A stretch of 41,426 nt of DNA. Source: Bacteroidota bacterium. GTDB lineage: Bacteria > Bacteroidota > Bacteroidia > Chitinophagales > Chitinophagaceae. This document shows, piece by piece, positions 1 through 41,426 of this stretch. A model generated the notes under the pieces. It made no database searches and was not told where the DNA came from. It worked only from the letters and a program-made list of their open reading frames with translations. Where the stretch lies: the NCBI GenBank assembly GCA_018267545.1, contig JAFDYG010000112.1, positions 1 to 41,426 on the forward strand. Reading direction: 5' to 3'. The translations under genes and the position numbers were made by a program. Position 1 is the first letter of the stretch; each line of letters starts with the position of its first letter.

Positions 1-873
1 AAAGAAGCCCAGCCCGACGAATATCCAAAACATACCGTCACCGTCAACGGCTTCTGGATGGACAAAACCGAAGTCACCAACGCACAATTCGCGGCATTTG
101 TAAAAGCAACCGGATATATCACAACGGCGGAACGTAAGCCGGACTGGGAACAGCTCAAAAAACAGCTCCCCCCCGGTACCGCCAAACCCGACCCAAGCCT
201 GCTCGTCGCCGCTTCCCTCGTCTTCACCCCGCCCGACCACCCCATCTCTCTCGACGACTACGGTCAGTGGTGGTCCTGGAAAAAAGGAGCCAACTGGAAA
301 CAGCCACAGGGTCCCGGCAGTAATATAAAAGGAAAAGACAACTACCCCGTCGTTCAAATATCCTGGTACGACGCTATGGCCTATTGTAAATGGGCCGGGA
401 AGAGTCTGCCCACCGAAGCCGAATGGGAATTTGCCGCACGCGGCGGACTCAGCGATAACGTCTACCCCTGGGGAAACGAAAAGGTGAACACCGGCTCCGC
501 CAAAGGCAACTTCTGGGACGGGCACTTCCCCGATCATAATACAGAAACGGATCACTACTACCACACAGCCCCCGTCGCATCCTTCCCCTCCAACGGCTAT
601 GGGCTCTTCGACATGGCAGGCAACGTATGGGAATGGTGCTCTGATTACTATAACCACGAATACTATCACGAGTCCGGTGGCCTCAACAATCCCAAAGGCC
701 CTTCGAAAAGCTACGACCCGGACGAACCCTACGCGACCAAACGCGTTATCCGCGGCGGCTCGTTCCTTTGCAATGACTCCTACTGCTCCGGCTATCGCGT
801 CTCCCGCCGCATGAAAAGCACCGAAGACAGCGGCCTCGAGCACCTCGGCTTCCGCTGTGTAACCCGCCGTTAA
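1..873 (+). CDS. Formylglycine-generating enzyme (FGE/SUMF1 family), 5' partial
   Basis: The frame is open from base 1, so the N-terminus lies outside the window; 290 codons are visible. FGE oxidises the active-site cysteine of sulfatases to formylglycine. The FGE-sulfatase fold is clear: PKHTVTVNGFWMDKTEVTNAQF at the visible N-terminus begins the domain, followed by LPTEAEWEFAARGG, GNVWEWCSDYY and RVIRGGSFLCNDSYC. The two cysteines of LCNDSYC (codons at 769-771 and 784-786) match the catalytic pair of true aerobic FGE. Many FGE-fold proteins lack this pair, so this one is probably a real sulfatase maturase. A Cys-type sulfatase lies 0.85 kb downstream in convergent orientation, which fits. 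The next gene starts 6 bp after its stop. Confidence 0.9.
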   Translation, partial: KEAQPDEYPKHTVTVNGFWMDKTEVTNAQFAAFVKATGYITTAERKPDWEQLKKQLPPGTAKPDPSLLVAASLVFTPPDHPISLDDYGQWWSWKKGANWKQPQGPGSNIKGKDNYPVVQISWYDAMAYCKWAGKSLPTEAEWEFAARGGLSDNVYPWGNEKVNTGSAKGNFWDGHFPDHNTETDHYYHTAPVASFPSNGYGLFDMAGNVWEWCSDYYNHEYYHESGGLNNPKGPSKSYDPDEPYATKRVIRGGSFLCNDSYCSGYRVSRRMKSTEDSGLEHLGFRCVTRR

Positions 874-879
874 CAACCC

Positions 880-1719
880 ATGAAAGAAACGCTAAAAAGA
901 ATTCTAAAAAGTCTCCAGCTCTACCACCCCCTACAAACCGCCTATCGATCAACCCTACGCAGCGCCCACAATCAATTGCTAAGACTTACCTACGCCAAAT
1001 ACAAAGGCCCCGGCTTCGAATGCAATTTCTGCGGCGCATCCTACACAACCTTCGTCCCTGAATACCCTACCCCCGATATCAAAAAAGCCATCGAAGAAAA
1101 TCATGTCATCGCAGGTTTTGGACCCAACGTCTATTGCCCGAACTGTCTGAGCAAAAACAGGGAGCGCCTGATAAAATGCGTGCTGCAGCAATACGCTTCT
1201 ATCAAAGAAAAGAAAATCTTACAGTTCTCCCCCGAGCCACACCTCCACCGCTTTCTAAAAGAAACCGCCTTCGTCACCACGGCCGACATCACCCCGGGCT
1301 TTTATCGGCACATAGACCCAAACATCCAACAAGCCGACGCCACCCGCCTCCCCTATCCCGACGAGTCATATGATATCCTCATCGCCAACCACATCCTCGA
1401 GCATATCCCCGAAGACACCACCGCCATGCGCGAGCTCTTTCGCGTCCTCAATAAAAAAGGTCTTGCGATTCTGCAAGTCCCCTATTCCGAGAAAATCATC
1501 AAAACAATCGAAGAACCGAACATCGACGATCCCGTCCGCCAGGCCGCCCTTTTCGGACAAAAAGATCACGTCCGCATCTACGCAAAAGAAGATTATATAA
1601 AGCGGCTGCAACAAGCCGGCTTCAACGTACGAATACTCTCCCCCGAAACCCTCGCCCCCTTCCGCATCCACGCCATCCAGGAAAACGAATCCGTCTTCCT
1701 CTGCGACAAAAATATCTAA
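880..1719 (+). CDS. Class I SAM-dependent methyltransferase with N-terminal zinc-ribbon-like region
   Basis: 279 aa. Residues about 48-90 carry two CxxC pairs (CNFC and CPNC), suggesting a small zinc-binding module. The Methyltransf_11-type Rossmann domain follows: the LPYPDESYDILIANHILEHI stretch is the usual post-II/motif IV region, and FRVLNKKGLAILQVP follows it. The glycine-rich motif I is weak (KILQFSPEP), as in several methyltransferases of polysaccharide gene clusters. The substrate is unknown. It starts 6 bp after the FGE gene, so co-transcription is likely, and its last 4 bases overlap the convergent sulfatase gene. Confidence 0.75.
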   Translation: MKETLKRILKSLQLYHPLQTAYRSTLRSAHNQLLRLTYAKYKGPGFECNFCGASYTTFVPEYPTPDIKKAIEENHVIAGFGPNVYCPNCLSKNRERLIKCVLQQYASIKEKKILQFSPEPHLHRFLKETAFVTTADITPGFYRHIDPNIQQADATRLPYPDESYDILIANHILEHIPEDTTAMRELFRVLNKKGLAILQVPYSEKIIKTIEEPNIDDPVRQAALFGQKDHVRIYAKEDYIKRLQQAGFNVRILSPETLAPFRIHAIQENESVFLCDKNI

Positions 1720-3152
1720 AGCACCTTAGCCGCCTCCCTCCTGTTCTTCCCCTCGTGCCCCGTCAGATCATCCCCCAGGTCCTCCCTCGCCTCATCCGCA
1801 ATCTTCATCAGTTTCTGCACCATCTCCGGGTACAAAAGCTGCACGTCATAATCCTCTCCCGGATCATGCGCCAGATCATACAACGCCATCGGCACCTCTC
1901 GCTTCCCGATCACACCGCCACTTCCATCCTTTCCATGCAACGCACCATACGTAGACCCGGAATGTGGCAGCACCAGCTTCCAATTCTTATACCGCACCCC
2001 TTCCAGGCTATTCTTATTGAAGTAATAGTAAAAATTTTCCCTCGGCGAGCTCGCCGAAGCCCCCGTCAGAAACGGCAGGAAATTCAGGCCATCAATCCGC
2101 TTCGACGGCAGTGACGCACCCGTAGCCGCTGCAATCGTCGGCAGCAAATCCATATTTGTCATCAAATGACTATTCACACCCCCTGCTTCGATCTTCCCCG
2201 GCCAGCGCATGATCAGCGGCACCCTCGTCCCGCCCTCGAACGTCGTCGCCTTCCCCTCCCTAAAACCACCGCTGCTCCCCGCATGATTACCGAAATTCAG
2301 CCAGGGGCCATTATCGCTTGCCACCACCAGAATAGTGTTGGAAGCCAGCCCCGTTTCATCCAGCGTCTTCATGATCTGCCCCAAACTCCAATCCAGCTCC
2401 ATAATTACATCCCCAAAGAGCCCAAGGTCACTTTGTCCCCTGAACCGCGAAGAAACCGCCAGCGGTATATGCGGCATCGGCTGCGCCAGATAAAGAAAGA
2501 AAGGCCTGCTCTTATTCTCTTTGATAAACGCCGTCGCCCTTTCCGTAAACAAAGTCGTAAACTGTTCCTGCTGCGCATGCGTCTTGATCGTGTCCACCAC
2601 CTTGTCACCCTCGATCATCGTCAGCTCCGGCCAGTTGAACTTGATATTATGCGTATCGGTAACCATCTTGCCATCCTTATCCCTCGGCCATATATCATGC
2701 GAGTACGGCAGGCCATAAAAAGAATCGAATCCATAATGCGTCGGAAAATAAGGCGGCTTGTTTCCCAAATGCCATTTACCCAGCATCGCCGTCCGATAAC
2801 CCGCCTTCTTCAACAGCAGCGGCAACGTCTCCTCTTTCGGGTCCAGCGCTATCTTCGACCCTGGCAACAGCGCTCCCGCCATACCCACCCGGTTCGGATA
2901 GCAACCCGTCAGCAAAGCCGCCCTCGAAGCCGTACAGATCGGCTGCCCCGCATTATAATGCGTAAACCGCGTCCCTTCCTTACACAGACGATTGAAGTTC
3001 GGTGTAGCAATCCCCGTCATCCCATACGGCTCCGTATCTCCATAACCCATATCATCCATCAGGATGATAATGACATTGGGCTGCTTACCCGTCTGCGCCA
3101 AACCCGTTTTCATTACTCCTGCAAAACACAACAAAAACAAAAATCTATTCAT
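1716..3152 (-). CDS. Arylsulfatase-type sulfatase (Cys-type, S1 family), secreted
   Basis: 478 aa from the chosen ATG at 3152. An in-frame start at 3221 exists, but the 3152 start gives a clean signal peptide (MNRFLFLLCFAGVMKTGLAQ). The family hydrolyses sulfate esters, here probably on glycans in the periplasm. Metal ligands appear in NVIIILMDDMGYGD (residues 26-39). The sulfatase signature is C73-T-A-S-R77 followed by AALLTG, with Cys as formylglycine precursor and Ala instead of the common Pro. The conserved GKWHLG and DNGP motifs are present. It needs FGE maturation, and an FGE gene lies just upstream on the other strand. Its first 8 bases overlap the end of the gluQ gene, so the two are probably co-transcribed. 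Confidence 0.93.
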   Translation of the reverse strand: MNRFLFLLCFAGVMKTGLAQTGKQPNVIIILMDDMGYGDTEPYGMTGIATPNFNRLCKEGTRFTHYNAGQPICTASRAALLTGCYPNRVGMAGALLPGSKIALDPKEETLPLLLKKAGYRTAMLGKWHLGNKPPYFPTHYGFDSFYGLPYSHDIWPRDKDGKMVTDTHNIKFNWPELTMIEGDKVVDTIKTHAQQEQFTTLFTERATAFIKENKSRPFFLYLAQPMPHIPLAVSSRFRGQSDLGLFGDVIMELDWSLGQIMKTLDETGLASNTILVVASDNGPWLNFGNHAGSSGGFREGKATTFEGGTRVPLIMRWPGKIEAGGVNSHLMTNMDLLPTIAAATGASLPSKRIDGLNFLPFLTGASASSPRENFYYYFNKNSLEGVRYKNWKLVLPHSGSTYGALHGKDGSGGVIGKREVPMALYDLAHDPGEDYDVQLLYPEMVQKLMKIADEAREDLGDDLTGHEGKNRREAAKVL

Positions 3153-3975
3153 ACAGCTGATTATATAATTCTTCCCAATTTCTGGCGCTGCCCAACCCCA
3201 ACAACCCCGCAAGACGCCCATAGATCTCCTCTTTTGTCAACCCCTCCTTTCTCAAATACTGGATAGAAGTATCTCCCGCCGACTTCGACAGCTTCCTCCC
3301 ACCCTCCGTCATCAACAAGCTATGGTGATAAAACCCAATCTTTCCAAACTCTACCCCCCTTCCCATCTGCCCGGCCAAATAACGCTGCGCCGCCGTACTC
3401 GCCAAAAGGTCCTCACCTCTTACCACAAAATCCACCTTATAATACAAGTCATCGATAACTGAAGTCAATTGATAAGCAGGAAACCCATCCCGCTTCCGCA
3501 CCACAAAGTCCTTCATCGACCCGCCCAAATCATCCGTCCTCAGCCTCCAACTCACCCCTTCTGCATCCAACGAAATCGCCTTCTCTCTACAAGTCCCCGC
3601 ATACACCCCATCCTGGCTATCCCTCAGCACCTGCGCCCTCGAACACTCGCAGGCAAAAACCTTCCCCCTTAGCATTTCCAATCCCTCCTTATATAAACCC
3701 ATCCGATACACCTGCGAATACTCCCGCTCGAACTCCTCTACATCCCTCGGCCCTTCCCCCCACGGCAGCTCCAAAAAATTCAACGTATCAAAAATATCCT
3801 GCACATATTCCCTCTCCGCCCTTACCCTGTCCATATCATCGATCCGCAACAACACCTTCGCCCCCGCCTCCTTCGCCAACCCCACCGTCCGCACAAAAGA
3901 AACCACATTCCCCAAATGCAAAAACCCACTCGGCGTGGGTGCAATCCTCGTTCGCTCAAATTTAAATGCAGACAT
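3145..3975 (-). CDS. gluQ: Glutamyl-queuosine tRNA(Asp) synthetase
   Basis: 276 aa from ATG 3975; a GTG at 3993 is an alternative start. GluQ-RS is a truncated glutamyl-tRNA synthetase paralogue without an anticodon-binding domain. It attaches glutamate to queuosine-34 of tRNA-Asp. Visible features are the HIGH-like element APTPSGFLHLGN, the KMSKS-like KLSKS, and the zinc motif C-x-C...Y-x3-C (ACEC... and YAGTC) that marks GluQ-RS. The length (about 280 aa) fits this family rather than full GluRS (about 470 aa or more). The gene lies about 140 bp from a divergent tRNA-Asp(GTC) gene, the enzyme's own substrate. Confidence 0.92.
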   Translation of the reverse strand: MSAFKFERTRIAPTPSGFLHLGNVVSFVRTVGLAKEAGAKVLLRIDDMDRVRAEREYVQDIFDTLNFLELPWGEGPRDVEEFEREYSQVYRMGLYKEGLEMLRGKVFACECSRAQVLRDSQDGVYAGTCREKAISLDAEGVSWRLRTDDLGGSMKDFVVRKRDGFPAYQLTSVIDDLYYKVDFVVRGEDLLASTAAQRYLAGQMGRGVEFGKIGFYHHSLLMTEGGRKLSKSAGDTSIQYLRKEGLTKEEIYGRLAGLLGLGSARNWEELYNQLYE

Positions 3976-4069
3976 CTCCCGCAAACTTCCCACTTTTCCT
4001 CAACAAATAGCACTCAGAACCCTACGCTTTTATTACTCAAACCGCAACAAAGTCAACAGCAAGAAATAA

Positions 4070-4102
4070 TTTGTTTATCTCCCCCCTTCTCCCCTATATT
4101 TG
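4070..4102 (+). promoter_or_regulatory. Bacteroidota-type promoter of tRNA-Asp
   Basis: The -33 box TTTG lies at 4070-4073 and a perfect -7 box TATATTTG (TAnnTTTG) at 4095-4102, with a 21-bp spacer. The -7 box ends 16 bp before the mature tRNA 5' end, leaving a short leader. Confidence 0.8.
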
Positions 4103-4118
4103 CAACCCCAACAAAACT

Positions 4119-4192
4119 GGATCGGTAGTTCAGTTGGTTAGAATGCCGCCCTGTCACGGCGGAGGTCGCGGGTTCGAGTCCCGTCCGGTCCG
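4119..4192 (+). tRNA. tRNA-Asp (anticodon GTC)
   Basis: 74 nt cloverleaf. The acceptor arm GGATCGG pairs with CCGGTCC (one T-G wobble). The anticodon arm CCGCC-CTGTCAC-GGCGG has GTC in the loop. The T arm is GCGGG-TTCGAGT-CCCGT. The discriminator base is G and CCA is not encoded. The U33-GUC context fits queuosine modification at G34, which the neighbouring GluQ-RS would then glutamylate. Confidence 0.97.
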
Positions 4193-4211
4193 CAAAAATT
4201 CGCTTTTTTTC

Positions 4212-4240
4212 AAAACCCGTTCATTCCGAGCGGGTTTTTT
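4212..4240 (+). terminator. Rho-independent terminator after tRNA-Asp
   Basis: AAAACCCG (4212-4219) pairs with CGGGTTTT (4231-4238) across an 11-base loop and runs into a T tract ending at 4240. It sits 20 bp after the tRNA. Confidence 0.75.
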
Positions 4241-4346
4241 GGTCCGAAAATCACCCTACCTTCCCAGTCAAAAATCATGTCTTTATTAATCACTTGTTAA
4301 GAGATTCTAATACCTCAAGGATGATTTTCGAGCCCTTTGATTTGTA

Positions 4347-4463
4347 TTACTTGGACTCATTCTGATCGTCTTTGTTAACTGTCTCTTCTTCTCTCAAATA
4401 TTGGGCTACCGCTATTTGCGCTAACATTTGCATAAACCCAATTACTTTTTCAGCTTCCTCTAA
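4347..4463 (-). pseudogene. 3' fragment of small membrane-protein gene interrupted by the IS66 element
   Basis: On the - strand this segment reads EEAEKVIGFMQMLAQIAVAQYLREEE..., ending with TAA at 4347-4349. Removing the IS and one copy of the 8-bp duplication joins it in frame to the 5' fragment at 7300-7565 (266 + 109 nt = 125 codons with stop). The fusion point reads NLTLEE-AEKVIGF. The C-terminus is therefore soluble, helical and acidic. The family is not recognised by name. Confidence 0.8.
4456..4463. repeat. Target-site duplication, left copy
   Basis: TCCTCTAA, identical to 7300-7307. Eight bp is the usual duplication length of the IS66 family. Confidence 0.92.
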
Positions 4464-4490
4464 GTACCCATCCGGCCAAGTACATATTTC
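4464..4490 (+). repeat. IS66 left terminal inverted repeat (outer)
   Basis: It matches the reverse complement of 7273-7299 at 25 of 27 positions. The inner 20 bases (4471-4490) are identical to the right end. It is flanked directly by the target duplication, so this is the end used in the transposition event. Confidence 0.9.
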
Positions 4491-4508
4491 TACGACGTAA
4501 CAGTTGCT

Positions 4509-4640
4509 CTAACTTACTTGATAAAAGTTCGCTATGGAAGAGAGCAAAGGCATACCAGTTTGAAAATATCGTGGCAAGGCGGCCATTTTAAACTCTTCAG
4601 GAAAAGGTTGGCAGTTCAGCAGTTCAAAAAGAAGGGCCTC
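4509..4640 (-). other. Open coding-like stretch downstream of the 96-aa ORF inside the IS
   Basis: In the same frame as the 96-aa ORF, directly after its TAA, the - strand continues open for about 42 codons (LEALLFELLNC..., ...MAALPRYFQTGMPLLSS...) to a TAG at 4509-4511. It looks like protein sequence, so it may be the remainder of one longer passenger gene broken by a stop codon, or a second partial gene. It is not recognised. Confidence 0.35.
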
Positions 4641-4643
4641 TAG

Positions 4644-4934
4644 TTATAACATTTTTTTCTGTTGCGTTGCATCCGAATAGTACCATACTTTTCCTCCTAA
4701 TTCACCTTCAACTAATCGAGCAATCCTTTCTCCTTCGGCATCCAAGGCATCGACCAGCGACATGTCGTTATAATTCAAATAAGATGCATCCCAATATTTT
4801 AATAGCCACTCATTGATTAATTGCAACAATCCAGGTGAAAGATTTAGGTCCGCTGGATTAATATATCCTCCTTCATAGTAATCCCGAATACCAGTCCCAT
4901 TAAGCATTCCATCTATTACTAAATATCTATTCAT
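4644..4934 (-). CDS. Hypothetical protein, passenger in the IS66 element
   Basis: 96 aa, starting MNRYLVIDGMLNGTGIRDYYEGG at ATG 4934. It is acidic and soluble with no membrane segment. The central stretch LDAEGERIARLVEGELGG followed by KVWYYSDA resembles small orphan proteins often seen near toxins or mobile elements, but I cannot name a family. It lies between the outer and inner left inverted repeats of the IS, downstream of tnpC and on the same strand, so it moves with the element as a passenger. Its frame continues after the stop, which may mean truncation. Confidence 0.6.
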   Translation of the reverse strand: MNRYLVIDGMLNGTGIRDYYEGGYINPADLNLSPGLLQLINEWLLKYWDASYLNYNDMSLVDALDAEGERIARLVEGELGGKVWYYSDATQQKKML

Positions 4935-4986
4935 AACATCAATTGGCCCTAAAAAAATATATGATCAATATTGCCCTCTTTAGTAA

Positions 4987-5007
4987 GTATCCGAGCGGCC
5001 AAGTATG
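4987..5007 (+). repeat. Inner copy of the IS66 left inverted repeat
   Basis: GTATCC-nnn-CGGCCAAGTA matches the right terminal repeat at 16 of 19 positions. From here to 7299 is 2313 bp, the size of an ordinary tnpABC IS66 element. The 523 bp between 4464 and 4986 therefore look like an addition outside the original end. Confidence 0.65.
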
Positions 5008-5048
5008 CTTTGTCGGCTTCAAAACCTTGGCTTAAGCTTCTGGTGAAG

Positions 5049-6520
5049 TTAAGCGATATATCGGTGAGGAAGCAAATTTTGTACCCTATTGATGGGATGG
5101 TCAGCTATTCGTTGAAGGACCTCTTTCAACCAGCCGTAGGGTTCAATGCCGTGCATTTTGCATGTGCCCAATAGACTATATAGCATCCCACTTCTTTTGG
5201 CTGCCTCATGTGATCTGGCAAACAGGTAGTTCTTTCTTCCCAGGGCGACGGGCCTGATACTGTTCTCCACCGGGTTGTTGTCGATCTTCATGCGTCCGTC
5301 GGTGATGTAGACAGACAATTTGTTCCATCGTTCCATACTGTAGGCCAGCGCCTTCCCGATGGCGCTTTTCGGCAGAACGTGCACATACTGTTGCTGCATC
5401 CATAGCCAAATTGCCTTCAGGATAGGCGCAGCCTTCATACAGCGAACAACTTTAAGTTCTTCAAAATTCAGGTTGGCTTCTTTGCTGACCCGCTCGATCT
5501 CATAGAGTTTCTGTGTCTCACAAAGGGCATAGAAAGCCCTTTCGTAATCGTTGTCCAGCGCTTCATTGAACATCCGTCGGGCATGCGCCATACAGTGTAT
5601 CAGCGTAATGCCGGGACGCTTGTCAAAAATATCGTAAGCTGCATAACCATCCGTCTGCAAATAACCTTTAAAATGTTCCAGGATTTCCATTGGCCCCTCC
5701 CGACCCCGGCCTTCCTGGTAGTCGAAGAACACCAGTTTATCGATGCTGTTTTGATATACCCAGTAATAGCCTCGGTGCGTTTCTCCTTTCTTATCCTTAT
5801 CGATCACTTTGATCGGGGTTTCATCGGCATGCAGGTATTCACTGTGCAATGCCTCTGCTTTAAGGGCATTGAACAGCGGTGTGATCAGCCCGCAGGTAGC
5901 GCTTACCCAATCAGTCAGGGTAGAATAAGGCAACTTGACACCAGTTCGTTCAAAGCGTTGCATTTGCCGGTGCAGAGGAAGATGATCGATGTATTTGTCG
6001 ATGACGATCTGTGCCAGCAAGCCTTCGCCGGCGATGATCTTTGGCAAGGGGCGGGAGGGCAATTCCCCAATGAGAATGCCACTAGTATCCGGCCGGGCAT
6101 ATTTGATGCGCCGGTATTGTTTGACATACAATTCCCCAGGTTGGTATTCCAGCACCTCTGTGATCTCTTCGCCCATCTTTTTGCAGTCGCGGGTATCTTC
6201 ATCGGGTTCTATGATGATCTCCTCCCGGCGCAGACTTTCCGGCAGCTTCGTCCGGCCAGGGTGCTGAAGGGGCTTCGTCTCTACTGTAATACCCTGACGG
6301 ATATAGCTGATCTTTTGGGCATTGGTGACCGACACGGCAGCGACGGCTTCGGTGTGGATATCCAGTAATAATTGTGGATCGCTGGGAGTGATGGAACAAA
6401 CCGTTCCTGCCGGGAGCCGAAGATCATTTTCTGTAGCTGCTGCAACTGCTGCTCCAGGGCTGTGATGCGCAACTGGGATTGCTCATACAATTGTTTATAA
6501 TCCGGAGCGGCATTTTGCAT
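5049..6520 (-). pseudogene. tnpC: IS66 transposase TnpC, frameshifted
   Basis: The N-terminal part (from ATG 6520) reads MQNAAPDYKQLYEQSQLRI and continues through a coiled-coil LEQQLQQLQKMIFGSRQERFVP, the typical TnpC leader. The frame is then lost at about 6375-6397. The rest continues one frame over from a QLLLDIHTEAVAA stretch to the stop at 5049. The catalytic domain (about 428 aa) is intact: HADETPIKV, LQTDGYAAYD and NNPVENSIRPVALGRKNYLF supply the DDE residues. It would be an inactive transposase unless the break is a sequencing error or is bypassed by frameshifting. Confidence 0.88.
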
Positions 6521-6569
6521 AAACGGTAAGCTCGTCTATGCGAGACATCTACACAAATTTAGTTATCAA

Positions 6570-6938
6570 CTATTTAATGGCTTTGTGTTGATATCTCTTC
6601 CGATATTTGATCGTTTGCAGGGAGATGCCTTGCAAGATAAAATGCAGTTGATTGGCACTTAGTTGAATGCTCCTGGCATCTAGGTCAAAGGCCGGTACTT
6701 CGAAGGCCCCTTTCTCCAACCGCCGGTAGAAGATGGTAAAGCCGCCCTGCTCATAGACCAGCATCTTCAGGTGTGTGCGGGGTTTGTTGATGAAAATAAA
6801 GGCATCCCCCTGCGTAACCTGCCGCCCGAGTTCATTGACGATGATTCCACATAGCAAGTTAAAACCTTTGCGCATATCGGTCTCCTTCCGGTAAAGATGA
6901 TAGGCCCGGTGATCACTGAGGGTGATCAGACTGCTCAT
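6570..6938 (-). CDS. tnpB: IS66 accessory protein TnpB (Orf2)
   Basis: 122 aa from ATG 6938, chosen because it overlaps the tnpA stop as ATGA and gives the usual TnpB start. Family motifs are YRKETDMRKGFNLLCGIIV, GDAFIFINKPRTHLKMLVYE and FTIFYRRLEKGAFE. TnpB is required with TnpA for IS66 transposition; its biochemical role is not settled. An upstream extension of the frame to 7088 is just the other reading frame of tnpA. Confidence 0.9.
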   Translation of the reverse strand: MSSLITLSDHRAYHLYRKETDMRKGFNLLCGIIVNELGRQVTQGDAFIFINKPRTHLKMLVYEQGGFTIFYRRLEKGAFEVPAFDLDARSIQLSANQLHFILQGISLQTIKYRKRYQHKAIK

Positions 6939-7230
6939 GCCAATAGTTCTTTGAGGTAAGATGCGCTTACCGGCTGGTAAATCTTTATAATTCCCACCAT
7001 GGCAAACAGACCCCGTTCCGGAGTGATATGAACGGCTGCAAAACCTTCTGTTGAATGGTCTTCTTCTGTACTGTACTTCTGCTTCCATCGGTGAAAGGTT
7101 CCTCCGGCAATACCACGACCTTCACAAAAGGATTTGATATTTTGACCGCTTTGAATCTGGTCCTGAAGAATCTTTAAACAGTTGCCTTGCTGCGATATTT
7201 GCGAACCGGTTTGACGTTGCTTTCTTCCAT
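6935..7230 (-). pseudogene. tnpA: IS66 TnpA (Orf1), frameshifted
   Basis: ATG 7230 starts MEESNVKPVRKYRSKATV and then hits TAA. One base back, the sequence continues LKILQDQIQSGQNIKSFCEG and then GIAGGTFHRWKQKY to the TGA at 6935. This gives exactly the TnpA helix-turn-helix domain. A -1 shift near 7173-7182 restores the full protein. The site contains TTTAAAG on the coding strand, so programmed -1 frameshifting is possible, but a simple one-base deletion is equally consistent. The stop overlaps the tnpB start. Confidence 0.8.
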
Positions 7231-7272
7231 ATCCAATTTTGCCGGCTAAGCTAGGCCAATTGGCGGGCTGCG

Positions 7273-7299
7273 GAAATATGTACTTGGCCGGAGGGATAC
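7273..7299 (-). repeat. IS66 right terminal inverted repeat
   Basis: Reverse complement of 4464-4490 at 25 of 27 positions. By chance it extends the reading frame of the interrupted gene into the IS, ending at 7251. Confidence 0.9.
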
Positions 7300-7307
7300 T
7301 CCTCTAA
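7300..7307. repeat. Target-site duplication, right copy
   Basis: TCCTCTAA, identical to 4456-4463. Confidence 0.92.
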
Positions 7308-7565
7308 CGTAAGATTCGTCTCGTGTTCTTTTAAAATCTTCAGAGCACGGTGAGACGTCATTTTGGAATTTTCCATCAAAACGATTATTACGTGATAAAA
7401 TGCTGAAACCGCAATTATGGATGGCCCAAGAAACACATTAAAATACCAACAGATAATAAAACTTGAAAGTATGGTAGTGATGGATAGTACCGGTTGATCA
7501 TTGCCAAAATACATATTTTGGGCACGTCTTACATCATTCGAATTAATTTGAGTGAATTGCCTCAT
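7300..7565 (-). pseudogene. 5' fragment of small two-helix membrane-protein gene interrupted by the IS66 element
   Basis: Starts at ATG 7565 (MRQFTQINSNDVRRAQNMYF). Two hydrophobic segments are visible at about residues 26-45 and 47-64, then a charged helical tail broken by the IS. In this copy the frame runs on into IS sequence to 7251, giving a 104-aa chimera with 15 or so foreign residues. The uninterrupted gene would encode 124 aa. The start overlaps the end of the DUF4062 gene by 23 bp, so the two were translated together and the membrane protein is likely the partner of that protein. Confidence 0.8.
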
Positions 7566-8715
7566 TCAAAAGCTTCAATCCAGCAAGCATTTCTTTTGTA
7601 ATGTCTTTGATTGTAATTTCGGTTGACCGCTTACTTTTATTAAATCTGGGAGTCATAGGAGGCCATCCCATAATTACTTTTAACACACCGGCACTATTTT
7701 CAACGGCTCCTTCTATTGAAAATTTAAAATTTAGTACAGATTTTCGCATGGCGATAATTTCATCTATATCCTCATAGGCTGAGACGAAAGAATTAATTTT
7801 AGAATAGGTAGGACCAATTAATATAAAATTTTCAGAAAACGATTGCAACTCCTTATTCATCCTTGAATTAAATTCATCCAATTCGCTAGCTAACAAATCA
7901 ACAACTATTCTTATCTTGTCTATTCTTAATTTATTGTCTTTGATTTGAACGAATCTTTCTAATTCTGTTGTTTTAAGATTGAGTTTGGCTGTTAATTCAT
8001 TATAAATCCCTGTCATTGAATTAGTCGATGTTGTAACACTTGCTAAATAAGACAACATTTCTTCTATAAGTGCAAAAAAGTCAAGATTATCAATAGGTTT
8101 CTCACTATTAGATTCAACTTCTTCTATCAAACTCGAAATTGACCTATACTTATCAAATTGAGTGGTTTGAGGAGTTAACTCATTTAAAGCTAATTTTTCG
8201 CTCAGCAATCTATCATTTATAAGATTAAGTATATTGATTCGAAAAAGTGATTCGAAAGCTTCAATTTTATTAAACTCTTTGTATAATACCCCTTTCTCTT
8301 GCAATTCTTTCTTGAACAAATTTATTTTATTCAATTGATCTAAATCTATGAGATTAAGATTTTCAGGAGGAGTCGTTTTAAAATATAACAAAATCTCTTT
8401 CTTATTAGTTATTGCATTATTTATTTCTTCAATAGTCCCTGATTTATCCCTTCGCGTTGGTGTGCCTATTCTTTGCCACAACAAGGCAACTAATATATCG
8501 TACTGTGCATCAATTTGATTGTTAATTACCTCCTGTGCGTCCTCTCCAATTTGGGTATAAGTATCCAAATTCCAATTTAAACTTTCTATTACATACCCGC
8601 TATGTTTACCTGACGTCTTATTAATCTCATCAATTATCAGTTTGATAGAATCGGTTTCTTCTTTTATCTCACTTGTGCATGAAATAAAGATCTTGATTTG
8701 ATTAACAATTTTCAT
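7543..8715 (-). CDS. DUF4062-domain protein (TIR-like fold), candidate defence gene
   Basis: 390 aa. The N-terminal 170 residues resemble DUF4062: KIFISCTSEIKEETDSIKLI at the start and YDILVALLWQRIGTPTRR...SGTIEEINNAI (about 70-105), then a strand ILLYFK. In this family the domain resembles TIR/SEFIR folds and often heads NLR-like or other defence proteins. The C-terminal 200 residues are helical, without recognisable motifs or P-loop. The gene is visibly AT-rich compared with host genes. It overlaps the downstream membrane-protein gene by 23 bp, and that partner is cut by IS66. Position next to the TIR/caspase operon supports a defence-island setting. Function is inferred only. Confidence 0.6.
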   Translation of the reverse strand: MKIVNQIKIFISCTSEIKEETDSIKLIIDEINKTSGKHSGYVIESLNWNLDTYTQIGEDAQEVINNQIDAQYDILVALLWQRIGTPTRRDKSGTIEEINNAITNKKEILLYFKTTPPENLNLIDLDQLNKINLFKKELQEKGVLYKEFNKIEAFESLFRINILNLINDRLLSEKLALNELTPQTTQFDKYRSISSLIEEVESNSEKPIDNLDFFALIEEMLSYLASVTTSTNSMTGIYNELTAKLNLKTTELERFVQIKDNKLRIDKIRIVVDLLASELDEFNSRMNKELQSFSENFILIGPTYSKINSFVSAYEDIDEIIAMRKSVLNFKFSIEGAVENSAGVLKVIMGWPPMTPRFNKSKRSTEITIKDITKEMLAGLKLLNEAIHSN

Positions 8716-8975
8716 AAAAAGAATTAAAAAAAGGATTCTGTATAAAAGTTGTAAAAGGCCTTTGCAAGATAGTTATTTCAACTAGACTGGCTCGCGGTGG
8801 AAACACCATTTTTAGGTATAGTTTTTCTGTCTGAGGGCTTTCTAGTATTCGAGCTTTGTCATCTTCATAGCGGAAGACAGTGCTGAACAGGGAAATGCAG
8901 CGGCGCCAGAAATATCTGAAAATCAGGGTTCTATGACCATATCATCTCACTTGAAAGTTTAAAAGAGTATTAGAT
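8716..8975. other. Intergenic region, 260 bp, no gene seen
   Basis: It separates the TIR/caspase operon from the DUF4062 gene on the same strand. I find no open frame with protein character, no clear TAnnTTTG box and no strong terminator. The 30 bp before the DUF4062 start are A/T-rich and may hold its promoter. Confidence 0.5.
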
Positions 8976-9752
8976 TCAGAGCGTATACAATTCGTCTAAT
9001 GCTTCAAGGCCGGTATCTGAACCATAGGCTTTGATTAACCACACAGTGAGCTTAAAATTGTCAACTTCTAACAAATGCCCGGTGTCGGCCTTGTGACGAA
9101 TGGTCTCGGCCTTTTCCAAGAGTGGCTCATCTGAAAAGGATTTGGACAACTGCCCCAGAGCATGCCGGAGTGGAATATTTCGCCGGATCATCGATGACAT
9201 TAGAAGCTCCCCATATATCCATGGTGATTCAGTCTCTGTAACGGTCTTCCGAACCGTCGCGGAAGATGAATTCAAAGCTTTTATGAAAAAGAAGCATTCG
9301 GTCTTATCGATTAGTTTAAGCAAGCTCGATGCTAACATCATGTGAACATGGCTGGTTGTAAAATTTCGCTTTTCGTAAACATAAAAACCCCTTTCTGCAT
9401 CCCAACTTGCAGTCCTGTCAATAATCTTGAGCAACTCGTCCCCGTTGCGCCAAACACAGGAATCAACAAACACCGTCAATTTGAATTCTTTTCGTAAATA
9501 CCTTGCGAAGCAAACCGCCTGTCGAAAGTCCGCATGTGCGTGAGAAATAAATACATCTGCCTCAATCTGAGGAAACCACTCTGCCTCCATCTTCGCACCG
9601 TCTATCGCCCCATCGTTCAATAAAAATGGATCTAGACCCACTCGAACGGCCCTTCTATGTTCACTAAATATCTTTAATCCTATCTGGCAGTATTCATCTG
9701 TCACCCATTCAATATCATTCCACTCAACATTCAATATAAACCCGCGATACAT
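8976..9752 (-). CDS. TIR-domain protein (third TIR of the operon)
   Basis: 258 aa. TIR-like core begins near residue 65: ADVFISHAHADFRQAVCFAR, then TVFVDSCVWRNGDELLKIID, a later TECFFFIKALNSSS strand, and SPWIYGEL near residue 180. The Glu in WxxxE is at the position of the catalytic Glu of NAD-cleaving TIR domains. The first 60 residues and the last 70 are not recognised. It differs from the two short ThsB-type proteins of the same operon and is longer. It is the last of four genes, 13 bp after the preceding gene. It may be a second sensor/NADase or an additional effector. Confidence 0.7.
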   Translation of the reverse strand: MYRGFILNVEWNDIEWVTDEYCQIGLKIFSEHRRAVRVGLDPFLLNDGAIDGAKMEAEWFPQIEADVFISHAHADFRQAVCFARYLRKEFKLTVFVDSCVWRNGDELLKIIDRTASWDAERGFYVYEKRNFTTSHVHMMLASSLLKLIDKTECFFFIKALNSSSATVRKTVTETESPWIYGELLMSSMIRRNIPLRHALGQLSKSFSDEPLLEKAETIRHKADTGHLLEVDNFKLTVWLIKAYGSDTGLEALDELYTL

Positions 9753-9765
9753 CTTTCAGTTCTTT

Positions 9766-10194
9766 TTAGGGTTTGCATGAATTGATAAAACTTTGAAGAT
9801 TCTCCCAGTTCCAGTTCACGATTTTTTTCCCCTTAAGCTCGGGCGGGATGGCGCCGCGATCCTCATTCCGAATGTGCATCCCCATGACCCGAACTCGTTC
9901 TTCCCTTGCGCATTTAATCTCCCACCGGGCACCTGAACTATGATAGGTATGCTTACTCAGCAGTACGATCATACCGTCGCAACGGCGGATTTTTGCCCGG
10001 CAACGGTCCTTCCATACAGTTTCCGGATAAGGCTCTTTTATAGACATATCCATGAATTCGAATGGTGATCGTTTGTTCCTGGCCTGCATAACAACAAAAT
10101 CCCTGTACTGTGCGTCTTCTTTAGCGAAAGACACGAACACCCGGGCATTTCCCTTCTTACCACCAAAAACAGCACGGAGAAAACCCATTGTCAT
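9766..10194 (-). CDS. ThsB-like TIR protein, second paralogue
   Basis: 142 aa. It matches the TIR-like family that contains Thoeris ThsB (the former DUF1863/MTH538 TIR-like fold): VFVSFAKEDAQYRDFV, SPFEFMDMSIKEPY, WKDRCRAKIRRCDGMIVLLS, SSGARWEIKCAREE. The Glu in RWEIKCA is the expected catalytic Glu. In Thoeris, ThsB senses infection and makes a cyclic ADP-ribose-type signal. It is a clear paralogue of the 123-aa protein at 11200-11571 (shared SPFE..DMS.KE.Y and SSG..WE.KCA.EE). It starts 20 bp after the caspase gene. Confidence 0.82.
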   Translation of the reverse strand: MTMGFLRAVFGGKKGNARVFVSFAKEDAQYRDFVVMQARNKRSPFEFMDMSIKEPYPETVWKDRCRAKIRRCDGMIVLLSKHTYHSSGARWEIKCAREERVRVMGMHIRNEDRGAIPPELKGKKIVNWNWENLQSFINSCKP

Positions 10195-10214
10195 TTAGTT
10201 TTAGCAAATTTTTG

Positions 10215-11195
10215 TTATATCCTGTCTTTCTCGACAAGCCGCCGATAGTGTTCACCGAGCGCTGTCAGCTTACACGCTTTGCTTTCCATTGCGGCATTCC
10301 ACATATGTTCGACGCCGATAGGTTTAAGTAGATTCAGTCGATTATATTTCTGAAGCTTTGAAAAAATAAACGTATTGGCTTCTATCGGGTCAGGCATTCC
10401 TTCACTGCGACCTTTCATCTCCGGCTCGAAAGTTGGATCCAACGTGAATTCATAACCAGGCTTAGGGAAGTATTTTGTTATTAGACGTAGATCTTGAAGC
10501 GAGATGGGCGGTGTTACCTGACGCAACGAGATAAACTTCTTGACATTTGTCTTGAAGACAGGCCGTTGACCAAAATTGCCCAAGGCTTGATCGATATATG
10601 CATAAACGGCGCCAGGCGTGATATTGCCGAGTAGATCAGCTGCCCCTCCGCTAAGAGCGTCAACTAGAAGTGACGTGAAGACCCCGCTTCCATTTTCCTC
10701 CGATGCATATTCCTTTTTCCCGGACGCCGTTAGAATGGTGGTACCGACAATAAGGTAGGAAGTATCGTCCAGGATTGGCGAGTCCCCTGCTATCCCTGAA
10801 AAACAACTATCTAAGATTATAACCTTGTTCCTTGCTGGCGATTTTGTTGCGATGGTCATCACGTCGTTAAGGGACATGCCATCATCGCCCTGCTCTACCT
10901 CCGAATCCAATAAAAAACCACCGGTCGATTCTTCATGCCCATGGCCCGCGAAGTATAACAAGGCGACTTCAACATCTTTGCTGAATAAGTAAGTTATAGC
11001 GTCCTTCAAGTTTCGTTTGGAGATAGCGCTGTCAGGTCCCGAAGCCGTCATCAGTTTGCATTCGAAATTGATAGACCCGTCGCCGTTTCTCTCCAGGATT
11101 GCCCTTACAGCGTGTGCGTCGTTGACACAGCCATGAAGATTTCCGATGGTTTTGTAATAGTCTATTCCGACGATCTGTGCAAGTTTTCCTGACAT
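10215..11195 (-). CDS. Caspase-like protease (peptidase C14 family), putative Thoeris effector
   Basis: 326 aa from ATG 11195, chosen because it lies 4 bp after the preceding TAG; a start at 11225 would overlap that gene. The p20-like fold is evident: KLAQIVGIDYYKTIGNLHGC with NDAHAV, then VALLYFAGHGHE with His85, and KVIILDSCFSG with Cys131, forming the His-Cys dyad. The DSCxSG form is shared with metacaspase/orthocaspase-type enzymes. The C-terminal 130 residues are not recognised and could bind a signal. Lying between two ThsB-like genes, it corresponds to the caspase-like effector reported for type IV Thoeris, where a TIR-made nucleotide activates the protease. Confidence 0.85.
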   Translation of the reverse strand: MSGKLAQIVGIDYYKTIGNLHGCVNDAHAVRAILERNGDGSINFECKLMTASGPDSAISKRNLKDAITYLFSKDVEVALLYFAGHGHEESTGGFLLDSEVEQGDDGMSLNDVMTIATKSPARNKVIILDSCFSGIAGDSPILDDTSYLIVGTTILTASGKKEYASEENGSGVFTSLLVDALSGGAADLLGNITPGAVYAYIDQALGNFGQRPVFKTNVKKFISLRQVTPPISLQDLRLITKYFPKPGYEFTLDPTFEPEMKGRSEGMPDPIEANTFIFSKLQKYNRLNLLKPIGVEHMWNAAMESKACKLTALGEHYRRLVEKDRI

Positions 11196-11199
11196 GGGG

Positions 11200-11571
11200 C
11201 TAAAGTTTATCAATAAAATTTGCAATGGTATCCCAGGCCCATGGCTTGGCAGTCACGCCCGGCAAGACGGTCCGGTCGTTAGAATAGGCCCATATGGACA
11301 GGACTAGTTTGTCCTCCTCTTCCGCACACTTCATCTCCCATTTTTGCCCGGAAGAACTCAGGGAGTCCTTGCTGATAAGTGCGATGACGCCATCGGACCG
11401 GCGGATACGGGTGCGGACTTTGTCTTTCCAGTCGGTTTCGTACGCCTCCTTGACGGACATGTCGATGTATTCAAAAGGAGATTGGGTGTGGAGGGACTGA
11501 CCTTTCAGCAGGTTTCTCTGGCCCTCATCTTCGATGGCGAACGCCACAAATACTACTTTCTTTGCTTCCAT
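11200..11571 (-). CDS. ThsB-like TIR protein, first paralogue
   Basis: 123 aa, a single TIR-like domain: VVFVAFAIEDEGQRNLLKG, SPFEYIDMSVKEAY, WKDKVRTRIRRSDGVIALIS, SSGQKWEMKCAEEE. The Glu of KWEMKCA is the likely catalytic residue. It heads the four-gene operon; the caspase-like gene starts 4 bp after its TAG. The role is expected to be sensor and signal synthase, by analogy with Thoeris. I see no clear TAnnTTTG promoter upstream. A perfect 16-bp palindrome lies about 150 bp upstream. Confidence 0.83.
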   Translation of the reverse strand: MEAKKVVFVAFAIEDEGQRNLLKGQSLHTQSPFEYIDMSVKEAYETDWKDKVRTRIRRSDGVIALISKDSLSSSGQKWEMKCAEEEDKLVLSIWAYSNDRTVLPGVTAKPWAWDTIANFIDKL

Positions 11572-11716
11572 TTTGATTTTTTAAAATGATATAATTCCTT
11601 GGACAACGCCGCGAGTCAGCTAATGCATAGCCGGGAACTGACCAGTCTCGCCCAGTCAAAAAAAGACATCCAAGAATAGACGAAGAAGTAGCGAAGCGGT
11701 GGAAGGCATGTTAATT

Positions 11717-11732
11717 GTCATCATATGATGAC
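11717..11732. promoter_or_regulatory. Perfect 16-bp palindrome, possible operator
   Basis: GTCATCATATGATGAC equals its own reverse complement. It lies 146 bp upstream of the first gene of the TIR/caspase operon. An operator role is a guess from symmetry and position. Confidence 0.35.
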
Positions 11733-12741
11733 GGTAAATAGAGATAACGGAGTTCGCCTATTTTCGCGATACAAACTTCTTCAACGGTTGAGGCAGAGCC
11801 CAGGTGCCGGGTGCCAGCCCTTCTTGACCAGTTGATATAAGCCCCAGGTGCATAAGTACCAATGGTTTCTCTTTCTTTAATTCCCTATCCCGTCAAATTC
11901 GAAGCCATTGTTCTCAAAAGTCAACATATTGTCATAATTTCAGCCATTGCGAACACTTTTTGTTATTCTTATTATGGACGAACATTATAAAATGATGGCC
12001 CAATCTTTATGTTACATTGACAAAACTATATTATTCAAGGATAGTTTAAATTGACTCCAAATCTGGCATATGCAAACGACATTTTGGCTGTGAGATCATC
12101 GATTGTTGGGAAGGATTCTAATTAAATTGGCTAAAATTCGATAGCGTTTTGGGAAGTTTATGTCAAAACATTGCAATGCCAAATTGTAATGAACAATTAT
12201 GGCCGCGGAGGTCGGCGCCATGATTCTTGGAAGATTGGGTTTTGAACAAGTACCTAAATTACACCGATCTCTAGTCAATATAAGGTTTGATTACTGCGCG
12301 GAGTCTTCCCCACCCGAAATACCTTTCAAAATATCCCAAGAATTTGATGGCACTGGAAAAATATAGCTCAGCATTGTATACAATATTGCCGCCCAAGCCC
12401 TGCCTTTCTCAAGTCCCAAGGTTGAAACTGTTAGACAAAAAAAATTGAAATATGACGCGCGCACATTCACCCACCCATTTAGGGAAAGGTCGACATTCCT
12501 GGCAACTTATACGGCTGATTCATCGGCCACTCTATCTGGCCGGGGCTTCGGTTCCCGTATCCTATATACGGCGTAAAAACTCCAAATCCGTAAAAGGTAT
12601 TTCCATATCTAGAATATTCCAGTGCTAGTTAACACTTAAGCTCTAAAGCCTAACTGTTTGATTTTAAAATGATAAGTTCGCCAGTCGCCTCAAATCAAAC
12701 ATAAAAAGGTTCGAGAATTGTATCGTAAGGCCCGCAGATCG

Positions 12742-12771
12742 AGGTTTACAGCAATGTAAACCTTCCTTTTT
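12742..12771 (+). terminator. Rho-independent terminator, + strand, no gene upstream
   Basis: AGGTTTAC (12742-12749) and GTAAACCT (12756-12763) form an 8-bp perfect stem with a 6-base loop, followed by TCCTTTTT. The T tract is only on the + strand. The nearest + strand gene upstream is the tRNA 8.5 kb away, so it may end a small RNA. Confidence 0.6.
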
Positions 12772-12983
12772 CGTACACATTCGGACATTATATCCCCTGT
12801 ATTTTACTTATTTATGCAGAAGTGCCACGAACACCTTCTTCTACCTTTGCAGGTTTGCCTTTGTCACAATCAACCCAAAAAATGGAATTATACGATTACT
12901 GGTCAAAACGATACGGGGGAAACCCCTAGCAACAGCACCTCACTATATTAGTTTTAGTAAATTTATAATTATAAAATGTTTAT

Positions 12984-14204
12984 ATGAGGACTAGCTTGTT
13001 TGGAAGTCAAAATGGATACGACACTTTTGAGCGCAACATGCAAGAATTGCGCAATGAAATTTGGGCAAAAGACTTCGACTATATACTGAACGTAAACGTC
13101 AGCGAATGGCTCGAGTACTTTAAAAACAAGTACGAATATATCTCCATCACTCTCTATTTAGAGCAAGCATCTGTCCAATATAGGAATAAGCACGAAATCC
13201 AGAATATTCAATCCTATCGGCACATACATGCTCCGATTTATAATTTTAATATCGAAGTGCCTTTTATCGGGTCGAGTTTTTTGTTTTGCCTGAAACCTTC
13301 CAACTGTCGACTTAACTTTCCTGAAGTCGAAATTCCAAATGGAGAATCCGGGAAACTGATAAAAACGGTGGGAATACAGAACAACGACCCTAATCAGTTG
13401 GAACGAGAAAAGCAAACTTTCCTTGAAACATTAAGAGTCAATACGGAAAACATGAATAACGATGTCAGCCTTTATAATACAAGAATACCAAGGGTATTCC
13501 AAGACGCGTATAATCAAATAAAAGAAAAAGCCGAACAAGAACAGCGTTTTTTCAAGAGCATGAATATCGAAATAAACAAGGAAACAGACCGGATATTCAA
13601 AGTGCCGGTAATCGAACGAAAAAAAATACCTGAACCCATATTAGACAAGGGTGTACCTAAAAAGTATATCACTGATGTACCAGCTATCGATGATAAGTCC
13701 TATCATGATATTGTAGATACCATATACACCTTTTTCAAGGCCGTAGAAAAAAAACCTGCCATTTATGAATCTTTTAATGAAGAAGGCTTGCGGGATTACG
13801 TCTTACCCACTCTGGAAACCCGGTATAACAACGTCACTGTCACCGGAGAAACTTTTAATAAGGGCGGCAAGACCGATATTCTTATACGATATACCGATGG
13901 CACAAACCTCTTTGTCGCAGAATGCAAGTTTTGGGGAGGAGAAGCACTACTTCACGATACCATCAATCAGCTTTTCGATAGATATTTAACGTGGCGGGAT
14001 AGCAAAACGGCAATAATCCTATTCGTAAAAAACAAAGACTTTTCAAACGTGTTGAAGACTATTCAGGAATCAATACCTAAACATGAATATTATTTGAGAA
14101 AAGGGGAAGATAGAGGTGAAAGTTCCTTTTCCTATATCTTTCATTTTCCAGGAGACAAAGGTAAGGCCATTTATACTCAGATTATGGCGTTTCATCTGCC
14201 TTAA
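12984..14204 (+). CDS. PD-(D/E)XK nuclease-like protein
   Basis: 406 aa. The C-terminal domain (about 245-380) has the nuclease core: EEGLRDYVLPTLETRY, GKTDILIRY (Asp) and LFVAECKFWGGEALL (Glu-x-Lys), then QLFDRYLTWRDSKTAIILFV. This is the TDxxI...ECKxW form of restriction-like endonucleases. The N-terminal 240 residues have no recognised motif, with a charged helical region near 140-200. There is no methyltransferase or helicase beside it, so this is an orphan. Its place in the island, between TIR/caspase and toxin-antitoxin genes, suggests DNA-targeting defence, but the target is unknown. Confidence 0.7.
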   Translation: MRTSLFGSQNGYDTFERNMQELRNEIWAKDFDYILNVNVSEWLEYFKNKYEYISITLYLEQASVQYRNKHEIQNIQSYRHIHAPIYNFNIEVPFIGSSFLFCLKPSNCRLNFPEVEIPNGESGKLIKTVGIQNNDPNQLEREKQTFLETLRVNTENMNNDVSLYNTRIPRVFQDAYNQIKEKAEQEQRFFKSMNIEINKETDRIFKVPVIERKKIPEPILDKGVPKKYITDVPAIDDKSYHDIVDTIYTFFKAVEKKPAIYESFNEEGLRDYVLPTLETRYNNVTVTGETFNKGGKTDILIRYTDGTNLFVAECKFWGGEALLHDTINQLFDRYLTWRDSKTAIILFVKNKDFSNVLKTIQESIPKHEYYLRKGEDRGESSFSYIFHFPGDKGKAIYTQIMAFHLP

Positions 14205-14251
14205 ATTGCTACTTTGTTAAGTCTCCCTTTGGCTGGGCACTTTCTTTAATC

Positions 14252-14665
14252 TTAACTTCTACTACTCAAAAATTGGTCCGGCGTCAATACAGCTATTTCG
14301 CTGTTCTTAAAATCCTTAACATTACGCGTGACGATCGTTTTTACATTTCCTGATACAGCCGCGTAATGCTGCAAAGCATCTTCAAAATCGGCGAATTTCG
14401 AATCCAATGCTTGCAGAACGGCAACTTTAGAAAGAGCAATTATATCTATCAGCTTGGCTAATTGCGAGAGATTATCCATTACCTTTTGGTGAGAGCCCAA
14501 TTTACGAAGGATATAATAAGCATTCGAGAATACAAGTCCCGTTGTACATATGGATATTTCCTTTTTTTCGGATAAAGAAAAAATTCGTGCCGCATCCATT
14601 GCAAAGGGTTCTCGGGCAATCATAAAATCCAGTATAACGTCAGTATCGATAAATACCTTATTCAT
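14252..14665 (-). CDS. PIN-domain ribonuclease, VapC-type toxin
   Basis: 137 aa. PIN fold acids: FIDTDVILDFMI at the N-terminus, DSKFADFEDALQHYAA in the centre and IVTRNVKDFKNSEI near the end. PIN toxins cleave RNA, often tRNA, until held by the cognate antitoxin. Its start overlaps the antitoxin gene end by 8 bp, the usual arrangement of a type II module with the antitoxin first. Confidence 0.85.
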   Translation of the reverse strand: MNKVFIDTDVILDFMIAREPFAMDAARIFSLSEKKEISICTTGLVFSNAYYILRKLGSHQKVMDNLSQLAKLIDIIALSKVAVLQALDSKFADFEDALQHYAAVSGNVKTIVTRNVKDFKNSEIAVLTPDQFLSSRS

Positions 14666-14906
14666 ACTTTCTTAACTTCTCTTCTTTCAAAATCTTCTTA
14701 TAATCGAACTCATTTGGAGCTTTAAATGACCCCATCAAAGACTTTACCGTCGGGGTTAACTCTTCTGAAACTCCCGATTCCTGACCGGTAATTGATTTAA
14801 AATAGCTTTCAACCAGCTCCGATACGCTTTGTCCTTTAGCCTTTGCATAGCGTTTGGCCTTGCGGATAACTTGGTCGTCCAAAGTCAAGGTCAACTTAGT
14901 AGTCAT
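14658..14906 (-). CDS. Ribbon-helix-helix antitoxin (DUF6364-like)
   Basis: 82 aa from ATG 14906; an in-frame start at 14975 would add an unlikely hydrophobic leader. MTTKLTLTLDDQVIRKAKRY, then AKAKGQSVSELVESYF, is the RHH DNA-binding part. The acidic/basic C-terminus would wrap the PIN toxin. It is predicted to autoregulate through the repeated ATATACGT sites that overlap its start. Confidence 0.8.
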   Translation of the reverse strand: MTTKLTLTLDDQVIRKAKRYAKAKGQSVSELVESYFKSITGQESGVSEELTPTVKSLMGSFKAPNEFDYKKILKEEKLRKYE

Positions 14907-14938
14907 ATACGTGCATTTTTCATAATAAATATACGTAT
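14905..14938. promoter_or_regulatory. Repeated ATATACGT sites, probable antitoxin operator
   Basis: ATATACGT occurs at 14905-14912 and 14929-14936, 24 bp apart. The second extends to the palindrome ATACGTAT. They overlap the antitoxin start, as expected for RHH autoregulation. Confidence 0.4.
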
Positions 14939-14997
14939 TAAATATGACTAAACAAAACCAAGCAAGACTATTCATATCAAAGAATTGATTATCAACA

Positions 14998-15477
14998 TCA
15001 AAAGCTCCGCTTTATCCGCCCCATCACCAGCAGCCACGAAAAAAACACATGCACCGCCACCGAAATCACAAACAAATCCACCGCCTGCACCACATCCAAC
15101 CCAAATAGCCACCAGCTCACCAGGCTAACCCCAAAGCTGCTATCACTCTTATCCAGCAGCACGAACAAAACCCGATACCTTCCCGCCCTCCCCCCAGGCT
15201 CAATCCCAACCCTTCGCTTCAGCCAAGAATTAGGTAGCTCGAACAACACATAAGCCAGCCCCAGCAGAAACCCGGACATCGACCCGAAAGCCACCAACAT
15301 AAGTATACCATTCAACACAGGGACAACGACAAATCCCCTCCAGGTCTTATTCGCCCCAAACAACCTCCGCGACACCGGAACCGCCAGCGACGGAAACATC
15401 CCCCTCTTCACCACAACCATGTGGAGGACATTAGAAACAACCAACGGAACGATAACAGAAAGAATCAGAACTATCAT
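14998..15477 (-). CDS. CDP-archaeol synthase (CarS)-like integral membrane protein
   Basis: 159 aa from ATG 15477, 2 bp after the upstream gene's TAG; a TTG at 15498 is an alternative. Four to five hydrophobic helices. CarS/DUF46 hallmarks are RLFGANKTWRGFVVVP, a glycine-rich helix GFLLGLAYVLFELPNSWLKR, RVGIEPGG and LDKSDSSFG. CarS transfers CMP from CTP to a membrane lipid phosphate; archaea use it to make CDP-archaeol. The length is close to archaeal CarS (about 170-180 aa). It is the last gene of a four-gene operon, and the natural substrate here is unknown because no geranylgeranylglyceryl-phosphate synthase is in the window. Confidence 0.8.
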   Translation of the reverse strand: MIVLILSVIVPLVVSNVLHMVVVKRGMFPSLAVPVSRRLFGANKTWRGFVVVPVLNGILMLVAFGSMSGFLLGLAYVLFELPNSWLKRRVGIEPGGRAGRYRVLFVLLDKSDSSFGVSLVSWWLFGLDVVQAVDLFVISVAVHVFFSWLLVMGRIKRSF

Positions 15478-15479
15478 AA

Positions 15480-17840
15480 CTATAACATTTCCAAACAATC
15501 GATCATCCGAAAAGCATTCAAAAAGATCCGCTCAGCAAATTCATAATCCATCAATATCCTCCCCGCCATATAAAAGCTAACCCGCGTAACAAGATATTCC
15601 TTCAACGAATACGCATATGCCGCCTTCCATTCTTTCCACTCAACCACCCCGCCCTGCAAAGAATAATGATACCTCAAATACCGCTCAAGCTCCCTAGCCT
15701 CAAAATCCAACGGCAGCACAAAACTCAGTAGCTCGACAACATCCCGATGCGGAAAATTCCACACCGCAAGCTCCCAATCATAAATACAAATGCTACCATC
15801 CTTCCGCACACAAGCATTCCTCGGATTAAAATCATTATGAACGATCGTCTTGCCAATCCCAACCCCGCCCCTGGCCCCTACCCCAATCCGGTCATGCTCC
15901 GCTTCCAGCCCCGCAATAAACCCCGCAAGCCGGTCCACCAAACCCACCCACTCATACTCCTCATAATCTTTCCCAATAATCCGGGCCAGCTTTTCATACA
16001 ACGCAGCAGCCTTCCATGGCTCGAAAGCCCCAATAACCTCGCTACTACAACCCGACACACTCACCTGCGCCCCATGAATCGCCCTGATCGCCGACTCGAT
16101 AAAATCCGCAGACCACCTCCCCGGCTCATTTTCCGAATTAAAAAGCAGCAGCTCACGCTCATCCAACCGCTCCAGCAGCAGCACATACAACTCTCTCGCC
16201 TCATCCCTCCTGGCCCCATAATAAAAAGGCGTGCAAGAGAGCCCGCCCTTACGCAGCCTGTCATACAGCAAAATCTCCTTCTCATGACACCCCGAATATT
16301 CCAGCACATCCCGGTGCTCGACAATCAGATCCGCCAGCTCCGGGTCGATAGACGCAGCCATCAGGTGCAGCCCCTTGATCACCTCCGTATCCAATGGCTT
16401 GCTTTTTACCAGCACCGGCAGCTGCTCCGCCAAAGCAGCCGAAACATCCGAAACACCCGAAGCACCCAAAGAAATCTCCCTCAGACCAATATCCATCGGA
16501 ACAAAACCCACCAGCTTCTTATTGACCCTCCCCGCAAGCGAAGTCATAATCCCATTCTCGACTAACGTCCCCTCTGCAATCCTCACGCTCAACAGCTCCC
16601 GCTCATTCAAAAAACCATTCATACATCCCTTCACAAAATCCTTATTCAGCTCCGACTTCGTCAACCAGTTCACCGGCTTATTCCGCCCCAGCTTCTCATG
16701 CGCCTTCGCAAACTGACCCCCAACGATTGCCGCAAAAGTCGACACCTCCAGTGACAACGCAAAACCGGCAATAAGCTGAGCAAACCGCCCAATCTTGCCC
16801 GCTCCCGCACACCCCATCAATCCCAGCGCCTCCTGCTGCTTAGCCAGATGAGTACCTCCCCCTACCGTACCGATAACCAACGACGGCAGGCTAAGACTGC
16901 AATAAAGCCCATTCGGCGATTGCTCGATATTCAGCACCCCCACCGACGACTCATGAATCGACGCAAGGTCCTGCCCCGTCGCCGCAAAGATCGCCGCAAT
17001 AGCATTGGCCACGTTGATATTATAGCCAACCATTCCATCCAGCTGATTCAAAACACGAGACTGGTTGATACAACGGATAAAGTCCGCCGAGCTCGTCCGC
17101 AGGACCTTTTCGATAACCGCCTCCTGCAATTCGCACTCGGCGATCACGTGCACACCCCGCCCATGAGACAGCGAAGAATAAGACACCTTTTTATCGGACG
17201 CTCCATTTCCCTCGATCACGAAGTGAACCGGCTCGATCCCACTCTCCTCCATAAACTGCCGGTTGATCCAAAGAATCGCATGCCAGGTACAGGTCGTGGT
17301 CATATTCTGACCGGAAGCATCTCCCGTCGTGTACACGAATTTCAGATGAACGGCTTTCCCGGTAATAACAGGAACAATGGCCTGCAGCTTCGCATGATTC
17401 GAATACTGCTCCGCAACAAACCGTATCTGATCGAAATGCAACGAAACCCATTGCTGAAAGGCAACACTCTCACTAAGACTATCAAAGATAAACATCGGGC
17501 TCCGCGTCATCTTCTGATGAACGACAACAGCTCGAAAACCGCCGCTCTTACTGACAGCCTTTGCGCCCCGGTTCATACTGGCCACCAACGCGCCCTCCAG
17601 CGTAACGGCAGGAGCATAGACCATCTCGTCGCCATTAAACAACAACGGCCCAACCAGCCCCACAGGAATCTCTACAGAGCCGATAAATGATTCTATATTA
17701 TTTCTAATCATCATGGGCTCCAGTCCAGTCGCAGACAAAGAATCAACCAAAAATCCCATCTCCCGCAAATACCTTACCCGCATTTCCTTCGCATCATTGG
17801 TAACCAATCCCCTTCCGGGAACTATCGGATAGTTTTCCAT
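15480..17840 (-). CDS. HMG-CoA reductase fused to APH/choline-kinase-like domain
   Basis: 786 aa, two enzymes in one frame. Residues about 40-400 are a class I-type HMG-CoA reductase: IGSVEIPVGLVGPL, TLEGALVASMNRGAKAV (Glu82), GDASGQNM (173-180), ASDKK (Lys217/218), GQD (Asp291), PSLVIGTVGGGTHLAKQQEAL and KAH (His381). All four catalytic residues are present. Residues about 485-786 are a kinase of the aminoglycoside/choline kinase type, with catalytic loop VHNDFNPRN (Asp670, Asn675) and metal site IYDWE (Asp688). About 80 unassigned residues lie between. The start overlaps the previous stop as TAATG, and a CarS-like gene follows 2 bp later. The likely reaction is reduction of an acyl-CoA to an alcohol, then phosphorylation; mevalonate would be the simplest product. 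Confidence 0.88.
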   Translation of the reverse strand: MENYPIVPGRGLVTNDAKEMRVRYLREMGFLVDSLSATGLEPMMIRNNIESFIGSVEIPVGLVGPLLFNGDEMVYAPAVTLEGALVASMNRGAKAVSKSGGFRAVVVHQKMTRSPMFIFDSLSESVAFQQWVSLHFDQIRFVAEQYSNHAKLQAIVPVITGKAVHLKFVYTTGDASGQNMTTTCTWHAILWINRQFMEESGIEPVHFVIEGNGASDKKVSYSSLSHGRGVHVIAECELQEAVIEKVLRTSSADFIRCINQSRVLNQLDGMVGYNINVANAIAAIFAATGQDLASIHESSVGVLNIEQSPNGLYCSLSLPSLVIGTVGGGTHLAKQQEALGLMGCAGAGKIGRFAQLIAGFALSLEVSTFAAIVGGQFAKAHEKLGRNKPVNWLTKSELNKDFVKGCMNGFLNERELLSVRIAEGTLVENGIMTSLAGRVNKKLVGFVPMDIGLREISLGASGVSDVSAALAEQLPVLVKSKPLDTEVIKGLHLMAASIDPELADLIVEHRDVLEYSGCHEKEILLYDRLRKGGLSCTPFYYGARRDEARELYVLLLERLDERELLLFNSENEPGRWSADFIESAIRAIHGAQVSVSGCSSEVIGAFEPWKAAALYEKLARIIGKDYEEYEWVGLVDRLAGFIAGLEAEHDRIGVGARGGVGIGKTIVHNDFNPRNACVRKDGSICIYDWELAVWNFPHRDVVELLSFVLPLDFEARELERYLRYHYSLQGGVVEWKEWKAAYAYSLKEYLVTRVSFYMAGRILMDYEFAERIFLNAFRMIDCLEML

Positions 17841-18433
17841 TAGTGTTGTGTTTCGTTAAAAGAATCGGACCGACGCCTGTCCCTCAAAACCCAGTACAAT
17901 CCTCTCGCATTGGAGATCAATTCCGGCAGCACCAGCTGAACGCAGATATGCTCGATAAACGACAGAATCCCCCAAATAATCGCGAAGTAGTAGAAGGGAG
18001 TATAGAAACCAAACACAAACAGCGTAAAGAAGAACAACCCCTGAATATAGCCGCCTATCTTCCAGGAGTAAAGATGCAGGCTCGCCAGCCTTCTGAACTT
18101 GACCAGCGCTAAAAGGTCACAAACGATAAAAAGACCGATAAAAATCGAAAACGAAAAAAGATAAGGTTTGAAGTCCGCAGCCTTAAAACAGAACACGCCT
18201 ACAAAAGCCAGGATATAAGTTCCCAGGTCGGCAATAGAGTCCAATCTTGCGCCGACCTCCGTCATCATATTGAATTTCCTGGCGATCAACCCATCCAGGA
18301 TATCCGTCACCAGATTGATACACAGAAGCCAGGTAAACACAACAGCATTGCCGTGCAACGCAAAATACAGTACTACCGGAAAGCACAGGAGCCGGTAGAG
18401 AGAAAGAACATTAGGGATGTTTAGGGGTATCAT
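17840..18433 (-). CDS. CDP-alcohol phosphatidyltransferase, membrane enzyme
   Basis: 197 aa with about six hydrophobic helices. The CDP-AP signature is complete: DILDGLIAR, eight residues, then GARLDSIAD, giving D-x2-D-G-x2-A-R-x8-G-x3-D-x3-D. The family moves a phosphoryl group from a CDP-linked donor to an alcohol acceptor, making phospholipids such as PG, PS, PI or archaetidyl lipids. Substrate cannot be read from sequence. Its start overlaps the hydrolase stop (ATGA) and its stop overlaps the HMGR-kinase start (TAATG), so translation is coupled. Confidence 0.88.
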   Translation of the reverse strand: MIPLNIPNVLSLYRLLCFPVVLYFALHGNAVVFTWLLCINLVTDILDGLIARKFNMMTEVGARLDSIADLGTYILAFVGVFCFKAADFKPYLFSFSIFIGLFIVCDLLALVKFRRLASLHLYSWKIGGYIQGLFFFTLFVFGFYTPFYYFAIIWGILSFIEHICVQLVLPELISNARGLYWVLRDRRRSDSFNETQH

Positions 18434-19410
18434 ATTGAAGTTTTACATTTTACATACTCGATCATATCATCGGCAATTTTGTTCATAAAGAAGGCGACAC
18501 TAACATGCGCACATTCCAGCTCCATCTTCTCAGGGCGGCCATAGACTTCCCAAAGCATATACTGATAACGCGTCGGAACAACCTGGTCATAAAGGCTGAT
18601 GTATTGTTTGATATGCATAGCCTTCGTATGACAACCAACATACAATAGGTCCGCGACTGCCCATATCCTATTAGCATCGCACTTACCGATACCTCTATCG
18701 ATCAACACCCTCTTAATAGAACCGGTTATCTTACTTTCCCACAGGATGCTCCCTAGCTTTGCCCCGGTTATCAAAGGGAAATAAAAATGAACCGGCTCCG
18801 CCGTAATCGCCAGCCCCGCCTGGAATCCGCCGCTGCTCATCCCAATAATCCCGACATAATCATATTGCTTGCGCATGTACTGGATCAGCAGCCGGATTTC
18901 TGCGACATACTGCCTGAAATTTTCGATCGTCAGGTACAAATGTGGACTGATAAAATATTCACCCGAATAAGAACCCCGGGGAGCCCGTTCCTGGTGATAT
19001 GGAACACAAAGCAGCCCCGCATCGATGCCGCCCCGCATCAAACGCGCACAGAACTCCTTTTCCAATCTAAGATTGGGTCTCGCCCATCCAGGCGAGAACA
19101 GCAATAAAACGTTGGACCGCTTACCTGTATTACGAAACCACCTGAAAGGAACCAGGTTATTTTCCGTCCACGGAGTGACCACCGGTGAATCGAAAAGCAG
19201 CGGATGATATCCATACTTTTCTACATCCGCCCTATCCACAGCGGCACAATGAAAACCGTTCTTTAAATTGTCAACACCGGTATAGATCATGTCTTTATAA
19301 ACCTCCCCAGGACAACGATCTTCTTCCCAAAAAGAACTCCCGCTCTTGTACGGCGCCTGGAAATAATAAAGGTCATCTACCGATTGAAATATCTTTTTCG
19401 CCAACCACAT
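18430..19410 (-). CDS. Alpha/beta hydrolase, first gene of the HMGR/CDP-alcohol operon
   Basis: 326 aa. Core: VLLLFSPGWARPN (oxyanion region), YVGIIGMSSGGFQAGL with nucleophile Ser192, LYDQVVPTRYQYMLWE with Asp275, and ECAHVSV with His302, a complete triad. There is no signal peptide, so it is cytoplasmic. It resembles uncharacterised bacterial lipase/esterase-like proteins. In this operon it might release or remodel an acyl or lipid intermediate. A well-spaced promoter sits almost on the ATG at 19410, so the transcript may be leaderless or translation may start downstream (next Met at 19290, which would remove 40 residues but keep the triad). Confidence 0.72.
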   Translation of the reverse strand: MWLAKKIFQSVDDLYYFQAPYKSGSSFWEEDRCPGEVYKDMIYTGVDNLKNGFHCAAVDRADVEKYGYHPLLFDSPVVTPWTENNLVPFRWFRNTGKRSNVLLLFSPGWARPNLRLEKEFCARLMRGGIDAGLLCVPYHQERAPRGSYSGEYFISPHLYLTIENFRQYVAEIRLLIQYMRKQYDYVGIIGMSSGGFQAGLAITAEPVHFYFPLITGAKLGSILWESKITGSIKRVLIDRGIGKCDANRIWAVADLLYVGCHTKAMHIKQYISLYDQVVPTRYQYMLWEVYGRPEKMELECAHVSVAFFMNKIADDMIEYVKCKTSI

Positions 19411-19414
19411 TCGA

Positions 19415-19446
19415 CAAACCTACCCTGCAGCCCCCGCTATCCCAAA
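19415..19446 (-). promoter_or_regulatory. Promoter of the HMGR/CDP-alcohol operon
   Basis: On the - strand, TTTG at 19443-19446, a 20-bp spacer, then TAGGTTTG at 19415-19422, a full TAnnTTTG box. The box ends only 4 bp before the annotated ATG, implying a transcription start at or near the A of the start codon. Confidence 0.55.
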
Positions 19447-19578
19447 CGGATATCAAAAACCTTATTGCGGCCAATCGCATTTTTCCGCAATAAGCCCGTT
19501 TCCCTATCTCCAACAAAGGATTATCCTTTGCAGTTACGACAAATAGCCCCGGCAGTCGCAGAAAACCGTAAATAAACC

Positions 19579-19605
19579 TTCCGTTTTTACGGAAAATCCG
19601 TAAAA
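19579..19605. promoter_or_regulatory. Overlapping palindromes between divergent genes, possible operator
   Basis: TTTTACGGA (19585-19593), a 3-bp spacer and TCCGTAAAA (19597-19605) form a perfect 9-bp inverted repeat. It overlaps a second one, TTCCGT-TTTT-ACGGAA (19579-19594). They lie about 95 bp upstream of the GH31 gene and 170 bp upstream of the hydrolase, suggesting a regulator site or an mRNA hairpin. Confidence 0.45.
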
Positions 19606-19700
19606 CACATAAACCGCAGGACTTACGCCGATTTTGCCTGATTCTTACCCGATTTTGATAAGTCGATCACCTCCTATTCCGATTTCCTTATCTTGAAATC

Positions 19701-21890
19701 ATGATCAAGAATATCCTTCTTCCGATAGCACTCTTCTGCCTTTATAACAAAGCAGCCTTGGGACAAACCTTATTATACAAAGACACCCCCGCCCACCTGA
19801 TCATCCAGCCAGCCGGCCCTCACAGCATCCGCATCAAACTAAGCAATAAACCAGGCCAAGAAAACAACGCCCCCAATAACCCCGCTTTTATATCCCACAG
19901 CTGGGGCAAGCCGGTCTCCCTCACCGCCGGCCGCGCTACCGTCAGCGGACTAAATATAAAAGTCTCCTACAGCCCCCTCACGATCAACATCACCAATAAA
20001 GCCAAAACAGTATCCCAAACCTTCACGATCGATCAAAAAACCGGCGAACTATCCTTCGGAATCGACGACGGCCCCGTCCTCGGCCTCGGTGAAGGAGACG
20101 AAAAACTGGACAAACGCGGCCGGCTCTACACCATGAGAAACGGACAAGTCAACCGCGAAGACATCATGTGGATCGCCAGCATCCCCGTGCCATTCCTAAT
20201 CGGCACCAAAGGCTGGGCCTTCTTCGTCGCCACACCCACCGGCCAGGTCGACCTCACCGGTAAAACAGGAAAATTCACCCCCAATACCACCGCAAGAGAC
20301 TACGTCGACGGCCCGCTGGATCTAATCTTCTTCGACGCCAGCCAGCCCCTCGACATGATGAAAGAAGTAATAGACCTCGTCGGTCAGCCCGTCCTCCCGC
20401 CCAAATGGGCATTAGGCTACATGCAATCACACCGAACCATCGACAATACCACACAAATGCTATCGGTGGTAGACAGCTTCCGTAAAAAGCAGCTCCCACT
20501 GGACGCAGTAATATATCTGGGCACCGGCTTCGTAAAAAGCGGCTGGAACAAAGGGCATGATATCATGGAGTTCAATCCCAGCGTATTCGATATTTCCCCC
20601 AAAGATTTTATCGACCAGGTACACCAGCGTCATACCCGGATCGCAGTACACATAGTGCCTCCCACCATCGGCGGCAGGCTGCAGCTGCATGGCTCCATCC
20701 CAGTCCGCACCGACGAGACAGAAGACAGCACCAGCATCTCTCTCTATTGGCGGAGACATTTGCCCATCTTCAACCTGGGAATGGACGGATGGTGGCCCGA
20801 CGAAGGCGACGCCTATTCGATAAAATCAAGATTCCTACGCGCCGAGATGTATTATAAAGGCCCCCTTAGCGAAAGACCGAACGAGCGCCCCTGGAACCTC
20901 CAACGCAACGGCTACCTCGGCGTCGCCCGTTACGGCGGCTGGATCTGGTCCGGCGACGTACGCTCCAAATGGGAAACCCTGAATGCACAAATAGCTGTCG
21001 GTCTCAATTATTCTTTAACCGTATCCCCTTTCTGGGGAACCGACAATGGCGGCTTTGTCTCCTCCAAAGAACTAACCGGCGAGCTCTATACAAGATGGTT
21101 CCAGTTCTCCACCTTCTGCGCATCATTCCGCTCGCACGGACGCTCCTGGAACCTCCGCCTTCCCTGGGGATGGAACACGGGCAAATACGGCGTCAATGAA
21201 GACCAGGCTATCAACGTACCCGACAGCTCCGAGCTGCACAATCCCCGGGTCGAGCCGATCTGCCGGAACTTCCTGAACCTCCGCTACCAGCTCCTGCCCT
21301 ACAACTATACCGCCGCCCGCGAAGCCCGCGACAAGGGCCTTCCGATGATGCGCGCTTTATGGCTGTACTATCCGCACGACACAACCGCCATCAATCAAAC
21401 GACCGAATACCTCTGGGGCAGCGAAATGCTCATCGCTCCCATAACCGAAAAAGGAGCCGTCAAAAGAGATGTCTACCTCCCCGCAGGAAGCTGGTACAAC
21501 TGGTGGACGAACAAAAAAGAAACCGGTAACCAAACCGTTAGCTGCGACGCCGACCTCGACATCATGCCCATCTACGTAAAAGCAGGCGCCATCATCCCCC
21601 TCGACCCCATCAGACAATACACGGACCAGCCCGTCACAGAACCAACCAGCATCAGAATATACGGCGGCGCCAACGGCAGCTACACCCTCTACGACGACGA
21701 CGGTAAAACGCAGGAATACCTAAAAGGCCAGGGAACCTGGACCCAATTCTCCTGGAACGACAAGGACAAGAAGCTGACCATCAAACCCGGCACAGCCTCT
21801 ACATCCAAGATCTTCAAAATACAGCTCATGGGAACCAACAAAGAAAAAGTGGTCACCTACACCGGCGCACCACTGGAGGTCAAACTATAA
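19701..21890 (+). CDS. Glycoside hydrolase family 31 (alpha-glucosidase/alpha-xylosidase type), secreted
   Basis: 729 aa with signal peptide MIKNILLPIALFCLYNKAALG. An N-terminal beta-sandwich (about 25-210) precedes the barrel. Barrel motifs: LPPKWALGYMQSHRTI, GMDGWWPDEGDA with the nucleophile Asp in WPDE, GGWIWSGDVRSKWETL with the acid/base Asp, and SPFWGTDNGGF. A C-terminal beta domain ends near residue 729. GH31 enzymes release alpha-linked glucose or xylose. Exact specificity cannot be set from the motifs. It is divergent from the hydrolase operon and ends 3 bp before the convergent kup gene, so it is a monocistronic unit 8 kb from the PUL. Confidence 0.9.
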   Translation: MIKNILLPIALFCLYNKAALGQTLLYKDTPAHLIIQPAGPHSIRIKLSNKPGQENNAPNNPAFISHSWGKPVSLTAGRATVSGLNIKVSYSPLTINITNKAKTVSQTFTIDQKTGELSFGIDDGPVLGLGEGDEKLDKRGRLYTMRNGQVNREDIMWIASIPVPFLIGTKGWAFFVATPTGQVDLTGKTGKFTPNTTARDYVDGPLDLIFFDASQPLDMMKEVIDLVGQPVLPPKWALGYMQSHRTIDNTTQMLSVVDSFRKKQLPLDAVIYLGTGFVKSGWNKGHDIMEFNPSVFDISPKDFIDQVHQRHTRIAVHIVPPTIGGRLQLHGSIPVRTDETEDSTSISLYWRRHLPIFNLGMDGWWPDEGDAYSIKSRFLRAEMYYKGPLSERPNERPWNLQRNGYLGVARYGGWIWSGDVRSKWETLNAQIAVGLNYSLTVSPFWGTDNGGFVSSKELTGELYTRWFQFSTFCASFRSHGRSWNLRLPWGWNTGKYGVNEDQAINVPDSSELHNPRVEPICRNFLNLRYQLLPYNYTAAREARDKGLPMMRALWLYYPHDTTAINQTTEYLWGSEMLIAPITEKGAVKRDVYLPAGSWYNWWTNKKETGNQTVSCDADLDIMPIYVKAGAIIPLDPIRQYTDQPVTEPTSIRIYGGANGSYTLYDDDGKTQEYLKGQGTWTQFSWNDKDKKLTIKPGTASTSKIFKIQLMGTNKEKVVTYTGAPLEVKL

Positions 21891-21893
21891 TTA

Positions 21894-23840
21894 TCATTCC
21901 CTGACCAGCGGCGCAAGCGTCACCGGCGCAACAACCACCGGATACTTCTCGATCGTCACATTACTCCGATCGAGCCCGAAGTTGACCTGCTCCCTCACGC
22001 TTATATAACGAAGATTAAAATAGCTCCGCATCAAAAAACGCTTCCAAAACGGAAACTCATTTTCAAAAGAAAGAAACGGCTCCATAATCAAAAAACGAAA
22101 ATCCCCCATCGCACTTTCCTGGTAACGCTGCTCATACCGATCCGACAAGTCTACCTCCCTGGACTTAATCAGGTCCTTAACGATCTGCGCAAAATAATAG
22201 TCCACCCTCGGTTCCACCCGAAACCCCAGGTTGATAGTGATAAAATAAATATCGTTAGGAACCACCGCCTCCACATGGTACTTAGACGCATACGGCTCAT
22301 CCAGCACATTGACATGCAAAAACCAATAGATATCCGCCCGTTTCGGAGACTTCGACAGGATAGAATCGATAGCCGTCTTTTCAATCAGCTTCGACGAGCT
22401 CGAAGAGGTCAGATAAACCAGGTTCGTGGCATACTTCGGAATATGCTCGTCCGCACTAAGCCCCTTCAGCAAAGCGATATATTGATCACAAGGCACCAGC
22501 CCGATCATCGTATTCTTTATCCTCCTCCCCTTGTACCAGGTAAACATCACCCCAAACAGACAGGCCCCCAGCAACAAGGTAAGCCAGCCTCCCTCCTTGA
22601 TCTTTTGAAAATTAGCGATCAAAAACCCAATCTCGATAAACAAAAACAACCCCGTAAGCGCCATAACCGCCGCAACCGGCACCCGCCGGGAAACCAGATA
22701 AAAATTAATAAGGATAGTGCTCATCAGCATCGTCAACGTCACGCTTAACCCAAAAGCCGCCTCCATCCGGGTAGACTCCTTAAAATAAAGGACCATCCCT
22801 ATACACCCGACCATCAAAAACCAATTGATAAAAGGAATATAGATTTGCCCCTTGATATGACCCGGAAAAAGCACCCGGTGCCGCGGCCAGATATCGAGCC
22901 GAATCGCTTCGTTAATCAGCGTAAAGCACCCGCTGATCAATGCCTGGCTGGCGATAATCGTCGCAAACGTTGCAATGATGAGCGACGGCAGGTAGATCGC
23001 CTGCGGAACGATATGATAGAAGGGGCTGATAATCCCCGTCGTATCACCAACGTGCTGCAAAAGCCAGGCCGTCTGCCCGGCATAGCTCAGGATCAGCGTA
23101 ATCTTGATGTAGACCCAGCTGACGCGAATATTATTCCTCCCGCAATGCCCCATATCGCTGTATAACGCCTCCGCACCCGTGGTACAAAGAAAGATACTTC
23201 CCAACAGCCAGAAACCTCCGGGAGAATGACTAAGCATATCATAGGCATAATAGGGATTCAATGCTTTCAATACCCCGGGATTGTCCTTTAACGCAAAAAC
23301 ACCAAGAATACCGATAAACGTAAACCACACCACCATTACCGGCCCAAAAATCTTACCGATCTTATCCGTTCCAAACTGCTGAAACAAAAACAGGATGATC
23401 AGGATCACAATGACAATCCCCTCCGTCTGCATATGCGGATTTATCGCCTGCAACCCTTCGATAGCCGAGGCCACCGAAATAGGCGGTGTAATAATCCCAT
23501 CGGCCATCAGAAAAGCGCCCCCCGCCATGGCCACGAAGATTAGCCATTTACCGGAAACACGCCGTATCAGCGCATACAACGAAAATATCCCTCCTTCCCC
23601 CTTATTATCCGCCTGTAGCGTGATGATGACATATTTCAATGTCGTTTGAAAGAACAAAGTCCAAAAAATAGCAGACAACGAACCCAGCGCAATATCCTCG
23701 GTAATAACACGGTTATGAAAAACGGCATTCAGTGTATAGAGCGGAGAAGTACCGATATCCCCGAAAACAATACCTATCGCTATTAAAATCCCCGCCTTAG
23801 AAATACTCTTGTGAAAAGACGCAGTTGAAGATAAGTCCAT
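21894..23840 (-). CDS. kup: Kup-type potassium uptake transporter
   Basis: 648 aa, about 12 hydrophobic segments in the first 440 residues and a cytoplasmic C-terminal domain of about 190 residues. Family motifs: GIVFGDIGTSPLYTLNAVF at the N-terminus, DNKGEGGIFSLYALIRR, and GAEALYSDMGHCG. It takes up K+ together with H+ across the inner membrane. The stop is 3 bp from the GH31 stop (convergent). Length fits the family. Confidence 0.95.
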   Translation of the reverse strand: MDLSSTASFHKSISKAGILIAIGIVFGDIGTSPLYTLNAVFHNRVITEDIALGSLSAIFWTLFFQTTLKYVIITLQADNKGEGGIFSLYALIRRVSGKWLIFVAMAGGAFLMADGIITPPISVASAIEGLQAINPHMQTEGIVIVILIILFLFQQFGTDKIGKIFGPVMVVWFTFIGILGVFALKDNPGVLKALNPYYAYDMLSHSPGGFWLLGSIFLCTTGAEALYSDMGHCGRNNIRVSWVYIKITLILSYAGQTAWLLQHVGDTTGIISPFYHIVPQAIYLPSLIIATFATIIASQALISGCFTLINEAIRLDIWPRHRVLFPGHIKGQIYIPFINWFLMVGCIGMVLYFKESTRMEAAFGLSVTLTMLMSTILINFYLVSRRVPVAAVMALTGLFLFIEIGFLIANFQKIKEGGWLTLLLGACLFGVMFTWYKGRRIKNTMIGLVPCDQYIALLKGLSADEHIPKYATNLVYLTSSSSSKLIEKTAIDSILSKSPKRADIYWFLHVNVLDEPYASKYHVEAVVPNDIYFITINLGFRVEPRVDYYFAQIVKDLIKSREVDLSDRYEQRYQESAMGDFRFLIMEPFLSFENEFPFWKRFLMRSYFNLRYISVREQVNFGLDRSNVTIEKYPVVVAPVTLAPLVRE

Positions 23841-23985
23841 GCCCCAAATTAAGGCATTCCTTTTTACAAAACCCTACCATTTTGAAAGGGTCGGCCGAAG
23901 CAAAAAACAAGTCTACATTATTAAAAACCAACCCATTAAACAAAAAGGCCCATCATTTGCCCACAAACATTCAAAATAACACATC

Positions 23986-24093
23986 ATGAATGCACACTAT
24001 CGGTCCATACGAAAAAGACTTCAGCCCATTCACCTCTTATACGGCTTCCTGGCATTTGCAGCACTGATCGGTATTCTTTGCAGATGTCTTTAA
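23986..24093 (+). CDS. Possible 35-aa single-helix membrane peptide
   Basis: ATG 23986 opens a 35-codon frame ending TAA at 24091-24093: a basic N-terminus (MNAHYRSIRKRLQPIHLLYG) and one hydrophobic helix (FLAFAALIGIL) ending CRCL. It is divergent from kup and ends 3 bp before the stop of the convergent 103-aa gene. The amphipathic positive-inside pattern is plausible for a small membrane protein, but the call rests on composition only. Confidence 0.35.
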   Translation: MNAHYRSIRKRLQPIHLLYGFLAFAALIGILCRCL

Positions 24094-24096
24094 CCG

Positions 24097-24408
24097 CTAG
24101 GCCGCCTTCCCACGCCCCTTGACAATTAACCGGCTCACCACCTTGTGCGCTACAAACGACAACAAAACGGTACCCGCCAATATCATCATCTTCTTAAAAC
24201 CCGTATCGAAATAATCGATAAAACCCGACTTCCCCGAACCACTATACAACAACGCCAACAAAAAAACAATACCCCCCGTCAGCCACAACGTCGCATGCGA
24301 CCAAAAATACTTCGACCTATCGAAGCGTCCGGCATACAACGAAGCAACAAGCAGAACCACATGAGCTAAAAACGAAAGAGCAGCAATAGAGGCTAGCACG
24401 TTAAACAT
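24097..24408 (-). CDS. Small membrane protein, unknown function
   Basis: 103 aa with three hydrophobic helices (about 4-26, 39-60 and 73-92) and a basic C-terminus (IVKGRGKAA). No motif is recognised. It lies 16 bp downstream of the TlpA-like gene on the same strand, so it may share its transcript. Confidence 0.6.
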   Translation of the reverse strand: MFNVLASIAALSFLAHVVLLVASLYAGRFDRSKYFWSHATLWLTGGIVFLLALLYSGSGKSGFIDYFDTGFKKMMILAGTVLLSFVAHKVVSRLIVKGRGKAA

Positions 24409-24424
24409 AAGTATAGATTTTGGA

Positions 24425-25474
24425 TTAATTTTTCATCACCTCACCGGCCTTCCGATCAGCGGCCTCCGCCTTCTCTTTATCCCCCGCACGCCGGTAATAT
24501 TCCCCCATCCTTTTATAGGCCCTCGCGACAGCGCCCCTATCCCAGAAAGGATTGTAATCGACCTCCTCCTGGCAGGCCTCCGCGCCCAATTCATAAATTT
24601 CACCCGTAAGATTCAGCTTATCCGAATACCATCCGACAGCCCTCACAATACTTCCATAAGGAGGTTCATCATAGGTGGACGCCGTCAGCGCCTCTTTCCC
24701 GTACAAATAAGCTTTATGCGGATCCGTCTTGAGCAGCGAAGCAAAAGTGTGATAAGCAATCGACTCCGCATACTTCAACCTCGGCTCACCTTTGAGGATC
24801 GCATCGATCGCAAGCAACGCCGAGTCCGGTTTTCCGCGACGACGCCCCTCCGTGAATTCGTCATCCCGGTACCTCATCAATTCATAATTCAAAGAGTCAT
24901 CCAGTTCCTTTAATTGTTTCCCCAAATTCCGCCTGACCAACGCATTCTTTATGTCCCAGGTATTGTTCACCAACGCGGCAATTACTTTCTCCAGCCCCTG
25001 GGGATGACCGACCCACGCAAGCCTCCCCTCGGCATCTACCACAAAGGATATAGGAATCCCGGACCTCGCCTCTCCCGACGCCTCAAACCAGCGGGCATAA
25101 ATAAAATTGCTGTCCCCTCTCGCAACGGTATAATCCATACGGGTACCCATGCTGTCTACAAACGGCTTTACCTTCTTCAAGACACGTGGATTATTTTCAT
25201 AGCAATCGACACCTATAATAGTAACCTTATCCCTGTACGCACGCGCCAAAGCAGAAAGATGGGGCATGGCTGCTTTACAGGGCACACACCAGGTCGCCCA
25301 GAATTCAAGTATATATATGTTACCCTTTTTAAATTGTTCGACGGGAGCCCCCTTTACCCATTCGCTTATCCGCAGAGGCGGAACCGGATCCCCAATGTTC
25401 AAAGAAGGAGAAGGAGCTTGAGCAAGACCTGTAACGGCGATGATGCACATCGATAACAGGATAGGCAATCGCAT
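24425..25474 (-). CDS. TlpA-family thioredoxin-like protein with C-terminal helical repeats
   Basis: 349 aa from ATG 25474, which gives a signal peptide MRLPILLSMCIIAVTGLAQA; longer in-frame starts are unlikely. The thioredoxin domain (about 30-165) has IYILEFWATWCVPCKAAMP with the redox pair CVPC, and the SGIPISFVVD cis-Pro region. The rest is helical, with a TPR-like end (AVARAYKRMGEYYRRAGDKEKAEAADRKAG). The role is presumably a periplasmic disulfide reductase. The gene is divergent from arsR. Confidence 0.85.
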   Translation of the reverse strand: MRLPILLSMCIIAVTGLAQAPSPSLNIGDPVPPLRISEWVKGAPVEQFKKGNIYILEFWATWCVPCKAAMPHLSALARAYRDKVTIIGVDCYENNPRVLKKVKPFVDSMGTRMDYTVARGDSNFIYARWFEASGEARSGIPISFVVDAEGRLAWVGHPQGLEKVIAALVNNTWDIKNALVRRNLGKQLKELDDSLNYELMRYRDDEFTEGRRRGKPDSALLAIDAILKGEPRLKYAESIAYHTFASLLKTDPHKAYLYGKEALTASTYDEPPYGSIVRAVGWYSDKLNLTGEIYELGAEACQEEVDYNPFWDRGAVARAYKRMGEYYRRAGDKEKAEAADRKAGEVMKN

Positions 25475-25521
25475 AGCATAGGTGTTTGACCAAAAATCGT
25501 ATAAAATTCCCAAATAAAAAA

Positions 25522-25553
25522 TTTGCGAAACCGAATAGATGCGCATATATTTG
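25522..25553 (+). promoter_or_regulatory. Promoter of the arsR-led operon
   Basis: TTTG at 25522-25525, a 20-bp spacer, then TATATTTG at 25546-25553, an exact TAnnTTTG box, 32 bp before the ATG. Confidence 0.8.
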
Positions 25554-25568
25554 CAACCAATCGGTTTC
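25527..25568. promoter_or_regulatory. Inverted repeat around the promoter, probable ArsR-family operator
   Basis: GAAACCGA (25527-25534) and TCGGTTTC (25561-25568) are perfect inverted repeats on either side of the -7 box. Binding there would block the promoter, as expected for autorepression by the first gene. Confidence 0.5.
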
Positions 25569-25585
25569 AAAATAAATAACCCCAC

Positions 25586-25906
25586 ATGAGACGAGATATT
25601 TTTCAGGCGATTGCCGACCCCACGCGTCGCGCCATCATCGCAATCATAGCCATACAGGCCATGACCCCAAACGCCATCGCCGAACACTTCGACACGTCCC
25701 GGCAGGCTATTTCCAAGCACCTCCGCATCCTATCCGAATGCGAGCTGCTGACAAAGAAGCAGGAAGGCCGGGAGATCTATTACCAACTCCAAATCGAAAA
25801 GATGAAAGAGATCGATAAATGGCTGAACCAATTCCGGAAAATCTGGGAGAGCCGGTTTTCACAGCTCGACAACCTATTGTCTACTATCAAAAACAATAAA
25901 AAATGA
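25586..25906 (+). CDS. ArsR-family winged-helix repressor
   Basis: 106 aa. [20 protein letters not shown], then [20 protein letters not shown] (recognition helix) and [14 protein letters not shown] (wing). There is no metal-binding ELCVCDL motif. This is the subgroup usually paired with an SRPBCC (AHSA1-type) gene, and such a gene follows with a 4-bp ATGA overlap. It probably represses its own operon through the inverted repeat at 25527-25568. Confidence 0.88.
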
Positions 25907-26871
25907 ATCCGAACTTGCTTTTTGATTTTACCGTCGACAAGGAAAAAAACACCATCCGCGTAAAACGCGAATTTGCCGCAGACCTCGACCTCGTCTGGGA
26001 CGCCTGGACCAAACCCGAAATGCTCGACCACTGGTGGGCGCCCAAACCCTATCAAACAAAGACCAAATCGATGGACTTCCGCGAAGGCGGCTCCTGGTTC
26101 TACGCCATGGTCTCCCCCGAAAACGAAATCCACTGGTGCCGCGCCGATTATAAAAAGATCGAACCCAAAAAGCACTTCTCGGGACTCGACGCCTTCTGCG
26201 ACGAAGACGGCAACGTCAACAAGGAATTCCCTCGTTCGCTCTGGAACAATACCTTCAGCGAAAACAAAGGAACCACCACCACCGTCGATATCACCATCCA
26301 ATACGACACCCTTTCCGACCTCGAAAAAATCATCGGCTTCGGCTTCAAAGAAGGCTTCTCCGCAGCCCTCGGCAACCTCGACCAATACCTCGAGGCCCAA
26401 TTCCAGCTAAGGAAAGAATACAAAACGGACAACCGCGTCCGGGTCTGCACCTACCTCAACTTCCCCGGCAATACCGAAGAAGCCTTCCTCTTCTATCAGT
26501 CCGTCTTCAAAACCCAGTTCGCCGGCGGCGGCATCCGCCGCTTCGGTGACATCCCGGCCGACGCCAGCCATCCCCCCGTAGCCGACTCCATAAAGAAAAT
26601 GGTGCTGCATGTGCAGCTTCCTATCACAGGAAATCATATCTTAATGGGGACAGACGCACCCAAAGAAATGGGATTTACCCTTGTACAAGGCAATAACATG
26701 CACATCTGCATCGAACCTGAAACCCGGGAAGAAGCAAAACGAATCTTCGACGAGCTATCCGCCGGAGGTAACGTTACCATGCCGCTAAAGGATATGTTCT
26801 TTGGCGCTTACTTTGGCGAGTTCTCGGATAAATACGGCATCAACTGGATGATCAACTACCAAAACAAATAA
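25903..26871 (+). CDS. SRPBCC (AHSA1-like) domain fused to VOC/PhnB-like domain
   Basis: 322 aa. Residues 15-165 are an AHSA1-type START fold ([33 protein letters not shown]). Residues 178-320 are a PhnB-like glyoxalase/VOC fold ([35 protein letters not shown]-type region ...[20 protein letters not shown]). These two domains are normally separate proteins; here they share one frame with a short linker near 170. Both are small-ligand-binding folds; the ligand is unknown. It overlaps arsR by 4 bp, and the DoxX gene follows 2 bp after its stop. Confidence 0.82.
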
Positions 26872-26873
26872 AC

Positions 26874-27248
26874 ATGAAATCGAAAAAGCTAACGATTCTC
26901 TACTGGGTCTTCACCATCCTCTTCATCCTCCTCATGCTATTCGCCACCATCGGCGGCATACAGCCCAACGCCGACACCATCAAGTTCATGCACGACGGCC
27001 TCGGCTATCCCATCTACTTCATCCAGTTCATTAGCATCGCAAAAGTAATCGGGTGCATCGTCCTCGTGATCCCCGGTCTCAAACGAATAAAAGAATGGGC
27101 CTACGCCGGTCTCTTTTTCGACCTGGTAGCAGCCGTCTATTCGAATATCGCCGTAGCCGGCAAGGTCGACCCCGCAATGCTCTCCTTGATCGCCTGGTTC
27201 GGCACCGGCATCCTGTCCTACTATTACTGGCGCAAGCTAAACCCATAG
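26874..27248 (+). CDS. DoxX-like membrane protein
   Basis: 124 aa with four hydrophobic helices: ILYWVFTILFILLMLFATIGG, YPIYFIQFISIAKVIGCIVLVIPG, WAYAGLFFDLVAAVYSNIA and LIAWFGTGILSYYYW. It resembles the DoxX_2 family often encoded with ArsR/AHSA1 pairs. The role is unknown. It lies 2 bp after the SRPBCC-VOC gene. Confidence 0.78.
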   Translation: MKSKKLTILYWVFTILFILLMLFATIGGIQPNADTIKFMHDGLGYPIYFIQFISIAKVIGCIVLVIPGLKRIKEWAYAGLFFDLVAAVYSNIAVAGKVDPAMLSLIAWFGTGILSYYYWRKLNP

Positions 27249-27268
27249 CAAACTAAACCCATCATCCC

Positions 27269-27850
27269 ATGGACAAATCCAACGGCTACGAATCCATCTC
27301 CTCCCTCTTTATCAAAACCCGCGGAGCAGCCATAAACGGCATCGGCGCCTCCACCACCCGCGCCTGGGCCAAAACTCTAAGAGCCGGCGCCACAGTCCTC
27401 GACCTGGGCTGCGGCACCGGCCTCCCCAACACAAAAGTCCTGATCGAAGAAGGCCTGACCGTCTACGCCATCGATGCTTCCCCCACCCTCGCAAACAAAT
27501 TTCATGACAACTTCCCCGATATCCCCATCGCCTGCGAAGCCGCGGAAGACTCCTCCTTCTTCGATCGCTCATTCGACGCCATCCTTTCCGTCGGATTGAT
27601 GTTCCTCCTCCCCGAACATACACAAATAAGACTCATCCCTCAAATGGCGACGGCCCTAAACCCCGGCGGCAGACTCCTGTTCACCTCTACAACCCAAATC
27701 CACAAATGGAAGGACGCCATGACCGACCTGGACTCCCACTCCCTCGGAGCCGAAAAATACAAGGAGCTCCTAACATCCGCAGGCCTCACCCTACTGGAAG
27801 AATTCACCGACGAAGGGGGAAATCACTATTACCAGGCCCTAAAAAAGTAA
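27269..27850 (+). CDS. Class I SAM-dependent methyltransferase
   Basis: 193 aa. Motif I is VLDLGCGTGLPN, followed by VYAIDASPTLA (acidic end of strand 2), FDAILSVGLMFLL (motif IV region) and LNPGGRLLFTST. It is small, with no extra domain; the substrate is unknown. It lies 20 bp after the DoxX gene and is probably in the arsR operon. Confidence 0.85.
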   Translation: MDKSNGYESISSLFIKTRGAAINGIGASTTRAWAKTLRAGATVLDLGCGTGLPNTKVLIEEGLTVYAIDASPTLANKFHDNFPDIPIACEAAEDSSFFDRSFDAILSVGLMFLLPEHTQIRLIPQMATALNPGGRLLFTSTTQIHKWKDAMTDLDSHSLGAEKYKELLTSAGLTLLEEFTDEGGNHYYQALKK

Positions 27851-27887
27851 CATTCCGGCCGCTTCCCCGTATAACCCTATAAACAAC

Positions 27888-28973
27888 ATGGGCCAAGCCA
27901 GCCGCAATCCCTGGATAGACCACCTCCGCTCCACCATCACCGTTCTCGTCGTCGCCCACCACAGCTCGCTGGCATACACCACATTCGCCAAATTCGACTC
28001 CCAAGCCTATATCCGTTCCACCCACCCCATCGTAGACACCCACCGCTGGAAAGGCCTCGACATTTTCGAAAATTTCAACGACGTATTCTTTATGTTCCTG
28101 ATGTTCTTCATCAGCGGACTATTTATGCAAAGAAGCATAGCCGCCAAAGGCGTCCCAAAATTCCTCAAAGACCGAACCTACCGGCTGCTCCTCCCCTTTC
28201 TCTTCGGAGGAACCCTTCTGATGCTCATCGCCTACTTCCCCGCTTATTATACCGCCACCCACGATACCAGCCTAAAGAACTACATAAAGGACTTTTTTAC
28301 CGTCGAAGCCTGGCCCGTAGGACCACCCTGGTTTATTGCAGTGCTCTTCGCATTCAACCTGCTCTATACACTATTCCATAAGCTCATCAAACCAACAAAC
28401 CTAAACCATCCATTCAAATTCTTCGGCCTGCTCTTCATCCTGACCTGGATCCTCTATGTCCCCATCGCCGACAAGATCGGTGCCGGAACCTGGACCGGCT
28501 GGGGGCCCTTCGACTTCCAGCTGAGCCGCATTCTTACCTACTTCGGCTATTTCCTCCTCGGCGCACTCGCACAGGACGGTCCGCAAAGCAACCACTGGAA
28601 GACCTGGGTCGTCCTCGCATTAGCATGCTACACAGCCCTCACCATCTATCCCTTCACAACCTGGATGAGCTATTACACCGTTTACGTAGCCTCTTGCACG
28701 CTCAGCTGCGTGGCATTCCTAACCGCCTTCAAAGCCAAGGCAAACATCCCCTCGAAAACCTGGACATCCCTCTCACGAAACGCCTATCGCATTTATCTTC
28801 TTCACTATCCCTTCGTCACCTGGACACAATTCCTCTTACTAAACACCACCCTCCCCGCTATGCTAAAATTCCTCATAGTATTCATAACATCCCTCTTCGC
28901 CAGCTGGGGCCTTAGCAGCGCTATTTCTCCCAATACTTCCCCATCAAATCCCCCACCCACTCCGGTTGCCTGA
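27888..28973 (+). CDS. Acyltransferase family 3 membrane protein
   Basis: 361 aa with about ten hydrophobic helices. It starts WIDHLRSTITVLVVAHHSSL, a variant of the family's catalytic DxxR...H region. GPPWFIAVLFAFNLLYTLFH and LLHYPFVTWTQ are further family-like segments. Related proteins transfer acyl groups to surface glycans (OafA/MdoC-like). The C-terminus overlaps the convergent TrmO gene by 53 bp. Probably last in the arsR-led operon (37-bp gap). Confidence 0.82.
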   Translation: MGQASRNPWIDHLRSTITVLVVAHHSSLAYTTFAKFDSQAYIRSTHPIVDTHRWKGLDIFENFNDVFFMFLMFFISGLFMQRSIAAKGVPKFLKDRTYRLLLPFLFGGTLLMLIAYFPAYYTATHDTSLKNYIKDFFTVEAWPVGPPWFIAVLFAFNLLYTLFHKLIKPTNLNHPFKFFGLLFILTWILYVPIADKIGAGTWTGWGPFDFQLSRILTYFGYFLLGALAQDGPQSNHWKTWVVLALACYTALTIYPFTTWMSYYTVYVASCTLSCVAFLTAFKAKANIPSKTWTSLSRNAYRIYLLHYPFVTWTQFLLLNTTLPAMLKFLIVFITSLFASWGLSSAISPNTSPSNPPPTPVA

Positions 28974-29382
28974 TCTCCCCCTTCGCCTGAAACTCCTTAA
29001 ACACCGGCTTGATATCCAACACCGGCGTGCCATCGATTGCATCCAATAACCTCACCACCAGCGTCCGCCCTTTGCGTTCCACCAGCTCCACCGTACAAAG
29101 CCCAATACCATTCGGCCTGTCCTTCTTCCGCTGCGCAAAAATTCCCACCTCCGGGTAAGCCGGATTCCCCCTGGGATGCCCCGACAACACCAGCTCCGCC
29201 GGATCAAGCCGGTCAAAGTGATAGATAACTTCCAAATGCGAAAACGCTTCGATCCCGCTAAAAGCCGAATCAGGCAAGCCTTCAGCCAGCTCGATCTCAG
29301 AAACCACACTTCCCCAATAATCATCTCTTTTCTCCTTTCTCGAATTCCTAACCCAGGCCACCGGTTTGAGCACAATATTCAT
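28921..29382 (-). CDS. TrmO/TsaA-type tRNA methyltransferase
   Basis: 153 aa. Family motifs: SHLEVIYHFDRL, HPRGNPAYPEVGIFAQRK, DRPNGIGLCTVELVERKG and LDAIDGTPVLDIKPV. TrmO uses SAM to methylate t6A37 of tRNA(Thr). It has only the compact N-terminal beta-barrel domain and is shorter than E. coli TrmO (about 235 aa), so the target could differ. It overlaps the acyltransferase gene tail to tail. Confidence 0.85.
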   Translation of the reverse strand: MNIVLKPVAWVRNSRKEKRDDYWGSVVSEIELAEGLPDSAFSGIEAFSHLEVIYHFDRLDPAELVLSGHPRGNPAYPEVGIFAQRKKDRPNGIGLCTVELVERKGRTLVVRLLDAIDGTPVLDIKPVFKEFQAKGEIRQPEWVGDLMGKYWEK

Positions 29383-29407
29383 GACAGATAATTTAAACGG
29401 TAAAAAT

Positions 29408-29438
29408 ATTGCATCCCTTCAAAAAAAAGCTATATTTG
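29408..29438 (+). promoter_or_regulatory. Promoter of the SusC/SusD locus
   Basis: TATATTTG (exact TAnnTTTG) at 29431-29438 with a weaker -33 element ATTG at 29408-29411 (19-bp spacer). It lies 74 bp before the SusC ATG. Confidence 0.65.
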
Positions 29439-29512
29439 TAGTATAGTATAGGATAGTACAGCCAAAACACAAGCAACCTATCCGACTATTCATCCAAAAA
29501 CGCCACTTGCTT

Positions 29513-32500
29513 ATGAACATCTCAAACGATTGCTGCAATCGGCCATCCTCTCATCGATGGGCCCGCCAGCACTGGCTTCTGCTGCTCCTCCTAATCACGT
29601 TAACGACCACGACCGCCTCCGCCCAGCGGACCATCACCCTCACCGGTACAGTCCTCGACTCCTCCGGTAAATCCATGCAGGGCGTCAGTGTCGTCAACAC
29701 CGGGGCCAAAAACGCCGGGACCTACACCGACACGCACGGTAAATTCGTCCTCGACGTCCGCTCCGGCTCCATCGTCGAATTCTCCTACGTAGGTTTCATG
29801 GACCAGCGCATCACCGTCTCCGACACGACCCACTCCGTCACTATCGTCCTGCGCGCCGTAGCCGCCAATATCAGCGACGTCATCGTCACCGCCTTCGGCC
29901 GCAAACAAAGACGCGAAGCCGTCGTAGGCTCCGTAACGAGCATCGAGCCCGGCGAGCTGAAGATCCCCGCCAGCAACCTCACCAACGCGCTCGCCGGTAA
30001 AGTCGCCGGCCTTATCTCCTTCCAGCGCGCCGGTCAGCCAGGCCTGGACAATTCCAACTTCTTCATCCGCGGCGTCACCACCCTCGGATACAGCGCAAGC
30101 CCGCTCATACTGGTCGACAACATCGAGCTCAGCGCCAGCGACCTCGCCCGCCTCCAGGTAGACGATATCGCCAGCTTCTCGATCCTGAAGGACGCCAGCG
30201 CAGCCGCCCTATATGGCGCACGAGGCGCAAACGGCGTCATCCTCATCACCACCAAAGATGGTAAGCTCGGAAAGGCCCGTATCAACCTCCGCGTCGAAAG
30301 CTCCGTCTCCCAGCCCACCAAGAGCATCAAGCTGGCCGACCCGGTTTCTTATATGAAGAATTTCAACGAAGCCGTAACGACCCGCAACCCTCTCCAGACA
30401 CCACCCTATACACCCAACGATATTTATAATAGACAGCAAACTCTCGACAACGCTCCCGGCAGCAATCCCTACCTCTATCCCGCCGTGGACTGGATGAGCA
30501 CGCTGTTCAAGGACCACACTACTACTACAAGAGCCAACTTTAGCGCCAGCGGCGGCACCCAGCTCGCCAAATATTATATGGCCGGATCCTACTCTCGCGA
30601 CAACGGCATCCTGCAGGTCAACCCGGTCAATAATTTCAACTCCGGGATGAAGTACGAGAATTATCAGCTTCGCGCCAATATCAACCTCAATCTCACAAAG
30701 ACTACCGAAGCCGAAGTACGCCTCTGGGGCAACTTCAACGACTATACAGGTCCCATCACCAGCAGCCAGAACGGCCTGACGACAGACCTTTACGTCAAAG
30801 CCCTCCACGCCAACCCCGTCGCCTTCGCCCCCTACTACCAGCCGGACAGCGCCAACCTCCTGACACACCATATTCTGTTCGGAAACAATACCGGCGTCAC
30901 CGGCAGCCTGCTGGACAACCCCTATGCGGACCTCATGTACGGCTACAAAAGCTTCTCCGAATCCCGCATGTCCGCACAGTTCGAGCTCACACAAAAGTTC
31001 GAACCCATCCCCGGCCTCAGCTTCCACGGTATCTTCAGCACCAACCGCTATTCTTATTTCGACCTGAGCCGCTCTTACAGACCCTTCTACTACGAGCTCG
31101 GCTACTTCGACCCGAAGTCGGGCGTGTATTCACTCAACTGGATCAACAACAGACCCGGCGAGGCGCAAGAGTTTCTCAATTACAGCCCCGGCAACAAAAC
31201 GGTCTATACTTATCTTTATCTTCAAGGCACCATCGACTATAGCCACGCCTTCGGTAAGAGCAACGTCGGCGCCACCCTCATCGGCACCCGCCAGCAGACC
31301 CAATACGGAGACGCACCCGACCTCCTCAGCTCCCTGCCCTATCGCAACCTCGGCTTTTCCGGCCGCGCGTCCTATTCTTTCGACAGCCGCTATTTCGTCG
31401 AGTTCAATTTCGGCTATAACGGCTCCGAACGCTTCGCGCCCGACCACCGCTACGGCTTCTTCCCCACCATCGGAGGCGGCTGGCTCGTCTCCAACGAAAA
31501 GTTCTGGGGCGGACGCATCGCCGAGATCATTACAAGACTAAAGGTCCGCGGAAGCTACGGTCTCGTTGGGAACGACAATATCGGCAGCCAGCGCTTTTTC
31601 TATCTCTCCAGCGTAACGCCGGATAACAACAACCAGTCGAACTCGGGCGCACCGAACTTCAACCCACTGTTCTATTCATCCTTCGGTAGCTCCAACGGCT
31701 TTACCCTCTACGGCACCACCGTCCAGGCCTATCCCAATCCGGACGTGACCTGGGAACGCTCCAAAAAATCCAATATCGCCATCGAAGCCACGATCCTCAA
31801 AGACCTCAGCATCACGGCAGAAGTTTATCACGAGAATCGCTACGACATCCTGATCCCCCGCGGTTACATCCCCGTATCCGTCGGTATCGAAAACACCGCA
31901 TCGGGTAACCTCCAGGCTAATCTCGGCACCGCCACTTCTACCGGCCTCGATCTAAACATAAATTATAACCACCGTATCTCGAAAAACCTGAACGCCTCCT
32001 TCATGGGCAACCTCACGGTAACTTCCAACAAAACCGTATATACCGAAGAACCGGAATATAAATACTCATACGAGTTCCGCAAAGGCAAGCCCATCAATCA
32101 ACCCTTCGGCTACATCGCCGAAAGACTCTTCGTCGACGACAAGGAAGCCCAAAACTCACCACCCCAGAACTTCGGGAACGGCCTTCCCCCAAGAGGCGGA
32201 GACATAAAATACAGGGACGTCAACGGAGACGGCATCGTAGACGGCGACGACCAGGTAGCCATCGGCCTGCCCACGACTCCCCAAATCATCTACGGCTTCG
32301 GCTTCTCGCTGAACTATAAGAATTTCGACTTCAGCGCCTTCTTCCAGGGACTGGCCCGCGAGTCTTTCTTCATCAACCCGAGCTCCAGCACCGATATCGA
32401 TCACGGCATCTATGGAACCGCGCCATTCGTCAATAACGCCCAGCTGTTAAAGGCATATGCGGACAATCACTGGTCGGAAGAAAACCAGAATCTCTACGCC

Positions 32501-32785
32501 CTCTACCCCCGCCTCTCCACCTTCGACATGATCAACAACGAACAGCAGAGCACCTGGTGGATGCGCGACGGCAGCTTCATACGCCTCAAGTCGGCCGAGT
32601 TCGGTTACTCCCTGCCTCGCAGGTGGATCAAACGGGCTTATATGGAGAACGCCCGGTTCTACCTCAGCGGGCTGAACCTGCTCACCTTTAGCTCCTTCAA
32701 GCTCTGGGACCCCGAGATGGCAGGCCAGGGCTTCGGATACCCCATCCAGCGGGTATTCAACCTCGGTCTCAACCTCAATTTTTAA
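29513..32785 (+). CDS. SusC/RagA TonB-dependent outer-membrane transporter
   Basis: 1090 aa from ATG 29513; a TTG two codons upstream is the alternative. Signal peptide near WLLLLLLITLTTTTASAQ. A CarboxypepD_reg-like domain follows (LTGTVLDSSGKSMQGVSV), then the plug (ALAGKVAGLISFQRAG, FFIRGV, ILVDNIEL, FSILKDASAAALYGARGANG) and the 22-strand barrel to the end (VFNLGLNLNF). It imports oligosaccharides with the SusD lid. The gene is first in the PUL operon, with SusD 21 bp downstream. No anti-sigma/ECF pair is in view. Confidence 0.95.
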   Translation: MNISNDCCNRPSSHRWARQHWLLLLLLITLTTTTASAQRTITLTGTVLDSSGKSMQGVSVVNTGAKNAGTYTDTHGKFVLDVRSGSIVEFSYVGFMDQRITVSDTTHSVTIVLRAVAANISDVIVTAFGRKQRREAVVGSVTSIEPGELKIPASNLTNALAGKVAGLISFQRAGQPGLDNSNFFIRGVTTLGYSASPLILVDNIELSASDLARLQVDDIASFSILKDASAAALYGARGANGVILITTKDGKLGKARINLRVESSVSQPTKSIKLADPVSYMKNFNEAVTTRNPLQTPPYTPNDIYNRQQTLDNAPGSNPYLYPAVDWMSTLFKDHTTTTRANFSASGGTQLAKYYMAGSYSRDNGILQVNPVNNFNSGMKYENYQLRANINLNLTKTTEAEVRLWGNFNDYTGPITSSQNGLTTDLYVKALHANPVAFAPYYQPDSANLLTHHILFGNNTGVTGSLLDNPYADLMYGYKSFSESRMSAQFELTQKFEPIPGLSFHGIFSTNRYSYFDLSRSYRPFYYELGYFDPKSGVYSLNWINNRPGEAQEFLNYSPGNKTVYTYLYLQGTIDYSHAFGKSNVGATLIGTRQQTQYGDAPDLLSSLPYRNLGFSGRASYSFDSRYFVEFNFGYNGSERFAPDHRYGFFPTIGGGWLVSNEKFWGGRIAEIITRLKVRGSYGLVGNDNIGSQRFFYLSSVTPDNNNQSNSGAPNFNPLFYSSFGSSNGFTLYGTTVQAYPNPDVTWERSKKSNIAIEATILKDLSITAEVYHENRYDILIPRGYIPVSVGIENTASGNLQANLGTATSTGLDLNINYNHRISKNLNASFMGNLTVTSNKTVYTEEPEYKYSYEFRKGKPINQPFGYIAERLFVDDKEAQNSPPQNFGNGLPPRGGDIKYRDVNGDGIVDGDDQVAIGLPTTPQIIYGFGFSLNYKNFDFSAFFQGLARESFFINPSSSTDIDHGIYGTAPFVNNAQLLKAYADNHWSEENQNLYALYPRLSTFDMINNEQQSTWWMRDGSFIRLKSAEFGYSLPRRWIKRAYMENARFYLSGLNLLTFSSFKLWDPEMAGQGFGYPIQRVFNLGLNLNF

Positions 32786-32806
32786 TTCGATCTAATCTTC
32801 ATAGCA

Positions 32807-34729
32807 ATGAAACCCTGGATAAAAATAATATTGGCTTCGGCGCTCCTGCTCCCCGTAGCATCCTGTAAGAAATACCTGGATGTTACCCCCGACAACGTCG
32901 CCACCCTCAATAGCTCTTTTGCAAACGCCAACGAAACACAATCCTATCTCGTCGGCAACTGCTACTCGATTATGCAACGCTTCGCCGACGTTGTCCGCAA
33001 CCCCGGCTTTACCGCCTCCGGTGAGATCATCATCCCCACCGACCTGCCAAGCAATCAAAGCCTCCCCGGCAATGGCCAGGACGCAGGCTTCAACCTGATG
33101 CGCGGCTTCCAGAACGCACAGAATCCTATCCTCAATTACTGGGATGCTTACAACCAGGGATTGAACATCTGGCAGGCCATCCGCTTCTGCAATACTTTCC
33201 TCGACAACGTAAACACGCCTCCCGATCTGAGCAAAGACCTGAAAAGCCGCTGGATCGCCGAAGCCAAATTCCTAAAAGCCTATTATCACTACTGGCTGAT
33301 CAGGATGTATGGAGCCATTCCCATCGCCGACGTAGCCATCCCCGTCAATGCCCCAACGGACCAGGTAAGACAGAAGCAACAGCCGCTCGATTCCTGCTTC
33401 AATTATGTCGTAAGACTCCTGGACGAAGCCACTCCCTATCTTCCAGCTTCCATCCAAAATACAATTACCGAGGACGGCCGTATTACACAGGTTATCGCAC
33501 TCGCCGTAAAAGCGGAAGTGCTGGCGACAGCCGCAAGTCCCCTCTTCAATGGTAACCCGGACTACGCCCCCTTCAAGGATATCAACGGCACATCCCTCTA
33601 TCCCGCTACCGCCGACGCTTCCAAATGGCAGAAAGCCGCCGCCGCCTGTAAGGCCGCCATCGACGCAGCCCAGGCCAATGGCGCAGCGCTCTACCAGTTC
33701 GTCCCCCAAAGCGGCATCACACACATGAGCGATTCCACAAGAAAGCTGCAGAATATACAAGGTGCCGTAGTCGACTCCTGGAACGTCGAACAGATCTGGA
33801 CGCTGAACCAGGGCTTCGGCTACCAAATCCAGGCCTGCCCCCGCATCACCACCGACGCCACGACGGTGTATGCTTTCTTCTCTAATTTTTCCGTCCCGAT
33901 GGGCGAAACCGAAATCTTCTATACCAAAAACGGCGTACCCATCAGCGAAGACAAAACCTGGGACTACGCCAGCCGTTATAAAGTCGTACAGGGCGACGAC
34001 GCCAACCGCCTCTATGTAAAGAAGGGCTATTCGACCAACAAGGGTAACCTCGACCGCGAACAACGCTACTACGCCGACGTCGCCTTCGACGGCAGCATCT
34101 GGTTCGGCTTCGGCAACACCGACGACAACAATCCCAATTTCGTCAACGCCGTCAACGGCCCCGCCGCCCCCACAGACCCCATCGCCTATAACAGCACCGG
34201 CTACTGGCCCAAAAAGCTGGTTCCCTATCAGACCGCATCCGCTAACAGCCAGTTCAATCAGAAAGGCTACTATTGGCCCTTTATGCGGCTCCCCTCTCTC
34301 TGGCTGCTGTACGCAGAGTGTCTCAATGAAGCCAACGGACCTACCGCCGACGCCTACACCTGGATCGACAAAGTACGAGCTCGGGTCGAATTACCCGGGG
34401 TTCTCCAGGCCTGGTCCACTTATTCCAGGAACCCCGCCAAACCAACCACCAAGGACGGACTAAGGGACATCATCCACCAGGAACGCCGCATCGAGCTGGC
34501 CTTCGAAGGCCAGGCCGGCTGGGACCTGAGAAGATGGAAGGAGCTGCAGAACGTTTTCACCAATCCGTTTATCGGCTGGAACGTACAGAACCTGGCGAAG
34601 GCCACCTCTGCCTACTATAACCTGCACACCGCCTATCAACCGCAGTTCGGTCTGAAGGATTATCTGTTCCCCATTCAGAAATACGACCTGCTCATCAATC
34701 CTAACCTCGTACAAACTCCTTACTGGTAA
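32807..34729 (+). CDS. SusD/RagB surface glycan-binding lipoprotein
   Basis: 640 aa. Lipobox gives acylated Cys20 (LLPVASC). SusD TPR-like fold: AIRFCNTFLDNV, RWIAEAKFLKAYYHYWLIRMYGAIP, and the C-terminal MRLPSLWLLYAECLNEANG, RIELAFEGQAGWDLRRWKEL. It is a little longer than usual SusD proteins (500-600 aa). It binds the glycan above the SusC pore. Confidence 0.94.
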   Translation: MKPWIKIILASALLLPVASCKKYLDVTPDNVATLNSSFANANETQSYLVGNCYSIMQRFADVVRNPGFTASGEIIIPTDLPSNQSLPGNGQDAGFNLMRGFQNAQNPILNYWDAYNQGLNIWQAIRFCNTFLDNVNTPPDLSKDLKSRWIAEAKFLKAYYHYWLIRMYGAIPIADVAIPVNAPTDQVRQKQQPLDSCFNYVVRLLDEATPYLPASIQNTITEDGRITQVIALAVKAEVLATAASPLFNGNPDYAPFKDINGTSLYPATADASKWQKAAAACKAAIDAAQANGAALYQFVPQSGITHMSDSTRKLQNIQGAVVDSWNVEQIWTLNQGFGYQIQACPRITTDATTVYAFFSNFSVPMGETEIFYTKNGVPISEDKTWDYASRYKVVQGDDANRLYVKKGYSTNKGNLDREQRYYADVAFDGSIWFGFGNTDDNNPNFVNAVNGPAAPTDPIAYNSTGYWPKKLVPYQTASANSQFNQKGYYWPFMRLPSLWLLYAECLNEANGPTADAYTWIDKVRARVELPGVLQAWSTYSRNPAKPTTKDGLRDIIHQERRIELAFEGQAGWDLRRWKELQNVFTNPFIGWNVQNLAKATSAYYNLHTAYQPQFGLKDYLFPIQKYDLLINPNLVQTPYW

Positions 34730-34747
34730 TAACATCAAACTGATTAT

Positions 34748-36004
34748 ATGACATCAAAAATATTTTCACTCCTGGCGCTCGGACTCCTGCTGATGCAGTG
34801 GGCCTGCAAAAAAAGCGACTACAACGAGATTACTTCGACGGACAAGACAAAGCCCGGCGTAGTAACCAATATCAAGGTCGTCAACTTCAACGGAGGCGCC
34901 TATCTTACTTATAACCTGCCGGACTCGAAGAATATCCTCTACGTCCAGGCGAATTATAAGATCAACGACAAGACCAGCCGCCAGACAAAGTCCTCTTATT
35001 ATTCGGATAGCATCACCGTAAGCGGATTTGCCGATAGCAAAGACTACCAGGTGGTCCTCTATACCGTCTCGCGCGCAGAGGTAAAATCGGATTCCGTCGT
35101 CGTGACCGTTCACCCCAAGACTCCTCCGTATAAGCTGGTGTATGCCTCTCTCCTGCTGCAAAGCGACTTCGGTGGCGTCAATATCAAGGCGACCGATACC
35201 ACGGGCACGGCAGTCGGTATCATTACCCTCCTCCCCGACCCCGTCAACAACAAATACGTAATACAAGACCAGCACTATACCGCCGACCCGGCGATCTCCT
35301 ACAGCCTTCGCGGATACGACACGATCCCGAAGAAATTTGGTCTTTATGTAACCGACCAATGGGGCAACGTATCCGACACTCTCTACCAAACCGTTTCCCC
35401 CATCTTCGAAACCCAGCTGGGCAAGTCCGCCTTCCAGCCCTACGTCCTCGCAACCGACGTTCCCAATTATCAAAACGGACTGTTTAACCTGACCAATCTC
35501 TGGGATAACAACCTCGGTGAATTCTGCTACAACACCCAGCAGCCCATCCTTCCCACCGCGGCCAAACCCAATATCTGGCCCGCCTGGATGACTTTCGACA
35601 TGGGACAAACGGCCAAACTCAGCCGGTACGTCGTATGGGACCGCGTCGGAGGCAGCAACGAATTCGTCTGGAACTCCGGCGCTCCCCAGACCTGGATCAT
35701 GTGGGGCCGGGCCGACGTGCCGCAGGACGAGCTGATGCCCACCGACACCACACAATTACCGGCCCTGGGAGCCAAGACTCCCAATGGCTGGGTCAACCTC
35801 GGCGTCTTCAACGCACCCCCGAAACCAGCCCACAATCCGCTGACCAACGCCGATATCGCCGTATGGCAGTCCGGCTTCAGCTTCGACTTCTCGATCGACC
35901 TCCCCAAAGTCCGCTACATCCGCTTCGAATGCCTGCAGACCATGGGAGGCACCAACAATTATTTCAACATGAACGAGATGTCGGTCTACGGCAACCCTTT
36001 TTAA
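34748..36004 (+). CDS. PUL surface lipoprotein with F5/8-type C-terminal domain (DUF4959/DUF5000-like)
   Basis: 418 aa, lipobox Cys20 (LLLMQWAC). An Fn3-like N-terminal region (KPGVVTNIKVVNFNGGAYLT) and a middle beta domain are followed by a discoidin-like end (AWMTFDMGQTAKLSRYVVWD ... VRYIRFECLQTMGGTNNYF). Such proteins follow SusD in PULs and are likely glycan-binding. It starts 18 bp after SusD. Confidence 0.8.
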   Translation: MTSKIFSLLALGLLLMQWACKKSDYNEITSTDKTKPGVVTNIKVVNFNGGAYLTYNLPDSKNILYVQANYKINDKTSRQTKSSYYSDSITVSGFADSKDYQVVLYTVSRAEVKSDSVVVTVHPKTPPYKLVYASLLLQSDFGGVNIKATDTTGTAVGIITLLPDPVNNKYVIQDQHYTADPAISYSLRGYDTIPKKFGLYVTDQWGNVSDTLYQTVSPIFETQLGKSAFQPYVLATDVPNYQNGLFNLTNLWDNNLGEFCYNTQQPILPTAAKPNIWPAWMTFDMGQTAKLSRYVVWDRVGGSNEFVWNSGAPQTWIMWGRADVPQDELMPTDTTQLPALGAKTPNGWVNLGVFNAPPKPAHNPLTNADIAVWQSGFSFDFSIDLPKVRYIRFECLQTMGGTNNYFNMNEMSVYGNPF

Positions 36005-36050
36005 AACCGCAAACCGCGCAAAATTTAAAACCGCCCAAAAATTATAAATC

Positions 36051-37265
36051 ATGAAGTACTATTCCAGGGCCATCCTAATCATACTTCTCTTCGGCAATAT
36101 GCTCTCCTGTACGAGGAAGCCCACCGACTACCGGTCCTTCCTCGGCGGCAGCGAGAAAACCTATCCAGGTGCAGTGACCTCGATCTCCGCATACCCGGGC
36201 AACGCCAGGCTGATGCTCACCTGGCATCCAAGCCCCGACCCCAGCGTTTCCAGGTACGTCGTCTACTGGAACAACTACGCCGACTCCCTGGTCGTATCGG
36301 CCAGCAAGCACAATCCTTCGGATACGCTGAGCTGTCTGGTCAATAAGCTCCAGGAGTATATCTATACGTTCTTTATCTTCTCCTATGACAACGCAGGCAA
36401 CAAGTCCATCTCCACCGAGATCGACAACGTCCGGGTTTACGGCAGCATCTATCAGAATAACCTGATAAACCGCCCCGTCAATACCGATACCCCCTTCATC
36501 GTACAAGCCAACCAATCCGACGTCACACTGAAATTCCTGACGCCCGACTCCATCAACATCGGCACGGTCATCAAATACACCAATAGCACAGGTACGGCCC
36601 AGCAGCTGCTGCTTTCTAAGGACAGCAGCTCCATCCTGCTTAAAGACTATAAGTTCGGAACTTCCGTAACGTATCAATCCTCCTATATCCCGAAGAGAGG
36701 AGCCATCGACACGTTCTATACTAAAGCATACGATACCTTCCCCGAAATCTTCAAGGTGGTGGAATGCGACAAGCACCTCTTCAAGGAAATCCACCTGCCG
36801 AACGACATAGGTGCCGGCTTCGGCACCTCCATGAGCCAGCTATGGGACGGTAGCACACAGCCAAAAGGATATCCCGATATCTTCCATACCGATGGTTCGC
36901 AAAATATGCCGCAGCACTTCAGCTTCGACCTGGGAGCGACATACAATCACCTCATTCGCATGCAGGAAATAGGCCGTAACTGCTGTCACAACCCAATCGA
37001 CTTCGAAGTCTGGGGTATCGCCGATACCACAGGCGCAGCCACCACACTACCCGCTACCGACCCAGGATGGAAAAACGAATCCATCTCTAAAGGCTGGACT
37101 TTATTAAAAGAAGTCATTCGGTCAGACGACGGCATAGCGCCAGTCAACGCCGACCTGATCGCTAGCCCTCCACCCGTCCGCTTCATCCGTATCCGCATCA
37201 TAAAGACAACCGACGACCCCAATTACGCAAACCTGAGCCAGCTCACATTCTGGAACAAAGAATAA
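36051..37265 (+). CDS. Second PUL surface lipoprotein (DUF4998-like with F5/8-type domain)
   Basis: 404 aa, lipobox Cys20 (FGNMLSC). The N-terminal part (TYPGAVTSISAYPGNARLML, then VSRYVVYWNNYADS) resembles DUF4998 Fn3-like domains. The C-terminal 150 residues are discoidin-like (PQHFSFDLGATYNHLIRMQE ... VRFIRIRIIKTTDDPNY). It has the same architecture as the preceding protein, suggesting a pair of surface glycan-binding proteins. It lies 46 bp downstream of that gene. Confidence 0.78.
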   Translation: MKYYSRAILIILLFGNMLSCTRKPTDYRSFLGGSEKTYPGAVTSISAYPGNARLMLTWHPSPDPSVSRYVVYWNNYADSLVVSASKHNPSDTLSCLVNKLQEYIYTFFIFSYDNAGNKSISTEIDNVRVYGSIYQNNLINRPVNTDTPFIVQANQSDVTLKFLTPDSINIGTVIKYTNSTGTAQQLLLSKDSSSILLKDYKFGTSVTYQSSYIPKRGAIDTFYTKAYDTFPEIFKVVECDKHLFKEIHLPNDIGAGFGTSMSQLWDGSTQPKGYPDIFHTDGSQNMPQHFSFDLGATYNHLIRMQEIGRNCCHNPIDFEVWGIADTTGAATTLPATDPGWKNESISKGWTLLKEVIRSDDGIAPVNADLIASPPPVRFIRIRIIKTTDDPNYANLSQLTFWNKE

Positions 37266-37290
37266 AAGACAATCCGTAAGTTTGAAAAAT

Positions 37291-39627
37291 ATGACTCGTA
37301 AAATATTGTTCTTGTCCGCAGCCATAGCCTGTTTACTCCAAACAGGCTATGGCCAAAATCCAACCCGCCAAAGCCAGGCACGTCCCCTCCGTCTCTGGTA
37401 CAATTCTCCCGCCACCCAATGGGAAGCCACCCTCCCCCTCGGCAACGGTCGTCTCGGCATGACACCCGACGGAGGCGTCAGCACAGAAACCATCGTGCTA
37501 AACGATATCACCCTATGGTCCGGCTCCCCCCAGGACGCCAACAACTACGAAGCGTACAAGAGCCTGCCGGCAATCCGTCAGCTCCTCTTCGAAGGAAAAA
37601 ACGATGAAGCCCAAAAGTTGGTCGAGAAGAATTTTATCTGCATAGGTCCCGGCTCCGGCGGTCCCCGCTGGGGCTGCTTCCAGATGCTAGGAACCCTAAA
37701 GCTGGACTTCGAACAAAACAACAGCTACCAACACTACAACCGCCGCCTATCCCTCGACAGCGCCATCGCCACCTGCACCTATGAGATCGACGGCGTAAAA
37801 TACAAGAAGGAATACATCACCTCCTTCGGCACCGACATCGCCATCATCCACATCACCGCCGACCACCCCGGGCACATCAGCTGCACGGTCTCCATCGATC
37901 GTCCAGAAAAACGAACCGTCTCCACCGCCGGCAACATCCTCCAGATGGAAGGACAGCTCGACAACGGTACCGACGGCAAGGGGATGAAATACCTCACCAA
38001 AATCGCCGCCGTACTAAAAGACGGAAGCCAAAAAACCGAAGACAATAAGCTCATCATCAAGGGAGCCTCGGAGCTAACCCTCTATATCTCCGCAGGCACC
38101 GACTTCAGAAACCACGACTACGCCGCAAGAACAACGAACCTGCTCACCACAGCTATCCACCAACCCTATGCAAAGGAAAAAATCCGCCACATCGCCCTTT
38201 ACAAAAAGCTCTTCGACCGCGCCGCCCTGCACCTGGGCCCAAAGGACCGCGACGACCTCCCCACCGATGAACGGCTAAAAGCCTTCCAGCAATCCCCACA
38301 GGACGACAATGGGCTGGCAGCCCTCTTCTTCCAGTTTGGCCGCTATCTAACCATCAGCAGCACCCGCGTAGGTCTCCTGCCGCCAAACCTCCAGGGACTC
38401 TGGGCCAACCAGATCCACACCCCCTGGAACGGCGACTACCACCTCGACGTCAACGTAGAAATGAATCACTGGCCCTTCGACGTTAGCAATCTCTCTGAAC
38501 TGGAACTTCCCCTGGCCCAGCTGGTGGAAGAAATGGTCCCCTACGGCCAGAAGACAGCCAGAGCTTACTACCAGGCCAACGGCTGGGTAGCCCACGTCAT
38601 CACCAACCCCTGGCATTTTACCGAACCCGGCGAAAGCGCCTCCTGGGGCGCCTCGAAAGCAGGCTCCGGTTGGCTATGCAACAACCTCTGGCAGTACTAC
38701 GCTTTTACAAATGACACGGCATACTTACGCCGCATCTACCCCGTCCTCAAAGGAGCCGCACAGTTCTACAAGGACATGCTGATAAAAGAACCCAAAACCG
38801 GATGGCTCGTAACCTCACCCTCTTCCTCACCCGAACACGGCTTCTATATGCCCAACGGGAACGGAGTCAGCATCTGCATGGGCCCGACCATCGACAACCA
38901 GATCGTCCGGGAATTGTACAACCACGTCATCACCGCCGGCAAACAGCTCCATATCGACAAAAATTTCCGCGATACCCTGCAATCCCAGCTCAGCCAAATC
39001 CCCCCGCCCGGAAGAATCGCGCCCGACGGACGAATAATGGAGTGGCTCGAAAACTACCCCGAGCTGGAAAAGACCCACCGCCACATCTCTCATCTTTACG
39101 GCCTCTATCCGGCCGATCTCATAACGCCCGAGGGCACACCCGACCTCGCCGAAGCCTGTAAGAAAACCCTTGACGTCCGCGGCGACGACGGCCCCAGCTG
39201 GTCGATCGCGTATAAAATGCTCATGTGGTCCCGGCTATACGAAGGCGACCGCTCCTACACCCTGTTCAAACACCTCATGCGACCCGTCCTTGCGACCAAT
39301 ATCAACTACGGAGCAGGCGGCGGCATCTACCCCAACCTCTTTTCCGCCGGCCCCCCCTTCCAAATCGACGCCAACTACGGCGGAGAAGCAGCCATCGCCG
39401 AAATGCTCATCCAAAGCCACGCCGGATTCATAAACCTCCTCCCCGCCATACCACAGGAATGGCAAGCCGAAGGAGAGGTAAAAGGATTGAAGGCGCGTGG
39501 TAATTTTGTCGTAGATTTCAAGTGGAAGAATGGTAAAGTCACCAGCTACCACATCTATTCCAAACAACATCGAACAATCAAGATAAAAGTAAATGGCAAA
39601 GTTCTCGACTATACTCCTGGCAAGTAG
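37291..39627 (+). CDS. Glycoside hydrolase family 95 (alpha-L-fucosidase/alpha-L-galactosidase type)
   Basis: 778 aa from ATG 37291; a TTG three codons upstream is possible. Signal peptide ILFLSAAIACLLQTGYGQ. N-terminal domain: LWYNSPATQWEATLPLGNGR and NDITLWSGSPQD. The alpha/alpha barrel has LLPPNLQGLWANQ, WNGDYHLDVNVEMNHWPFDV with the conserved Asn/Glu cluster, and HRHISHLYGLYP. GH95 enzymes invert alpha-1,2-fucosides or L-galactosides. The end overlaps the next gene's start by 35 bp. Confidence 0.93.
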   Translation: MTRKILFLSAAIACLLQTGYGQNPTRQSQARPLRLWYNSPATQWEATLPLGNGRLGMTPDGGVSTETIVLNDITLWSGSPQDANNYEAYKSLPAIRQLLFEGKNDEAQKLVEKNFICIGPGSGGPRWGCFQMLGTLKLDFEQNNSYQHYNRRLSLDSAIATCTYEIDGVKYKKEYITSFGTDIAIIHITADHPGHISCTVSIDRPEKRTVSTAGNILQMEGQLDNGTDGKGMKYLTKIAAVLKDGSQKTEDNKLIIKGASELTLYISAGTDFRNHDYAARTTNLLTTAIHQPYAKEKIRHIALYKKLFDRAALHLGPKDRDDLPTDERLKAFQQSPQDDNGLAALFFQFGRYLTISSTRVGLLPPNLQGLWANQIHTPWNGDYHLDVNVEMNHWPFDVSNLSELELPLAQLVEEMVPYGQKTARAYYQANGWVAHVITNPWHFTEPGESASWGASKAGSGWLCNNLWQYYAFTNDTAYLRRIYPVLKGAAQFYKDMLIKEPKTGWLVTSPSSSPEHGFYMPNGNGVSICMGPTIDNQIVRELYNHVITAGKQLHIDKNFRDTLQSQLSQIPPPGRIAPDGRIMEWLENYPELEKTHRHISHLYGLYPADLITPEGTPDLAEACKKTLDVRGDDGPSWSIAYKMLMWSRLYEGDRSYTLFKHLMRPVLATNINYGAGGGIYPNLFSAGPPFQIDANYGGEAAIAEMLIQSHAGFINLLPAIPQEWQAEGEVKGLKARGNFVVDFKWKNGKVTSYHIYSKQHRTIKIKVNGKVLDYTPGK

Positions 39628-41426
39628 CCTCATCATAACATCAGCCAAAGCTCAAACACCCCCCATGGGCTGGATGAGCTGGAACGCCTTCGGCCCCAAC
39701 ATCAACGAAAACATCCTCAAACAAACCGCCGACGCCCTCGTCTCCTCCGGCATGAAGGACGCCGGCTATAAATATATCTTCATCGACGACGGATGGCCCA
39801 TAGGACGCGACGCAAAAAACAACATCCTCCCCGACCCGAAGAAATTCCCCTCCGGCATCAAAGCCCTCGCCGACTACGTCCACTCCAAAGGACTAAAGCT
39901 CGGCATCTACTCCGACGCCGCGCCAAAAACCTGCGGAGGATACACCGGCAGCCTCGGCTTCGAAAAACAAGACGCCGCCTCCTTCGCCGCCTGGGGCGTC
40001 GACTACCTGAAATACGACTACTGCAACGCCCCGGAAGACTCCGCCACCGCAAAGACCAGATACAACACCATGTATAAAGCCCTCGCCGCATCCGGCCGCA
40101 AGATCCTCTTAGGCATCTGCGAATGGGGAGGCCGCCAGCCCTGGCGCTGGGCCGCAAAAGCCGGCGGTACAGTCTGGAGAACAACAGGCGACGTCCGGGA
40201 CAAATGGAAAGCGAAACCCGGCGAGGAAGGCATGGGCATCCTCGACATCGTCGACATCAACGCCCCACTCGATAAATACGCCCACAAAGGCCACTGGAAC
40301 GACCCAGACATGCTGGTCGTCGGCCTGTACGGAAGAAAAGGCCCCGCCTCCGACCTCGGCGGCATCGGCTGCAACGACCAGGAATACCAAAGCCAGTTCA
40401 GCCTCTACTGTATCATGGCCGCACCGCTCGCCGCCAGCAACGATATCCGCGACCTCAGCGAAACCGCAAAAAAAATCCTCACCAACAAAGAAGCCATCGC
40501 TATCGACCAGGACCCACTGGCCATCCAGGGTAAACGCGTCGTCAATAACGACACCTGGGAAATCTTTGTAAAACCGCTCGCCAACGGAGAGACAGCCGTC
40601 GCCATCCTGAACAAAACAAATCAACCTCAACAATCAAACGTCCACTGGTCCGACCTCGGCCTCGACGGAGACTACGAAATCCGCGATCTTTGGACCCACC
40701 AGACAATACCCCAAATAGGCACGATCAACGCCCACGAAACAAAGCTTCTTAGACTCAAACACACTCTCGCCCTCGCCCACATCTTCAGCGACAACATGGT
40801 CCTTCAACGCGACCACCCCCTAAAAATCTGGGGAACCGCCGCCAAAGGCGAAAAAGTAACGGTCACCTTCCGTAATCAATCCGCCACTACTACTACCAAT
40901 GACCACAACAAATGGTCCCTCACCCTCCAGCCCGTGAAATACGGCGGCCCATTCGAAATGACCATCCACACCACAGCCCAAACCATCACCTACAAAAACA
41001 TCCTCGTCGGTGACGTATGGCTCTGCAGCGGACAATCCAACATGGAATTCCCCATCTCCGGCTGGTCCCACGTCGTCAACTACCAGGACGAAATCAAAAA
41101 CGCAAACTATCCCGACATCCGCCTCTTCAACACCGCCATGAGCATCAGCGGACGCCCCGAAGCAGACGTAAAAGGAGGCCAGTGGCAGCCCTGCTCGCCG
41201 GCAACCATCTCCCCCTTCTCCGCCGTAGGCTACTTCTTCGGACGAGAGCTATACCGTAACCTAAAAATCCCTATCGGCCTCGTCTCCTCCGTCTGGGGCG
41301 GCACCGACATCGAATCCTGGACCAGCAGAAACAGCCTCGACACCAGCGCCGAATATCACGACGCAGTAAAAAATCTTCCCCGCTTCGACATGGATTCCCT
41401 AAACGGCCTCCATCGCGAAAGAGTCA
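39593..41426 (+). CDS. GH27 alpha-galactosidase fused to sialate-O-acetylesterase-type (SASA) esterase, 3' partial
   Basis: From ATG 39593 the frame is open for 611 codons to the window edge. Signal peptide MAKFSTILLASSLIITSAKA. GH27 barrel at about 22-385: PPMGWMSWNAFG, YIFIDDGWP, LGIYSDAAPKTC, VDYLKYDYCNAP with nucleophile Asp142, and TTGDVRDKW with acid/base Asp200. From about residue 395 a second enzyme begins: IFSDNMVLQRD, ILVGDVWLCSGQSNMEFP with catalytic Ser482 and GLVSSVWGGTDIESW. That is the SASA-type acetylesterase pattern. Galactose removal and deacetylation are thus joined in one secreted protein. The start lies inside the GH95 gene (35-bp overlap), so translation is coupled. Confidence 0.9.
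   Translation, partial: MAKFSTILLASSLIITSAKAQTPPMGWMSWNAFGPNINENILKQTADALVSSGMKDAGYKYIFIDDGWPIGRDAKNNILPDPKKFPSGIKALADYVHSKGLKLGIYSDAAPKTCGGYTGSLGFEKQDAASFAAWGVDYLKYDYCNAPEDSATAKTRYNTMYKALAASGRKILLGICEWGGRQPWRWAAKAGGTVWRTTGDVRDKWKAKPGEEGMGILDIVDINAPLDKYAHKGHWNDPDMLVVGLYGRKGPASDLGGIGCNDQEYQSQFSLYCIMAAPLAASNDIRDLSETAKKILTNKEAIAIDQDPLAIQGKRVVNNDTWEIFVKPLANGETAVAILNKTNQPQQSNVHWSDLGLDGDYEIRDLWTHQTIPQIGTINAHETKLLRLKHTLALAHIFSDNMVLQRDHPLKIWGTAAKGEKVTVTFRNQSATTTTNDHNKWSLTLQPVKYGGPFEMTIHTTAQTITYKNILVGDVWLCSGQSNMEFPISGWSHVVNYQDEIKNANYPDIRLFNTAMSISGRPEADVKGGQWQPCSPATISPFSAVGYFFGRELYRNLKIPIGLVSSVWGGTDIESWTSRNSLDTSAEYHDAVKNLPRFDMDSLNGLHRERV

What the first reader, a model, noticed from the sequence alone, without database searches (positions are those of the whole stretch)
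14998..19410. Four-gene operon joining HMG-CoA reductase, kinase, CarS-like and CDP-alcohol phosphotransferase
Seen: four same-strand genes with ATGA and TAATG overlaps and a 2-bp gap, under one TTTG-N20-TAGGTTTG promoter. They encode an alpha/beta hydrolase, CDP-alcohol phosphotransferase, HMGR-kinase fusion and CarS-like protein. Known: HMGR reduces an acyl-CoA to an alcohol, CarS activates a lipid phosphate with CTP, and CDP-AP enzymes transfer from CDP-alcohols. Inference: the locus builds a phosphodiester lipid or head group by reduce, phosphorylate, activate and transfer. An alternative is an archaeal-type isoprenoid lipid branch. No GGGP or DGGGP synthase is visible here.
Basis: partly seen in the sequence, partly recalled or inferred. 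Interest (0 to 1): 0.87.

Follow-up and report, generated by a model that had tools for sequence, protein, structure and literature searches.

The report
Fatty-alcohol lipid operon mislabelled HMG-CoA reductase
A gene annotated as the cholesterol-pathway enzyme HMG-CoA reductase looks instead like a recently described fatty-acid reductase fused to a kinase, in an operon that probably turns fatty acids into an unknown kind of phosphate-linked membrane lipid in many bacteria.

Summary
The four genes, their junctions and the HMGR-kinase fusion are confirmed. Three of the genes recur as a unit; the alpha/beta hydrolase matched nothing in 73 other loci. The reductase domains of the fusions form one tree group (100/99) with members from Bacteroidota, Bdellovibrionota, Pseudomonadota, Thermodesulfobacteriota and a Streptomyces plasmid. 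Of 55 fusion loci, 34 carry CarS-like, 24 a PPDK/Rph-like protein, 19 CDP-alcohol phosphotransferase and 5 a UbiA-type protein within 6 kb; 42 carry at least one. In one gammaproteobacterium CDP-alcohol phosphotransferase and CarS are one protein.

The HMGR domain is probably not an HMG-CoA reductase. The four catalytic residues are kept, but the HMG-pocket residues are changed (Ser684 to Glu/Asp, Lys735 lost, Leu862 to Phe). This is the signature published in 2025 for FcrA, an HMGR homologue that reduces fatty acyl-CoA and not HMG-CoA (PMC11948995).

[quoted passage not shown] Step one is strongly inferred; the rest is inference from gene neighbourhood. I found no description of a FcrA-kinase fusion or CDP-fatty-alcohol route in the searched library.

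The parts
14998..15477 (-). CarS-like membrane CTP transferase, 159 aa from ATG (166 aa from an upstream TTG); five long helices in the predicted model
15480..17840 (-). FcrA-type (HMGR-fold) acyl-CoA reductase fused to an APH-type kinase, 786 aa
16680..17840 (-). reductase domain (about residues 1-387): catalytic E82, K217, D291, H381; pocket E210, S261, F377
15480..16400 (-). kinase domain: K481, HNDFNPRN 668-675, D688
17840..18433 (-). CDP-alcohol phosphotransferase, complete D-x2-D-G-x2-A-R-x8-G-x3-D-x3-D motif
18430..19410 (-). alpha/beta hydrolase (GMSSG motif), same transcription unit but not conserved with the system
19415..19446 (-). Bacteroidota-type promoter-like site TTTG-N20-TAGGTTTG, 4 nt before the first start codon; function uncertain

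Best explanation
The operon makes a phosphodiester lipid from a fatty acyl-CoA. (1) The N-terminal domain is a FcrA-family reductase: acyl-CoA + 2 NADPH gives a fatty alcohol. (2) The fused APH-type kinase phosphorylates that alcohol at once to an alkyl phosphate. (3) The CarS-like membrane protein activates the alkyl phosphate with CTP to a CDP-alkanol. (4) The CDP-alcohol phosphotransferase moves the alkyl-phosphate group onto an acceptor hydroxyl (acceptor unknown). Step 1 is strongly inferred from residues, tree and published biochemistry of relatives; steps 2-4 are inferred from fusion, operon structure and intact motifs. Nothing here was shown experimentally.
For: Catalytic Glu/Lys/Asp/His 56 of 56 fusions (the 56 include L022 and L072, which are one contig). 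FcrA signature: position 210 (human Ser684) E in 51 and D in 5 of 56; the column aligned with Lys735 is Ser 52, Ala 2, Gly 2 of 56; position 377 (human Leu862) Phe in 56 of 56. Three solved class I HMGR enzymes (archaeal, Arabidopsis, human; five sequences shown) have Ser at 684 and Lys at 735 (read from the printed alignments), and a Streptomyces HMGR in an annotated mevalonate cluster has Ser/Lys/Leu (L151). Published: FcrA reduces long-chain acyl-CoA (no NADPH oxidation below C14), not HMG-CoA, with Glu replacing Ser684 (PMC11948995, abstract and sections 18-20 read whole). Kinase motifs: K481 56 of 56; H 55, and D, N, D 54 each of 56, the gaps being L066 and L075 where the contig ends. The kinase halves of L080 and L082 match EcKL, the ecdysteroid kinase-like family. 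Class II-type HMGR fused to a GHMP kinase in the same phylum (L147, L148) shows the logic of fusing a reductase to the kinase of its product. CarS adjacent or overlapping on the same strand in 32 of 55; CDP-AP-CarS single protein in L080. Acid-activating genes (AMP-binding or GH3) lie near related reductases in L080, L119, L123, L149, L153, L154.
Against: No substrate is known for any fusion member. The characterised FcrA group has Trp, not Phe, at the Leu862 position and an N-terminal alkyl-carrier domain that most fusions lack (residues before the core: median 46, range 15-201, against median 171). 8 of 56 fusions have a Lys at 259-261, near the Lys735 place. 13 of 55 loci show none of four partners within 6 kb; 7 of these have at least 2 kb on both sides (L023, L041, L043, L052, L068, L077, L081). 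Several loci carry PPDK/Rph-like proteins, UbiA, or thymidylate-kinase-like genes that this scheme does not use. Known CarS acts on a two-chain lipid phosphate (recalled).
Confidence: 0.45

Rival explanations
1. Ether-lipid route with archaeal-type order: the fatty alcohol or its phosphate is used for an ether bond (by UbiA where present, otherwise an unlinked enzyme), and CarS and CDP-AP act afterwards on the resulting alkyl-glycerol phosphate.
For: UbiA-type, CarS and CDP-AP genes stand together with the reductase in L076 (fusion gene split over frames), L080, L082 (its UbiA-type ORF has no Pfam match) and, partly on the opposite strand, L071; L033 and L034 have UbiA plus one of the other two. 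A PlsC-type acyltransferase and a desaturase occur in another operon type. PMC11948995 proposes ether lipids for some FcrA.
Against: No UbiA of this type in the window's genome; UbiA-type within 6 kb in only 5 of 55 loci. The fused kinase would be needed only if the alkyl group itself is activated, and saturated alkyl diphosphates are poor UbiA donors (established knowledge, recalled).
Confidence: 0.22
2. True HMG-CoA reductase and mevalonate kinase: mevalonate or phosphomevalonate becomes a head group or feeds isoprenoids.
For: Pfam PF00368 far above cut-off; all catalytic residues kept; Lys692 equivalent kept 56 of 56.
Against: HMG carboxylate contacts changed; NCBIfam HMGR score 279.5 against cut-off 441.8; DXR in 8 of 8 and diphosphomevalonate decarboxylase in 0 of 8 genomes.
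Confidence: 0.08
3. Archaeal-type isoprenoid phospholipid branch (GGGP, DGGGP, CarS, archaetidyl transferase).
For: CarS fold; GGGP synthase homologue in the genome.
Against: GGGP synthase just as frequent without HMGR (14 of 14); no operon-type UbiA in the genome; the reductase has the fatty-acyl signature.
Confidence: 0.05
4. CDP-AP and CarS are generic phospholipid genes whose adjacency to the reductase-kinase is loose; the reductase-kinase makes alkyl phosphates for another use such as outer-membrane or exopolysaccharide anchors, possibly with the PPDK-like protein.
For: 13 of 55 loci have no partner within 6 kb; the partner set varies between lineages.
Against: CarS adjacent in 32 of 55; CDP-AP-CarS single protein; CarS-like is not the usual bacterial CdsA (recalled).
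Confidence: 0.15

Closest known systems
FcrA, HMGR-related fatty acyl-CoA reductase (Natronomonas pharaonis, 'Ca. Promineifilum breve'; PMC11948995)
   Same: HMGR fold and catalytic residues, Glu for Ser684, Lys735 lost, bulky residue for Leu862; the paper says that bacteria with the HMGR-like homologue and not the canonical one also lack other mevalonate-pathway enzymes
   Different: Fused C-terminal kinase, no N-terminal alkyl-carrier domain, Phe instead of Trp, linked to CarS and CDP-AP instead of wax synthase; words beginning with kinase, CDP or UbiA do not occur in that paper's main text
Class I HMG-CoA reductase (6hr7, 1dq8)
   Same: Fold and catalysis; 37% (6hr7) and 30-32% (human) identity in the structural alignments
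   Different: Substrate pocket; no mevalonate genes around
CDP-archaeol synthase CarS (5guf)
   Same: Fold; KT..G, NS..KRR.G..G and D[KQ].D motifs in most relatives
   Different: The window protein is below family cut-offs; ELPNS in place of the archaeal GD motif (archaeal motif recalled)
CDP-alcohol phosphotransferases (PgsA, PssA, archaetidyl transferases)
   Same: Complete catalytic motif
   Different: No equivalog cut-off reached; acceptor unknown
Kennedy pathway (kinase, CTP transferase, CDP-alcohol transferase; recalled)
   Same: Order of reaction types
   Different: The activated alcohol would be a fatty alcohol and the CTP enzyme a membrane CarS-like protein
Class II-type HMGR fused to a GHMP kinase (L147, L148)
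   Same: Reductase fused to a kinase, there presumably mevalonate kinase
   Different: Unrelated kinase family; neighbours are mevalonate-pathway-like ORFs

Membership tests
FcrA (fatty acyl-CoA reductase, HMGR superfamily) | Catalytic Glu559/Lys691/Asp767/His866 equivalents | tested here: met
   E82, K217, D291, H381: 56 of 56 fusions
FcrA (fatty acyl-CoA reductase, HMGR superfamily) | Ser684 replaced by Glu | tested here: met
   Window E210; E 51, D 5 of 56 fusions (D in L022/L072, L065, L073, L080); E 11 of 11 stand-alone; E 21 of 21 N-extended relatives
FcrA (fatty acyl-CoA reductase, HMGR superfamily) | Conserved Lys735 (printed Lys795 in the paper; my reading) replaced by small residues | tested here: met
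   Aligned column S 52, A 2, G 2 of 56; local alignment uncertain by 1-2 residues, Lys at 259-261 in 8 of 56 fusions and 1 of 21 N-extended
FcrA (fatty acyl-CoA reductase, HMGR superfamily) | Leu862 replaced by a bulky residue | tested here: met
   F 56 of 56 fusions; W 21 of 21 N-extended relatives; L in both Streptomyces comparators
FcrA (fatty acyl-CoA reductase, HMGR superfamily) | N-terminal alkyl-carrier (Lad) domain, present in only some FcrA | tested here: not met
   By length only: median 46 residues before the core in fusions against 171 in N-extended relatives
FcrA (fatty acyl-CoA reductase, HMGR superfamily) | Reduces long-chain acyl-CoA, not HMG-CoA | not testable with these tools
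   -
Class I HMG-CoA reductase of the mevalonate pathway | HMG-binding Ser684, Lys735, Leu862 | tested here: not met
   comparators L151, L156 meet it
Class I HMG-CoA reductase of the mevalonate pathway | Other mevalonate-pathway genes in the genome | tested here: inconclusive
   Diphosphomevalonate decarboxylase 0 of 8 (no independent positive control); HMG-CoA synthase 0 of 8 but also 0 of 8 in genomes with a mevalonate cluster
CDP-archaeol synthase (CarS) | Family score and fold | tested here: inconclusive
   Window protein below Pfam and NCBIfam cut-offs; fold match to 5guf, TM about 0.6, E 0.12; relatives in L080 and L082 pass the Pfam cut-off
CDP-archaeol synthase (CarS) | CTP:lipid phosphate cytidylyltransferase activity | not testable with these tools
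   -
CDP-alcohol phosphotransferase | D-x2-D-G-x2-A-R-x8-G-x3-D-x3-D and Pfam cut-off | tested here: met
   Motif letters invariant in 21 of 21 aligned; 73.4 bits, cut-off 22
APH-type kinase | Pfam cut-off, H-x-D-x4-N and second Asp | tested here: met
   46.5 bits, cut-off 23.2; motif residues 54-55 of 56, gaps only in L066 and L075

The most novel reading that the evidence does not exclude
Probability: 0.38. Interest if true: 0.82.

Novelty: new variant of a known kind. Interest (0 to 1): 0.68.

Why it matters
Genes named HMG-CoA reductase in bacteria that use the MEP pathway are an open puzzle: PMC13001223 (passages) notes several Streptomyces species with HmgR plus a complete MEP pathway and asks for further study. 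Here the FcrA signature extends to a reductase-kinase fusion in several phyla, including one Streptomyces plasmid, and the operon predicts a concrete lipid chemistry. If true, it adds a route that joins fatty-alcohol metabolism to CTP-activated phospholipid assembly, with an enzyme fold known from archaeal membrane synthesis, and it would move these genes from isoprenoid to membrane-lipid metabolism in annotation. Named isolates in the set (Kordia periserrulae DSM 25731, Kordia jejudonensis, Niastella vici) make it testable.

Tried and rejected
HMG-CoA synthase as a test of a mevalonate pathway: 0 of 8, but genomes with a mevalonate cluster also gave 0 of 8, so dropped. DXR: 8 of 8 in both sets, so it shows that MEP is present but does not separate the sets. 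GGGP synthase: 8 of 8 with and 14 of 14 without HMGR, no link. PPDK-like orthologue in the window's genome: only distant paralogues (best 220 bits against 994-1125 for operon members). I first took window E50 as the catalytic Glu; the literature numbering showed that it is E82. In some searches my ORF picker took wrong-strand frames for several GC-rich loci; repeated with blast selection, and only the later counts are used. Five mevalonate-cluster or HMGR-GHMP loci (L011, L013, L015, L016, L148) gave no blast hit and are not in that alignment; L009, L010, L012, L014, L147 and L154 were left out of the tree. The diagnostic columns were not taken out before the tree was built. Structural detail of the pocket could not be read: no coordinates were laid out, and the fold search listed only HMGR-domain matches, so the kinase domain was not placed by fold; by sequence its only PDB hit was a choline kinase at E 0.07. 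Literature: 10 of 10 searches used. The library holds open-licence papers only, so 'not described' means not found there.
Full report
What is there. On the minus strand, 19410 to 14998, four genes follow each other with ATGA, TAATG and 2-bp junctions: an alpha/beta hydrolase, a CDP-alcohol phosphotransferase, a 786-aa protein whose first half is PF00368 (HMG-CoA reductase fold) and whose second half is PF01636 (APH kinase), and a CarS-like membrane protein. The CarS-like assignment of the window protein rests on sub-threshold profile scores plus a confident AlphaFold model whose only convincing solved match is CDP-archaeol synthase 5guf, TM about 0.6, Foldseek E 0.12; distant relatives in L080 and L082 pass the Pfam cut-off. 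The whole-fusion model (mean pLDDT 86.4) matches archaeal and human HMGR over about 370-400 columns. The promoter-like site is real, but it ends 4 nt before the first ATG.

How common it is. In the window's family, 16 of 294 genomes have an HMGR hit. Eight lie in mevalonate clusters with mevalonate kinase-, diphosphomevalonate decarboxylase- and isomerase-like ORFs, by my reading of the sequences. Eight, the window included, are class I-like without such neighbours (one, L021, ends with the contig inside the gene); three of these eight are fusions. A scan of one-genome-per-species contigs found 58 loci encoding relatives of the fusion. Over the window and L017-L089, 55 loci carry a fusion ORF longer than 600 aa (window included, the duplicate contig L022 dropped). 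Within 6 kb, profile search found CarS-like in 34, PPDK/PEP-utiliser in 24, CDP-alcohol phosphotransferase in 19, UbiA-type in 5, any of these in 42; in the 37 loci with at least 2 kb on each side the numbers are 25, 14, 17, 3 and 30, and 7 have none. The profiles were built partly from these same loci, and several species are close relatives (Kordia and neighbours), so the counts are not independent events. CarS is adjacent or overlapping on the same strand in 32 of 55. The hydrolase gave no blastp match (E 1e-3) in the 73 other loci, some of which have short flanks.

Two remote loci matter most. In a gammaproteobacterium (L080) the order is UbiA, fusion, PPDK-like, a 368-aa protein without Pfam match, AMP-binding ligase, then one 396-aa protein with CDP-alcohol phosphotransferase followed by CarS-like, both over their cut-offs. 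In Desulfobacteraceae (L082) the order is fusion, PPDK-like, an ORF that only my own profile calls UbiA-type (no Pfam match), CDP-alcohol phosphotransferase, CarS. A maximum-likelihood tree of 98 reductase domains puts the fusions on one side of a branch (59 rows, support 100/99), from Bacteroidota, Bdellovibrionota, Pseudomonadota, Thermodesulfobacteriota and a Streptomyces plasmid whose reductase is fused to an APH kinase and lies next to a GH3 gene. The group also holds L076 (split gene) and L079, whose gene ends after the reductase with no kinase in the 717 bases that follow. The program flags long branches for L152, L153, L078, L077, L080, L076, L067 and L062, and warns that the joins of L082/L084 and of L153 and its group with the N-extended group may be false, so the deep order is unsure.

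Not HMG-CoA reductase. All four catalytic residues (E82, K217, D291, H381) are kept in 56 of 56 fusions (56 counts L022 and L072, one contig, twice). The HMG-binding residues are not: human Ser684 is E (51) or D (5) of 56; the column aligned with Lys735, which makes the salt bridge to the HMG carboxylate (PMC9500038, passage), is S 52, A 2, G 2; Leu862 is F in 56 of 56. The local alignment at Lys735 is uncertain by one or two residues, and 8 of 56 have a Lys at 259-261. Stand-alone relatives give E 11 of 11 and F 10 of 10 readable; relatives with a long N-terminus give E 21 of 21 and W 21 of 21. Other plasmid or single relatives differ: D and F in Vibrio and Photobacterium, A and W in Alteromonas (L149) and L134. 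Comparators from the mevalonate pathway keep Ser and Lys (three solved enzymes in five sequences) or Ser, Lys and Leu (Streptomyces L151 in an annotated mevalonate cluster, and L156, unannotated). After I had this pattern, a search turned up PMC11948995 (ISME J 2025; abstract and sections 18, 19, 20 read). [quoted passage not shown] from the salt-bridge description I take this to be Lys735). The signature is therefore known; its presence in the kinase fusions and their operon is what is added here. The eight genomes have DXR and no detected diphosphomevalonate decarboxylase. HMG-CoA synthase could not be used, because the search also failed on mevalonate-cluster genomes.

Most likely mechanism. 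Acyl-CoA is reduced to a fatty alcohol by the FcrA half, phosphorylated by the fused kinase, activated with CTP by the CarS-like protein, and transferred as alkyl phosphate by the CDP-alcohol phosphotransferase. The fusion argues for kinase action on the reductase product, as do class II-type HMGR-GHMP kinase fusions in the same phylum (L147, L148). The kinase and transferase motifs are intact, and the kinase halves of L080 and L082 match EcKL. An acid-activating gene lies near related reductases in six loci looked at (AMP-binding in L080, L119, L123, L149, L154; GH3 in L153); I did not count how many others lack one, and none was seen among the nine genes at 12984-23840 scanned in the window. 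What remains unexplained: the PPDK/Rph-like proteins, the UbiA proteins, and a set with a nucleotidyltransferase and two thymidylate-kinase-like genes, in two loci also a serine palmitoyltransferase-like gene. An ether-lipid variant, in which UbiA uses the alkyl group before CarS and CDP-AP act, is the main rival.

Against the archaeal-isoprenoid reading: GGGP synthase is in the genome but also in 14 of 14 HMGR-free relatives, and the operon-type UbiA was not found in the window's genome. PMC7852524 (passages) describes archaeal-type lipid genes in Ca. Cloacimonetes and reports no CarS there; a word search for HMG in it gave 0 occurrences.

Novelty. The main text of the FcrA paper has no word beginning with kinase, CDP or UbiA, and my searches for the combination found no description. 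This is a new variant of a known enzyme kind inside what may be an undescribed lipid pathway.

Noticed in passing
window 14252-14975 (-): PIN_3 protein and DUF6364/RHH protein directly downstream of the operon on the same strand, a VapBC-like toxin-antitoxin pair; GC 0.377 against 0.498 for the window.
   Followed up: no
window 12984-14204 (+): 406-aa protein without Pfam match; its C-terminal half reads like a PD-(D/E)XK nuclease-type domain (recalled motif, untested).
   Followed up: no
L147, L148: Class II-type HMGR fused to a GHMP kinase in relatives of the phylum (Pfam), next to further mevalonate-pathway-like ORFs.
   Followed up: partly
L119, L123, L124: N-extended FcrA-type genes followed by a 100-aa protein and an AMP-binding ligase (Pfam for L119 and L123; L124 by sequence start); 21 such N-extended proteins carry E and W at the diagnostic positions.
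   Followed up: partly
L017-L020, L141-L146, L154: Stand-alone FcrA-like genes, most of them in operons with UbiA (Pfam L017, L141, L142, L154) and a PPDK/Rph-like protein; L143-L146 read by eye from ORF starts. DUF3419 in L017, L020, L154; CDP-AP in L018 and L019; CdsA-type in L018; a dolichol/phytol-kinase-like ORF (recalled resemblance, no Pfam match in L017 and L018) in L017, L018, L020.
   Followed up: partly
L085, L059, L037, L051, L035: Variant set around the fusion: PPDK-like, NTP_transf_5, two thymidylate-kinase-like genes, and in L085/L059 a serine palmitoyltransferase-like gene (clusters; Pfam/NCBIfam on L085 only).
   Followed up: no
L153 (Streptomyces sp. NBC_01435 plasmid): FcrA-APH fusion next to a GH3-family acyl-activating gene in an actinomycete.
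   Followed up: partly
L149 (Alteromonas) and L134: HMGR-like genes with Ala at the Ser684 place and Trp at the Leu862 place, near an AMP-binding gene in L149: perhaps a further substrate class.
   Followed up: no
G040, G124, G130, G134, G181, G198, G279, G284: Genomes with a mevalonate cluster give no PF01154 HMG-CoA synthase hit and also have DXR: how they make HMG-CoA is unclear.
   Followed up: no
L037: A MAG labelled Candidatus Sericytochromatia carries a fusion that nests among Bacteroidota in the tree; possibly a misbinned contig.
   Followed up: no
L079 8883-10079: Member of the fusion group whose gene ends right after the reductase; no kinase in the following 717 bases.
   Followed up: partly
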